Assembly (NCBI GenBank): GCA_016870795.1
Contig: VGAJ01000001.1
Coordinates: 62,001 to 126,000, forward strand
From: Actinomycetota bacterium
GTDB taxonomy: Bacteria > Actinomycetota > Actinomycetes > Nanopelagicales > Nanopelagicaceae
Length of the DNA: 64,000 nucleotides
Reading direction: 5' to 3'
Each line of letters begins with the position of its first letter. The stretch's first letter is position 1. Below are positions 1 to 64,000 of the stretch, one piece after another. The notes beneath the pieces are model-generated. The model was not told the origin of the DNA. It searched no databases and was given only the letters and a program-made list of their open reading frames with translations. Position numbers and translations under genes: made by a program.

Positions 1-296
1 ATCTGAGCGATAGCTAATAAACCTTGTGGTGTGACGGTATCAGTCATTGCTTTCATGACTTCAGCTGAGACCTCAACAATTTCAAAATAGCCCTCAGGAA
101 TTGTTGCCAGTCTGCTCATGCCATCGCTAGTTAAATAGAGGGTTGTGATTTCTTCTGGAGAAGAATCAAGGGCCTCTTTAATGCATGAGAGCCCTTCAAT
201 TACATATTGCCCATTCTCTTTTCTTGCTTTACCGCCCCGAGAACCTAAAAGAGCCTTCACTGCCTCAACATGAGGCGAATGAAGGCTCGTAATCAT
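1..296 (-). CDS. TrmH/SpoU-family RNA methyltransferase, N-terminal part (truncated by window edge)
   Basis: Reverse-strand translation MITSLHSPHVEAVKALLGSRGGKARKENGQYVIEGLSCIKEAL... resembles the SpoU substrate-binding N-terminus; lies downstream of rplT as commonly seen. Confidence 0.75.
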   Translation of the reverse strand, partial: MITSLHSPHVEAVKALLGSRGGKARKENGQYVIEGLSCIKEALDSSPEEITTLYLTSDGMSRLATIPEGYFEIVEVSAEVMKAMTDTVTPQGLLAIAQ

Positions 297-315
297 CGCT
301 TTCTAACGCGAGACT

Positions 316-678
316 TTAGGAAACTTTTACATTCTTGCGCGCTACTTCAACCAATGCGGTGAAAGCAGCAGGATCATTAGTTGCAAGCTCTGATAGAACG
401 CGACGATCTACCTCAACTCCTGCAGACTTTAATCCTTGGATAAAACGGTTGTAGGTAATTCCATTAGCGCGACTTGCCGCATTGATACGGGTAATCCAGA
501 GCTGGCGGAAATCACCTTTCTTATCTTTACGATCATTGAAGGCATAGACCAGAGAGTGAGTTACTTGCTCTTTTGCCTTTGTGAAAAGACGGGAGCGTTG
601 TCCGCGATAGCCACTAGCTCTCTCAAGTGTGGTGCGGCGCTTCTTTGCGGCATGAACACCGCGTTTTACTCTTGCCAT
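316..678 (-). CDS. rplT: 50S ribosomal protein L20
   Basis: [32 protein letters not shown]...; follows rpmI and infC. Confidence 0.98.
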
Positions 679-690
679 TATTGCTCCCCC

Positions 691-888
691 TTACTTCATT
701 CCAAGCAAACGCTTGGCAGAAAAAGTGTTTCGATCATTGGCCGTCTGATCCTTTGAAAGGCGACGGGTTACTCGAGAAGATTTACGCTCCAAGAGGTGGC
801 GCTTGCCAGCGCGCTCGTGCACGATCTTTCCGCTTCCGGTGACGCGAAAGGTTTTCTTGGCGCCACTATGTGTCTTCATTTTCGGCAT
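691..888 (-). CDS. rpmI: 50S ribosomal protein L35
   Basis: [22 protein letters not shown]...; conserved infC-rpmI-rplT order. Confidence 0.98.
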
Positions 889-911
889 TTCTTTCCTCCT
901 GTTGTCTTTAC

Positions 912-1484
912 TTAAACTTCTTTAGCCTTAGAGGCGCGGGCGCGCTTTGCTTCAGCAAGTGCTTCGCTCTTTTTGCGCACTGGTCCAAGCACCATCGTCA
1001 TGCTTCTACCCTCGCGCTTTGGAGCAAATTCGACAAATCCCGAAGTCGCTACATCTTCTGCAAGACGTTGCAATAATCGAAATCCCATCTCTGGTCTTGT
1101 CTGTTCCCGTCCTTTGAATTGAACAGTTACCTTCACCTTATCTCCGCTAAGTAAGAACTTTTCAATATGGTTCTTCTTAGTCTCGTAATCATGGTTCTCA
1201 ATCTTTAAACCCAATCGGATTTCCTTAACCACAATGTGGGTCTGGTTAGCCCGGGCCTCTCGCGCTTTCTGAGCAATTTCGTACTTATATTTTCCGAAAT
1301 CCATAATCTTGCATACTGGTGGAACTGCTTCAGGTGCGATCTCGACTAAATCAAGACCTGCTTCATCAGCCATCTTTAGCGCTTTATCAATCGCTACGAC
1401 GCCAACTTGCTCACCTAATGCTCCAATCAGACGAATTTCTGGAACGCGAATTCGATCGTTGATACGAGGATCAGTGGTGCTGAT
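912..1484 (-). CDS. infC: Translation initiation factor IF-3 (start probably ATC at 1484; ORF track extends to 1538)
   Basis: [26 protein letters not shown]... is IF-3. AAGGGA Shine-Dalgarno 6 nt upstream of the ATC; the upstream ATG (1508) and GTG (1499) lack an SD. Confidence 0.9.
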
Positions 1485-1508
1485 AACTCTTCCCTTCACT
1501 AAAAGCAT

Positions 1509-1630
1509 GATGGAAGTCAGCCGCCAGAATGAGACCAATATTTTGGTCTTGCTCTTGTTGACCAGCTCACCTAAGAGTGAGGTAGGTGGGAGCGGCTAGC
1601 TCCACTTCATGTTGGTCATTTGACCAAGGG
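1509..1630 (-). promoter_or_regulatory. Structured 5' leader of infC-rpmI-rplT
   Basis: Inverted repeats at 1612-1627, 1589-1603, 1568-1588 and 1533-1548. Confidence 0.5.
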
Positions 1631-1634
1631 CTAG

Positions 1635-1663
1635 ATACTAGCGAGTGCGAAAATGAAGGTCAA
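1635..1663 (-). promoter_or_regulatory. Sigma70-type promoter for infC: TTGACC-N17-TAGTAT
   Basis: -35 at 1658-1663 and -10 at 1635-1640 on the minus strand, 17-nt spacer. Confidence 0.65.
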
Positions 1664-1698
1664 AATGCGCTTATTGTCTATCCCATCTACGCTTAGCT

Positions 1699-1998
1699 AT
1701 GGCCTTAAAGCGTTGGAATCTGGCGATGCCTAAGAGGCGCAATTATCAAAACATTACCGAGGCAGGCGCTGCCCTCTCTGATGATCTTCCCTCAAGACAG
1801 AAGCGCTATTTCATTTCGATGATGATAAGAACTGCTTGTTTTCTCCTAGCAGTTTTTACGCCAAGTCCTTATCGCTGGTTCTTTCTAGTTGGAGCAGTGA
1901 CCCTCCCCTACATCTCAGTGATTATGGCAAATGGTGGCAGGGAGACCATTAGAGGCAGGAGCGCAGTGCTAAGAAGCAAACAACGCGAAATAGGTTAA
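1699..1998 (+). CDS. DUF3099 family small membrane protein
   Basis: LSDDLPSRQKRYFISMMIRTACFLLAVF...LPYISVIMANGG matches the DUF3099 pattern; the start may be the internal MPKRRNY. Confidence 0.75.
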   Translation: MALKRWNLAMPKRRNYQNITEAGAALSDDLPSRQKRYFISMMIRTACFLLAVFTPSPYRWFFLVGAVTLPYISVIMANGGRETIRGRSAVLRSKQREIG

Positions 1999-2001
1999 GT
2001 C

Positions 2002-2007
2002 TAAGAT
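2002..2007 (+). promoter_or_regulatory. -10 element TAAGAT, 7 nt before the SURF1 ATG (leaderless candidate)
   Basis: TAAGAT-TGCTTTA-ATG. Confidence 0.4.
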
Positions 2008-2014
2008 TGCTTTA

Positions 2015-2734
2015 ATGCGCCGCCTTATCACCGTCTCAACCCTGGCTCTACTACTTATCTTTGGCTGTGTGCAAGGCGCTTTATGGCAATATGAGAGATA
2101 TGAAATTCGCCATGCAAATAACGAGTTAATCCGGAAAAACGTTTCTATACCTGCTCTACTTTCAGAAGATGACTTAAGCAGTAAATCAGCTTCAGAAATT
2201 GCTTGGCGCAGTATCTCACTTGAAGGAAACTTTGATCCAAGCAAAGAGTTCCTGATTAGAAATCGTTATCACGAGGGTAAATATGGTTTTGGTGTAATCA
2301 CGCTATTTATCTCTGATAGTGGTAAGAGATATTGGATTGATCGTGGATGGGTGATAGCTGGCAAAGATGCCCAAACTCCCCCAGTTATTCAAGAGATTGA
2401 TTCACTGCCTATTGAAATCACCGCCAGAGTCAGAACCTCTGAGATTGAGTCAAGCGTTCAAGGCAGCGTCTTTGCTCTGCCCGGAGCAGACTCAACGCCA
2501 AAGTTAGTTAAGTGGAACTCGGAACAAGACATTGAAACAGAGCCCATCTACTTTGATTTAATTTCTAGTTCAAATCCTGAAGTGACGCCAGAGGTTGCAA
2601 CTGCCTTGCCAGAACTAAGCGATGGACCACATCTGGCTTACTCATTCCAGTGGATACTCTTTATATTCCTAGTGCTCTTTGCTTGGTATCTCGTATTTCG
2701 TGAGGATCGAAAAGCTCAAGCGCCGAAGCTTTGA
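2015..2734 (+). CDS. SURF1 family cytochrome oxidase biogenesis protein
   Basis: LALLLIFGCVQGALWQYERYEIR... SURF1 layout with a C-terminal TM segment. Confidence 0.85.
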   Translation: MRRLITVSTLALLLIFGCVQGALWQYERYEIRHANNELIRKNVSIPALLSEDDLSSKSASEIAWRSISLEGNFDPSKEFLIRNRYHEGKYGFGVITLFISDSGKRYWIDRGWVIAGKDAQTPPVIQEIDSLPIEITARVRTSEIESSVQGSVFALPGADSTPKLVKWNSEQDIETEPIYFDLISSSNPEVTPEVATALPELSDGPHLAYSFQWILFIFLVLFAWYLVFREDRKAQAPKL

Positions 2735-4578
2735 CGAGAGTAAAGCTCGGCATACATTCCATTTAGCGCCAAGAGTTCATCATGTTTGCCGCACTCTGCA
2801 ATCAGGCCATTATCAAGAACTAAAATCTGATCAGCAGCTCTAATTGTTGAGAGGCGATGAGCGATAACAATACTTGTTCTATCTTTTAAAGCATTTGCTA
2901 GCGCAGCTTGAACCAAGAATTCATTTTCAGAATCTAGATGCGCCGTTGCTTCATCAAGAATTACAATTCTAGGTGACTTTAAAAGCAGCCTTGCAATGGC
3001 AAGTCTTTGTTTCTCGCCGCCTGAGAGTCGATGGCCCCTCTCCCCGACAACGGTTTCAAATCTATTAGGTAGGGAATTAATCAGTTCAAGTATTTGAGCA
3101 TCTTGACAAGCCTTCTCCATCTCAGATGTTGTGGCATCAACTTTTGCATATCGAAGATTTGCCTCAATCGTGTCATGAAACATATGCGCATCTTGGGTAA
3201 CAACCCCGATGCTTGAGCGAAGTGATTGAACTTGCAGATCTCGGATATCAACTCCATTTATCGCGATGGAGCCAGAGGTAACATCATATAAACGTGGTAG
3301 AAGCGCACTAATCGTCGTCTTTCCCGCCCCCGAACTTCCAACTAAAGCAGTCATTGTTGAAGGCAGAACTTCAAATGAAATTCCTTTTAATACCTCACCA
3401 CTATCAACTGTCTCAGGCTTTGCTACTGATTCTAAAGAGGCAAGTGAGATCTGCTCAGCCCTTGGATAGGAGAAGCGGACTGAATCAAATTTGATGCTCA
3501 GCCCCCCACTGCCAACTGGCTTAGCATCTGGCTTATCAGAGACCATAGGTTGAAGATCAAGTACTTCAAATACGCGCTGAAATGAAACTAAAGCAGTCAT
3601 TACATCAACGCGCACATTAGAGAGCGCTGTTAGTGGACCATAAAGACGAGCCAGAAGCGCGGTAATTGCAAGCAGAGTTCCTAGTGATATCTGCTCATTG
3701 ATTGTGAAGTGTCCGCCAACTCCATAGGCAAAAGCAGTCGCAATTGCTGCGATTGAAGTTAGCGCGATAAAGAAGAGTCGGTTTAAAAGAGCTATTGAAA
3801 TACCAATATTTGCTACTTTTCTAGCTCTGGCGCTAAAAGTTGAACTCTCACTACTTGGATTACCATAAAGTGAAACTAATAGCGCTCCAGAGACGTTAAA
3901 GCGCTCGGTCATCGTTGCTGACATTTCAGCATTTAGGTTAAATGAATCCCTGGTTAATCCCTGAAGTTTTTTGCCGACCCACTTAGTCGGAATAATGAAG
4001 GCGGGAAGCAGTAGTAATGAAACCAGTGTGATCTGCCAGGAGAGAATTAACATCGTTACAGTTACCAGAATCAAGCTTAGGACATTACTGATCAGCCCAG
4101 AAAGGGTTGAGGTAAAGGCCTGCTGAGCCCCCATGACATCAGAGTTAATTCTTGAGATTAATGCTCCGGTTTGAGTACGGGTAAAGAAAGCAATTGATTG
4201 CTTTTGAATATGGCTAAATACTTGCGAGCGAAGGTCAAAGATTAGTCCCTCACCAATTCTTGCTGAAAACCATCTACCAATCATGTTAAAGAGGGCATCG
4301 AGAATTGCGATGAAGGCAACCAAAAGTGCTATCTGAGTAACCAAGGCAGAATTGCCTGGTATGACGCCATCATCTATTAGATTTCTAAGTAGTAGTGGAG
4401 TAGCCACAATTAAGAAAGCATCGATAACCACTGTTATTAAAAAGAAAATTAAAAAGGTCTTATAAGGAAGAGCAAATCCAAAGATTCTCTTTACAGTTCC
4501 TGGCTTTAGTTTCGCGTTCCTGACTGAAGAATCGGCTGTGAAGGAACGAAAAGACATCCAAACTGCCATTTGGGACAT
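2716..4578 (-). CDS. ABC transporter, fused permease and ATP-binding domains (exporter type)
   Basis: N-terminal TM domain; Walker A GSSGAGKTT, signature LSGGEKQR, Walker B IVILDEAT. Confidence 0.93.
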   Translation of the reverse strand: MSQMAVWMSFRSFTADSSVRNAKLKPGTVKRIFGFALPYKTFLIFFLITVVIDAFLIVATPLLLRNLIDDGVIPGNSALVTQIALLVAFIAILDALFNMIGRWFSARIGEGLIFDLRSQVFSHIQKQSIAFFTRTQTGALISRINSDVMGAQQAFTSTLSGLISNVLSLILVTVTMLILSWQITLVSLLLLPAFIIPTKWVGKKLQGLTRDSFNLNAEMSATMTERFNVSGALLVSLYGNPSSESSTFSARARKVANIGISIALLNRLFFIALTSIAAIATAFAYGVGGHFTINEQISLGTLLAITALLARLYGPLTALSNVRVDVMTALVSFQRVFEVLDLQPMVSDKPDAKPVGSGGLSIKFDSVRFSYPRAEQISLASLESVAKPETVDSGEVLKGISFEVLPSTMTALVGSSGAGKTTISALLPRLYDVTSGSIAINGVDIRDLQVQSLRSSIGVVTQDAHMFHDTIEANLRYAKVDATTSEMEKACQDAQILELINSLPNRFETVVGERGHRLSGGEKQRLAIARLLLKSPRIVILDEATAHLDSENEFLVQAALANALKDRTSIVIAHRLSTIRAADQILVLDNGLIAECGKHDELLALNGMYAELYSRQSFGA

Positions 4579-4584
4579 ATCTCT

Positions 4585-4590
4585 ACCCTA
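4585..4590 (-). promoter_or_regulatory. -10 element TAGGGT, 6 nt before the ABC exporter ATG
   Basis: TAGGGT-AGAGAT-ATG on the minus strand. Confidence 0.4.
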
Positions 4591-4618
4591 GACCAGAATC
4601 GCGAAGGAGAGGAACGAA

Positions 4619-4933
4619 CTAGACAGTAAAGCCAATTGCGCGAAGCTGTTCACGCCCATCATTGGTGATTTTATCTGGTCCCCATGGTGGCATCCATACC
4701 CAATTAATCTTTACATCCGTGACTAGGTCTTGAAGCACTGATTTAGTTTGATCCTCAATCACATCCTGCAATGGACAAGCTGCAGAGGTAAGAGTCATAT
4801 CAAGTACTGCGACATTTGAATCATCGATTGAGACATCGTAGACAAGTCCTAGATCAATTACATTGATTCCTAGCTCTGGGTCAATAACATCCTTCATTGC
4901 CTCTGTTACATCATCTCTCGATGCGCTCATCAT
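4619..4933 (-). CDS. SUF-associated metal-sulfur cluster biosynthetic protein (DUF59/MIP18 family, SufT-like)
   Basis: VTEAMKDVIDPELGINVIDLGLVYDV...SAACPLQDVIEDQ; last gene of the suf operon. Confidence 0.9.
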   Translation of the reverse strand: MMSASRDDVTEAMKDVIDPELGINVIDLGLVYDVSIDDSNVAVLDMTLTSAACPLQDVIEDQTKSVLQDLVTDVKINWVWMPPWGPDKITNDGREQLRAIGFTV

Positions 4934-5380
4934 CTACTTCCCTTCGCTACTTGTTGCCTGAAGTATTGCATCTTTCGTTGCCATCCATCCCAATAGAGCG
5001 CACTTTACTCTAGCTGGAAACTTAGAAACTCCAGCAAAAGCTACGCCATCTCCGATTAGCTCTTCATTGCCAGAATCTGTTCCTTTGCTCAAGACCATGC
5101 CCTGAAATGAATCGATAATCTTTAGGACCTCAGCGATTTCTTTGCCCATCACTAAATCCGATACTACTGAAGTGCTAGCTTGCGAGATTGAGCAGCCAAT
5201 TCCGTCCCAACTAACGTCTATCACATTCTTGCCATCAGTATGCAGATTTAAAGTAATCTCATCGCCACAAGAGGTGTTTATATGTTGAACTTGAATTGTC
5301 GGATTTGGTTTTAACGCCTTATTAAGAGGGCGCTTATAGTGCTCCAAAATAACTTCTTGATAGAGAGAATCTAGTTCCAT
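4934..5380 (-). CDS. sufU: Fe-S cluster assembly scaffold SufU
   Basis: LYQEVILEHYKRPLN...SCGDEI...GIGCSISQAS...RVKCALLGW. Confidence 0.95.
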   Translation of the reverse strand: MELDSLYQEVILEHYKRPLNKALKPNPTIQVQHINTSCGDEITLNLHTDGKNVIDVSWDGIGCSISQASTSVVSDLVMGKEIAEVLKIIDSFQGMVLSKGTDSGNEELIGDGVAFAGVSKFPARVKCALLGWMATKDAILQATSSEGK

Positions 5381-6633
5381 TATCGGCTCTCGAAGTACTT
5401 TCTTGCGCGCTCCACTCCATCAATTAAAGCTTCAATCTCATCAAAGTCGTTATATAGATAGAAAGAAGCTCGCGTGGTAGCAACAGTCTTAAAGCGTCTC
5501 ATGAGCGGCCATGCGCAGTGATGACCAGTTCTTACCGCAATCCCATATTGATCAAGGGCTTGACCAAGATCATGAGGATGGACTCCCTCGACAGCAAAGG
5601 AGACTACTCCCCCGCGCATCTCTAAATCTTTTGGTCCAATTACTGAAAGTCCTTTAATGCTCTGCAAACCATCAAGTGCTCTTCTGGTTAACTCAACTTC
5701 ATGGGCGTGAATTTCATCAAGACCAATAGCGTTTAGATAATCAACTGCTGCTCCAAGCCCAATTGCTTGCGCCATATTTGGCACACCAGCTTCAAAGCGT
5801 TTAGGAGCATCAAGATATGTCGCTCTCTCCATTGTTACAGTTTCAATCATGGATCCACCGGTTAGAAAGGGTGGCATCTCATCTAGTAAGTCCTTCTTGC
5901 CCCAGAGGATTCCAACCCCGGTTGGTCCAAGCATCTTATGACCAGAGAAGGCAATAAAATCAACATTCAAAGCTTTTACATCTACCTTGTAATGAGGAAC
6001 TGATTGACAAGCATCAAGAACAAATAGAGCGCCAACGCTATGTGCTTTTGCTGTTACTTGATCTAGAGGAACTATAGTTCCAAGCACATTTGATTGATGA
6101 GTAAGAGCAACAACTTTAGTTCTCTCATTAATTAGCTCATCCATATTAGATAGATCTAATCGGCCACTATCACTTACCTTAAACCAAACTAACTCAGCGC
6201 CGGTTCGAGCAGATAGCTCCTGCCATGGAATTAAATTGGCATGGTGCTCCATCTCAGAGACAACAATTCGATCACCAGGCTTAATATGAAATTTACTCCC
6301 TGGCCTAGCATTTCCAAGTGAATACGCAATTGCATTGATGCTCTCAGTTGCTGACTTTGTAAAGATGACTTCATCGACATCTGCATTGATAAAGGCAGCA
6401 ACTTTTAACCGAGCTCCTTCATATAGCTCTGTTGCCTCTTCTGCTAATTGATGTGCGCCTCGATGAACTGCAGCGTTATGGTTTTCATAGAAATCTTGCT
6501 CAGCTGCGATAACTGAGTTTGGTTTCTGTGAAGTTGCTCCGCTATCTAAATATATGAGGCGGTTGTTGCCACGAATCTCTCGCTTAAGGATAGGAAAGTC
6601 CGCCCTTATCGCTGAGAGATTTAATTTAGACAC
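5380..6633 (-). CDS. sufS: Cysteine desulfurase SufS
   Basis: IYLDSGATSQKP...; PLP lysine motif FSGHKMLGPTG; RTGHHCAWPLM. Confidence 0.96.
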   Translation of the reverse strand: MSKLNLSAIRADFPILKREIRGNNRLIYLDSGATSQKPNSVIAAEQDFYENHNAAVHRGAHQLAEEATELYEGARLKVAAFINADVDEVIFTKSATESINAIAYSLGNARPGSKFHIKPGDRIVVSEMEHHANLIPWQELSARTGAELVWFKVSDSGRLDLSNMDELINERTKVVALTHQSNVLGTIVPLDQVTAKAHSVGALFVLDACQSVPHYKVDVKALNVDFIAFSGHKMLGPTGVGILWGKKDLLDEMPPFLTGGSMIETVTMERATYLDAPKRFEAGVPNMAQAIGLGAAVDYLNAIGLDEIHAHEVELTRRALDGLQSIKGLSVIGPKDLEMRGGVVSFAVEGVHPHDLGQALDQYGIAVRTGHHCAWPLMRRFKTVATTRASFYLYNDFDEIEALIDGVERARKYFESR

Positions 6634-6643
6634 GAGTTATCGC

Positions 6644-7396
6644 CTACGCCTTTGCGTATTGCGCATAGCCCTTCTCTTCAAGTCGATCAGCAAGTTCAGG
6701 GCCACCCTCTTCAACGATCTTTCCGCCAGCAAAGACGTGAACAAAATCTGGTTTTATATAGCGAAGAATTCTGGTGTAGTGAGTAATTAACATGATTCCA
6801 AGATTCTGTTCGCTCTTTACGCGATTTACTCCCTCAGAGACAATTCTTAGCGCGTCAACATCAAGGCCCGAATCTGTTTCATCCAAGATTGCAATCTTTG
6901 GCTTGAGTAGCTCCATCTGCAAAATTTCATGGCGCTTCTTCTCTCCGCCTGAGAATCCCTCATTAACGCTGCGCTCTGAAAAAGTGGGCTCGATAGAGAG
7001 TTTGCTCATCGCCTCTTTAACCTCTCCTACCCAAGTTCTTACCTTAGGCGCCTCTCCGCGAAGAGCTGTTGCTGCAGTTCTTAAAAAGTTCGAAACAGAT
7101 ACTCCTGGAACTTCCACCGGATATTGCATCGCAAGAAAGAGCCCTGCCTTTGCTCGCTCATCAACGCTCATTTCAAGGACATTAACGCCATCAAGTGTTA
7201 CTGATCCTTCTGTAACGCTGTACTTCGGATGACCTGCAATGGAATATGCAAGGGTTGACTTGCCAGAGCCGTTGGGGCCCATAATCGCATGGACCTCACC
7301 AGAGTTGATTGTTAGATCAACCCCACGGAGAATCTCAATAGCTCCACTCTCGCCCTCAACGCTTACTTGAAGACCTTTGATTACTAGTTGTGCCAT
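6644..7396 (-). CDS. sufC: Fe-S assembly ATPase SufC
   Basis: MGPNGSGKSTLAYSIAGHPKY...FSGGEKKRHEILQM...DETDSGLDVDAL. Confidence 0.97.
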   Translation of the reverse strand: MAQLVIKGLQVSVEGESGAIEILRGVDLTINSGEVHAIMGPNGSGKSTLAYSIAGHPKYSVTEGSVTLDGVNVLEMSVDERAKAGLFLAMQYPVEVPGVSVSNFLRTAATALRGEAPKVRTWVGEVKEAMSKLSIEPTFSERSVNEGFSGGEKKRHEILQMELLKPKIAILDETDSGLDVDALRIVSEGVNRVKSEQNLGIMLITHYTRILRYIKPDFVHVFAGGKIVEEGGPELADRLEEKGYAQYAKA

Positions 7397-7418
7397 CTCG
7401 ACTTACTCCTTAACGTTA

Positions 7419-7724
7419 TTACTTCTTTGATATCGTGACAGTATCTCCATCACGAACTACTGCATATGTTTCAATTGCTTCAAAAGCAGGCGGAGTTAAA
7501 ACCTCTCCACTTCTTAGATCAAACTCTGCTCCATGGAGCCAGCACTCAATCTTGTAATCCTTAATATATCCTTCAGAGAGGGATGCCTCGGCATGGCTAC
7601 AGATATCAGCGACTGCAAAGACCTCATCGCCAATTCTTGCCACACAGACATCCTCTGAACCGAGTGTGAACTTAACTGGCTTTGATTCTTGAAGTTGATC
7701 TACTTTTATCTCGATAGATTCCAT
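7419..7724 (-). CDS. Rieske-type non-heme iron ferredoxin subunit in the suf operon
   Basis: CSHAEASLSEG...CWLHGAEFDLRSG Rieske motif. Confidence 0.92.
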   Translation of the reverse strand: MESIEIKVDQLQESKPVKFTLGSEDVCVARIGDEVFAVADICSHAEASLSEGYIKDYKIECWLHGAEFDLRSGEVLTPPAFEAIETYAVVRDGDTVTISKK

Positions 7725-8813
7725 TTATGCCCCAAGAGTTTCTAGCTGGCTATCAATCTTTGACATTAAACGCTCTTGAATAGCCTCATCACCGATCTTG
7801 TCGATAATTTCGGTGAAGAAGCCTCTAATGACTAAGCGCCGTGCCTCATTCATCGGGATCCCGCGAGACATGAGATAAAACAGTTGCTCATCATCAAAGC
7901 GCCCCGTTGTGCTGGCATGGCCCGCTCCAACAATCTCACCAGTTTCAATCTCTAGATTAGGAACTGAATCTGCTCTAGCTCCATCTGAGAGAAGCAAATT
8001 CTTATTTAGCTCATAGGTATCGGTTCCTTCAGCGTTCTGCCTGATAAAGACATCGCCGATCCAAACCGTTCTTGCTCCATCTCCAGCAAGAACTCCTTTG
8101 TAATTCACCCGGGACTTAGCTCTTGGTATGCCATGATCAACAAAGACGCGATGCTCTAGATGCTGGCCATCAGTTGCAAAATAAAATCCCCAGAGCTCAG
8201 CGGAGCTGCCCTGATCTGAGTATTCAACTGTTGGCAAGAGGCGAACTAGCGAGCCACCAATTGTTACTGTGATTGATTTGAAATTTGCATCTCTTCCAAT
8301 AATTGCATGATGGCGCCCCATATGAACTGCCTTTGGGCCCCACTCCTGCAGAGTAATAAAGGTCAGATTAGCTCCAGCTTCAACTCTGATCTCAATTTCT
8401 TCACCGATAATGCCATCACCAGTATTTTCAACAATAACGCTAGCTTTGCTATGAGCCCCTGCAGTAATGACAGTTCTTGAGAACTCACCGCTATTTCCAA
8501 CGTTTCGCTTTAGCAAGATTGGTTCGTTAATGACTGCTTCATTATCAATTTTTAGATGCACTACTTCAGTAACTTCGCTCCTAAGGCGCTGAACAATCGA
8601 ATCAGTAGTTGTTGATTTCGCTGGAAGCTCACTTGCCTTAACAGTTGAGATATTGAAGCCGGCCCTAGCGCTTCCGAATAATTCAATTGAAATTCGATCA
8701 TTAACGCTAACTGCAGGATCATGAAGGCCTGCAATGCGCTTTAACGGAGTAAAGCGCCAAGCCTCCTCACGCCCAGTCGGCGTTAAGTAATTACTTGGAA
8801 GAACGCTGCTCAT
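7725..8813 (-). CDS. sufD: Fe-S cluster assembly protein SufD
   Basis: GREEAWRFTPLKRI...; SufBD C-terminal domain [26 protein letters not shown]. Confidence 0.95.
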   Translation of the reverse strand: MSSVLPSNYLTPTGREEAWRFTPLKRIAGLHDPAVSVNDRISIELFGSARAGFNISTVKASELPAKSTTTDSIVQRLRSEVTEVVHLKIDNEAVINEPILLKRNVGNSGEFSRTVITAGAHSKASVIVENTGDGIIGEEIEIRVEAGANLTFITLQEWGPKAVHMGRHHAIIGRDANFKSITVTIGGSLVRLLPTVEYSDQGSSAELWGFYFATDGQHLEHRVFVDHGIPRAKSRVNYKGVLAGDGARTVWIGDVFIRQNAEGTDTYELNKNLLLSDGARADSVPNLEIETGEIVGAGHASTTGRFDDEQLFYLMSRGIPMNEARRLVIRGFFTEIIDKIGDEAIQERLMSKIDSQLETLGA

Positions 8814-10225
8814 TAACCGACCGAACCTTCCATCTGCATCTCAATTAAACGGTTAAGTTCAAGGGCATATTCCATTGGAAGCTCTCTTGCGATTGGCTCA
8901 ATAAAGCCTCTAACAATCATCGCCATAGCCTCATCTTCTTCTAGTCCGCGAGACATTAGATAAAAGAGTTGGTCATCGCTAATTTTTGAAACAGTTGCTT
9001 CATGTCCCATCGTCACATCATCTTCACGGACATCAACATAGGGATAAGTATCGGAGCGAGAGATTGTGTCAATTAGAAGAGCGTCGCATTTCACAGTGCT
9101 CTTTGAGTGATGCGCTCCCTCTTTGATTTGAACCAATCCACGATAGCTAGTTCTTCCCCCACCACGTGCAACTGATTTAGAGATAATTGTTGAAGAAGTG
9201 TGAGGCGCAGCATGAACCATCTTGGCTCCTGCATCTTGGTGTTGTCCTTCTCCAGCAAAAGCAATTGAAAGAGTCTCACCCTTTGAATGCTCGCCCATGA
9301 GAAAAACAGCTGGGTATTTCATCGTCACCTTAGATCCGATATTTCCATCAATCCATTCCATCGTGGCGCCTTCAGCACAAATTGCGCGCTTGGTCACCAA
9401 GTTATAAACGTTATTCGACCAGTTCTGTATCGTGGTGTATCTAACGCGAGCATTCTTTCTCACGATAATTTCAACTACAGCTGAGTGGAGAGAATCTGAT
9501 GAATAGATAGGAGCTGTACAGCCTTCGACGTAGTGAACATAAGAACCTTCATCAGCGATGATTAGAGTTCTCTCAAATTGCCCCATATTCTCGGTATTAA
9601 TTCGGAAATATGCTTGAAGTGGAATCTCAACATGAACGCCCTTTGGCACATAAACAAATGAACCACCAGACCAGACTGCGGTATTAAGCGCTGCAAACTT
9701 GTTATCGCCAACTGGAATCACTGAGCCAAAGAATTCCTTGAAGATATCTTCATGCTCTCTTAGGGCAGTATCAGTATCAAGAAAGATAACACCTTGCTTC
9801 TCTAGATCCTCACGGATTGAGTGATAAACAACTTCAGATTCATATTGCGCTGCAACCCCTGCTACTAGGCGCTGTTTTTCAGCCTCAGGAATGCCTAGGC
9901 GGTCATAGGTATTTTTAATATCTTCTGGCAGATCTTCCCAGGAAGTTGCCTGTTTCTCGGTGGAGCGAACAAAGTATTTAATAGTGTCAAACTTAATCCC
10001 AGATAAATCTGATCCCCAGTTTGGCATTGGCTTCTTATCAAAGAGCGCTAAACCCTTTAGGCGCAGCTCAAGCATCCAAGCAGGTTCATTCTTCTTAGCA
10101 GAGATATCTCTAACTACCTCTTCGTTTAAACCACGTTTGCTATTGGCGCCGGCATCATTCTTATCCGACCAACCGAACTCGTAGTTTCCGATTCCCTCTA
10201 ACTCTGGGTGGGCGATTTGGCTCAT
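8813..10225 (-). CDS. sufB: Fe-S cluster assembly protein SufB
   Basis: [12 protein letters not shown]...[25 protein letters not shown]...[25 protein letters not shown]. Confidence 0.97.
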
Positions 10226-10926
10226 CGTTTACTCTGCTTTCTATTGCTGGTTTGGGTTTTCTCGATTTTCTTGCCTTTACTTCCTAGTTGGGGAATAAAT
10301 GTTGTGCAGACTCCATCGCCATGGGCAATTGTTGCTAGGCGTTGAACATGGGTTCCTAATATCTTTGAAAAAGCTGCTGTCTCTTCTTCACATAGCTGAG
10401 GATATTCAGCGGCAACATGGGCTATCGGGCAGTGGTGTTGGCAGAGCTCAAGTCCAATTGCTTTGGGATGAACATTTGCTGCATATCCTTCATCACTTAA
10501 GAATTCAACTAAGCCATCAACAGAGTTCTTTGAGCTAGTTACAGTTTTCTTTGATCTGCGAATAATTTCATCAGCGCGATGCTTGGCAAAGCCATCAACT
10601 AAATGCGCTCCTGCGCTAGCTGCCATGTATTTCAGCGCAGAGACCGCAAGATCATCATATGAGTGCTCAAATCTCTCGCGCCCTTTATCGCTCATCACAA
10701 ATACCTTTGAAGGGCGACCTCTTAGACCTGCGCTTCTAATATGTGGTTCGCGCTCTTCTAGAATTCCCTCGCCCACTAGCGAATCTAAATGGCGGCGAAT
10801 ACCGGCTGGGGTTAAGCCAAGGGAGGCAGCTAAGGCAACTGCCGTTGATGGGCCGTTTTCTAAAATGGCTCGAGCGACCTGATCCTTAGTTCTTAAGTCC
10901 TCAGATGGGGCTAGGGTGGATTTCAC
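10222..10926 (-). CDS. sufR: Transcriptional regulator of the suf operon, SufR-like (GTG at 10926 preferred; ORF track extends to 10962)
   Basis: N-terminal wHTH ([34 protein letters not shown]) and cysteines in [24 protein letters not shown]; first gene of the suf operon. Confidence 0.85.
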
Positions 10927-10939
10927 AACGCAAGTGTTG
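10926..10939 (-). promoter_or_regulatory. SufR operator CAAC-N6-GTTG
   Basis: CAACACTTGCGTTG on the minus strand, inside the palindrome ACGCAAGTGTTGCGT (10928-10942), overlapping the sufR start. Confidence 0.7.
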
Positions 10940-10984
10940 CGTAATTCATGGCCAAGCGCCACTTCAAAGCGCCCATTGGCACTC

Positions 10985-10990
10985 TAGGGT
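10985..10990 (+). promoter_or_regulatory. -10 element TAGGGT, 6 nt before the ctaA ATG
   Basis: TAGGGT-TGGGCT-ATG. Confidence 0.4.
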
Positions 10991-10996
10991 TGGGCT

Positions 10997-11905
10997 ATGG
11001 CCCCCCTCGCCGATAAAGCGCTATTAAAACTCTCCACTTTAATGGTCTTTACTCAATCTGCAATTGTTTTCACCGGAGCTCTAGTTCGTATTACCGGATC
11101 TGGTCTGGGCTGCTCAACATGGCCTGAGTGCACCCCTGGCTCATACACCCCAACTCCTGATCAACCAGAGGCTCCACTTCATGCCTGGATTGAATTTGGA
11201 AATCGACTCCTTACCTTCGTTCTTCTCATTAATGCTCTTGCTCTGATGTTTACTATCTTAAAGAGCGGAAAGCGTGAGTTAAGAAAATTAGGTGCGCTTC
11301 AGATACTAGGAATTTTGGCCCAAGGAGTTCTTGGCGGAATAACAGTTTTAACAGCTCTTAATCCAGCAACCGTTGCAGTTCACTTCCTGCTATCAATAAT
11401 TCTAATCGCAGGGGCCCTCTCGCTGCGCCAGAGAGCTCATGGCAAATCCCCAATTGAAATTAATCTAATTCCATTGGTCTCAAAACTTATCTGGCTTCAT
11501 CTACTGCTGACAGCTTTAGTTATAGTTGCAGGAACAATTGTCACTGGTAGTGGGCCTCATGCAGGCGATAGCGCAGCTGAGCGATTTAATCTTGATTCAC
11601 GGACTATGGCTTGGATCCATGCCGACCTAGTAATAGCTCTGCTTGGCGTAAGCATCGCTTTATTGATTGCAGTTCGCCTTGGCCTTACTGGGCAAGCACG
11701 CCAAGTCTTATCTGGGCGGATACAGATATTTCTAATTGTTGCCCTTGCCCAAGGAGGAATTGGCTACATTCAATATTTCACCAAGTTGCCCGAGGCCCTA
11801 GTTGCCGCCCACATCATCGGATCTATCGCGGTGTGGTTATCCGCTTGGAACTTATTTATCTCTAGTAATCTCGGCGCTAATCTGATCGCCCGGAAAGGGT
11901 TGTAA
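10997..11905 (+). CDS. ctaA: Heme A synthase, COX15/CtaA family
   Basis: GALVRITGSGLGCSTWPECTPGS...TIVTGSGPHAGD; multiple TM segments. Confidence 0.92.
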   Translation: MAPLADKALLKLSTLMVFTQSAIVFTGALVRITGSGLGCSTWPECTPGSYTPTPDQPEAPLHAWIEFGNRLLTFVLLINALALMFTILKSGKRELRKLGALQILGILAQGVLGGITVLTALNPATVAVHFLLSIILIAGALSLRQRAHGKSPIEINLIPLVSKLIWLHLLLTALVIVAGTIVTGSGPHAGDSAAERFNLDSRTMAWIHADLVIALLGVSIALLIAVRLGLTGQARQVLSGRIQIFLIVALAQGGIGYIQYFTKLPEALVAAHIIGSIAVWLSAWNLFISSNLGANLIARKGL

Positions 11906-13965
11906 TGCAACCAGAGTTAGCGCCTTGGACAGATTTAGATGAGAAGGCAGTAGCAATTGCCAGGGGCCTTGCTATGGATGCAGTTCAAAAAGTAGGCAAT
12001 GGCCATCCTGGAACTGCAATGTCTCTGGCCCCAGTTGCCTATGCCCTCTTTCAGCGTTTTTTGCGCCATGACCCAAAGGATCCAAATTGGATTGGCAGAG
12101 ATAGATTCATTCTCTCTTGTGGTCATTCCTCGCTAACTCTTTATATTCAATTACTTTTTTCTGGATATGGATTAACTCTTGATGATTTGAAGTCATTTAG
12201 AACTTGGGGCTCACTTACTCCAGGACATCCTGAATTTGGCCATACCTTGGGAGTTGAAACAACTACTGGTCCTCTTGGTCAAGGAGTTGCTAACGCTGTT
12301 GGAATGGCGATGGCTGCAAGATATGAGCGAGGGCTATTAGATCCTGATACGCCAAAAGGTGAGAGCGTCTTTGACCATAACATCTGGGTGATCTGTAGCG
12401 ATGGAGATCTACAGGAGGGAGTAAGCGCTGAAGCCTCATCTCTTGCTGGAGTCCAGGAGCTAGGAAATCTCAAAATTATTTATGATGATAATCGCATATC
12501 AATTGAAGGTGATACTCATTATGCCTTCACTGAAGATGTCTCTATGCGTTATCGCTCTTATGGCTGGCATGTAATTGAAGTAAGCGCAAAGGCAGATGGA
12601 GATGTTGATCGAGTGGCAATTGAAGCAGCTATGGAAGAGGCGCTTTTAATTACAGATAAGCCAACTCTGATACGTCTTAGAACTGTTATTGCTTGGCCTG
12701 CACCTAAAGCTCGCAATACTGCCAAGTCACATGGCTCTGCACTTGGCGCCGATGAAGTAGCGGCGACAAAGATTGAGCTAAATCTTCCGGCGCAAGATTT
12801 CTACTTCCCAGAGGAAGTTGAGAAGCATGTAAGAAAGGTTCAGCAGCGAAGCGCTAAGTTAAAGAGTAATTGGCAAGGCAAATTCTCCAAATGGCAGAGC
12901 GCAAACCCAGAGCGAGCAGCGCTACTTGAGCGATTGAGAAAGCGCGAGCTACCAACTAATTGGAACGCAGATCTTCCCGTCTTTGCAAGTGATAAAGAAG
13001 TCTCAACTAGAAAAGCCTCTGGTGATGTAATCAATGCCCTGGCTGCAAAAATGCCGGAGTTATTTGGCGGATCTGCAGATCTTGCTGAGAGCAATAACAC
13101 CACAATTGAGGGAGGCGGATCATTCTTGCCTACCACTTCCAAAATGAAGGGGGCTTCGCCTTATGGTCGAATCATTCACTTTGGAATCCGTGAACATGCA
13201 ATGGGCTCGATATTAAATGGAATAGCACTTCATGGTCTTGCTCGATCCTTTGGTGGAACTTTCTTAGTCTTTAGCGATTACATGAGAGGCGCAGTTCGCC
13301 TTGCTGCACTTATGAAACTTCCAGTGACTTTCATTTGGAGCCATGATTCGATCGGTCTAGGTGAGGATGGACCTACTCATCAACCAATTGAACATATCGC
13401 CTCCCTTAGAGCCATTCCAGGCCTTGATGTCATTCGACCCGCTGATGCAAATGAAGTCGTTGCCTGCTGGTCGCAAATCGTAAAGAGAGATAAAACTGCT
13501 GGATTGCTTCTCTCTAGACAGAATCTTCCAGTAATTGATCGAAGCCTCTATAGCTCAATATCTGGGGTGGAACGCGGGGCCTATGCATTAAACGAGGTTT
13601 CAACTCCTGATGTTTTAATTATTGCAACTGGCTCTGAAGTCTCTATTGCGCTCAAAGCAAGTGAAGAGCTAGCGCAAAGCGGAATTAAAGCTCGAGTTAT
13701 TAGCGCGCCATGCCTGGAATGGTATCGAGAGCAAGATCAAGGATATAAAGATTTACTAATGCCAAAATCAGTCAAAGCTCGAGTTAGCGTTGAAGCAGGT
13801 ATTGCTCAGGGCTGGCATGAATTAATTGGTGATTGCGGAGTTGCCATCAGCTTGGAACATTTTGGCGCCTCAGCCTCTGCCCCTGTCTTGTTTGAAGAAT
13901 TTGGATTTACTCCGGAGGCAGTAGTAAAGGCTTGCCAAGCTTCGATAGCAAAGAGTTTTAAATGA
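11905..13965 (+). CDS. tkt: Transketolase
   Basis: KVGNGHPGTAMSLAPVAYALFQ...CSDGDLQEGVSAEASSLAG...EDGPTHQPIEH. Confidence 0.97.
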   Translation: MQPELAPWTDLDEKAVAIARGLAMDAVQKVGNGHPGTAMSLAPVAYALFQRFLRHDPKDPNWIGRDRFILSCGHSSLTLYIQLLFSGYGLTLDDLKSFRTWGSLTPGHPEFGHTLGVETTTGPLGQGVANAVGMAMAARYERGLLDPDTPKGESVFDHNIWVICSDGDLQEGVSAEASSLAGVQELGNLKIIYDDNRISIEGDTHYAFTEDVSMRYRSYGWHVIEVSAKADGDVDRVAIEAAMEEALLITDKPTLIRLRTVIAWPAPKARNTAKSHGSALGADEVAATKIELNLPAQDFYFPEEVEKHVRKVQQRSAKLKSNWQGKFSKWQSANPERAALLERLRKRELPTNWNADLPVFASDKEVSTRKASGDVINALAAKMPELFGGSADLAESNNTTIEGGGSFLPTTSKMKGASPYGRIIHFGIREHAMGSILNGIALHGLARSFGGTFLVFSDYMRGAVRLAALMKLPVTFIWSHDSIGLGEDGPTHQPIEHIASLRAIPGLDVIRPADANEVVACWSQIVKRDKTAGLLLSRQNLPVIDRSLYSSISGVERGAYALNEVSTPDVLIIATGSEVSIALKASEELAQSGIKARVISAPCLEWYREQDQGYKDLLMPKSVKARVSVEAGIAQGWHELIGDCGVAISLEHFGASASAPVLFEEFGFTPEAVVKACQASIAKSFK

Positions 13966-15071
13966 GCAAAACGCTTGCTCACATAAGCCAGGCTGGAACC
14001 TCAATATGGCTTGATGATTTATCTCGAGAGCGGATGATTGATAATGGGAAGTCGCGCTCGCTTAAATCGCTTATCGCTGAGGAATCTGTAGTTGGTGTAA
14101 CTACCAACCCTGCGATTTTCTCAAGTTCAATATCGCAATCCTCACTCTATAGCGATGATTTAAAGGCTTTGGCTGCCAAGGGTTATCCAGCTGAGCAGAT
14201 TATTACGGAACTTACCTGCAGCGATGTTGCTAAGGCATGCGATCTATTTAAAGAAGTATTTCTCTCAAGTGGTGCAGTTGATGGCCGAGTAAGTATTGAA
14301 GTAGATCCAAGATTTGCTCGCGATACCCAGGCAACGATTTCTCAAGCTCGAGATCTTTGGAAAAGGATAGATCGACCAAATCTTCTGATTAAGGTTCCTG
14401 CAACTATTGAAGGTCTTCCTGCTATCCAAACTCTAATTTCAGAGGGAATAAGCGTCAATGTGACAATAATTTTCTCAACTAAGCGCTATGAGCAAGTTTT
14501 AGGTGCATTCATAAAGGGATTAGAGGATCGGGCACGACAATCACTCCCGCTTTCTAATGTTCACTCAGTTGCATCCTTTTTCATAAGTCGGGTAGATACC
14601 GAAATTGATCCAAGACTTAAAGCAAGTGCATCCAAAGAGGCGTTAGATTTGCTCGGAAAGTCAGCAATTGCTAACGCCCACCTTGCATATCGGCACTTTG
14701 AAGAGATCTTGCACTCAGATCGCTGGCAAGTGCTTGCAAAACTTGGAGGCAATATCCAAAGGCCGCTCTGGGCTTCAACTGGGGTAAAGGATCCAAACTA
14801 TGACCCAACCCAATATGTAATGGAGCTAGTTGCTCCATTATGTGTCAACACAATGCCGGAGCAGACTTTAAATGCCGTTAAAGCTCAAGGAGAATTCAAA
14901 GGAAATGCCATCTCAGGAAAATACTTAGATGCAGCTAGAGTCATCAATCAATTAGCTTCAATTGGAGTAGATATTGAAGAGGTGGCAGATAAGTTGGAGG
15001 CAGAGGGAATTGATAAGTTTATTAAGCCTTGGCTTGAGTTGATCGCAAATGTTGAGGCTGCTAGTAAATGA
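13962..15071 (+). CDS. tal: Transaldolase
   Basis: QAGTSIWLDDLSRERM...VVGVTTNPAIF...LLIKVPATIEGLPAI. Confidence 0.96.
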   Translation: MSKTLAHISQAGTSIWLDDLSRERMIDNGKSRSLKSLIAEESVVGVTTNPAIFSSSISQSSLYSDDLKALAAKGYPAEQIITELTCSDVAKACDLFKEVFLSSGAVDGRVSIEVDPRFARDTQATISQARDLWKRIDRPNLLIKVPATIEGLPAIQTLISEGISVNVTIIFSTKRYEQVLGAFIKGLEDRARQSLPLSNVHSVASFFISRVDTEIDPRLKASASKEALDLLGKSAIANAHLAYRHFEEILHSDRWQVLAKLGGNIQRPLWASTGVKDPNYDPTQYVMELVAPLCVNTMPEQTLNAVKAQGEFKGNAISGKYLDAARVINQLASIGVDIEEVADKLEAEGIDKFIKPWLELIANVEAASK

Positions 15072-16585
15072 TCAAACTCACTGGCTTTAAACAAGGCAGG
15101 GGCCTTTGGGGAAAGTTAGATAAAGCCACAATTCGCCTTGCTAATTGTGATCCCACCATCTGGGGCGAGAGCGCTGCTAAAGAGGCAGCGATAAGACTTA
15201 ATTGGGTTAATCTCCCCGAGGAATCTCGCGAACTTCTCCCACAGCTTGATGCTCTCTCTGCTTGGTCAAGAGAATTTGGCCACGAGGTTTTTATTCTCTG
15301 CGGCATGGGCGGTTCATCTCTAGCGCCAGAAGTTATGGCGCAGGTCTATAAAAAGGAATTAACAATTCTGGATTCCACAGATCCTGCTCATGTTAAGAAA
15401 GTTTTGGATCAAGATTTATCTAAGTCTTGCATAATTATTGGCTCTAAATCTGGATCAACTATTGAAACAGCCTCTCAGATGGCAGCAGCCAATCAGCAGT
15501 TAATTAAGCAGGGCCTAGATCCAAAGAATCATTTTGTAGTGATTACCGATCCTGAATCCCCACTTGATATTCAAGCAAGGGAAAGTAACTTAAGAGTAGT
15601 AAATGCTGATCCAAATGTCGGTGGGCGCTTTAGCGCACTTAGCGCCTATGGACTTACTCCTGCTGCTCTTGTAGGTATTGATATCTCAATTCTCTTGGAT
15701 GATGCTTATGAGGCATCACAATCTTTTACCAAGCCTGGCTCAGTGGTTACTCAAGTTGCGGCTGCTTTGGCTGATAAGTTTTTTTCATTTGCAGGATTTC
15801 TCGATACCGGCTCTACCGTCTCTGGGCTTGGGGAGTGGATAGAGCAGCTAATCGCAGAGTCAACTGGCAAAGATGGCAAAGGCGTTTTACCCATAACTTT
15901 GACGAGGAAAAGCAAGCTTAACTACCCAGTAATTACCTTTGATGGAAGTGGAGAAAACAGCGTTGAAGCAAGTCTTGGTGAACAATTTATTTTCTGGCAG
16001 TGGGTCACAGCTCTTCTAGGATATTTACTTCAAGTCGACCCATTTAATCAACCAAATGTCACAGAGGCTAAAGATAAGACTAATGCCCTGCTTTCAAGAT
16101 GGAGTAAAGGGCGAGAGGAAATCAATCCAGTATTTGAAAGTGGCAGTATTGCAGTTTATTCAACACTTCAAGAAGATTCTGTGGCGCATTACTTAGAAAG
16201 AGCTATAGCAAACTCCAAAGGCTATTTAGCGATAATGACCTATCTTCACCGCGGCATCGATGATCAAATAAAAGATCTAGCCCCACTACTTGAGAGTAAA
16301 TCAAAGCTTCCAACCACCTTTGGCTGGGGTCCGAGATTTCTTCACTCAACTGGCCAGTTCCATAAAGGTGGGCCCAGCACTGGTTCATTTATTCAAGTCA
16401 CAGCAGATCCTGAAAATAATTGGCCAATTCCAGGAAGAGATTTTGGTTTTGAGACTTTGATTATGGCTCAAGCCCTCGGTGATCTGGAGGCCTTATCTAG
16501 TAGAGGCTTTAGCGTCATTCGTTTTCACTTAAAGAATCGAAAGCAAGGTATTGCAGAACTGCTTAGCGCGGCAGAAAAGATTTAA
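15068..16585 (+). CDS. pgi: Glucose-6-phosphate isomerase
   Basis: CGMGGSSLAPEVMAQV...SKSGSTIET...FGWGPRFLHSTGQFHKGGPSTGSF. Confidence 0.92.
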   Translation: MIKLTGFKQGRGLWGKLDKATIRLANCDPTIWGESAAKEAAIRLNWVNLPEESRELLPQLDALSAWSREFGHEVFILCGMGGSSLAPEVMAQVYKKELTILDSTDPAHVKKVLDQDLSKSCIIIGSKSGSTIETASQMAAANQQLIKQGLDPKNHFVVITDPESPLDIQARESNLRVVNADPNVGGRFSALSAYGLTPAALVGIDISILLDDAYEASQSFTKPGSVVTQVAAALADKFFSFAGFLDTGSTVSGLGEWIEQLIAESTGKDGKGVLPITLTRKSKLNYPVITFDGSGENSVEASLGEQFIFWQWVTALLGYLLQVDPFNQPNVTEAKDKTNALLSRWSKGREEINPVFESGSIAVYSTLQEDSVAHYLERAIANSKGYLAIMTYLHRGIDDQIKDLAPLLESKSKLPTTFGWGPRFLHSTGQFHKGGPSTGSFIQVTADPENNWPIPGRDFGFETLIMAQALGDLEALSSRGFSVIRFHLKNRKQGIAELLSAAEKI

Positions 16586-16929
16586 TCTTCATCCTCAGCG
16601 CGTAGCTTCTTAAGCGCTGCTTCTAAAATCTTCTTAGCTTCGGCCTCTGTGCGACGCTCTTTTACATAGGCTAAGTGAGTCTTATAAGGCTCATTCTTGA
16701 TTGGTGATGGTGGGTTGTTCTTATCTTGCCCAGCTGGAAAACCGCATCTTGGACAATCCCACTCAGCAGGAACAACAACTGTTCCATCTTCAGCAAAGGA
16801 AGGTTTTGTTTCATGGCCATTTTGGCACCAGTAAGAAACGTGAAAGCGCGCAATAGCTTCGCCGCGTTCAGCCTCGCCCATTGGGCCTGCGCCAACGCGT
16901 GAACCTCTGATAGCACTTCCACCAGCCAT
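16582..16929 (-). CDS. rbpA: RNA polymerase-binding protein RbpA
   Basis: RVGAGPMGEAERGEAIARFHVSYWCQNGHETKPSFAEDA-like, actinobacterial hallmark. Confidence 0.95.
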   Translation of the reverse strand: MAGGSAIRGSRVGAGPMGEAERGEAIARFHVSYWCQNGHETKPSFAEDGTVVVPAEWDCPRCGFPAGQDKNNPPSPIKNEPYKTHLAYVKERRTEAEAKKILEAALKKLRAEDED

Positions 16930-16965
16930 TTAATTGCTCCCTTTTCTAAAGATTGATAAAACTTT

Positions 16966-17193
16966 TTATTTCAAAACTAAACCAAGTGCGATGATGATGG
17001 CAAACCAGAGACCGCCGACCACAATTGTGATGCGATCTAAGTTCTTCTCAACTACAGATGATCCACCATAGGTTGAGGACATTCCCCCGCCGAATAGATC
17101 TGAAAGTCCGCTGCCTTTTCCTTTATGGAGCAGAACTAAGAGAATCATCAAAATGCTGGTAATCACCAGAAGGATTGAGAGGGCTAACGACAC
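16966..17193 (-). CDS. secG: Preprotein translocase subunit SecG
   Basis: LVLLHKGKGSGLSDLFGGGMSSTYGGSSVVEKNLDRIT. Confidence 0.95.
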   Translation of the reverse strand: MSLALSILLVITSILMILLVLLHKGKGSGLSDLFGGGMSSTYGGSSVVEKNLDRITIVVGGLWFAIIIALGLVLK

Positions 17194-17263
17194 TTATTTT
17201 CTCCTTGGGTTGAATAAGGGGCAAATACTACCTAAAGGCGGTGATTCCTAACGAATCTGGGCG

Positions 17264-18043
17264 CTAGAGAACCCGGTGGAATTTGCATAGACGGGCGAAC
17301 TCCTCAGCATCAAGGCTAGCCCCGCCAACCAAGGCGCCATCGATATCGCTCTGTCGCATAATTTCTACGATATTTGCCGACTTCACTGAGCCGCCGTAGA
17401 GAATTCTGGCATTTTGAGCAATCTCATCACTTCCAATATCAGCAAGCTCTAGGCGAATAGCTGCGCATACCTCTTGAGCATCATCTGGAGTGGCAGTCTT
17501 TCCAGTTCCAATAGCCCATACTGGTTCATAAGCAAAAACGATCTTCTTTAAATCTGGTTTATGAAATCCCTTTAACCCTTGGCGAAGCTGGTTAATTACA
17601 TAAGTTACATGTGCTCCTGATTCGCGCATTGCTAATTCTTCGCCAATACAAAAAATTGGCACCATCTCATTATCTAATATGGCGCGCATCTTTGCATTTA
17701 TTAACTCATTACTCTCGCCATGTATTGCTCGTCGCTCAGAGTGTCCTGCTAGCACATAGGTGCAATCAAGTTTCTTAAGCATCGCACCAGAGATGTCCCC
17801 AGTGAATGCGCCAGACTTTTCTGGTGAGATATCTTGAGCTCCGTAAGATAATTTGAGACGATCTCCATCAACTAAAGTTTGAACTGATCTTAAATCTGTA
17901 AATGGCGGCAGTACTGCTACTTCAACTGCATCAAAGTCACGATCCTCTAGTGAGTAGGCCAACTTCTGAGTTACAGCAATTGCTTCAAGATGATTTAGGT
18001 TCATCTTCCAATTGCCAGCAATCAGCGGTTTACGTGTGCTCAT
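17264..18043 (-). CDS. tpiA: Triosephosphate isomerase
   Basis: [15 protein letters not shown]...[16 protein letters not shown]...[11 protein letters not shown]. Confidence 0.97.
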
Positions 18044-18068
18044 TTCTGCTCCTTAGTTGGCTACTTGC

Positions 18069-20356
<2,288 letters not shown>

Positions 20357-20407
20357 CTATCAGTGAATATTTGGTGAACGCTTGCCTTGATAAATTGGGC
20401 TCAAAGA

Positions 20408-21385
20408 TTAATTGAGTAGCTCTGGTGAGAGCCCGGCCTCGGTATCTGGAATTCCTAGATCGCTCGCGCGTTTATCGGCCATTGCCAATAGGCGCCTAAT
20501 TCGTCCCGCAATTGCATCCTTAGTCATCGGCGGCGTTGATAGCGAACCCAACTCTTCAAGGCTTGCCTGCCCATGAGTAATTCGCAGCTGTCCTGCTTCA
20601 CGAAGATGGCCTGGAATATCTTCTCCTAAAATCTCCATCGCTCTTGCAACTCGCGCAGATGCAGCAACGGCCGCTCTTGCCGAGCGCCTTAAGTTGGCAT
20701 CATCAAAGTTTGCCAGGCGATTAGCGGTTGCTCTGACTTCTCTTCTCATCCTTCGCTCTTCCCAAGCCATAACACTTTCATGGGCTCCAAGACGAGTTAA
20801 TAAAACCCCAATGGCATCGCCATCTCTAATTACTACTCGATCAACTCCTCGAACCTCACGAGCCTTTGCAGCAATTGTTAATCTGCGAGCAGCGCCAACA
20901 AGAGCAAGCGCAGCTTCTGGTCCTGGGCAGGTAATTTCAAGAGCTGATGATCTTCCAGGTTCAGTTAACGAACCATGTGCAAGAAATGCGCCCCGCCATG
21001 CAGCTTCGGCACAACAAATTCCTGCAGAGACAACTTGTGGTGGCAATCCTCTTACTGGACGTCCATGGGAATCAACAAGCCCAGTCTGCCTTGCTAGATT
21101 ATCGCCCTCTCTAATCACTCGAACTAAATAACGACTACCTTTTCTTAAACCGCCAGCGCTAATTACTGCTAGATCGGAGTCATGGCCATAGATATCAGCA
21201 ATATCTTTTCTTATTCTTCTGGCAGCTTGAGCGGTATCAAGTTCAATCTCAACCATGATTTTTCCAGCTGAGATATGAAGCCCTCCAGCAAAGCGCAATA
21301 TCGCAGAAACTTCCGCCTTTCGACAGCAAGGCTTTGAAATCGTGAGGCGGCTTAACTCATCCTTAACCGCTGCAGTCATTGCCAT
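20408..21385 (-). CDS. whiA: WhiA family DNA-binding regulator
   Basis: [12 protein letters not shown]...[19 protein letters not shown]...; C-terminal [34 protein letters not shown]. Confidence 0.96.
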
Positions 21386-21390
21386 GTGGG

Positions 21391-22350
21391 TTATCTAAGC
21401 ATCTCGGCTTGAAAAATGTGGCTCAAAGTCAAAAATAATTTTTCAGTATCGTGGTGATTACTTCCTGGGTGAGATGCAAGATCTGCAACAAATACCCTTC
21501 CACCCATCGCCTCAACAAGGCCCTCTAGCTCTATTAATAGCTCAGAACGAGCGGCGATTGAGCTATCTAGTAGAGCAACATCACAGTTTAGATCTGGGGC
21601 AAATCTGCGCAAGATTCTCAAATGATCTGCTGGAGAACTACCAGCCAATTCATCCCCACTGGCGCTTGGTGAGGCATCAAGATTAAGAATTATAACTTTC
21701 TTAGCCCTTGAACTCTCAAGCACCTGACGTTGTTTGGTAACGAGAAGATGTGGCAGAACACTTGAAAACCAAGAGCCTGGACCTAAAGTAATAAAGTTCG
21801 CTTTCGCAATTGCATCAACTCCTTGAGAAGTTGGCGTCGGATTATCCGGTATTAGCCTTAAGTCTTCGAGGATTCCTCTTCCTAGCGCTACCTCTTGTTG
21901 CCCTCTAATTAAATGAGTGCCTTGCCAAGTTTTAAAAGTTCCTTCAATATCAAGAGGTTCTAGAGCCATTGGCAGTACTCGCCCTACGACTTTTAATAGC
22001 GCACCAACTTTATCTAACCCTTTTACCGGATCACTTTCGCTATCCCAGAGCGCGGTTAATAGTAAATTGCCAAGTGCATGGCCATCTAACTCACCTTTTG
22101 AGGTGAAACGATATTGCATTATCTCTGCCCAGCTTCTGCCCCATTCATCATCTGCGCAGAGCGCAGCAAGTGCCATTCTTAAATCTCCTGGCGGAAGTGA
22201 ATTAAATTCTTTTCTTAATCTCCCACTTGATCCACCATTATCGGCAACAGTAACAATTGCGGTTAACTCATTAGTGATTTTTCTTAAAGCAGATAAGGTG
22301 GCAGCAAGGCCATGTCCACCGCCAAGTGCAACAACCTTGGGGTTATTCAA
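21391..22350 (-). CDS. yvcK: YvcK/CofD-family gluconeogenesis factor
   Basis: [19 protein letters not shown]...[17 protein letters not shown]...[13 protein letters not shown]. Confidence 0.93.
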
Positions 22351-23219
22351 CGCTCCCTACCTAAATCTCTATGAATCGCGTGAGCCGAAACGCTATGTTC
22401 TCCATCAATTGCGCTGCCATTAATTCTTCTTGCAAGCTCTTCAGCAACAGCAACACTTCTATGTTTTCCGCCAGTGCAACCAATTGCAAGAGTTATATAT
22501 TTCTTTCCCTCTCTCAAATATCCCTGCCCTAAGCTATTAAAGAGAGCTAAGTATCGCTCTAAAAATTCACTAACGCTCTCAGCGCTAAGGACTGCCTCAC
22601 TAACTTGCTTATCAAGGCCATTCATCGCCCTAAGTTCAGGATCCCAATGTGGGTTTGGAATAAAGCGACAATCCATAACTAAATCTGCATCAACGGGAAG
22701 ACCGAACTTATATCCAAAGGAAAGAACATTAACTTTTAGCGAGGCTGAAGAATCTACCGAGAAAAGCTCGGCAATTTTTTTCTCTAATTGATGAACATTT
22801 AATTGCGATGAATCCACAACAAGATCGGCCCCAGAGCGAAGTTCCCTTAGTCGCTCTCGCTCCTTTTCAATACCATCGAGGATTCGGTCACTTCCCTGAA
22901 GCGGGTGGGGACGTCTAGATGATTCAAACCTTCGAACTAAAACATCATCTGAGGCGTCAACAAAGATAATTTTTCGAGATATTCCCCGCTCTGCCAACTC
23001 AGCTAGGGTTTTATTCAAATCATCAAAGAATTGTCTTCCCCGCACATCAATTACTACTGCAATTGAATCATCGCTGCTCTGAGTCAAATCAAAGAGTGGA
23101 ATTAGCAAAGAAGGGGGCAAGTTATCTATTACATACCAGCCATGATCTTCCATAGCATGAGCCACAGTTGAGCGACCTGCCCCGCTCATTCCGGTTATAA
23201 CTACTATCTCGCGTCCCAT
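22347..23219 (-). CDS. rapZ: RNase adapter protein RapZ
   Basis: VVITGMSGAGRSTVAHAMEDHGWYVIDNLPP...IGCTGGKHRSVAVAEELARR. Confidence 0.95.
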   Translation of the reverse strand: MGREIVVITGMSGAGRSTVAHAMEDHGWYVIDNLPPSLLIPLFDLTQSSDDSIAVVIDVRGRQFFDDLNKTLAELAERGISRKIIFVDASDDVLVRRFESSRRPHPLQGSDRILDGIEKERERLRELRSGADLVVDSSQLNVHQLEKKIAELFSVDSSASLKVNVLSFGYKFGLPVDADLVMDCRFIPNPHWDPELRAMNGLDKQVSEAVLSAESVSEFLERYLALFNSLGQGYLREGKKYITLAIGCTGGKHRSVAVAEELARRINGSAIDGEHSVSAHAIHRDLGRER

Positions 23220-23240
23220 GTCTACATCATCCTAGATGTG

Positions 23241-25154
23241 TCAAGAACGCTCAATTATTTCACCTGTTGAGGTATCAACGAAGTAGCCAGAAGCTGAATT
23301 AGCAAGGCCAGCGAGAATGCTTTCAGCGCTCTTAGGTCCAATTCCTGGAAGAGCTGCTATCTCCTCAAGGCTTGCTTTACTAAGAGCTGCAATAGATCCG
23401 AAGTGTTCCAATAAAACTGCCCGTCTAACCTCTCCCAGATTATCGATTTCATCAAGAAGTGATTCCAGCATTAATTTAGAGCGCTTTGAGCGATGAAAAG
23501 TCACTGCAAATCTATGGGCCTCATCGCGAATCCTCTGCACCAAATAAAGAGCCTCGCCATGTCGATCAAGAATTACTGGATAGCTCTGATCAGCAAACCA
23601 AATCTCTTCAAGTCTTTTAGCAAGTCCTACCAAAGCTATATCTGTAATTCCAAGTTCAGCAAAGGCTCTGGCAGCAGCGTTAACCTGTCCCTTACCGCCA
23701 TCAACAATTACTAGCTGGGGCGGATAGGCAAACTTAGGCCGCGGCCCTCCACTTAACTCTATTTCTGATAGATCTAAATCTTTCTCTGCTAGGTATCTCT
23801 TAAATCGTCTAGTAATAACATGATGCATCGCCCTTGTATCATCAAACTTCTCTTTATCATCGATTCCAAAGCGACGGTATTCGCTCTTCTTGGCCTGTCC
23901 ATCTTCGAATACAACCATTGATGCAACAACCGAGGTTCCTTGGATATTTGAAATGTCAAAACATTCAATTCTTAATGGCAGCTCTTCCAAATTAAGTGCA
24001 CTAGCTAAATCTTCCAGCGCTCGCCCGCTTACTCCAGCATCATTTGCTCGCTTACTTAAAAACTGAATTAGAGCTTGGTTGGCATTTCGCTTAACCATAT
24101 CCAAGATCTCACTCTTCTCACCACGCTCTGGCTTCTTAATAGTTACTTTATATCCAGCTCTCTCTGAGAGATAATCTGCAAGAGCGCCTCCATCAAGCTC
24201 CTGATTAACTAATATTTCCTTGCCAATTTCAAAATCCTGATAAACCCGATTAATACAAGCCTCAAGTAGCGAGGAATCCTCCGGCAGGTTTGCTAAATCA
24301 ATCATCCAAGAACGCGAGCTTATGACGCGTCCGGCTCTCACTCTAAATATCGAGATTGCAGCGTGGGTAATATCTTGATGAATTGCAATGAAGTCAGCGA
24401 AGATGGAGTCGGATAGAGCGCTATCTGTTGACTCACTTGCCCGCTCTAGCGCCTCTAGTTGATCTCGCAATTTTCCGGCTCTTTCAAACTCCTCTACTCT
24501 TGCAGCCTCAGCCATCTGATCGCGCAGAGTTTGAGTAATATCTGCTGAACCATCAGAGATGAAGTCACCTAGGCGCTGTGCAAGTATTCGGTGATCGCTT
24601 TCGGTAATTCGATCTACACATGGAGCGGCGCATTTTCCGATATCCCCTAGTAGGCAGGGACGCTTAGCTCGCTGAGCTCTTTCAAAGTTGCTATTTGAAC
24701 ATGATCTAACTGGAAAGAGCTTTAGGAGAACATCAAATGTTGAGCGAAGCGCCCAGGCATGGGTGAAGGGGCCAAAGTAGGTGACACCTTTCTGTTTTGC
24801 TCTCCTGGTTATGAGTAGACGTGGATATTTCTCATCCATTGTAAGCGCTAGATATGGATAGCTCTTATCATCTTTAAATTGCACATTAAATGCAGGGTTC
24901 TCCTCTTTAATCCAGGTAAATTCCAATTGAAGCGCCTCAACCTCGCTTCTTACTAACGTCCAATCAACTCTATTAGCGGAATGAATCATTCGATACGTTT
25001 TCTCGCCAACATTTTTTTGAAAGTAGGAGTTAATCCGATTCTTTAGCGATCTCGCCTTTCCTACATAGATAACTTCATCTTTTTCATTAAAGAAGCGATA
25101 GACCCCAGGTTCATCGGGAACACTCTCTGGACGGTATGAAGCAGGATCTGCCAT
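23241..25154 (-). CDS. uvrC: Excinuclease ABC subunit C
   Basis: GIY-YIG N-terminus (PGVYRFFNEKDEVIYVGKARSLKNRINSYF), UvrC domain, C-terminal HhH. Confidence 0.97.
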   Translation of the reverse strand: MADPASYRPESVPDEPGVYRFFNEKDEVIYVGKARSLKNRINSYFQKNVGEKTYRMIHSANRVDWTLVRSEVEALQLEFTWIKEENPAFNVQFKDDKSYPYLALTMDEKYPRLLITRRAKQKGVTYFGPFTHAWALRSTFDVLLKLFPVRSCSNSNFERAQRAKRPCLLGDIGKCAAPCVDRITESDHRILAQRLGDFISDGSADITQTLRDQMAEAARVEEFERAGKLRDQLEALERASESTDSALSDSIFADFIAIHQDITHAAISIFRVRAGRVISSRSWMIDLANLPEDSSLLEACINRVYQDFEIGKEILVNQELDGGALADYLSERAGYKVTIKKPERGEKSEILDMVKRNANQALIQFLSKRANDAGVSGRALEDLASALNLEELPLRIECFDISNIQGTSVVASMVVFEDGQAKKSEYRRFGIDDKEKFDDTRAMHHVITRRFKRYLAEKDLDLSEIELSGGPRPKFAYPPQLVIVDGGKGQVNAAARAFAELGITDIALVGLAKRLEEIWFADQSYPVILDRHGEALYLVQRIRDEAHRFAVTFHRSKRSKLMLESLLDEIDNLGEVRRAVLLEHFGSIAALSKASLEEIAALPGIGPKSAESILAGLANSASGYFVDTSTGEIIERS

Positions 25155-25156
25155 AG

Positions 25157-27994
25157 CTACTTCTTTAGTGTTTCGCGGAGGAACTTTCCGGTATAGCTGG
25201 CAGAAACCTTTGCAATTGCCTCTGGAACTCCTTCAGCAACGATGCTTCCTCCCCCAGATCCGCCCTCCGGTCCTAGATCAATAATCCAATCTGCGCACTT
25301 AATAACATCCATATTGTGTTCAATAACGACAACAGTATTTCCAGTATCAACTAATCTTTGAAGCACGCCAAGAAGTTTCCTTACATCTTCAAAGTGAAGT
25401 CCAGTAGTGGGCTCATCAAGGACATATATTGTTCGCCCCGTTGATCGGCGTTGTAGCTCTGTTGAAAGCTTTACTCTCTGCGCCTCTCCTCCCGAAAGAG
25501 TTGGTGCGGATTGACCAAGTCGAACATAGCCAAGGCCCACATCACAGAGCGTCTTTAGATAGCGATGAATGGCAGGAATTGATCCAAAGAAATCTTGAGC
25601 CTTCTCAATTGGCATATCAAGAACTTCAGCAATCGTCTTACCCTTGTAATGAACCTCTAAAGTCTCTCTGTTATATCTTGCCCCATGGCAGACTTCGCAA
25701 GGCACATAAACATCAGGCAAAAAGTTCATCTCGATTGTGATAGTTCCATCACCAGAGCAATTCTCACATCTTCCACCTTTAACATTAAATGAGAAGCGCC
25801 CCTGTTGATAGCCGCGCACTTTTGCTTCACTTGTCTCAGAAAATAGCGCACGAATCTTGTCAAAGACTCCAGTGTAGGTAGCAGGGTTTGAGCGCGGAGT
25901 TCTACCAATTGGTGATTGATCCACGTGAACGACTTTATCTATTTGATCAATACCGGTAATGCTTCTATGGCGACCAGGAACTATTCGAGCTCCGTTTAGC
26001 TTATTTGCAAGCACAGAATAGAGAATGTCGTTTACTAAAGTAGATTTTCCAGAGCCGCTGACTCCCGTAACGGCAACGAAAACTCCTAGCGGGATAGTTA
26101 CATCAACATTTCTTAAATTATTCTCTTTCGCTTCCTTGATCGTCAAAACTCGCTTAGCGTTAATCGCTCGTCGCTTCTTAGGGATAGCTATTTTTGATCG
26201 ACCTGCTATATAGGCACCTGTAATTGACTTCTTTGAATCAATCAGAGCTTGATAATCCCCTGATACGACAATCTCTCCGCCATGCTCTCCCGCTCCTGGG
26301 CCTATATCAACGATCCAGTCTGCAGTTCTAATCGTCTCTTCATCATGTTCGACAACTATTAAGGTATTTCCTAGGTCTCTAAGATGCGTCAGAGTCTCTA
26401 TCAGGCGCTTATTATCTCTTTGGTGAAGACCGATGCTTGGTTCATCTAGAACATAGAGAACGCCAACTAGGCCTGAGCCAATCTGAGTTGCAAGGCGAAT
26501 TCTCTGCGCCTCACCTCCCGAGAGCGTCGCTGCAGGTCTTGCAAGAGTCAAGTATTCGAGTCCAACATCAAGTAAAAACCCAAGTCGAGCATGTACTTCC
26601 TTCATTACGCGCTCTGCGATTTTCGCCTCACGTGATGCAAGTTTTAAGCCCTTTAAAAACTTCGCACAATCCTCAATTGAAAGCTCGCATATCTCTGCGA
26701 TGTTTTTGCCACCTAAAGTAACAGCCAAGACCTCTGGTTTTAGACGAGAACCCTTACAGGCAGGACATGGGACTTGGCGCATATAGGCTTCAAATCTCTC
26801 TCTGCTGTAATCGCTATCAGTCTCTGAGTGCCTGCGATGAACAAAAGGAATGACTCCTTCAAATCCGGTGGAGTAATTTCTTACTCGGCCATAGCGATTC
26901 TTGTACTTAACATGAACTTCATATTCATAGCCATTTAAAATTGCATCTTTAGCTTTAACAGAGAGTTTGCTCCACGGGGTATTTAGAGAGAATTTAACAT
27001 CAGCAGCTAGAGCCTCTAAAAGATTTATAAAGTAGTCGGAAGATTGCCCCCCTGACCAGGGAGCAATTGCGCCATCATTTATTGAAATTGAGTCATCTGG
27101 AATTACTAGCTCTTCATCAACTTCGAGTTTTGAACCAATGCCGGTGCACTCAGCGCAGGCCCCAAATGGTGAATTAAAGGAAAACGATCTTGGCTCCATC
27201 TCCTGGAAGGAAAGGCCACAATCATGGCAAGCTAAGAGCTCACTATAAGTTCGCTCTTTATCTGCGCCTTTTGCATCAACAAAATCTAGAGTCACAAGGC
27301 CATTGGCTAGCTTTAAAGCTGTTTCAATTGAATCAGTTAGACGCTGCCTTCCTTCTGGCTTAGCAGTCAAACGATCAATTACTACTTCAATCGTATGTTT
27401 CTCTTGTTTCTTTAGTTTTGGAGCCTCAGTTAGGGCAACTGTAGTTCCATCAACTCTGACCCTTGAATATCCCTGAGCAATGAAATCTTTGAAAAGATCA
27501 ACAAACTCTCCCTTTCGCGCCCTTATAACTGGTGCTAACACTTGAAACTTAGTCTCTGCCGGAAGCTCGAGGATTTGATCGACAATATTTTGTGGGGTCT
27601 GCTTTGCAATCTCTTTTCCGCATTTTGGGCAATGTGGCTTTCCTGCTCTGGCAAAGAGAAGGCGAAGATAGTCATAGACCTCGGTAATGGTTCCAACTGT
27701 TGATCTGGGATTTCGATTTGTTGATTTTTGATCAATCGATACAGCTGGAGAGAGCCCCTCGATAAAGTCAACATCGGGCTTATCCATCTGTCCTAGGAAT
27801 TGGCGCGCATAGGCAGAAAGGGACTCAACGTAGCGCCTCTGACCTTCAGCAAATATTGTGTCAAAGGCAAGTGATGATTTGCCAGAGCCAGAGAGCCCAG
27901 TAAAAACAATCATGGCATTTCTTGGAAGATCAAGGGAGACATTCTTTAGATTGTGTTCTCTTGCCCCTCGAACGATTAGACGATCTGCACTCAT
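25157..27994 (-). CDS. uvrA: Excinuclease ABC subunit A
   Basis: [21 protein letters not shown]...[38 protein letters not shown]; two ABC domains and zinc motifs. Confidence 0.98.
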
Positions 27995-30075
27995 CGCATG
28001 CCTCCTTCCTGCATCCCTCGAAGCTCTCTCTTTAACTCTTTTATCTCGTCTCGCAGACGAGCTGCAAGTTCAAATTGCAGTTCAGATGCAGCATTTCTCA
28101 TCTGCTCGGTTAGAGAATCTATAAGGCCCAGTAACTCGGCAAGCGGTAAGGCTACGAGTGATTTGGCATGCACGCCAACTGGAGTTTGACTTATGGTGCG
28201 CTTCTTATTTCCAGCCAGCAAAGCGTTGGTGTCATCGCTCTCCTCAGCGATTAAATCTGTGATATCTGCAATCTTCTTACGAAGCGGCTGAGGATCAAGC
28301 CCTGCTGCAAGGTTATAGGCCACCTGCTTAGCTCTTCTTCGATTGGTTTCATCAATTGCTCTAGTCATGGAATCAGTGATCTTGTCGGCATACATATGAA
28401 CTTCGCCTGAAACATTTCGGGCAGCGCGTCCAATAGTTTGAATTAGCGAGCGAGTTGAGCGCAGGAATCCCTCTTTATCGGCATCGAGAATTGCAACAAG
28501 TGATACTTCAGGAAGATCTAGACCTTCGCGTAGCAAGTTGATTCCGATTAGAACATCGTATTCACCAAGCCTTAATTCTCTAAGCAGTTCCACTCTTCTT
28601 AAAGTATCAACCTCTGAGTGCAAATATCGAACTCTGATTCCAGCATCTGTAAAGAAATCTGTTAAATCCTCTGCCATCTTCTTAGTCAGCGTTGTAACTA
28701 ATACTCGCTCATTCTTCTCAGCTCTTATCTTAATTTCTGACATTAGGTCATCGATTTGATTCTTTATTGGCTTTAGAACAATCTTGGGATCAACTAGTCC
28801 AGTTGGTCTTATAACCTGCTCAACAAATACTCCCCCAGTTTTCTCCATCTCATAGGGGCCAGGGGTTGCTGAGAGATAAACCTTCTGTGGAGTTCGTTCC
28901 AAAAATTCATCAAACTTTAAGGGGCGGTTATCAAGAGCGCTTGGTAAGCGAAAACCATGCTCCACAAGCGTTCTCTTCCTTGATGCATCTCCTTCATACA
29001 TCGCTCCAATTTGTGGAACAGTGATATGAGATTCATCAATGACGCAAAGGAAGTCCTCTGGAAAGTAATCAAGTAGACAGTTAGGGGCAGAGCCTGGCTC
29101 TCGAAAATCTATATGCCTTGAGTAATTCTCAATCCCTGAGCAGAAGCCAAGCTGCAGCATCATTTCAATATCAAATGTGGTTCGCATTCTAAGGCGCTGG
29201 GCCTCAAGTAGCTTGTTAGCCTTCTCTAACTCTTTAAGGCGAAGATCTAGCTCTGCTTCAATATTTGCAATAGCGCGTTTCATCGTCTCAGGTCCTGCTG
29301 AGTAATGAGTAGCTGGAAATATGAATACTTCTTTAACATCACTAACAATCTCACCAGTTAGTGGATGCAAAGTAGTTAAGCGCTCAATTTCATCACCAAA
29401 GAATTCAATTCTGGTAGCGAGCTCTTCATAGACTGGAATGATTTCAACGGTATCACCACGAACTCTGAAGGTTCCCCTTTCAAAGGCCATATCGTTTCGT
29501 TTATATTGGATATCAACAAAACGTCTTAACAAAACGTTTCTATCGATTTTATCTCCCACAGCTAAAGTAATCATTCGATCGATATATTCCTGCGGAGTGC
29601 CAAGGCCGTATATGCATGAGACCGAAGCAACAACTATTACATCGCGCCGTGTTAAAAGTGAGTATGTGGCCGAGTATCGAAGACGCTCAACTTCAGAATT
29701 AACTGAGGAGTCTTTTTCTATGAAGGTATCAGTCTGAGGGACATAGGCCTCAGGTTGGTAATAGTCATAATAAGAGACAAAGTATTCAATGGCATTATTT
29801 GGCATCAGCTCTTTAAACTCATTTGCAAGTTGTGCGGCAAGAGTTTTATTTGGCGCAAGAACTAAGGTTGGACGCTGAACTGCCTCAATTAGCCAGGCAG
29901 TGGTTGCAGACTTTCCAGTTCCAGTAGCTCCGAGTAAGACCACATCGCTCTCACCGCTATTAATTCTGCGAGTCAGCTCTGCAATCGCATCTGGTTGATC
30001 TCCAGCTGGCTTAAAACCGCTGATGACTTCAAAGGCCCGATTAGCTCTTGGCGTTGATGTAACTGCCCGCGCCAT
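27991..30075 (-). CDS. uvrB: Excinuclease ABC subunit B (start placed at MARAVTS; ORF track extends to 30114)
   Basis: [14 protein letters not shown]...[16 protein letters not shown]...[33 protein letters not shown] coupling with coaE. Confidence 0.96.
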
Positions 30076-30076
30076 A

Positions 30077-30682
30077 TTACAAACCTTGCTTCTGAGCTCT
30101 TGGCAGGAGCTCATTGGCCATTAACTCCTCCACCGCCCGAGTTAACTCATCGATGCTGCCATCATTTCTAATGATGTAATTAGCTATCTTCTCCCGCTCC
30201 GAATCACTGACTTGAGCTGCCATGCGCTGGGTAATCTCGTAATCCTTTAGGCCCCGCAAACGTAAACGCTCACGTCTTATTTCCTCATCTGCTGAGACTG
30301 TTACAACATAGTCAAATCTCTTGGCGCCATCACTTTCAACAAGTAAGGGAATCTGATTAATTAAAATGGCTCCGCTCGGCAGCTTTCTGGCTAGCTTCTC
30401 AGCAGCTTCTCGAACTAGCGGATGAATTATTGATTCTAATTTCTTTCGTAAATCGCCCTCTTTAAAGACAACTGCTGCCAATTTTGAACGATCAATCTGT
30501 CCTTCACTTAAAATTGAGTCGCCAAAGACGGTAATAACTTCCTCATATCCCGGGCTTCCTCGTTCAATGACTTCACGGGCTAATTGATCAGAATCGATAA
30601 CTAATGCGCCAAGTTCTTCCAGAATCTCACCAACCAGGCTCTTACCTGATCCGATACCGCCAGTTAAAGCAACTCTTAACAC
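30077..30682 (-). CDS. coaE: Dephospho-CoA kinase
   Basis: [38 protein letters not shown]. Confidence 0.95.
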
Positions 30683-30688
30683 TGCTTC

Positions 30689-30694
30689 AGCCTA
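30689..30694 (-). promoter_or_regulatory. -10 element TAGGCT, 6 nt before the coaE GTG
   Basis: TAGGCT-GAAGCA-GTG on the minus strand. Confidence 0.35.
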
Positions 30695-30700
30695 CCTAGA

Positions 30701-30735
30701 AAAATAAAACTGGGCCCTTCAAAGAAGGACCCAGT
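30701..30735 (-). terminator. Rho-independent terminator of rpsA
   Basis: Minus-strand ACTGGGTCCTTC-TTT-GAAGGGCCCAGT (one U-G wobble) followed by TTTATTTT. Confidence 0.85.
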
Positions 30736-30754
30736 GATTTAAAACAGGGCAGAG

Positions 30755-32101
30755 TTACTCAGCTTCTGGGGTAGCAACTGAGGCAGCTGCAGCATCGGCT
30801 GCTTGAGCCTCTGACTTCTGCTTCTTATGAGCCAAGAATCTAGTTTGAGCTTCAGCGTATTGCCTCTCCCACTCCTGGCGCTGTGTTTCATATCCTGGCT
30901 GCCACTCCTGGGTTGAAGCATCAAAGCCTTCAGGATAAATAAAGTTTCCATTTTCATCATAGCGAGCTGGCATTCCATATTGAGTTGGATCAAAAGCTTC
31001 AACTGCAACATCTTGTCCCTCATTTGCTTGCTTAAGAGAAAGTGAGATGCGGCGGCGCTCTAAATCAATATCGATGATCTTTACAAACAAAGAGTCTCCA
31101 ACTTGAACTACCTGCTCTGGAATTTCAACATGGCGTTCTGCTAGCTCTGAGATGTGAACTAAACCTTCGATTCCATCAAATACCTTTATAAAGGCGCCGA
31201 ATGGAACTAATTTAGTAACCTCACCTGGCACTACCTGATTGATAGTGTGAGTGCGAGCAAATGCCTGCCATGGATCTTCTTGTGTTGCTTTGAGGGAAAG
31301 TGAAACTCTCTCACGCTCAAAATCAACTTCCAGAACTTCAACAGTAACCTCATCGCCAACAGCAACAACTTCACCTGGATGATCGATATGTTTCCAAGAG
31401 AGCTCAGAGACGTGGACAAGACCATCAACGCCGCCAAGGTCCACGAATGCACCAAAGTTAACGATTGATGAAACTACACCTTCGCGCACTTGACCCTTGA
31501 TCAACTGATTAAGGAAAGTTGTGCGAGATTCCGATTGGCTCTGCTCTAAAAATGCTCTACGGGATAGCACTACGTTGTTACGGTTCTTATCAAGTTCAAT
31601 AATGCGGGCCTCAATTTCTTTTCCAATATATGGTGAGAGATCTCTAACTCGGCGCATTTCAACAAGCGATGCTGGAAGAAAGCCTCTTAGGCCAATATCA
31701 ACAATTAAGCCACCCTTAACAACTTCAATTACTGTACCTGTGACAACTTCGTCGCGCTCTTTCTTGCCTTCAATATCGCTCCAGGCTTTTTCATACTGTG
31801 CGCGCTTCTTAGAAAGTATTAAGCGACCTTCTTTATCTTCCTTCTGCAGAACTAGGGCTTCAACGCGATCTCCAACTTTTACCAATTCACTTGGATCAAG
31901 GTCATGGCGGATCGAGAGCTCTCTAGCTGGAATTACTCCTTCAGTTTTGTAGCCAATATCAAGTAGGACTTCGTCGCGATCTACCTGGACTATTACGCCA
32001 GAAACTAGATCTCCATCATTAAAATTCTTTATCGTGCCTTCGATTGCGGCGAGAAAATCTTCTGCATTTCCAACATCGTTTACTGTTATTTGAGTTGACA
32101 A
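30755..32101 (-). CDS. rpsA: 30S ribosomal protein S1 (TTG start)
   Basis: Four S1 domains (GDLVSGVIVQVDRDEVLLDIGYKTEGVIPARELS...); GGAG SD 4 nt before the TTG. Confidence 0.96.
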   Translation of the reverse strand: MSTQITVNDVGNAEDFLAAIEGTIKNFNDGDLVSGVIVQVDRDEVLLDIGYKTEGVIPARELSIRHDLDPSELVKVGDRVEALVLQKEDKEGRLILSKKRAQYEKAWSDIEGKKERDEVVTGTVIEVVKGGLIVDIGLRGFLPASLVEMRRVRDLSPYIGKEIEARIIELDKNRNNVVLSRRAFLEQSQSESRTTFLNQLIKGQVREGVVSSIVNFGAFVDLGGVDGLVHVSELSWKHIDHPGEVVAVGDEVTVEVLEVDFERERVSLSLKATQEDPWQAFARTHTINQVVPGEVTKLVPFGAFIKVFDGIEGLVHISELAERHVEIPEQVVQVGDSLFVKIIDIDLERRRISLSLKQANEGQDVAVEAFDPTQYGMPARYDENGNFIYPEGFDASTQEWQPGYETQRQEWERQYAEAQTRFLAHKKQKSEAQAADAAAASVATPEAE

Positions 32102-32228
32102 GGTACTCCGTGGGGAATTTTTCTAGTAGGGCACGCACAAAGTCCGACTCCATCTACTTGTAGATTTTCTACTAGCAAAGGGGCGCTTCCTACTACGTCC
32201 GAGGATGCACAGGAACCTTAAGCGAGGG
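32102..32228 (-). promoter_or_regulatory. Structured 5' leader of rpsA
   Basis: CTAGTAG (32169-32175) with CTACTAG (32123-32129); competing TAGTAGG (32189-32195) with CCTACTA (32124-32130); inner hairpin 32152-32165. Confidence 0.45.
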
Positions 32229-32233
32229 GCGTA

Positions 32234-32263
32234 AATCTACTTTCTAATGCGCTTATCGGTCAA
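32234..32263 (-). promoter_or_regulatory. Promoter of rpsA: TTGACC-N18-TAGATT
   Basis: -35 at 32258-32263 and -10 at 32234-32239 on the minus strand. Confidence 0.55.
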
Positions 32264-32270
32264 TTTGAGG

Positions 32271-34826
32271 CTAATGGGCTGCTAAATCCCAACTCTTTCC
32301 AAAGCCGATATTGACATCAAGCGGAGCCTTTAGCTCAAAAGCACTTCCCATCTGCTTTCTTACCAATTCTTCCATGACCTCATGCTCACCCTTGGCGATT
32401 TCAAAGATCAATTCATCATGGACTTGAAGTAATAGCCTTGATGATAAATTCTTACTCTTCATAGCTTTCTCAACATTTAGCATGGCAACTTTAATTATGT
32501 CTGCAGCAGATCCTTGGATTGGGGCATTAAGAGCCATCCGCTCTGCCATTTCACGTCTGCCACGATTTTCATGGTTTAGATCAGGTAGATAGCGCCTTCT
32601 GCCCAGAATCGTTTCGGTATAGCCTTTTTCTCTAGCCACTTTTACAACTTCTTTCAAATAATCTTGAATGCCTCCAAATCGTTCAAAATACTTGCTCATC
32701 AAAATACTTGCATCAGTTGGCGAAATATCTAATTGCTGGGCAAGTCCATAGGAGGAAAGACCGTAGGCAAGTCCATAGGACATGGCCTTAATCTGCCTTC
32801 TCATATCTGCATCAACTTTTGATACTGGAACATCAAATACTTGTGCGCCAACTGTTGAATGCAAGTCCTCCCCGGTTCTAAATGCTTCAAGTAGTCCCTT
32901 GTCATCAGATAAGTGGGCCATAATGCGCATCTCAATCTGGCTGTAATCAGCAGTTAATAGTTCAACAAATGGATCTTGGGCGATAAAGCAGTTTCTAATT
33001 CTTCTCCCCTCATCACTTCTAATCGGAATATTTTGCAGGTTCGGCTCTGTTGATGAAAGTCGCCCTGTTGCAGTTGTCGTCTGCTGAAACGTGGTGTGAA
33101 TTCTGCTATCAGCTTTAGTTGAATTAAGTAGTCCATCAACAGTTGTTCTCAGCTTTCCAACTTCGCGAATTCGCAGAAGCGAAGCCAAAACTGGATGCTT
33201 AGTTGTTGAATAAAGCCACTCTAAAGATTCAGCATCGGTACTAAAGCCAGTTTTGATCCGCTTTGTTTTCGGAAGCTTTAACTCTTCAAATAAAACCACC
33301 TGCAATTGCTTCGGGGAGGCAGCGTTAAATTCGTGTCCAACCGACTTGTATGCAAGGGATGTCGCCTTTGCCTCTTCTTTCTCAAAGAAGCTCAATAAAG
33401 ACTTCATCTCTGCTTTATCAATTGCGATGCCAGTTGCCTCCATTTCGGCCAACACATGCATCGTGGGCATCTCTATCTGGTTATATAAATCAAGGCAACT
33501 CATTGCTTCTAGTTCTTTTGAAAGCGTTGCCCAGAGTTCACCTAGGTGGGAAGTGATACTTGGATTCCAATCTGTGGAGAAGAGGTCTGTAGGTGTGTTT
33601 TCGCTTTCAACACCGAGGTACTTCTGCAGAAGGTCAGCTAGTGCAATATCTCTCGAACCAGCATTGAGTAAATAGGCAGCAACTTCAGTATCAACAGCTG
33701 CCGATCTCAAAAGCTTAGAGGAGATAGCTTTCTTTGCGCCATGAAAGATAAATCCTTTAAAGCTAGCTATCGAATCTGACACCTCACTAAGCGGTGCAAC
33801 CAAGACCACCTCTGGCTCAATCGAAATTGCTGCTTGGTTCTCTGAAAGTAGTAGGCCGACAAGGCCCGTGCTAGAGCTAAGTGCTTTTTCAAATTCATTT
33901 TTCTTTACATCGCGAACGCTCGTTTTTTTTGCAACAACTTGATTTACCTGCCCTCCTTTAGCAAAGGGAGCAACCCTTGCTTTGAGAGCTTTAATTTCAA
34001 GTTTTTCAAATAATTGATTCACTTTTGATATTTCAACACCGCTCCATGCAAGATCTGTTAAGTCGGGCGATAGCGGTAAGTCACTTCTTAGTTGAGTCAA
34101 TTCACGATTGGTTATTACTGCAGGAAGAGCGCTCCGCAGCGCCTCCCCTGCTTTGCCTGGAACGGTATCTACCTTGGCAATCAACTCTGAAAGGGAGCCA
34201 AATTCGTGAATCCATTTAGTTGCTGTCTTCTCTCCAACTCCAGGTATTGATGGCAAGTTATCACTTGGATCACCGCGGAGGGCAGCAAAGTCAGGATATT
34301 GCTTTGGCGTTAGCCCATATCTTTCGAAAACTGCACTGGGCGTCATTCTGGAAAGTTCGGTCACGCCTTTCTTTGGATAGAGGACAGTTACTTGATCACT
34401 TACTAATTGAAATGAATCACGATCTCCAGAGCAGATATATATCTCTGCCTCATCGCTAAAGTGCTTTACAAAAGTTGCGATTACATCATCGGCTTCAAAG
34501 CCCTCAAGTTCAAAGTGTGGAATGGCAAAGGCATCTAAGAGCTCATTGATGTAGGAAACCTGAGAGCGAAACTCCTCAGGAGTGGCGGCTCTATTTGCTT
34601 TATATTCCGGAAACTTTTCTGATCTAAAGGTCTTGCGAGATACATCAAAGGCGGTTGCAATATGAGTTGGTTTCTCATCTCTGATTAAGTTAATCAGCAT
34701 GGAGGCAAAACCATAGATTGCATTTGTGGGCTGACCGCTCGAGGTTGAAAAGTTCTCAACTGGCAGGGCATAGAAAGCTCTAAAGGCCATTGAATGGCCA
34801 TCAAGTATGAGCAACTTCTTCTTCAT
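32271..34826 (-). CDS. polA: DNA polymerase I (start MKKKLLILDGHS; ORF track extends to 34865)
   Basis: 5'-3' exonuclease domain and polymerase motifs TADYSQIEMRIMAHLS, RRQIKAMSYGLAYGLSSYGLA, LQVHDELIFE. Confidence 0.97.
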   Translation of the reverse strand: MKKKLLILDGHSMAFRAFYALPVENFSTSSGQPTNAIYGFASMLINLIRDEKPTHIATAFDVSRKTFRSEKFPEYKANRAATPEEFRSQVSYINELLDAFAIPHFELEGFEADDVIATFVKHFSDEAEIYICSGDRDSFQLVSDQVTVLYPKKGVTELSRMTPSAVFERYGLTPKQYPDFAALRGDPSDNLPSIPGVGEKTATKWIHEFGSLSELIAKVDTVPGKAGEALRSALPAVITNRELTQLRSDLPLSPDLTDLAWSGVEISKVNQLFEKLEIKALKARVAPFAKGGQVNQVVAKKTSVRDVKKNEFEKALSSSTGLVGLLLSENQAAISIEPEVVLVAPLSEVSDSIASFKGFIFHGAKKAISSKLLRSAAVDTEVAAYLLNAGSRDIALADLLQKYLGVESENTPTDLFSTDWNPSITSHLGELWATLSKELEAMSCLDLYNQIEMPTMHVLAEMEATGIAIDKAEMKSLLSFFEKEEAKATSLAYKSVGHEFNAASPKQLQVVLFEELKLPKTKRIKTGFSTDAESLEWLYSTTKHPVLASLLRIREVGKLRTTVDGLLNSTKADSRIHTTFQQTTTATGRLSSTEPNLQNIPIRSDEGRRIRNCFIAQDPFVELLTADYSQIEMRIMAHLSDDKGLLEAFRTGEDLHSTVGAQVFDVPVSKVDADMRRQIKAMSYGLAYGLSSYGLAQQLDISPTDASILMSKYFERFGGIQDYLKEVVKVAREKGYTETILGRRRYLPDLNHENRGRREMAERMALNAPIQGSAADIIKVAMLNVEKAMKSKNLSSRLLLQVHDELIFEIAKGEHEVMEELVRKQMGSAFELKAPLDVNIGFGKSWDLAAH

Positions 34827-34834
34827 CGCGCTTA

Positions 34835-34840
34835 ATCTTA
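34835..34840 (-). promoter_or_regulatory. -10 element TAAGAT, 8 nt before the polA ATG
   Basis: TAAGAT-TAAGCGCG-ATG on the minus strand. Confidence 0.4.
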
Positions 34841-34852
34841 GGCATTGCCACA

Positions 34853-34858
34853 TACAAT
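34853..34858 (+). promoter_or_regulatory. -10 element TACAAT, 7 nt before the thioesterase ATG
   Basis: TACAAT-TGCCCAC-ATG. Confidence 0.45.
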
Positions 34859-34865
34859 TGCCCAC

Positions 34866-35270
34866 ATGACAGACTTCAATGAGATATTAAATGATCGTGG
34901 CCGCGGGACCCTTGATAAGAAGATGGGAATTGAAATCACTGAAGCTAGCCCGCAGCGCCTAGTTGGCAGAATGCCGGTTGAAGGAAATACGCAACCTTTT
35001 GGCCTTCTTCATGGCGGAGCAAATGTTGTTCTAGCTGAAAGTTTAGGCTCGGTTGGAACCCATCTACATGCAGGACCCTCTCGAAGAATTGTTGGAATTG
35101 AGATAAGTGCAAGCCACCACAAGAGCGCAACAGAGGGTTATGTAACAGCAGTTGCAACAGCGGTAACCCTTGGAAAAACTCTCTGCACCTATAATGTTGA
35201 GATTACAAACGATAAGGGTGAGAAGACCTGCACTGCAAGAATTACCTGCCTTATCCTTGCTCAGCGCTAG
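34866..35270 (+). CDS. PaaI/hotdog-fold acyl-CoA thioesterase
   Basis: DRGRGTLDKKMGIEITEASPQRLVGRMPVEGNTQPFGLLHGGANVVLAESLGS; start set to MTDFNEIL. Confidence 0.9.
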   Translation: MTDFNEILNDRGRGTLDKKMGIEITEASPQRLVGRMPVEGNTQPFGLLHGGANVVLAESLGSVGTHLHAGPSRRIVGIEISASHHKSATEGYVTAVATAVTLGKTLCTYNVEITNDKGEKTCTARITCLILAQR

Positions 35271-35999
35271 TTAATCTAGTTCGTGCGCTCCAGTTCCAAG
35301 ATAAGCAGATTTAACATGAGGGTCGTTTAACAGATCCTTACCCTTTGCTTCCTTGGTGATATTTCCAACTTCTAATACATATGCTCGGTCTGAGCGCTGT
35401 AGCGCTTGCTGAGCATTTTGCTCTACTAGAAGAATTGTCACTCCAATTTTGTTAATCTGGGTAATGATTCGGAAAATATTGGCAATCATCTGTGGGGCAA
35501 GTCCCATTGAAGGCTCATCAAGAAGGAGCACTTTTGGCTTGGCCATGAGTGCTCGCCCAATCGCAAGCATCTGTTGCTCGCCGCCTGAGAGAGTTCCTCC
35601 TGCTTGAGTGGCACGCTCTTTTAACCGTGGAAATAACTCATAAACTGTTGCAAGATCCTCTGCAACCTCAGACTTCTTCATCTTAAGGTGGTATTTACCA
35701 AGCTCTAGATTTTCAAGAACGGTCATTCCAGGAAATATTCCACGACCCTCTGGAGCTTGAGAAATGCCAAGTGAAACTCTTTGGTGGGCCTTATATTTCA
35801 AAATGTCTTCCCCATCGTAGGTGATTGTGCCTGACGTCGGATTTAGAAGCCCTGAAATGGTCTTAAGGAGTGTAGTTTTTCCAGCGCCGTTGGCTCCAAT
35901 GAGGGAGACAATTTCACCTTGGTTTACAACAAGTGAAATGCCTTTTACTGCTTCGATTTTTCCATAGGCAACACGAAGATCTTTAATTTCAAGACGCAT
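35271..35999 (-). CDS. livF: Branched-chain amino acid ABC transporter ATP-binding protein LivF
   Basis: LIGANGAGKTTLLKTISGLL...GTLSGGEQQMLAIGRALMAKPKVLLLDEPSMGLAP. Confidence 0.94.
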   Translation of the reverse strand: MRLEIKDLRVAYGKIEAVKGISLVVNQGEIVSLIGANGAGKTTLLKTISGLLNPTSGTITYDGEDILKYKAHQRVSLGISQAPEGRGIFPGMTVLENLELGKYHLKMKKSEVAEDLATVYELFPRLKERATQAGGTLSGGEQQMLAIGRALMAKPKVLLLDEPSMGLAPQMIANIFRIITQINKIGVTILLVEQNAQQALQRSDRAYVLEVGNITKEAKGKDLLNDPHVKSAYLGTGAHELD

Positions 36000-36765
36000 C
36001 TTCAGGTACTCCTAAATAAGCCTCAATTACTCTTGGATCATCTTGAACCTTGCGTGGTGAATCATCAGCAATTTTCTGTCCAAAATCTAGAACTACCACT
36101 CGATCTGAAACCTTCATAACTAGAGACATGTCATGCTCAATGAGAAGTACTGTGTATCCAGCATCACGAATCTTTCTAATTGTTGCCGCCAACTCAACTT
36201 TCTCTGCAGGGTTAAATCCAGCCGCTGGCTCATCAAGGAGAAGCAACTTTGGCTCTGCTCCCATTGCTCTTGCAATCTCAAGTCTTCTCTGCACGCCATA
36301 GGGAAGATTCTTTGCCAGGCGATCTGAATATTCGCCAATGCCGATGAAATCTAATAGCTCCTGCGCTCTTGCCTTGTCGCGCTTCTCTTCGCGACGTGAA
36401 ATTGGAAACCCGAATAACCCTGAAACTAAACCAGATTTCTTATGAGTATCAGCAGCTGTCATAACATTCTCAAGGGCAGTCATATCTCCCCAGAGTCGAA
36501 TGTTCTGGAAAGTTCTAGCTACTCCTCTCTTTGTTATCTTATAGCGCTTAACACCAGCTAGAGATTGTCCATCAAAAATAATCTCACCTGATGTTATTTG
36601 ATATACGCCGGTGATTACATTAAATACCGTTGTCTTGCCCGCGCCATTTGGCCCAATCAGGCCCAAAATTTCTTTCTCTTTAACATCAAAGGTCACATCA
36701 CTAAGGGCAGTAACGCCACCGAATTTCATGGTGACATTCTTTAGCTCTATTAAGGATTTGCTCAT
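35989..36765 (-). CDS. livG: Branched-chain amino acid ABC transporter ATP-binding protein LivG
   Basis: [43 protein letters not shown]...; adjacent to livF and livM. Confidence 0.94.
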
Positions 36766-37784
36766 GAGGCATCCTTTTTAACAATTGCTTTTTCGCGTTT
36801 CTTTCTAGGAAGAATTCCATCCGGGCGTAGATTCATCATGATTACCAAAACTAAGCCAAAAACAAGAAGGCGTGCCTCTGATAAGAAACGAATACGGTCA
36901 GGCAGATAACCAAGAATAACTGCGCCAAGAATGACTCCCCAGATATTTCCCATGCCACCAAAGACTACGCAGGCGAGGATTAATATCGAGATTTGAAGGG
37001 TGAAGTTATCTGGAGCAATAAACAAAGTCTTTGAGGCATAGAGAACGCCAGCAGCTCCCCCAACAGATGCGCCAAGGACGAATGCCCAAACTTTATATTT
37101 GAATGTTGGAACGCCAAGTAACTCTGCTGCATCCTCATCTTGACGAATCGATTCCCAGGCACGGCCAGCGCGGCGCGCAGATAGTCGTCTTACCATCCAG
37201 ATGGCAAGCAAAATAAGAATCAATAGAGTCCAGTAATAAATGCGGTGACTATCAAAGGCGTATTCAATACCAAAAAATCCAGGTGGGGTTGGAATTCCTA
37301 GGATTCCCTCTGATCTTCCTAATGCTCCAAGGTTTAGCGCCACAATTCTAACAATTTCACCAAAGCCCAAAGTGATAATTGCTAGGTAATCGCCACGAAG
37401 CTTTAGAGCTGGGACACCGAGAATAATTCCAGAGAACATAGCCATAGCAATTCCAATTGGCAGAATCTCCCAGGTATTTAGACCAGTCTTAGTTCCAAGT
37501 AATCCCATTGTGTAGGCACCAATTGCGAAAAATGCCACATAACCAAGATCTAAAAGACCACTTTTTCCGATAACGATATTTAAGCCAATAGCCATTAGAA
37601 CAAACATGGCAATTGGATAAACCAGAACTGATTCGTAATCCGCTATGGGAGTATTAAGAAAAGTTCCGCCCATAAATGGCAATGCCGCAACAATGGCAAT
37701 GGCGCCTACAGCTATAACTATGCGACCAACGCGTCCCTGGTTCTCCCAGATCTCTGCTCCCTTATCGCGAAGATTAAACATCAT
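36762..37784 (-). CDS. livM: Branched-chain amino acid ABC transporter permease LivM
   Basis: [28 protein letters not shown]...[21 protein letters not shown]. Confidence 0.94.
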
Positions 37785-38731
37785 GCCCTCGTCTGGGTTA
37801 GCGCTTCACCGAATAACCCGTTCGGTTTGGTATATAGAACTAAAACAAGAACTATAAATACTGTTACAGCCTTCCATTGCGTTCCAAGGAAGAATGAGGC
37901 ATAGGTCTCAAGCAGACCTAGCGCAAGGCCACCATAGAAAGCGCCTTTAATATTTCCAATTCCGCCCAAAATAGCAGCAGTAAATGCTGCAATTCCCAAT
38001 TCAAATCCAATAAATGCCGAGGTATTTTCATACTTTAAGGTATAGAAAAATCCTGCTGCTCCTGTCATTAAGCCACCAACTAAAAATGTTGCAGAGATAA
38101 CTCCATCGATATTTATGCCCATCAAGCGAGCTGCATTTGGATTCATTGATACAGCGCGGATGGCTTTACCCATTCGAGTTTTATTGACGAAAGTTATGAG
38201 AATTGCAAAGAGAACTAGAGCTGAGATTACGATTATGGTGTTATCTATTCGAATACCAGCATCAAAGAATTGACCAAGAAACTTCTTTTCCATGGCTCGA
38301 GGGCTTGCCACTGGCCTGGAATCAGTAAGGATTCGAACAGACTCTGAAAGCACCATTGAAACGCCGATTGCTGAAATCAAAGGAGCAAGAACTCCAGAGT
38401 TCATCCTTCGCAATCTGCGATAAGCCACCATCTCAACTAACATGGAGAGTATTCCTGAAACTAACATCGCAAAAATTAGCGCCGTTCCAAGAATTAACCA
38501 TAAGCGAAAGCCAGTTGCATACTCTGAAACTTGCGTAAACTTAAATAAATCTCTAATTATGATAATCGTGGCAAATGTGCCCACCATAAATATCTCTGAA
38601 TTTGCAAAATTGATCATGCGAAGGACGCCGTAAACCATTGTGTAGCCCAAGGCTATGAGGATGTAAATAAAGCCAAGGCTTAAGCCGCCAAAAGTTAGCG
38701 ACCAGAACTGATCTAGAAAGTTTCCTATCAA
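37781..38731 (-). CDS. livH: Branched-chain amino acid ABC transporter permease LivH
   Basis: GLSLGFIYILIALGYTMVYGVLRMINFANSEIFMVGTF...AAILGGIGNIKGAFYGGLALGLLE. Confidence 0.94.
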   Translation of the reverse strand: MIGNFLDQFWSLTFGGLSLGFIYILIALGYTMVYGVLRMINFANSEIFMVGTFATIIIIRDLFKFTQVSEYATGFRLWLILGTALIFAMLVSGILSMLVEMVAYRRLRRMNSGVLAPLISAIGVSMVLSESVRILTDSRPVASPRAMEKKFLGQFFDAGIRIDNTIIVISALVLFAILITFVNKTRMGKAIRAVSMNPNAARLMGINIDGVISATFLVGGLMTGAAGFFYTLKYENTSAFIGFELGIAAFTAAILGGIGNIKGAFYGGLALGLLETYASFFLGTQWKAVTVFIVLVLVLYTKPNGLFGEALTQTRA

Positions 38732-38766
38732 GGCGCCTGATTCCTATCTAAAACTTTGAATTAAAG

Positions 38767-38802
38767 TTTCGGCAGGCCCTCTATTAGGAGAGCCTGCCGA
38801 AA
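38767..38802 (-). terminator. Strong hairpin in the livK-livH intergenic region (attenuating terminator or mRNA stabiliser)
   Basis: TTTCGGCAGGC-N14-GCCTGCCGAAA, 11-bp perfect stem just downstream of the livK stop; only a weak downstream U-run. Confidence 0.7.
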
Positions 38803-38820
38803 ACTATTTTCCTACTTTTT

Positions 38821-39969
38821 TTACTTTACTGGACCGTCGAACTTGATGACGCCGCCCTTAACTACGAAGCCATTCAACGCGCCACCAGCGACATCGCCAT
38901 AAGCATCAAACTTAATGGTGGTGCCGGTTAGTGACTTGCCGCTGTATGACTTAACGAACTTAAGCATTGCAGCGCGAGTGGAAACACCCTTCGCGATACC
39001 GGCTAGGAAGACGTTTGTAGCATCGATGGACTCAGCAGCGTAAACGCCTGAGGCCTTACCCATCTTCTTGACGAAATCTGCTTCAAGCTTTGCATCGATT
39101 TCAGCAAGTGGGACTGTTCCTGCAGTTAGACGAACACCCTCGAGAACTGATGCTGGAGCAAGAGTTACGAAAGTTGGGCTTAGTACGCCGTCGCCGCCTG
39201 CAAGAATTCCGGTGTATCCGCTATCACGTAGCTGCTTAAAGAATGGTGCAGCCTGTGGGAAGTAACCGGTGTAAATAACAACGTTTGCAGCTGCAGTCTT
39301 GATCTTAGAGATCGTTGCAGACCAGTCAGTTGTCTTGTCAGAAACGCTATCAAATCCAGCTGATTGACCAGCAGGAATTGAAGGCTTCATGTAATCAACT
39401 AGACCAACGCCGTAAGCTGATTGATCATCAACTACGAATACCTTAGGTGATGAGACACCCTTGGTTGCTAGTTTAAATAGTGCTGGACCCTGAACCTTGT
39501 CGGTTGGTGGGATGCGGTGGAACACTGGGAATCCAATGTTTCCTGCAGCTGGGTCAGTGATTGACACGCGAGTTGCAGATGGTGAAATCATTGGCAGGTT
39601 ACGTTGCTTGTAGTAAGGAAGTGCGGCAATTGTTGCACCTGAGTAAGCAGCGCCAACAAGACCAATGATCTTCTTGTTTGATGCGATTCCTGGAGCAACC
39701 TTTGCAGATTGTGCTGGATCGCCCTGGTCATCTGCCTGAACAACCTTAACTACATACTTACCTTTATTCTTTGCGTTAAAGAGTTTGATGGCATAAAGCA
39801 TGCCAGCCAATTCATCCTGACCAACTGATGCTTCTTCACCAGTTAGAGGACCCTGAAACGCGAGGGTGATTGTCTTAGCTGCTGCATTTGACGCTGGTGC
39901 AACTGCAACCAGTGACGCAGCTGCTAGTGCGGCCGCTGCAGCAACCGAAATTAATCCACGCTTTTTCAT
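38821..39969 (-). CDS. livK: Branched-chain amino acid ABC transporter substrate-binding protein
   Basis: Signal peptide then ITLAFQGPLTGEEASVGQDELAGMLYAIKLFNAKNKG...; type I periplasmic-binding fold. Confidence 0.93.
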   Translation of the reverse strand: MKKRGLISVAAAAALAAASLVAVAPASNAAAKTITLAFQGPLTGEEASVGQDELAGMLYAIKLFNAKNKGKYVVKVVQADDQGDPAQSAKVAPGIASNKKIIGLVGAAYSGATIAALPYYKQRNLPMISPSATRVSITDPAAGNIGFPVFHRIPPTDKVQGPALFKLATKGVSSPKVFVVDDQSAYGVGLVDYMKPSIPAGQSAGFDSVSDKTTDWSATISKIKTAAANVVIYTGYFPQAAPFFKQLRDSGYTGILAGGDGVLSPTFVTLAPASVLEGVRLTAGTVPLAEIDAKLEADFVKKMGKASGVYAAESIDATNVFLAGIAKGVSTRAAMLKFVKSYSGKSLTGTTIKFDAYGDVAGGALNGFVVKGGVIKFDGPVK

Positions 39970-40107
39970 TTAGTACCTTTCATTCATGATCATGCCCCCT
40001 AGGACAGGGAGGGGTGAAGGTTAGCCTTAGGTTCAACAGTGGGGCAACCGGGTGTCTCGCCTAGAGAATTACATTACTGTTACTTTTTGATGAAAAGCGG
40101 TGCATAC

Positions 40108-40704
40108 CTACTTATTAGGAGCGGCCGAGGGGTCAATTACGGCCTTGGCCACCTCTTTCATTGAAATTCGCCGATCCATCGCAGCCCGCTGAATCCATGA
40201 GAATGCCTCAGGCTCTGAAAGGTTCAGGGCTTTCATCAAAATTCCCTTAGCTCTGTCAATTAACTTTCTACTCTCAAGTCTTTCGTGAAGGTCGCTAACC
40301 TCAAGTGCTAGAGATTTCATCTGTCTATGACGACTAATTGAGATCTCAATTGCTGGGATTAGATCATTTATTGTAAATGGCTTAACAACATATGCCATAG
40401 CTCCAGCTTCACTTGCCCGTTCAATTAAATCTTTTTGGCTAAATGCAGTCAGCATTAGAACTGGAGAAATCTCGATTATCTGACTAGCAGCAGAGATCCC
40501 ATCAAGGATTGGCATTTTCACATCTAGAATTGCTAAGTCAGGTTTTAACTCTCTTGCAAGATCAATAGCTTCTTGTCCATTGCTTGCCTGGCCAACTACT
40601 TCATATCCCGACTCACTTAGCATTTCAACTAAATCCATACGGATTAAAGTTTCATCTTCAGCAATAAGGATGCGATGGGATCCAGATTTAATATTGATAT
40701 TCAC
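40108..40704 (-). CDS. Response regulator with ANTAR RNA-binding domain (GTG start)
   Basis: RILIAEDETLIRMDLVEMLSESGYEVVGQASNG receiver; C-terminal ANTAR SRKLIDRAKGILMKALNLSEPEAFSWIQRAAMDRRISMKEVAKAV. Confidence 0.93.
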   Translation of the reverse strand: MNINIKSGSHRILIAEDETLIRMDLVEMLSESGYEVVGQASNGQEAIDLARELKPDLAILDVKMPILDGISAASQIIEISPVLMLTAFSQKDLIERASEAGAMAYVVKPFTINDLIPAIEISISRHRQMKSLALEVSDLHERLESRKLIDRAKGILMKALNLSEPEAFSWIQRAAMDRRISMKEVAKAVIDPSAAPNK

Positions 40705-40705
40705 G

Positions 40706-40778
40706 TGCCTCGAGTCGGATTTGAACCGACACTATGCGGTGTTTGAGACCGCCCTCTCTACCGTTGGAGTACCGAGGC
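40706..40778 (-). tRNA. tRNA-Leu(CAA), 73 nt, short variable loop, no encoded CCA
   Basis: GCCTCGG-TA-CTCCAACGGTAGAGAG-G-GCGGT-CTCAAAC-ACCGC-ATAGT-GTCGG-TTCAAAT-CCGAC-TCGAGGC-A. Acceptor, anticodon and T stems pair; anticodon CAA; D stem reduced to about 3 bp. Confidence 0.85.
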
Positions 40779-40799
40779 TAGATTTAATTGAAGATTATT

Positions 40800-42239
40800 C
40801 TAGCGATAGGCAGGAGCAACGCCACTAACAGCATCTCCCACCTTATGAACGCGCATCGCATTGGTTGAGCCAGGAATTCCTGGAGGGGAACCAGCAACAA
40901 TCATGATTAACTCACCAACAGCTACTCGCTTACTTTCAATCAAAATGGTATCTACCTGCTTAACCATCTCATCGGTAGTAGTAACTAACGGGGTTAGAAG
41001 GGGTTCAACCCCCCAAGTAAGTGCCATCTGGTTATAAGTAGCAGTATCAGGGGTGAGTGCCAAAATTGGAATCGGTGATCTAAGTCTTGACATTCTTCGC
41101 GCTGAATCCCCACTCTTTGTAAATGCCGATAAGACTTTTGCCCCAATTGTTAGGCCAACCTCAGTAGCAGCCTTTGTTATCGCCCCACCTTTAGTTTTTG
41201 GGTTGTGTTGCAAGGCTGGAATTAAATGAAGCGCTTCATTCTCAGTCTTTTCAATGATTCGAGCCATAGTTGATACTGCCTCAACGGCAAATGCTCCCAC
41301 GCTAGTCTCACCTGAAAGCATCAAGGCATCAGCGCCGTCAAGAACAGCATTAGCGCAATCTGTAGCCTCAGCTCTTGTTGGACGAGAGTTATTAATCATT
41401 GAATCAAGCATCTGAGTTGCAACAATTACTGGCTTTGCATTCTCCCTAGCAAGGGTGATGCATCGCTTCTGCACAAGTGGAATATCTTCAATCGGCATTT
41501 CAACGCCAAGATCGCCGCGAGCAACCATGATTCCATCAAATGTTAAAACTATCTCCTCTAGATTATCGACCGCTTGAGGTTTTTCAATCTTGGCAATAAC
41601 TGGAATGCGATGGCCCACCTCATCCATGATTTTGTGGACATCGTCGATATCTTTTGCAGATCTTACAAATGATAAGGCTATCAAGTCAGCGCCTGCTTTA
41701 AGCCCCCAGCGCAGATCTTCAATATCTTTCTCACTCATGGCAGGAACAGATACTGCAACTCCTGGAAGATTAATTCCTTTGTTATTGGAGACAAATCCTG
41801 GCTCAATAACTTTCGTTATTACATCGCTACCTTTTACCTCAATAACCTGAACTGTTACTTTGCCATCATCGATAAGGATAAGGTCTCCAGCCTTGCAATC
41901 ACCGGGAAGTCCTTTATAGGTAGTTGATACACGAGACTTGTCGCCAGCAATATCATCGGTGGTAATTGTAAAAGTATCTCCACGAACTAACTCATGAGGA
42001 CCGTTTTCAAATCTTCCTAGGCGAATCTTTGGCCCTTGAAGATCAACCATGATTGCAACAGGCTGCTTAACTCGCGCAGCCTCAGCCCTTACTAAATCTA
42101 GACGGTTTTGATGTTCTTCATATCCACCATGGGAGAGATTTAGCCTTGCCACATTCATTCCAGCTCGAATTAGCTCAGAGACTTTTTCAACGCTCTCAAC
42201 TGCAGGGCCCATGGTGCAGACAATTTTGGCGCGGCGCAT
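40800..42239 (-). CDS. pyk: Pyruvate kinase
   Basis: MRRAKIVCTMGPAVES...ARLNLSHGGYEEH...VARGDLGVEMP...MLSGETSVGAFAVEAV. Confidence 0.97.
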   Translation of the reverse strand: MRRAKIVCTMGPAVESVEKVSELIRAGMNVARLNLSHGGYEEHQNRLDLVRAEAARVKQPVAIMVDLQGPKIRLGRFENGPHELVRGDTFTITTDDIAGDKSRVSTTYKGLPGDCKAGDLILIDDGKVTVQVIEVKGSDVITKVIEPGFVSNNKGINLPGVAVSVPAMSEKDIEDLRWGLKAGADLIALSFVRSAKDIDDVHKIMDEVGHRIPVIAKIEKPQAVDNLEEIVLTFDGIMVARGDLGVEMPIEDIPLVQKRCITLARENAKPVIVATQMLDSMINNSRPTRAEATDCANAVLDGADALMLSGETSVGAFAVEAVSTMARIIEKTENEALHLIPALQHNPKTKGGAITKAATEVGLTIGAKVLSAFTKSGDSARRMSRLRSPIPILALTPDTATYNQMALTWGVEPLLTPLVTTTDEMVKQVDTILIESKRVAVGELIMIVAGSPPGIPGSTNAMRVHKVGDAVSGVAPAYR

Positions 42240-42245
42240 GTGCTT

Positions 42246-42251
42246 ACTTTA
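42246..42251 (-). promoter_or_regulatory. -10 element TAAAGT, 6 nt before the pyk ATG
   Basis: TAAAGT-AAGCAC-ATG on the minus strand. Confidence 0.4.
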
Positions 42252-42286
42252 TTGCCTTATTTGGCATAAGAGTAATTGGCAAGGAA

Positions 42287-43744
42287 TTAAACCGTTAGTG
42301 GTCGAGCAGTTGGCTCAATCGGCGATGGCAACTGCGTATGTCCCATTAGATCTGCATCTACTGCGGAAGCAGCGCTTCTCCCCTCTGCAATCGCCCAAAC
42401 AATTAGTGATTGACCACGGCCTCCATCACCGCAGATATATACCGAATCAACGTTGGTGCGATATGAATTATCACGAGCAATGTTTCCACGAGGATCAAGT
42501 TTTAACTCGAGCGCCTTTACTAATTCATTCTTCTCGGGTCCAGTAAAGCCCATGGCTAGTAAGACCATATCTGCTGGAAGATCCCTAGAAGTTCCTGGAA
42601 CTTTTTCAAACTTTCCATCAACATACTTCGTCTCAATAATTTTCAATGCGGTTAATTGCCCAGCGCTATTGCCAATAAATTCTTCAGTTGAAATTGAATA
42701 AAGCCGCTCGCCTGATTCCTCGTGGGCGCTACTTACTCGGTAAGTCATTGGGTAAGTTGGCCATGGCTGTGAGTCAGGGCGCTCATCACTTGGCCTTGGC
42801 ATAATCTCAATTTGAGTAACACTTGCAGCTCCCTGACGAATTGCAGTGCCTAGACAATCAGCGCCAGTATCGCCGCCTCCCAAAATGATTACATTCTTGC
42901 CCTTAGCATTAATCGGTGGCTCAGAAGGTAATTCATTGAGGGCTTGCTTGTTTCCCCATGGCAGATATTCCATCGCTTGATAAACCCCATTAAGTGATCT
43001 TCCGGGGATATCGAGTTCACGCCATTGGGTCGCACCTACAGCTAAAACTATTGCGTCATATTTAGCACGAAGCTCTGCAGCGCTGATATCAACTCCGACA
43101 TTAACTCCTGCTCTAAATCTTGTACCTTCGCGCTGCATCTGGTTTATACGGCGATCTAGAATTGCTTTCTCCATTTTGAATTCTGGAATGCCATAGCGGA
43201 GTAATCCTCCAATTTTCTCGCCTTTTTCATAGACCACAACGGTATGACCTGCTCTTGTTAATTGCTGGGCTGCGGCAAGACCTGCCGGCCCTGAGCCAAT
43301 AACTGCAATAGTTTTGCCAGTCATTCGATCCGGTTGCAGCGGCTTCACATTTCCACTTTGAAATCCCTCTTCAACAATTCTTAACTCAACTTGTTTAATA
43401 GTCACTGGATCTTGATTAATTCCTAGAACACAAGCTGTTTCGCAGGGAGCAGGACAGAGTCGTCCAGTAAATTCAGGGAAATTATTAGTTGCGTGGAGGC
43501 GATCTAGCGCATCTACCTTTTCATTACGCCAAATCAAGTCATTCCACTCTGGAATTAAATTTCCTAATGGACAGCCCTGATGACAGAAAGGAATTCCACA
43601 ATCCATACACCTTCCTGCCTGCTTCTGCAGAGATGAGAACTCCTGCTCTTCATAAACCTCACGCCAATCTCTGATTCGAACATCTACTGGACGACGTTTT
43701 GGAACTTCTCTGCCAGTATTTAGAAAGCCACGGGGATCAGCCAT
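42287..43744 (-). CDS. gltD: Glutamate synthase small subunit
   Basis: [25 protein letters not shown]...[26 protein letters not shown]. Confidence 0.97.
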
Positions 43745-46700
43745 TTAGCGCCTCCATAATTGCATCATCTGATGATTTTCCTTCGCGCTCTGCTCTATCA
43801 ATTACTGCCAGCACCTTGGCATAATCCCTTGGCATTACAAGTGAGAATCTCTTCAATGCTGCCTGCCAATCGCCAAGTAATTCATGAGCAATCAATGAAC
43901 CAGTCTCTGCATAGAAACGAGAGAGTATGGATTTGAGTTTCTCCTCTTGATCTTTAGGGATAGATAAAACGTCAACCATCTCGGTATTTACTAGCGATGG
44001 GATTAAATCAAGAACAAATGCTCGGCCACCTGACATGCCAGCGGCAAAGTTTCGCCCTGTTTTACCAAGAACGACCACAGTTCCGCCAGTCATATATTCA
44101 CAGCCGTGATCGCCAACACCTTCAACAACAGCTAGCGCTCCAGAGTTTCTTACACAGAATCTCTCGCCCACTATTCCTCTTACAAAAATTTCACCCTGCG
44201 TAGCGCCATATCCAATAACATTTCCGGCAATTACATTTTCATGGGAGGCAAACATCGCCTTCTCATCAGGGCGCAGAATTACTCTACCCCCAGATAGCCC
44301 CTTTCCAAGATAATCGTTGGTATCTCCATAGAGGCGAAGAGTGAGCCCACGTGGAATAAATGCTCCTAGCGATTGACCTGCAGAGCCATGGAAGGTGATA
44401 TCAATAGTGTCATCGGCAAGGCCCTGTCCGCCATGTTTTCGAGTAATTTCAGAGCCCAGCATCGTTCCAACTGTTCGATTACCATTTCTAATTTTCATCT
44501 GCAATTTAATTGGAGACTTACTTTCTAAGGCGCTCTGTGAAAGTTTTATTAGCTCATTATCTAGAGCAGCTTCAAGCCCATGATCTTGAGTTGTCGTATT
44601 TCTACGCGCAGATCCTGAAGTTGGTGCTGGCACAGCAAGAATTGGTGATAAATCAAGTCCACTTGCCTTCCAATGCTCCACTGCAGCAGAAGTTTCTAGG
44701 CTTTCAACTGCGCCGACTGCTTCGCTAAGGCTTCTAAAACCTAGGTTTGCAAGAATCTCTCTTACCTCCTGGGCGATGTATTCAAAGAAAGTCTCAACAA
44801 ATTCTGGCTTTCCAGTAAAACGCTTTCTTAGCTCTGGATTTTGAGTGGCAACACCAACTGGGCAGGTATCTAAGTGACAGACTCGCATCATCACGCAACC
44901 TGAAACCACGAGAGGAGCGGTAGCAAAACCAAATTCTTCTGCTCCGAGCAGAGCGGCGATAACCACATCTCTTCCTGTCTTCATCTGGCCATCGGTTTGA
45001 ACCACGATGCGATCTCTTAGCCCATTTAGCATCAAAGTCTGTTGGGTTTCAGCAAGACCAAGCTCCCACGGAGCGCCAGCATGTTTTAGCGAAGTAAGTG
45101 GAGATGCTCCCGTTCCGCCATCATGGCCAGAGATTAAAACTACATCGGCATGCGCCTTGCTAACTCCTGCAGCAACAGTGCCAACTCCAACTTCAGCAAC
45201 AAGTTTTACATGGATGCGCGCTCTATTGTTTGCATTCTTTAAGTCGTGAATTAATTGTGCTAAATCTTCAATCGAGTAAATATCATGATGTGGCGGTGGT
45301 GAGATTAAGCCAACGCCAGGAGTTGAATAGCGCACCTTGGCAATCCAGGGATAAATTTTATTTCCAGGCAATTGCCCACCCTCGCCAGGTTTAGCTCCTT
45401 GTGCCATTTTTATCTGAATATCATCGGCGTTTACTAAATATTCACTTGTTACGCCAAATCTTCCTGAAGCAACTTGCTTGATTGCAGATCTTGCTGAATC
45501 TCCATTGGCTTGAGGAATGAAACGCTCAGGATCTTCGCCGCCTTCTCCAGTATTTGATTTAGCGCCAATTCGATTCATAGCAATTGCTAGCGTTTCATGA
45601 GCTTCTTGCGAGATTGAGCCATAGGACATAGCTCCAGTTGAAAACCTCTTAACAATTTCTGAAACTGGCTCCACTTCATCTATAGCCACTGGTTTTCTTA
45701 GCCCCTGCCTAAAGGTGAAGAGACCACGAAGTGTCATCAAAGACTTAGATTGATCATCTACGCGCTTGGTATATCTCTGGAAGATGTCATAGCGCTTTGA
45801 TCTTGTGGCATGTTGGAGAGCAAAGACAGTCTCTGGATCAAAGAGGTGTGGTTCGCCATCTCTGCGCCATTGATACTCCCCACCAATAGGAAGTCGTTTA
45901 GATCCTGGAACTTCTCCCCCAGACGGATAGGCGATGTGATGGCGCGCAATTGTTTCTTGTGCGATTACTTCGAGATCTACTCCACCAAGGCGCGAAGTTG
46001 TTCCAACAAAGTATTCATTGACTAATGCTTGTGACAATCCGATAGCTTCAAAGACTTGCGCTCCGGTGTATGAGGCAATCGTTGATATTCCCATCTTGGA
46101 CATCACCTTCAAAACGCCTTTGCCCAATGATTTAATTAAGTTTTTAACTGCCTTCTCAGGAGTAATTCCTGTAATAACTCCTGTTAAAACTAAATCCTCA
46201 GCGCTCTCCATGGCTAGATATGGATTTACCGCAGCTGCTCCGTAACCAATTAAAAGCGCAACATGATGAACTTCTCTTACCTCACCACTTTCAACAACTA
46301 AGCCAACTTTAGTTCTCGTTTTCTCGCGAATTAAGTGATGATGCACTGCCGATGTTAAAAGTAGGGATGGAATCGGTGCGTTCTCTGCATCGCCATCACG
46401 GTCAGAGAGAACGATAATTCGAGCTCCTTGAGAGATTGCCTCAGAGACCTCAGCTCGAATCTCCTCAATTCTCTCTTGCAAGCCGTGGCCACCGCTAGAA
46501 ATTGGGAAGAGGCCGCGTATTACATAAGTAGATAGCCCTGGATGATTATTATCAGCGTTGACGTTAATTATTTTTGCAAGCTCATCATTATCTATAACTG
46601 GAAAGGCCAAAGAAATCTGTCTACACGATGCTGGGCCAGGATCAAGAAGATTATGTTCTGGACCAATAGACCCACCAAGTGAGGTGACTAGCTCCTCTCT

Positions 46701-48254
46701 TATCGCATCAAGTGGTGGATTAGTGACTTGAGCAAAGAGCTGCGAGAAGTAATCAAAGAGGAGTCTTGGCTTAGCAGAGAGAGCTGCAATCGGAGTATCA
46801 GTTCCCATGGATCCGATTGGTTCAATTCCACTTTTTGCCATCGGGGTAACAATCATTCTTAACTCTTCTTCGGTATAACCGAAGGCGCGCTGTCTTCTTA
46901 AAACCGAGGAGTGCGGATAAATGATGTGCTCTCGTGCTGGTAGATCTGAGAGGCGCACAATTCCGGCATGGAGCCACTCTCCATATGGCGCGTTAGTTGC
47001 AAGGCTCTGCTTAATCTCATCATCTTCAATGATGCGACCAGATTGGATATCAACAAGGAACATGCGACCTGGTTGAAGTCTTCCCTTGCGAATAATTTTT
47101 TCTTGCGGAATCTCTAACACTCCAACTTCACTTGCCAGCACAACCAACCCATCATCTGTTACCCAGTAGCGAGATGGACGCAATCCATTTCGATCCAATA
47201 CTGCGCCAATCTGCTTTCCATCTGTGAAGGTGACGCAGGCTGGTCCATCCCATGGCTCCATTAAAGATGCATGGAAACGATAGAAGTCTTTTAACTTCTC
47301 AGGCATCGTTTCATGATTCTCCCAAGCCTCTGGAATCATCATAAGAATGGAATGAGCAAGGCTGCGCCCGCCCAGATAAAGAAGCTCTAACACTTCATCA
47401 AAGGAGGCCGAATCACTTCCTGAAGGATCAACTATTGGAAATAGTCGAGAGATATCGCCAGGGATCAGATCGCTTTCAAGTAGCGCTTCACGAGCTGCCA
47501 TCCAATTTCGATTACCTCTTACCGTATTTATCTCACCATTATGAGCGATGAATCGATAGGGATGGGCAAGCGGCCAAGATGGAAAAGTGTTGGTAGAAAA
47601 TCTCGAATGAACTAGAGCAAGAGGTGATACTAAACGCGGATCTGAGAGATCTGGAAAGAATTCCTCTAATTGCCCTGTAGTTAGCATTCCTTTATAGACA
47701 ATCGTCCTACTAGAGAGCGAAGTAAAGTAAATTGAGAGTTCATGCTCAACTCTCTTTCTAAAGCAGAATGCTCTTCGATCTAAATCTAAGTCACTAACTC
47801 CATCCTGGGATGAAACAAATATCTGTTCAAATTCAGGCATTACCGATAAAGCTGTAGCTCCAAGAGAAGTTGAGTTAATTGGCAGCTGGCGCCAACCAAG
47901 GACTTTTAGATTTTCCTCACTTGCAATCTGCTCAATTCGTGTTTTATTCGCAAAATTCTTTGGCAAGAACACAACTCCAGCTGCATAGCTAAGCGGCGCT
48001 GGCAACTCAAATGGGAGAACTGCGCGGAAGAATTGATCAGGAATACAAATTAGAATTCCAGCACCATCACCGCTATTGACTTCAGCTCCTGATGCGCCTC
48101 TATGTTCTAAGTTTCTTAAGGCAACTAAACCTTTTGCAATGATTTCGTGAGTTGCAACTTTGTTGAGGGTAGCCACCATCGCAACACCGCAAGCATCATG
48201 CTCGTTGGCAGGATCATAGAGACCTACTGCCTTCGGTAGAGATGAGAAGACCAC
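43737..48254 (-). CDS. gltB: Glutamate synthase large subunit
   Basis: [19 protein letters not shown]... GATase domain, FMN domain and GXGXG repeats; 1505 aa. Confidence 0.97.
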
Positions 48255-48378
48255 TTATCGCTCCCACAAAAAATAGACTGCTTCGAATTTTTTTCTTAAT
48301 TTGCTTTCGAAGTTACTGGGACAACGACGGCCCTTAGAGGAGCATTAATCTATCAAGAAGTTGCTTTTTTGGCGCGTG

Positions 48379-49086
48379 CTAGAGCCCAGAGATATGGGCA
48401 ATCTGACCTACTGATGCCGTAATTGCCATTCCTATAGCGCCACCGAGCAGGATTCGAAGGGTTGGTCGCCATATCTTTGACCCGGAAGTCTTTGCGCTAA
48501 TTACTCCGGCGATGAGTAAGCCAAAGAATGTAATTGCAACAATTGAAACTGCTTTCCCGCCAAGACTTGGCGCAAGAGCTCCAATAAGAGGAATGGCTCC
48601 TCCAAGTGCGAAGCTAAGAGCAGAGGCAATTGCTGCCTGCATTGGACGAGCCTTAGTTAATTCATATTGGCCCAACTCATCTCGCAGGTGAGCACCCAGT
48701 GCATCATGGGCATGTAGTTCTTGCGCTACTTTCTCAGCTGTTGCTCTAGATAGACCTCTAGATTGATAAATTTGAGTTATCTCTTCTAATTCTCCTGCTG
48801 GATCAATTAGATGATGCTCTAGTTCCAAGATTCGATCCGATTCCTCAATATCGTTCTGTGATCTAACCGAGACATATTCGCCAACAGCCATCGACATCGC
48901 TCCCGCTGCAATTCCTGCTAGACCAACTGTTACTACAAAGTCATTTTGTTGAGCTGAAACAATTCCAATCATTAACGCTGCCGTTGAAACTAACCCATCA
49001 TTAACACCTAATACCGCAGCTCTTAGCCACCCTGATCTATGAGTGCGATGCTCAGAATTTCTTATTTCTGATTCAGATTGGCTCAC
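48379..49086 (-). CDS. VIT1/CCC1 family iron/manganese transporter
   Basis: GWLRAAVLGVNDGLVSTAALMIGIVSAQ...GAMSMAVGEYVSVRSQND. Confidence 0.9.
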   Translation of the reverse strand: MSQSESEIRNSEHRTHRSGWLRAAVLGVNDGLVSTAALMIGIVSAQQNDFVVTVGLAGIAAGAMSMAVGEYVSVRSQNDIEESDRILELEHHLIDPAGELEEITQIYQSRGLSRATAEKVAQELHAHDALGAHLRDELGQYELTKARPMQAAIASALSFALGGAIPLIGALAPSLGGKAVSIVAITFFGLLIAGVISAKTSGSKIWRPTLRILLGGAIGMAITASVGQIAHISGL

Positions 49087-49090
49087 GACG

Positions 49091-49912
49091 TTACTTTACA
49101 CTCGATTCTTTTGGTAATTGATTTTGACGCAAGTAGATAAGAGAGGCAAATAGCAGAACCACGCTGGTCCAAACATTAAGCCTGACACCAAAAATTAAAT
49201 TCGCTTCATCGATTCTAATCGTTTCAATCAGAGCTCTTCCTAGACAGTAAAGGGCGACGTAGAGGGCAAAAATTGAACCCGGAGCCAACTTCCCACTAGA
49301 TCCCACTTTGATCAAAATTAAGGCTGCGATAAAGCACCAGATCGATTCATATAAAAACACCGGATGAAATGTCTCGACGCTGGAGTATCCAATCGGGCGA
49401 TAGGAAGCTGGAATTTCAAGGGCCCATGGCGCATTTAGCTCACGTCCGAAGAGTTCTTTATTAAACCAATTTCCCCAACGTCCAATTCCTTGCGCAATCA
49501 ATAACCCTGGAGCAAGCGCGTCAGCAAAGCTTGCAAAGGAAACATCACCTCGAGATTTATTCCTGCGATATCCAATAAATGCGCCAAGAAGTCCAAGAGA
49601 AATTGCGCCCCAGATTCCAAGTCCACCTTGCCAGATGTAGAGCGCACTTAGCGGATCACCATTTGTTCCGAAATATGCCTGCGGTGAGGAAATTACGTGA
49701 TAGAGGCGACCACCAATAATCCCAAATGGAACTGCATAGATTGCAACATCACTAACTACGCCTGCTCTACCACCGAGTGCGACATACCTTCTATTCCCAA
49801 TGTATACAGCAGCTACGATCCCAGCGATGATGCTTAGCGCATAGAAATGAAAAGTTAGTGGACCAATCTCTATTTGAGACTGAGTTGGAGAAGGGATAGC
49901 AGCAAAGATCAC
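49091..49912 (-). CDS. lgt: Prolipoprotein diacylglyceryl transferase
   Basis: FHFYALSIIAGIVAAVYIGNRRY...GGLGIWGAISLGLLGAFIGYRR...AQGIGRWGNWFNKELFG. Confidence 0.95.
   Translation of the reverse strand: MIFAAIPSPTQSQIEIGPLTFHFYALSIIAGIVAAVYIGNRRYVALGGRAGVVSDVAIYAVPFGIIGGRLYHVISSPQAYFGTNGDPLSALYIWQGGLGIWGAISLGLLGAFIGYRRNKSRGDVSFASFADALAPGLLIAQGIGRWGNWFNKELFGRELNAPWALEIPASYRPIGYSSVETFHPVFLYESIWCFIAALILIKVGSSGKLAPGSIFALYVALYCLGRALIETIRIDEANLIFGVRLNVWTSVVLLFASLIYLRQNQLPKESSVK
49093..49098 (-). promoter_or_regulatory. -10 element TAAAGT, 6 nt before the VIT1-family GTG
   Basis: TAAAGT-AACGTC-GTG on the minus strand, next to the lgt stop. Confidence 0.35.
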
Positions 49913-50655
49913 TGCTTAGCTGCTTCGACCGCCGCCTTAAACTCCTCTAATCTAAATTCAGAGGTGGTGCGATTCCATGGCTTGCCGTTAATAAATACAG
50001 TAGGAGTTCCTTCAACGCCATTTTTCTTCATCGACGATGCTACGTTTTCAACTACATCACCTGATTCATTCTTATTGACGCAGTTAGCAAAGCTCTCACT
50101 TGTTATTCCAAGTCGCGTTCCAATTTCAACTAGATTCTTGTTAGAAAATAGCCCACTGTTCTCCCTGCCTTGGATATCAAAAAGCGCTCTGTGATACTCA
50201 ATAAATCTTCCTTCAGGTACTGCGCAATTTGCAGCATTGGAGGCGCGAACTGACTCCTGCCCCAGGAATGATGCCATGTGATAGGTAACTTCTGCCTGCT
50301 TCTCTCTAATTAAAGTCTCTAGGTAATCACCCATCGCATCTTCAAAGAACTTGCAATATGGGCATTGAAAATCTTCCCAGATATCAATTTTTAGTGGGCT
50401 ATCGGCGTTAAAGACCACGCCATAATCTGCCTCTGGAGAAATCGTTGGAGTTAGAGGATCACCATTGTTAGCACTTGAGATGCTCTCAATCGATGCAGGA
50501 AGAGCAACGCTAGAACCAGATCTCTTATCCAAAACAGTGAAGACAACTCCAGATAAGACCACAAGTACAATCATGCCAATCACGATATTTCTAGTGACAG
50601 TATCTCCAGATTTAGCAGAGTTACTTACTTTTCTTTGGCGCGGCTCTTTTGGCAC
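49909..50655 (-). CDS. Membrane-anchored DsbA-family thiol-disulfide oxidoreductase
   Basis: N-terminal TM; IDIWEDFQCPYCKFFEDAMGDYL; GVEGTPTVFINGKPW. Confidence 0.9.
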   Translation of the reverse strand: MPKEPRQRKVSNSAKSGDTVTRNIVIGMIVLVVLSGVVFTVLDKRSGSSVALPASIESISSANNGDPLTPTISPEADYGVVFNADSPLKIDIWEDFQCPYCKFFEDAMGDYLETLIREKQAEVTYHMASFLGQESVRASNAANCAVPEGRFIEYHRALFDIQGRENSGLFSNKNLVEIGTRLGITSESFANCVNKNESGDVVENVASSMKKNGVEGTPTVFINGKPWNRTTSEFRLEEFKAAVEAAKQ

Positions 50656-50719
50656 TATTCCTACTCCTTTAGATTTTCCTAACTACCTTTGGCTATAAGT
50701 CTAAACCAAGTTCTAGAAA

Positions 50720-51532
50720 CTAGCCGACTTGGCCCTGTCTGACCCCATCAGACAACTCGCGGGCTAGCAAGGTAACGTTTTTGCATGATTGGGTGATATT
50801 CGGAGCCTGTAGTACTAACTTAATAAATGCTGAGCCCACAATGACCCCATCGGCAAACTTTGCAACATCTGCAGCCTGCTCTGCAGTGGAAACTCCAAGG
50901 CCCACCGCGATCGGAAGATCTGTAACCTTGCGAAGTCTTGCAACTAATTCACTGGCGCTATCTGCAAGAGAGTTTCTTGCTCCAGTTACTCCCATAAGAC
51001 TTGCTGCATAAACAAAGCCGGAGCACTTATTCGCAACTTTAGCTAATCTTGAATCATCTGTGCTGGGAGCAACAACATAAACGCGATGCAAGTCATTTCT
51101 CTCAGTCTCATCAATCCAATCACCTGATTCTTCAATGGTTAAATCCGGAGTTATGACTCCAACTCCCCCCGCGCTAGCAAGAGCTTCTGTGAATTCCTTA
51201 ACACCATAACGTTCGATGGGATTCCAATAAGACATCACTAAAGATGGAACACTTACGCTAGAGACCACCTCCAAGACTTCCTTAGCGCCAGTCTTATTTC
51301 TCAATGCCACTTCAGCAGCTTCTTGAATTATGGCTCCATCCATAACTGGATCGCTATATGCAAAACCCACTTCAACTATGTCAACTCCGCCAGCAATTAG
51401 CGCCCTTATTAATTCTTTAGATCCTTCAAGGGTTGGAAAACCCGCTGGCACATAACCGATAAGGACTGCTCTTTTTTCGCTCTTGGCTCGAGCAAAGACT
51501 TGCGCCAAACTCTCTTTACTCATTGAGTGCAA
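50720..51532 (-). CDS. trpA: Tryptophan synthase alpha subunit
   Basis: RAVLIGYVPAGFPTLEGSKELIRALIAGGVDIVEVGFAYSDPVMDGAIIQEA. Confidence 0.95.
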   Translation of the reverse strand: MHSMSKESLAQVFARAKSEKRAVLIGYVPAGFPTLEGSKELIRALIAGGVDIVEVGFAYSDPVMDGAIIQEAAEVALRNKTGAKEVLEVVSSVSVPSLVMSYWNPIERYGVKEFTEALASAGGVGVITPDLTIEESGDWIDETERNDLHRVYVVAPSTDDSRLAKVANKCSGFVYAASLMGVTGARNSLADSASELVARLRKVTDLPIAVGLGVSTAEQAADVAKFADGVIVGSAFIKLVLQAPNITQSCKNVTLLARELSDGVRQGQVG

Positions 51533-51537
51533 TATTC

Positions 51538-52728
51538 CTACAGTGGAATTCCAAAGTACTGCGCAGCTGTTTGTACATCTTTATCGCCGCGTCCTGAGAG
51601 ATTAATAAGAAGGATTGCGCCACTTCCCAATTCATTTCCAACTTGAAGCGCTCCAGCTAGTGCGTGCGCTGTCTCGATCGCTGGGATTATTCCCTCACTC
51701 TGTGAAAGAAGCGAGAAGGCATGCATAGCTTGATCATCGGTAATTGCGCGGTACTCAGCTCGTCCAATGTCATGCAAGTAGGCATGCTCTGGACCTACTC
51801 CTGGATAGTCAAGGCCAGCAGAAATTGAATGAGACTCGATGGTTTGCCCATCACTATCTTGAAGTAGATAAGACCTGGTGCCATGAAGAACTCCAGGTGT
51901 CCCACCCACAATAGTTGCAGCGTGTTTACCACTTTCAACTCCGGCACCACCAGCTTCTAAACCAATCAACCGCACACCTGAATCATCAATAAAGGGGTGG
52001 AAGATTCCTATCGCATTAGATCCTCCACCAACACAAGCTAAAACTGCATCTGGAAGCCTGCCGGTCATCTCTAATACTTGCTGCCTTGCTTCAATTCCAA
52101 TTATGCGATGAAAATCTCTGACCATAGTTGGGAAAGGATGTGGGCCAGCAACAGTTCCTAATAGGTAGTGAGTAGTTGAAACATTAGTTACCCAATCCCG
52201 CATCGCTTCATTAATTGCATCTTTTAGAGTTCTAGAACCAGTTGTCACTGGAATAACCGTTGCGCCAAGTAACTTCATTCTGGCAACGTTTAGAGATTGG
52301 CGTTTTGTATCTTCCTCGCCCATATAAACCACACACTCAAGACCAAGCAAGGCTGCTGCAGTTGCTGAAGCAACACCATGTTGGCCCGCTCCAGTTTCAG
52401 CAATGATTCGCTTCTTGCCCATTCGTTTGGTGAGAAGTGCTTGACCAAGAACATTATTTATCTTATGGCTCCCGGTGTGATTCAAATCTTCACGCTTTAA
52501 AAGAATTCTTGCATTTCCAGCATGCTCGGCAAATCTATTAGCCTCAGTAATTATTGATGGCCGACCGGTATAGCTCTTATGTAAATGGTTGAGTTCTCTT
52601 TGAAACTCAGGATCTTTAGAAGCCGAGTTATGAGCTGCCTCTAATTCATCCAGCGCACCAATTAGAGCTTCTGGGACAAAGCGCCCACCATAAGGGCCAA
52701 AATGGCCAACAAGTTCAATGCGCTCCAT
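51538..52728 (-). CDS. trpB: Tryptophan synthase beta subunit
   Basis: [23 protein letters not shown]...[22 protein letters not shown]...[12 protein letters not shown]. Confidence 0.97.
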
Positions 52729-52733
52729 AGCCT

Positions 52734-53528
52734 TTAGTCTACTTTCCTTGACGAGTTTGCGACATTTAAGAATTCGCGAACGCCATCGGCAGGATTTTCT
52801 GATTTAACTAGAGCCTCTCCTACCAATATCGCATCTGCTCCGGCAATCAAAGCACTTTGCCCATCACTTGGCTCAGACATACCTGACTCAGCAATACGAA
52901 CAATTCCGAATGGAATCTGAGGTAGTAGTTTCGCGAAGTTACTCTGATCAATCTCTAAAGTCTTTAGATTTCGGGCATTAACTCCAATTATTTTTGGGCC
53001 TATAGCAAGTGCCCGCTCAAGTTCTTCTTGATTGTGAATCTCAATTAAGGCCTCCATGCCAAGACTTTTTACTAACTGATAGAGCTGTTTTAATTCATCA
53101 TCACTAAGCGCTGCGACAATAAGAAGAATCAAATCTGCACCATAGGCTCTTGATTCCTTAACCAAATATTCATTGACTATAAAGTCTTTTCGTAGAAGTG
53201 GAATTGTGACTTCGCCTCTAACTTTTTCAAAATCCTCAAGCGAACCACCAAAGCGTCTCTGCTCAGTTAAGACGCTAATAACTGCTGCTCCGCCCTCTTG
53301 ATACTGTCTTGCAAGTTTTTCTGGAGAAGGTATTTCGGCAAGTGATCCTTTACTCGGACTCGAACGCTTAACTTCGGCAATGATTGAAAATTTCTCCTTG
53401 CTAAGAGCTGCCAATACATCAAGAGGCTTAGCAGCTAATGCCGTTTTCTCCTCTAGCTCAGAGTTAGATAGTTGGCGCCTCGCTTGATCTTCTAAAACAC
53501 CAGCGATTATTGAATTAAGAACGCTCAT
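52734..53528 (-). CDS. trpC: Indole-3-glycerol phosphate synthase
   Basis: [20 protein letters not shown]...[13 protein letters not shown]...[14 protein letters not shown]. Confidence 0.96.
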
Positions 53529-53533
53529 CGCAG

Positions 53534-55039
53534 CTAGTCCTTTTCTCCAATTGGTTCTAGTGAGTTTGCCGCTTCAATTGCTCCAAGCACCGCCGCAGCT
53601 TTATTGAGGCACTCCTCATACTCACTAACTGGATTTGAATCTGCCACTATCCCAGCTCCTGCTTGCACATATGCTTTCTTATCTTTTATCACTGCAGTTC
53701 TAATAGCAATACAAGTATCAAGATTTCCAGTGAAATCCAAATATCCAATAGCGCCACCATAGATTCCTCGTCTCGATGGTTCTAACTCTTCAATTATCTC
53801 CATGGCTCTTGGCTTTGGCGCTCCCGAGAGTGTGCCTGCAGGAAATACTGCATACAAGGCCTCCACAGATGACTTATATCTATCTAGCTCACCAATAACA
53901 GTTGAGACAATATGCATGACATGGGAATACCTCTCAATTTGCATAAACTCAACAACTTTAACACTGCCAGGTGCGCAGACTCTTCCCAAATCATTTCTTC
54001 CAAGATCTACTAGCATTAAATGCTCAGCTCGCTCTTTAGGATCTGCCAAAAGCTCCTCGCCTAGCCTTAAATCCTCTTCTTGGTTTGTAGAGCGCCTACG
54101 AGTTCCGGCAATGGGATGAACCATTACTTCACTGCCAGTTACTTTAACTAGCGCCTCTGGGCTTGAGCCAACAACACTTAATCCATCTGCGAATCTGAGG
54201 TGATACATATATGGGCTGGGATTATGGAGCCTTAGCATTCGATATGCATCAAGTGAGGATGTTTGGCAATCCATCATAAATCTCTGAGATAAGACAACTT
54301 GAAATGCCTCGCCCGATCTAATCTGCTCTTTTATGCTCTCAACATTTAGACAGTATTGCTCTTTACTAAAATTGGCAGTAAAAGAAGGTGGGCTCTTCTT
54401 CGCTATTTTGGAGATATTGCTATCTAACTTACTTAAGAGTGATTCCTGCATTTGATCTAATCTAGTAATAGCCGATTGATAGGCCTGATCTACTCGCTCA
54501 TCTGAACCATCCCAATTGATGGCATTAGCTATGAGAATTACAGTTCCTTGGAGGTGATCATAGACAGCTAAATCTGTAGTCAACATGAAAGCAATTTCTG
54601 GAAGCTTTAACTCATCTGCTCCTAGAGTTGGAAGTTTCTCAAGTCTTCGCACCGCGTCATATCCCATATAGCCAACTAAGCCACCTGTTAATGGAGGCAG
54701 ATTTTCTATCTTTGGCGAACGAAGATGTTTAGAGGCAATCATTAACGCCTCTAAGGGATCAATTCCACTCGGCGCACCTGCTGGCATACTTCCAAGCCAA
54801 TGAGCGACTCCATTTTTCTCTGTAAGAGTTGCTTCGCTTCTAACGCCAATAAATGAGTATCTAGACCATGCTCCACCATGTTCTGCTGACTCTAGAAGAA
54901 ATGTATTTTCACGCTCTTGAGCTAACTTTGAATAGAGAGTTAGAGGAGTTTCATTATCTGCAAGAAGGAGTTGGGCAACGGGAATAACGTTATATTCTTT
55001 TGCATAAGAGCGAAATTGTTCAAGAGTTAACCGCTCCAT
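53534..55039 (-). CDS. trpE: Anthranilate synthase component I
   Basis: IRSGEAFQVVLSQRF...PIAGTRRRSTNQEED...FPAGTLSGAPKPRAMEIIEELE. Confidence 0.96.
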   Translation of the reverse strand: MERLTLEQFRSYAKEYNVIPVAQLLLADNETPLTLYSKLAQERENTFLLESAEHGGAWSRYSFIGVRSEATLTEKNGVAHWLGSMPAGAPSGIDPLEALMIASKHLRSPKIENLPPLTGGLVGYMGYDAVRRLEKLPTLGADELKLPEIAFMLTTDLAVYDHLQGTVILIANAINWDGSDERVDQAYQSAITRLDQMQESLLSKLDSNISKIAKKSPPSFTANFSKEQYCLNVESIKEQIRSGEAFQVVLSQRFMMDCQTSSLDAYRMLRLHNPSPYMYHLRFADGLSVVGSSPEALVKVTGSEVMVHPIAGTRRRSTNQEEDLRLGEELLADPKERAEHLMLVDLGRNDLGRVCAPGSVKVVEFMQIERYSHVMHIVSTVIGELDRYKSSVEALYAVFPAGTLSGAPKPRAMEIIEELEPSRRGIYGGAIGYLDFTGNLDTCIAIRTAVIKDKKAYVQAGAGIVADSNPVSEYEECLNKAAAVLGAIEAANSLEPIGEKD

Positions 55040-55369
55040 CTATATTCCCTCAATACTTCGATAGAAACAAGAGGTTTGCCCTGTGTGGCAGGCAGGGCCA
55101 TGAGAATGCACTAGAAAAAGAAGTGAATCAGAGTCACAGTCGTATTTTATCTCTACAACATCTTGGTAATTTCCAGAACTCTCCCCCTTAACCCAGAGCT
55201 GGTTCCTACTTCTACTCCAGAAAGTTGCTTTTGAGGTAGCAATAGTTGCCTCATAGGCTTGCAGATTTACCCATGCAAGCATCAATACCTCTTTACTTAC
55301 AAAATCTTGAACAATTGCCGGGATTAACTCTCCAGCCTTACTCAAGCGACTGATAATCTCCTGCGACAT
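55040..55369 (-). CDS. hisI: Phosphoribosyl-AMP cyclohydrolase
   Basis: VLMLAWVNLQAYEATIATSKATFWSRSRNQLWVKGESSGNYQDV...GPACHTGQTSCFYR. Confidence 0.96.
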   Translation of the reverse strand: MSQEIISRLSKAGELIPAIVQDFVSKEVLMLAWVNLQAYEATIATSKATFWSRSRNQLWVKGESSGNYQDVVEIKYDCDSDSLLFLVHSHGPACHTGQTSCFYRSIEGI

Positions 55370-55372
55370 GGC

Positions 55373-56155
55373 CTAATTCTGACCTATTTGATTGCCTTGG
55401 CGCACAGTAAAGCCTTTTCTATCAAGATCACGCTTAATATCTGAGATGCGATAGATGCCAAAGTGAAAAACGCTGGCAGCAAGAAGAGCATCAGCCCCTG
55501 ATTCCAGAGCTTTAGCAAAATCTGAGATATCACCAGCGCCACCACTTGCAATGATTGGGACAGGAGAAATTGCGCGGACTAAGCTAATTAATTCCAAGTC
55601 ATATCCTGCTCTAGTTCCATCAGTATCCATGGAGTTAAGCAGAATCTCTCCTACTCCTCTTTCGATTGCCTCTTTAATCCAATCAAGAGCATCGATGCCA
55701 GTTGAGATAGAACCACCATGAGTAGTTACTTCAAATCCACTACTACATCGAGATCTCTTGGCATCTATTGAAATAACTAAAACTTGACTTCCAAAACTCT
55801 CACTAATTTCATTTATTAATTCTGGACGCTTTAGGGCCGCAGTATTGATAGAGACCTTATCGGCTCCTGCTCTTAGAAGTTGATTCACATCATCTGTACT
55901 ACTTATCCCACCCCCAACTGTTAGGGGGATAAATAATTGATCGGCGCTCTTTCGCACTACCTCAAGGGTTGTGCTCCGTCCCTGGCTGCTAGCGGTGATA
56001 TCCAGAAAGGTAATCTCATCAGCGCCCTCGTCGTTATATATCTGAGCCATCTCAACTGGATCTCCAGCATCAACTAAATTAAGAAAGTTAATGCCTTTAA
56101 CCACTCGACCATCTTTGACATCAAGGCAGGGAATTATTCGCGTGGCAAGGCTCAT
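55373..56155 (-). CDS. hisF: Imidazole glycerol phosphate synthase subunit HisF
   Basis: [33 protein letters not shown]... Confidence 0.96.
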
Positions 56156-56892
56156 ATAGATGCCACCTCTAGAGCCTGCTCAAGTGTGAAATTTTGAGCA
56201 TAGAGTGCTTTTCCAACGATTGCTCCTTCGATACCAATATGAGTTAACTCGCGAAGGGCTTGAATATCACTTAATTGGGAGATGCCCCCTGAAGCAATTA
56301 CTGGTCGGCTAGTTGCCGCGCACACCATTTTCAATAATTCCAAGTTTGGTCCTTGAAGAGTTCCATCTTTATTAACATCTGTTACAACATATCGAGTGCA
56401 ACCATCACTATCTAAGCGCTCTAGCGTTTCAAATAGATCGCCACCATCTCGAGTCCAACCTCTTGCTGCCAGCGTTCGTCCTCGCACATCAAGGCCAACT
56501 GCAATCCTCTCTCCAAATCTCTTAATTACCGATGCGCTCCAGTCAGGGCTTTCAAGAGCTGCAGTGCCTAAATTGATTCGCTGACATCCCGTGGCAAGGG
56601 CTCGCTCCAGGCTCTCTTCATCTCTGATGCCCCCTGATAACTCAACTTTGATATCCAATTTTCCAACTACCTCTGCAAGAAGTTCATGATTTGATCCCGT
56701 TCCAAAAGCAGCATCTAGGTCCACTAAATGAATCCATTCGGCGCCTGCCTTTTGAAAATCAAGGGCGGCATCAAGTGCTGAACCATAATTGCTCTGGGCA
56801 GATAGCTCTCCTTTGACCAGGCGAACAGCTTGGCCTGAGCGAACATCAACAGCGGGAAGAAGTTCTAATTTTTTCATAACCCAGATGCCCAA
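56152..56892 (-). CDS. priA: Phosphoribosyl isomerase A (probable bifunctional HisA/TrpF, PriA)
   Basis: [21 protein letters not shown]...[65 protein letters not shown] closely resembles actinobacterial PriA. Confidence 0.88.
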
Positions 56893-57476
56893 TTTTCAAT
56901 AAGAGAAAGTCCTGCTGCTCCACTCTTTTCTGGATGAAATTGCACTGCGCTAACTGTTTGACTCTCAATCGCAGCAAGAAATCCTCCGCCATAGTCGCAA
57001 TAAGAGTTAGCGCCAACTACTGGATCTTTAGCAGCATATGAGTGAACGAAGTAAAAACGTTCTTTTTCAATGCCTTTAAACAATTTACTTGTTTCATCAA
57101 CCTTAACTTCATTAAAGCCCATATGTGGGATAACTGGAGCCTCTAGTCGAACTACTCTTCCTGGAAAGATTCCCAACCCTTTAATGCTTTCACCATTTAG
57201 TAGCTCATCGCTACTCTCAAAGAGAATTTGCATTCCAACGCAGATTCCAAGAGTTTTCTTCTTCTCTTGTTGTCTTTCTTTAATAATTTTATCGCCATCT
57301 ATTTTTAGTAGAGACTTCATACAAGATCCAAAAGCGCCTACCCCAGGAACTACTAAGCCATCAGCGCTAACTGCCTCTTGATAATCAGATGTGACTATGA
57401 CTTGATGTTTTGTTTTTTCAAATGCTCTCTGTGCAGAACGAATATTTCCTGAGCCATAATCGAGGATGGCTATCAA
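56874..57476 (-). CDS. hisH: Imidazole glycerol phosphate synthase subunit HisH
   Basis: [20 protein letters not shown]...[13 protein letters not shown]...VQFHPEKSG. Confidence 0.95.
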
Positions 57477-58066
57477 AGAACGCCCTTAGTCGAAGGGATT
57501 CCTCCAGAGCGAGGATCTAAAGCAACAGCATCCTTAAATGCTTGTGCTACCGCTTTAAATTGTGCCTCAAGAACATGGTGGGCATTTCTTCCTTCAAGAA
57601 CTCTGATGTGTAGCCCAATTCTTGCCTCAGAGACTATTGATTCCCAAATGTGTCTTCCAAGGGTGGTATCAAAAGTTCCTATCAATTCAACTATCTCAGG
57701 TGCGCGATGAACCAGATATGGACGACCTGATAAATCAACAGCTGCTTGCACCAACACTTCATCAAGTGGCACAAGTGAGTTACCAAATCTTCTAATCCCC
57801 GATTTATCTCCAAGGGCCTCTCGTAGGGCTTGTCCAATAGCCAGGGAGGTATCTTCTACGCTGTGATGAGAATCTACAGAGATATCTCCATTGGTTTTTA
57901 CAGTTAAATCAAAACCAGAATGCTTTCCCAGTTGCGAAATCATATGATCAAAGAATGGGACGCCAGTTTCAACATTGCATACCCCGGTGCCATCAAGGGT
58001 TAGCTCAACTACAACGCTAGATTCTTTAGTAACGCGCTCCACACGAGATTTTCTGGGATTGGTCAT
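57473..58066 (-). CDS. hisB: Imidazoleglycerol-phosphate dehydratase
   Basis: VETGVPFFDHMISQLGKHSGFDLTVKTNGD...DSHHSVEDTSLAIGQAL. Confidence 0.96.
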   Translation of the reverse strand: MTNPRKSRVERVTKESSVVVELTLDGTGVCNVETGVPFFDHMISQLGKHSGFDLTVKTNGDISVDSHHSVEDTSLAIGQALREALGDKSGIRRFGNSLVPLDEVLVQAAVDLSGRPYLVHRAPEIVELIGTFDTTLGRHIWESIVSEARIGLHIRVLEGRNAHHVLEAQFKAVAQAFKDAVALDPRSGGIPSTKGVL

Positions 58067-58135
58067 AGGTGAAATTATCCCCTATCAAGGCCAGTACTTG
58101 CGACTCAGTTATCTTGGCTTGTTAGCCCAAGTTGG

Positions 58136-59224
58136 TTAAAGAATCGAGGTTAAGGCCTCAAGGAAAGCCTTATTCTCATCTTCAGTACCGATTGTCACCC
58201 GTAGATATCCAGGTATTGAGACATCACGAATCAATACTCCCTTATCTACCAATTTCGTAAATAGCTCACTTGAACTCTCTTTAAATCCAGTAAAGAGCAG
58301 AAAATTTGCCTCTGAATCAACAACTATGAGGCCGAGGCTCTTTAGCTCTTTAGCTACAAATTTGCGGGAGTCAATAATCTGTGCAATTTGCGCCGATAGC
58401 TCTTGGCTATGAGTGAGAGCAGCTAGAGCTGCTGCCTGCGTTAAAGAGCTTAAGTGATATGGCAATCTTATTAACAGCATCGCTTCAATTAGTATCGGAT
58501 CTGCAATCATGTATCCAACTCTTACTCCAGCGAATGCAAATGCCTTACTCATCGTCCTTGAGATAATTACGTTCGAGAATCTATTTAAAAGAGAGAGGGC
58601 TGATGCATTATTTGAGAATTCTGCATAGGCCTCATCAACTACAAAGATTGCTCCCACTTCTTGGCAAGTTTTAGCCATCTGCTCGATGTGCTCAATAGTT
58701 GTGGAATTGCCACTTGGATTATTTGGAGTTGTTAAGTAGACCAGTCCAGGCTTTAGCTCCCTAATGGCTTTTAAAGAGATGGGGATATCGAGTGAAAAGT
58801 CAGCCTGTCTTGGAATAGATATCCACTTCTTGCCAACAGAGCGATTAATCAGAGGGTGCATAGAGTAAGAGGGCTCAAAACCCATCGCATCACCAGAGAA
58901 GGCAAGTGCAATACTCTGCAGAATCTCATTACTTCCATTTGCTGCCCAGATATTTTCAACTCCAAAACTTAAACCACTCTGCCGTTTAATCTCATCGGCA
59001 AGGGCGCTCCTGAGTTTTATCACATCACGATCTGGATAACGGTTAAGGTTTTTAATTTCCTTAGCAATTGCTGAGTTAATACTAGCCTGCAAACTTGCAC
59101 TAAGTTCATAAGGATTCTCATTGGTATTGAGTCGATTTGCTAGAGAAATTTGAGGCGCGCCATATGGCATCAAATCCTTTAAGCTTTCATTTAATTTGAG
59201 CCAGTTTGGCCAGCGACCACTCAT
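58136..59224 (-). CDS. hisC: Histidinol-phosphate aminotransferase
   Basis: LNTNENPYELSASL...YLTTPNNPSGNST...SRTMSKAFAFAGVRVGYMIA. Confidence 0.95.
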   Translation of the reverse strand: MSGRWPNWLKLNESLKDLMPYGAPQISLANRLNTNENPYELSASLQASINSAIAKEIKNLNRYPDRDVIKLRSALADEIKRQSGLSFGVENIWAANGSNEILQSIALAFSGDAMGFEPSYSMHPLINRSVGKKWISIPRQADFSLDIPISLKAIRELKPGLVYLTTPNNPSGNSTTIEHIEQMAKTCQEVGAIFVVDEAYAEFSNNASALSLLNRFSNVIISRTMSKAFAFAGVRVGYMIADPILIEAMLLIRLPYHLSSLTQAAALAALTHSQELSAQIAQIIDSRKFVAKELKSLGLIVVDSEANFLLFTGFKESSSELFTKLVDKGVLIRDVSIPGYLRVTIGTEDENKAFLEALTSIL

Positions 59225-60579
59225 TACAAATCCTTACCTACTTCAAAGCGTGCAGATATCGCTTCACCATGAGCTGGAAGATCTTCAGCATTTGCAAAGG
59301 TGATAACGCTAGGTGCAATCTCGCTGAAGGCTTTCTCGTTATAGGAGATAAAGTGAAGGCCCCTTAAGAAAGTTTGTACCGATAGACCACTTGAATGACA
59401 AGCACATCCTCCCGTTGGAAGAACGTGGTTTGATCCTGCTAGATAGTCACCAAGTGAAACTGGTGAGGTGCGGCCAAGAAATACAGCTCCTGCATTTCTA
59501 ATTTTCTCGCTATCGCTCTTAGGGTCTGTCGTTAGTAGCTCAAGATGCTCAGCAGCGTAGGCATTTGCTACATCTAGAGATTGCTCAAGATTATCTGTAA
59601 TAACGATTGCTGATTGAATCCCATTGAGCGCTTGGAGTATTCGCTGGCTATGTTTTGTTGCCATTGCCCGCATCTTTAACTCAATTTGCACTTGATCTGC
59701 CAACTCCAAAGAATCTGTGATCAAAACTGCTGCAGCAATACTGTCATGCTCTGCTTGACTAATTAGATCTGCAGCTACTTCACCTGCTTTAGCGCTCTTA
59801 TCCGCCACGATTGCAATTTCAGTTGGTCCAGCCTCAGAGTCAATACCAATTTTTCCGCGCAGCGCTCTCTTTGCTGCCGCTACGTAAATATTTCCTGGCC
59901 CGGTAACTAAATCGACTGGCTCTAATATCTCTTGGGTAATTCCATCGACAACGCTACTAACTCCATAGGCAAAAGCTGCAATTGCTTGCGCGCCTCCCAT
60001 TGCATAGATTTCATTAATTCCAAGGATTCCGCAGGTTGCCAAGATTGTTGGACTGGGCCAACCAGAGTTATTGACTTGAGCTGGTGATGCCAGAGCAATA
60101 CTTTTAACCCCAGCAATTTGAGCAGGGACTACATTCATAATCACTGAACTGGGATAAACCGCTTTTCCTCCTGGCACATATAGACCAACTCGATCGACAG
60201 GAATCCAACGCTCTTCAACTTCCCCGCCATCAACAACTCTGGTTGTCCCACTTGATCGCACTTGATCCTTATGAACACTTCGAACTCTTCTTATCGCCTC
60301 ATTAATTACGCTCTCAAGATTTGGATCTAATTGCGCAAGCGCCTTATCAATTTCTTTCTGAGGAACTCTGAGGCCACTAGGAGCAACGCCATCAAATTTG
60401 AGGCTGAGATCAAGAAGGGTCTGCTCACTTCCCTTTCTTACAGATTCAATAATTGGCTCAATAGCCTTCATCGCAGAGGCGATATCCACCTCAGCCCTGG
60501 GGAGCAGTTCTTGGTATCGAGCTTTGGATAACTCTTTGCCTCTTAGGTCTAGTGTTCTAACAAGATTGGCTTGGCTCAC
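59224..60579 (-). CDS. hisD: Histidinol dehydrogenase
   Basis: RWIPVDRVGLYVPGGKAVYPSSVIMNVVPAQIAGV...GPTEIAIVAD...SNHVLPTGGCACHSSGLSV. Confidence 0.96.
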   Translation of the reverse strand: MSQANLVRTLDLRGKELSKARYQELLPRAEVDIASAMKAIEPIIESVRKGSEQTLLDLSLKFDGVAPSGLRVPQKEIDKALAQLDPNLESVINEAIRRVRSVHKDQVRSSGTTRVVDGGEVEERWIPVDRVGLYVPGGKAVYPSSVIMNVVPAQIAGVKSIALASPAQVNNSGWPSPTILATCGILGINEIYAMGGAQAIAAFAYGVSSVVDGITQEILEPVDLVTGPGNIYVAAAKRALRGKIGIDSEAGPTEIAIVADKSAKAGEVAADLISQAEHDSIAAAVLITDSLELADQVQIELKMRAMATKHSQRILQALNGIQSAIVITDNLEQSLDVANAYAAEHLELLTTDPKSDSEKIRNAGAVFLGRTSPVSLGDYLAGSNHVLPTGGCACHSSGLSVQTFLRGLHFISYNEKAFSEIAPSVITFANAEDLPAHGEAISARFEVGKDL

Positions 60580-60585
60580 TTCGCT

Positions 60586-60591
60586 ATTCTA
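60586..60591 (-). promoter_or_regulatory. -10 element TAGAAT, 6 nt before the hisD GTG (his-trp operon promoter)
   Basis: TAGAAT-AGCGAA-GTG on the minus strand. Confidence 0.5.
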
Positions 60592-60603
60592 ATTGAGCAA
60601 GCA

Positions 60604-60628
60604 ATTACCTCGCAGAGGATTACCTCGC
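60604..60628. repeat. Tandem 10-bp direct repeat ATTACCTCGC-AGAGG-ATTACCTCGC upstream of hisD
   Basis: Exact copies at 60604-60613 and 60619-60628, period 15. Confidence 0.7.
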
Positions 60629-63600
60629 CTAAACCAAACAATCTGGGCCAAGAATTGACTTCAGGTCTGCACTCAGGCTTGGTGAGGCAGTAATTTTCAA
60701 TCCATCATCAAGCTTAAGAATGGTGTTCTTTGTTCCACCTTCGATTTTTAGATGAACTTCTCTAGTTCCAGGATGGGAACGCAATATCTCCTTCATTCGA
60801 TCAACAACAGGAGGTGTGCATCGCTCGGCTTCAAGTTTTATTACAAAGGGTCCAATTGGTGCTTGATTAATGTCGGCAAGATTTAGCTCAAGAGCCGTAA
60901 TCTGCGCTGTCTCCTCACGTTTATCAATTCTTCCGCGAATAATTACGATGCGATCTTCAATTAGATTTAAGGCATGGGTTTGATAGGTAGATGAGAAGAA
61001 GCGCACTTCAATCGCGCCCTCAAGATCTTCAACTGTCACTATCGCCCAAGATTGCCCTTGCCGACTAACTTTTCGTTGAACCGATGTGATTAGCCCTGCG
61101 ATAGTGATTATCTGATCGTGAACTACCCCCTCATCTAAAATCTGACTAATTGTCGTATCAGTTGCGCTCCTTAAAATATGCTCCACTCCAAGAAGTGGAT
61201 GATCTGAAACATAGAGGCCCAGCATTTCTCTCTCATAGGCAAGTAGCAGCGCCTTATCCCACTCCTGATCACTAACTTCTAGCGCCAGAGTTGAAAGGCC
61301 ATTTGCGCTCACTTCATTTGCCCCGCCAAATAAATCAAATTGACCAATAGCTTGGGCGCGCTTTTCTTCCATCACAGAATCAATTGCTTCTAGATAAATA
61401 CTCATTAGCCCCTTGCGCGAATGGCCAAGTGAATCAAATGCCCCGGCTTTAATTAATGACTCTATTGTTTTTTTAGTACAGACCGTCCCATCGACTTTAG
61501 CTAGAAAATCGCTAAAGGAGGTGTAGTTACCTTTCTCGACGCGATTTTTGACAATCGATGCCACAACATTTTCCCCAATGTTTCTAATGGCAGTTAGGCC
61601 AAATCTAATGTCGCTACCACCTGGGGTGTACTCAGCATTTGAGAAATTCACATCAGGAGGCAGAACTTTAATTCCCATTCGGCGAGATTCATTTAAGTAA
61701 AGCGCAGACTTATCTTTATCATCTCTAACGCTGGTAAGAAGAGCTGCCATATATTCAGTTGGATAATTCGCCTTTAGGTAAGCGGTCCAAAATGATAGGA
61801 CGCCATAGCCTGCGCTATGTGCTCGGTTAAAGGCGTAATCTGAGAATGGAATCAGTGTCTTCCAAAGCTCTTCGATAGCAATACTTGAAAATCCATTATT
61901 ACGCATGCCCTCTTCGAAGTGAACATACTCTTTATCCAGAATCTCTTTATTCTTCTTACCCATAGCTTTACGCAGTAGATCTGCTCGGCCTAGAGAAAAA
62001 CCCGCAAGCTTCTGTGCAATTGCCATAACTTGTTCTTGATAAACAATGAGTCCATAGGTGTCTGACAAAATCTCATCAAGTGCCGCACTTAACTCAGGAT
62101 GAATTGGCACTATCTTCTTGCGTTTGTTTTTGCGATCGGCATAGTCATTATGGGCATTAACTCCCATAGGTCCAGGGCGATATAGCGCAATAACAGCTGA
62201 AATGTCTTCGAATGAATCTGGCGCCATTGATCTAAGCAGGGCTCGAATCGGAGCGCTATCTAATTGAAATACCCCTAGAGTCTCACCTCTTGAAAGTAAT
62301 TCAAAGGTTTTCTTATCTGACAACTCTAAGGATTCTAAAACAATTGTTTTTGCCTGGTTGTTCTTAATATTTTCTAGACAGTCATCAAGTACTGAAAGAT
62401 TTCGAAGTCCGAGAAAGTCCATTTTTAATAGTCCCGTTGCTTCGCAGGCGCCCATATCAAACTGAGTAATAATCGAGCCATCCACATCTCTTTTGTGAAT
62501 TGGAATCACATCAATCAAAGGTTCTTTACTGAGAATTACTCCTGCAGCATGAACTGACCACTGTCGCTTCAGCCCTTCAAGCCCTCTTGCCATATCTACA
62601 ATAGTTTTAGAGTCAGGGTCACTCTCATATATATTTCTAAATTCTTGCGCTTCGCCGTAGCGCTCATCGTCCTTATCAAAAACGCCATGAAATGAAACAT
62701 CTTTTCCCATAATTGGCGGTGGTAGCGCCTTGGTTAAGCGCTCACCTAGAGCATAGGGATAACCTAAAACTCGGGCAGCATCTTTTATCGCAGCTTTAGA
62801 TTTAATAGTTGAGTAAGTGATGATTTGGGCCACTCGATCATCACCATATTTATTGGTGGCATACCTAATCATCTCCGAGCGCCTACGCTCATCAAAGTCC
62901 AAGTCGATATCAGGCATGGAGATACGGTCTGGATTAAGAAAGCGCTCAAAGAGCAATCCGTGCTTGATTGGATCAAGGCCGGTAATTCCTAAAGCATATG
63001 AAACTAAAGATCCTGCAGCCGATCCTCTTCCCGGCCCAACACGAATACCCTCTCTCTTTGCGTGAGATACAAGATCTGCAACAACTAAGAAGTAACCTGC
63101 AAATCCCATTTTGGTCATCACATCTAATTCAAAGTGAAGTCTCGCCTGATATTGCGGAGCAATCTTATCCATACTCTTTGCTCCAAATTTTTCCAATAAT
63201 CCTGCTTCAGCTTCTTTGACTAACCAGGAGTTCTCACTCTCACCTTTTGGTACTGCAAATTGTGGGAGCAAATTCTCATTCTCGCGCATTGTAATGTTGC
63301 ATCTTTCAGCAATTGCAAGGGTGTTATCGCAGGCACTTTCAAGATCTTTAAAGATACGACGCATCGTTGCTGCATCTTTTAGGTAATACTCTTTACCTTC
63401 AAATCTAAATCTCTTCGGATCTGCCAGAGTTGTGCCGGATTGGATACAGAGGAGTGCTTCATGATGTTTTGCATCATCTGCATATGTGTAGTGAAGATCG
63501 TTTGTTGCAACAAGTGGAAGCCCTAACTCTTTTGCGAGCTTTAACAAATCATCTTTAACGCGTCTTTCAATTTCAATGTCGTGATCCATAATTTCAACAA

Positions 63601-64000
63601 AGTAATTATCTGCTCCGAAAATATCGCGGTAATTTGCTGCGGCTGCCCGGGCTTCGTTGTAGGCCCCCATTCTGATACGAGTTTGAATCTCACCTGCCGC
63701 ACATCCCGTTGTTGCAATAATTCCTTGGCTATATTGCGAGAGCAACTCGCGATCCATTCTTGGTTTGTAGTAAAAACCTTCAAGCGAGGCAAGGGATGAA
63801 AGACGAAATAAATTAGCAAGGCCAACATTATTTTCAGCCAAGAGCGTCATATGGGTATATGCCCCGCCTGCTGAGACATCATCTTCCCCGCCCTCAGCCC
63901 ACTTCATTCGCTTCTTATCAAACCTTGACTCCGGAGCTACATACGCCTCTATTCCAATGATGGGTTTAACTCCAGCGTTCTTCATTGTCTTATAGAAATC
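60629..64000 (-). CDS. dnaE: DNA polymerase III subunit alpha (N-terminus beyond window)
   Basis: Frame open to the window edge ([27 protein letters not shown]); [51 protein letters not shown]. Confidence 0.98.
   Translation of the reverse strand, partial: [1123 protein letters not shown]

Follow-up and report, generated by a model that had tools for sequence, protein, structure and literature searches.

A class I tRNA-Leu(CAA) at the pyk-ANTAR locus of Nanopelagicaceae and related leucine tRNAs without a long variable arm

To our knowledge, every bacterial tRNA-Leu is taken to have a long variable arm. By the usual division, a class I tRNA has a variable region of 4–5 nt, whereas that of a class II tRNA is roughly 10 nt or longer and forms a separate stem; a review of non-canonical tRNAs places tRNA-Leu in class II (PMC7609411), long loops are noted for tRNA-Leu-2, -3 and -5 of M. 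tuberculosis (PMC11541572), and a 2023 review holds that the long arm of tRNA-Leu is missing only in animal mitochondria. For leucylation in E. coli the determinants are A73, A15-U48, G18G19 and A20a, plus contacts between the D and T loops; the sequence and folding of the long arm are irrelevant, and tRNA-Leu variants that lack it remain active (PMC9976931). In the literature searched, the only published mention of a bacterial short-loop leucine tRNA that we found is a tRNA-Leu(TAG) in a cluster of Mycobacterium (PMC6582537).

Here we describe a 73-nt tRNA-Leu(CAA) gene with a 5-nt variable region, at positions 40706–40778 (minus strand) of a 64,000-nt stretch of DNA (the window) from a metagenome-assembled genome (MAG) of the freshwater actinobacterial family Nanopelagicaceae. 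It shares with bacterial class II tRNA-Leu (E. coli; Streptomyces bldA) the anticodon family, A73, U8-A14, A15-U48, G18G19, A20a and a 3-bp D stem with a 13-22 mismatch, as well as the chromosomal slot of the CAA gene in other actinobacteria, but differs in the variable arm (5 nt vs. 13–17 nt) and in the core (A9, C12-G23 and C13 vs. G9, G12-C23 and G13 or A13). Animal mitochondrial tRNA-Leu(UUR) is likewise class I and recognised without a long arm, through A73 and A14 in the human case (PMC9976931); unlike it, the present tRNA has a canonical full cloverleaf, is encoded on a bacterial chromosome and is accompanied by class II isoacceptors for CUN. The Mycobacterium tRNA-Leu(TAG) differs in being an extra cluster-borne copy beside a normal class II gene. 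Very probably, the gene encodes a functional elongator tRNA-Leu that reads UUG without the long arm, is most likely charged by the ordinary bacterial LeuRS, has a re-paired core and is one of two alternative bodies at its locus, where one would have replaced the other in place. It appears to be one instance of widespread and hitherto undescribed class I leucine tRNAs of bacteria and phages; in the literature searched, which lies mostly outside subscription journals, we came across no paper that presents class I tRNA-Leu as normal for bacteria, although an older report may exist.

Structure of the tRNA and its D-arm core

ARAGORN called a tRNA-Leu(caa) at 40705–40778 on the minus strand, and the full Rfam tRNA model RF00005 covers 40706–40778 of the same strand (54.5 bits, gathering threshold 29, E = 4.6e–10). 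The CCA end is not encoded. The predicted fold is a cloverleaf without a variable stem (minimum free energy –26.4 kcal/mol, z = –2.7). The 5' strand of the acceptor stem, GCCTCGG (40772–40778), pairs with 40707–40713; A9 (40770) immediately precedes the D arm (40754–40769), which comprises a CTC/GAG stem of 3 bp, a C13-A22 mismatch, A14, A15, G18G19 and A20a. The anticodon arm GCGGT-CTCAAAC-ACCGC (40736–40752) and the T arm GTCGG-TTCAAAT-CCGAC (40714–40730) are, like the acceptor stem, apparent in both sequence and fold; the anticodon CAA, which reads UUG, lies at 40743–40745 according to the sequence and ARAGORN alike. Between these arms the variable region is ATAGT (40731–40735), whose 5 nt, including the U48 that pairs with A15, fall in the class I range and short of the class II range. 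The discriminator base at 40706 is A73, a leucine identity element (PMC9976931). All these features are on the minus strand. An earlier note on this DNA, made from the sequence alone, had given the arms, the CAA anticodon and the ATAGT variable region exactly, though with no strand, and its class I fold is confirmed by ARAGORN, RF00005 and folding. A plus-strand match to the Plastid-ycf2 model RF04354 (40705–40778), antisense to the tRNA, scored 28.4 bits against a gathering threshold of 65.7 and was dismissed as an artefact of tRNA-like sequence.

The same note had called the D arm weak. The CTC/GAG stem with its C13-A22 mismatch is real, but it is not a sign of decay: a D stem of 3 bp beside a purine-A mismatch at 13-22 is shared by class II leucine tRNAs, and the class I stem covaries. 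Parsing gave 121 distinct class I CAA/UAA tRNAs, in which pair 10-25 is GC in 84, UA in 20, CG in 15 and AU in one, and pair 11-24 is CG in 90, UA in 28, AU in two and GC in one; the thin D arm is therefore a maintained 3-bp stem. A73, U8-A14 and A20a occur in 121 of the 121, where the invariance of several D-loop bases is partly imposed for loci L131–L247, since the search pattern fixed them there while leaving A9, A73 and pairs 10-25 and 11-24 free; A15-U48 occurs in nearly all class I tRNAs, with G15-C48 in its place in three from a later, looser parse.

The two classes differ in the D-arm core as well as in the arm. A9, C12-G23 and C13-A22 were found in all parsed chromosomal class I leucine tRNAs, and G9 and G12-C23 in all parsed class II leucine tRNAs, whose 13-22 is mostly G13-A22 or A13-A22. 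Direct pattern searches of 298 Actinomycetota genomes for mixed combinations returned no short arm with a class-II-type AGAC D arm, and only two matches, neither of them tRNA-like, for a long arm with an AGAG D arm. Because mixed combinations are absent from these genomes, we infer that core and arm length change together, for what would be tertiary reasons. Loss of the arm is accompanied by a re-paired core, with A9, C12-G23 and C13-A22 in place of G9, G12-C23 and purine13-A22, and such a core would probably stack in the class I manner.

Leucine tRNA set, codon meaning and charging

Among 36 other family genomes searched by BLAST, 34 carry the 73-nt form at full length and 95–100% identity. 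An assembly deletion of the variable arm is thus ruled out, since dozens of separately assembled genomes have it almost unchanged. A class I CAA/UAA pattern occurs in 197 of 199 family genomes, including all 108 with completeness of at least 90% and contamination of at most 5%. No real class II CAA/UAA tRNA was found in the 199 genomes, where the single pattern match was not tRNA-like. The short form is thus fixed in the family, and both of its UUR-leucine tRNAs are short; that the UAA isoacceptor is also class I had been absent from the earlier note. A complete, single-contig relative (G024, loci L069–L130; 1,223,088 bp) has 38 tRNA genes, of which exactly four are for leucine, CAA and UAA of class I and UAG and GAG of class II, and the MAG of the window (1.05 Mb in 65 contigs, 79% complete) has the same four. 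Judged from these gene sets, UUG has class I tRNA-Leu(CAA) as its only cognate gene in the family; the lack of a backup rests on the relatives, the window's own MAG being only 79% complete. Together, class I CAA and UAA would make up the whole UUR-leucine set of the family, leaving CUN to class II tRNAs. A tRNA-Leu(CAG) was not found among the 38 tRNA genes of G024.

The meaning of the codons was assessed from alignments of window and G024 proteins with those encoded at high-GC actinobacterial loci, by tallying the residue and codon opposite each codon. In the window, the share opposite CUN leucine codons was 69% for UUG (n = 58 columns), 66% for UUA (n = 111) and 68% for CUN itself (n = 348); the corresponding values for G024 were 64%, 61% and 62%. 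Control codons for isoleucine, valine, methionine and phenylalanine aligned as themselves. By this measure, UUR codons are leucine codons in the organism of the window and in G024, so that the tRNA would have to carry leucine for proteins to be correct; with its CAA anticodon and with UUG aligned to leucine, it is a leucine tRNA by decoding. In those G024 ORFs that have 300 codons or more, UUG makes up about 18 of every 1000 codons, and a tRNA reading it is therefore needed. Every genome examined has one LeuRS above the family cut-off, of the bacterial type, which spans two contigs in the window's MAG. The identity set known from E. coli and human mitochondria (A73, A14, A15-U48, G18G19 and A20a) is present in full in the tRNA at 40706–40778. 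Since these determinants, D-T loop contacts included, are intact and the E. coli enzyme needs no long arm, charging by the ordinary bacterial LeuRS is most likely.

Two other readings of the short arm, both raised in the earlier note, have to be set against this one. That UUG might be decoded as an amino acid other than leucine gains some colour from the authors of tRNAscan-SE 2.0, who take absence of the long arm in a leucine tRNA as a mark of doubtful identity (PMC8450103), where the case in point is a human gene derived from tRNA-Met; with UUG and UUA columns matching high-GC actinobacterial CUN leucine as frequently as CUN columns do, and with A73 and the leucine core elements intact, we regard altered charging as highly improbable. 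Still less credible, indeed close to negligible, is a decaying copy whose work is done by an intact class II gene elsewhere. Its short variable region and thin D stem do look degenerate to the eye, but G024 has no other tRNA-Leu(CAA), none of the 199 family genomes has a class II CAA/UAA tRNA, the class I form is strongly conserved in the family, and the D stem shows compensatory changes; the lost pairing and absence of purifying selection that mark a pseudogene are thus not seen in a tRNA that is conserved in the family and whose stems covary. Nor did the close relatives have a long-arm fold at this locus, long-arm forms being met only in other actinobacterial families. The remaining suggestion of the note, a minimised leucine tRNA, is borne out by the short form throughout the family, the lack of a backup and the alignment of UUR with leucine.

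Beyond Nanopelagicaceae, class I CAA/UAA tRNAs were found in at least 110 of 398 Actinomycetota genomes and class II CAA/UAA tRNAs in at least 307, both figures being lower bounds because exact patterns miss variants. The distribution is a mosaic, in which class I UAA may be combined with class II CAA, class I CAA with class II UAA (a bldA-like family), or both may be class I. Named class I carriers include Mycobacterium, Nocardia, Gordonia, Rhodococcus, Corynebacterium, Bifidobacterium, Streptomyces, Microbacterium, Arthrobacter, Nocardioides, Micromonospora and Candidatus Planktophila versatilis; the last is among the relatives that point to the freshwater Nanopelagicaceae as the group of the window. 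UUA decoding through bldA has been studied intensively, and Mycobacterium and Streptomyces are among these carrier genera. A class I tRNA-Leu(UAA) was also seen on MAG contigs labelled Rokuibacteriota, Chthonomonadales and Neomegalonema (L145, L193 and L203), either real or a contaminant; the proteins of these contigs have no obvious actinobacterial look.

The pyk-ANTAR locus and the origin of the class I body

In the window, the tRNA lies 21 nt downstream of the pyruvate kinase gene pyk (40800–42239) and just upstream of an ANTAR response-regulator gene (40108–40704), all on the minus strand. The ANTAR gene lay within 400 nt of class I CAA in every one of the 43 loci that the family search and its distant matches gave, as well as in 37 of 41 named loci; it was never that close to class I UAA in the loci examined. 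The class II tRNA-Leu(CAA) of other actinobacteria occupies the same pyk-ANTAR slot, and in a Streptomyces-like genus (g32, assigned by its bldA-like tRNA) both classes are found about 170 nt from ANTAR. This arrangement shows class I and class II to be alternative bodies at what is, from gene order, one orthologous locus. A comparison of the window with L055–L061, L134–L140 and L294–L298 shows that the tRNA of Nanopelagicaceae has the same orientation as pyk and ANTAR, and that at this slot it is inverted in most other actinobacteria.

The junction of tRNA and ANTAR gene is tight. In the window the GTG start (40704–40702) begins 1 nt past the discriminator base, and in Nanopelagicaceae the junction reads GGCA-C-ATG or GGCA-C-GTG, with exactly one C between discriminator and start. 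The tRNA 3' end was located in 64 of 68 family genomes and was followed by CATG or CGTG in 54 of the 64 (loci L001–L067 and L133–L149); among distinct loci, ATG or GTG lies one C past the tRNA in 38 of 43, in frame in 36. Between this start and the conserved receiver motif there are 5–19 variable residues. At two loci (L030 and L067) the ANTAR protein begins MKILVAEDE, so the start codon there must sit one nucleotide after the tRNA. Actinobacteria translate leaderless messages. A cut after the discriminator base would leave an ANTAR mRNA beginning one base ahead of its start codon, and the junctions suggest that tRNA 3' processing may free a leaderless ANTAR mRNA in Nanopelagicaceae; the proposed release would resemble the tRNA punctuation of mitochondria. 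A scan with the sigma-70 consensus found no promoter near the tRNA. A weak candidate –10 element, TAGAAT (40797–40802, minus strand), overlaps the pyk stop codon, and by raw count 38 of 43 family loci have a TANNNT between –32 and –10 relative to the tRNA.

With both classes as alternative bodies at one orthologous locus, we infer that one replaced the other in place at pyk-ANTAR during evolution, in one direction or the other. Presence of the two forms at the same locus would also be expected if the resident class II CAA gene had simply lost its variable arm and so given rise to class I. By mean nearest identity, however, class I CAA resembles class I UAA (0.858) more than class II CAA (0.743). 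Once chromosomal class I CAA genes are set aside, the closest relative was a class I UAA in all 55 cases, and a tree of 281 leucine tRNAs separates the classes with two misplaced (support 0.93). These results favour replacement of the body, with a change of anticodon, and make simple deletion rather unlikely, in a comparison over 66–68 positions, which are few, and where the cores may have converged under structural need. Origin from another elongator tRNA through a change of anticodon was also considered and rejected: among the tRNAs of G024, class I CAA matches class I UAA best, at 38 positions, followed by those for Thr and Phe at 34, so that no outside donor is indicated.

Phage-borne forms and significance

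Short-armed leucine tRNAs are common in phages (L316–L395 and L431–L438). At least 115 IMG/VR contigs carry one, mostly UAA among the matches listed, and BLAST matches came from phages of Mycobacterium, Streptomyces, Gordonia, Erwinia, Salmonella, Escherichia, Vibrio, Synechococcus and Lactobacillus. ARAGORN found a short leucine tRNA in each of eight phage regions, with anticodon UAA, CAA, UAG, CAG or GAG. Those of mycobacteriophages and of Felix O1-like, Synechococcus, Lactobacillus and Erwinia phages have the same short arm and D-arm signature as the chromosomal genes, and are labelled plainly as tRNA-Leu where annotated. They differ from the Nanopelagicaceae gene, which is chromosomal and the sole UUG-cognate gene, in being mobile and supplementary and in extending to UAG and CAG anticodons. 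The tRNA-Leu(CAA) of Cronobacter phage S13 (L438, 476–552) has a short variable region with a class-II-type D arm (G9, AGAC), the sole exception that we met to the coupling of core and arm.

Phages could have carried the class I body between genomes, in one direction or the other. We put forward only as a tentative possibility that an overlooked, phage-carried class I lineage displaced class II CAA at pyk-ANTAR, possibly repeatedly, and that the Nanopelagicaceae gene came to serve as a processing signal for a leaderless mRNA.

The class I tRNA-Leu of Nanopelagicaceae contradicts the statement of the 2023 review that the long arm is missing only in animal mitochondria. A whole bacterial family has as its only UUR-leucine tRNAs two without a long arm, and many of its relatives have one short and one long isoacceptor. 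Together with the occurrence of both classes at one locus in one genus, this amounts to a natural experiment, both on the requirements of LeuRS and of the tRNA core and on how a tRNA may switch structural class while its identity stays unchanged.
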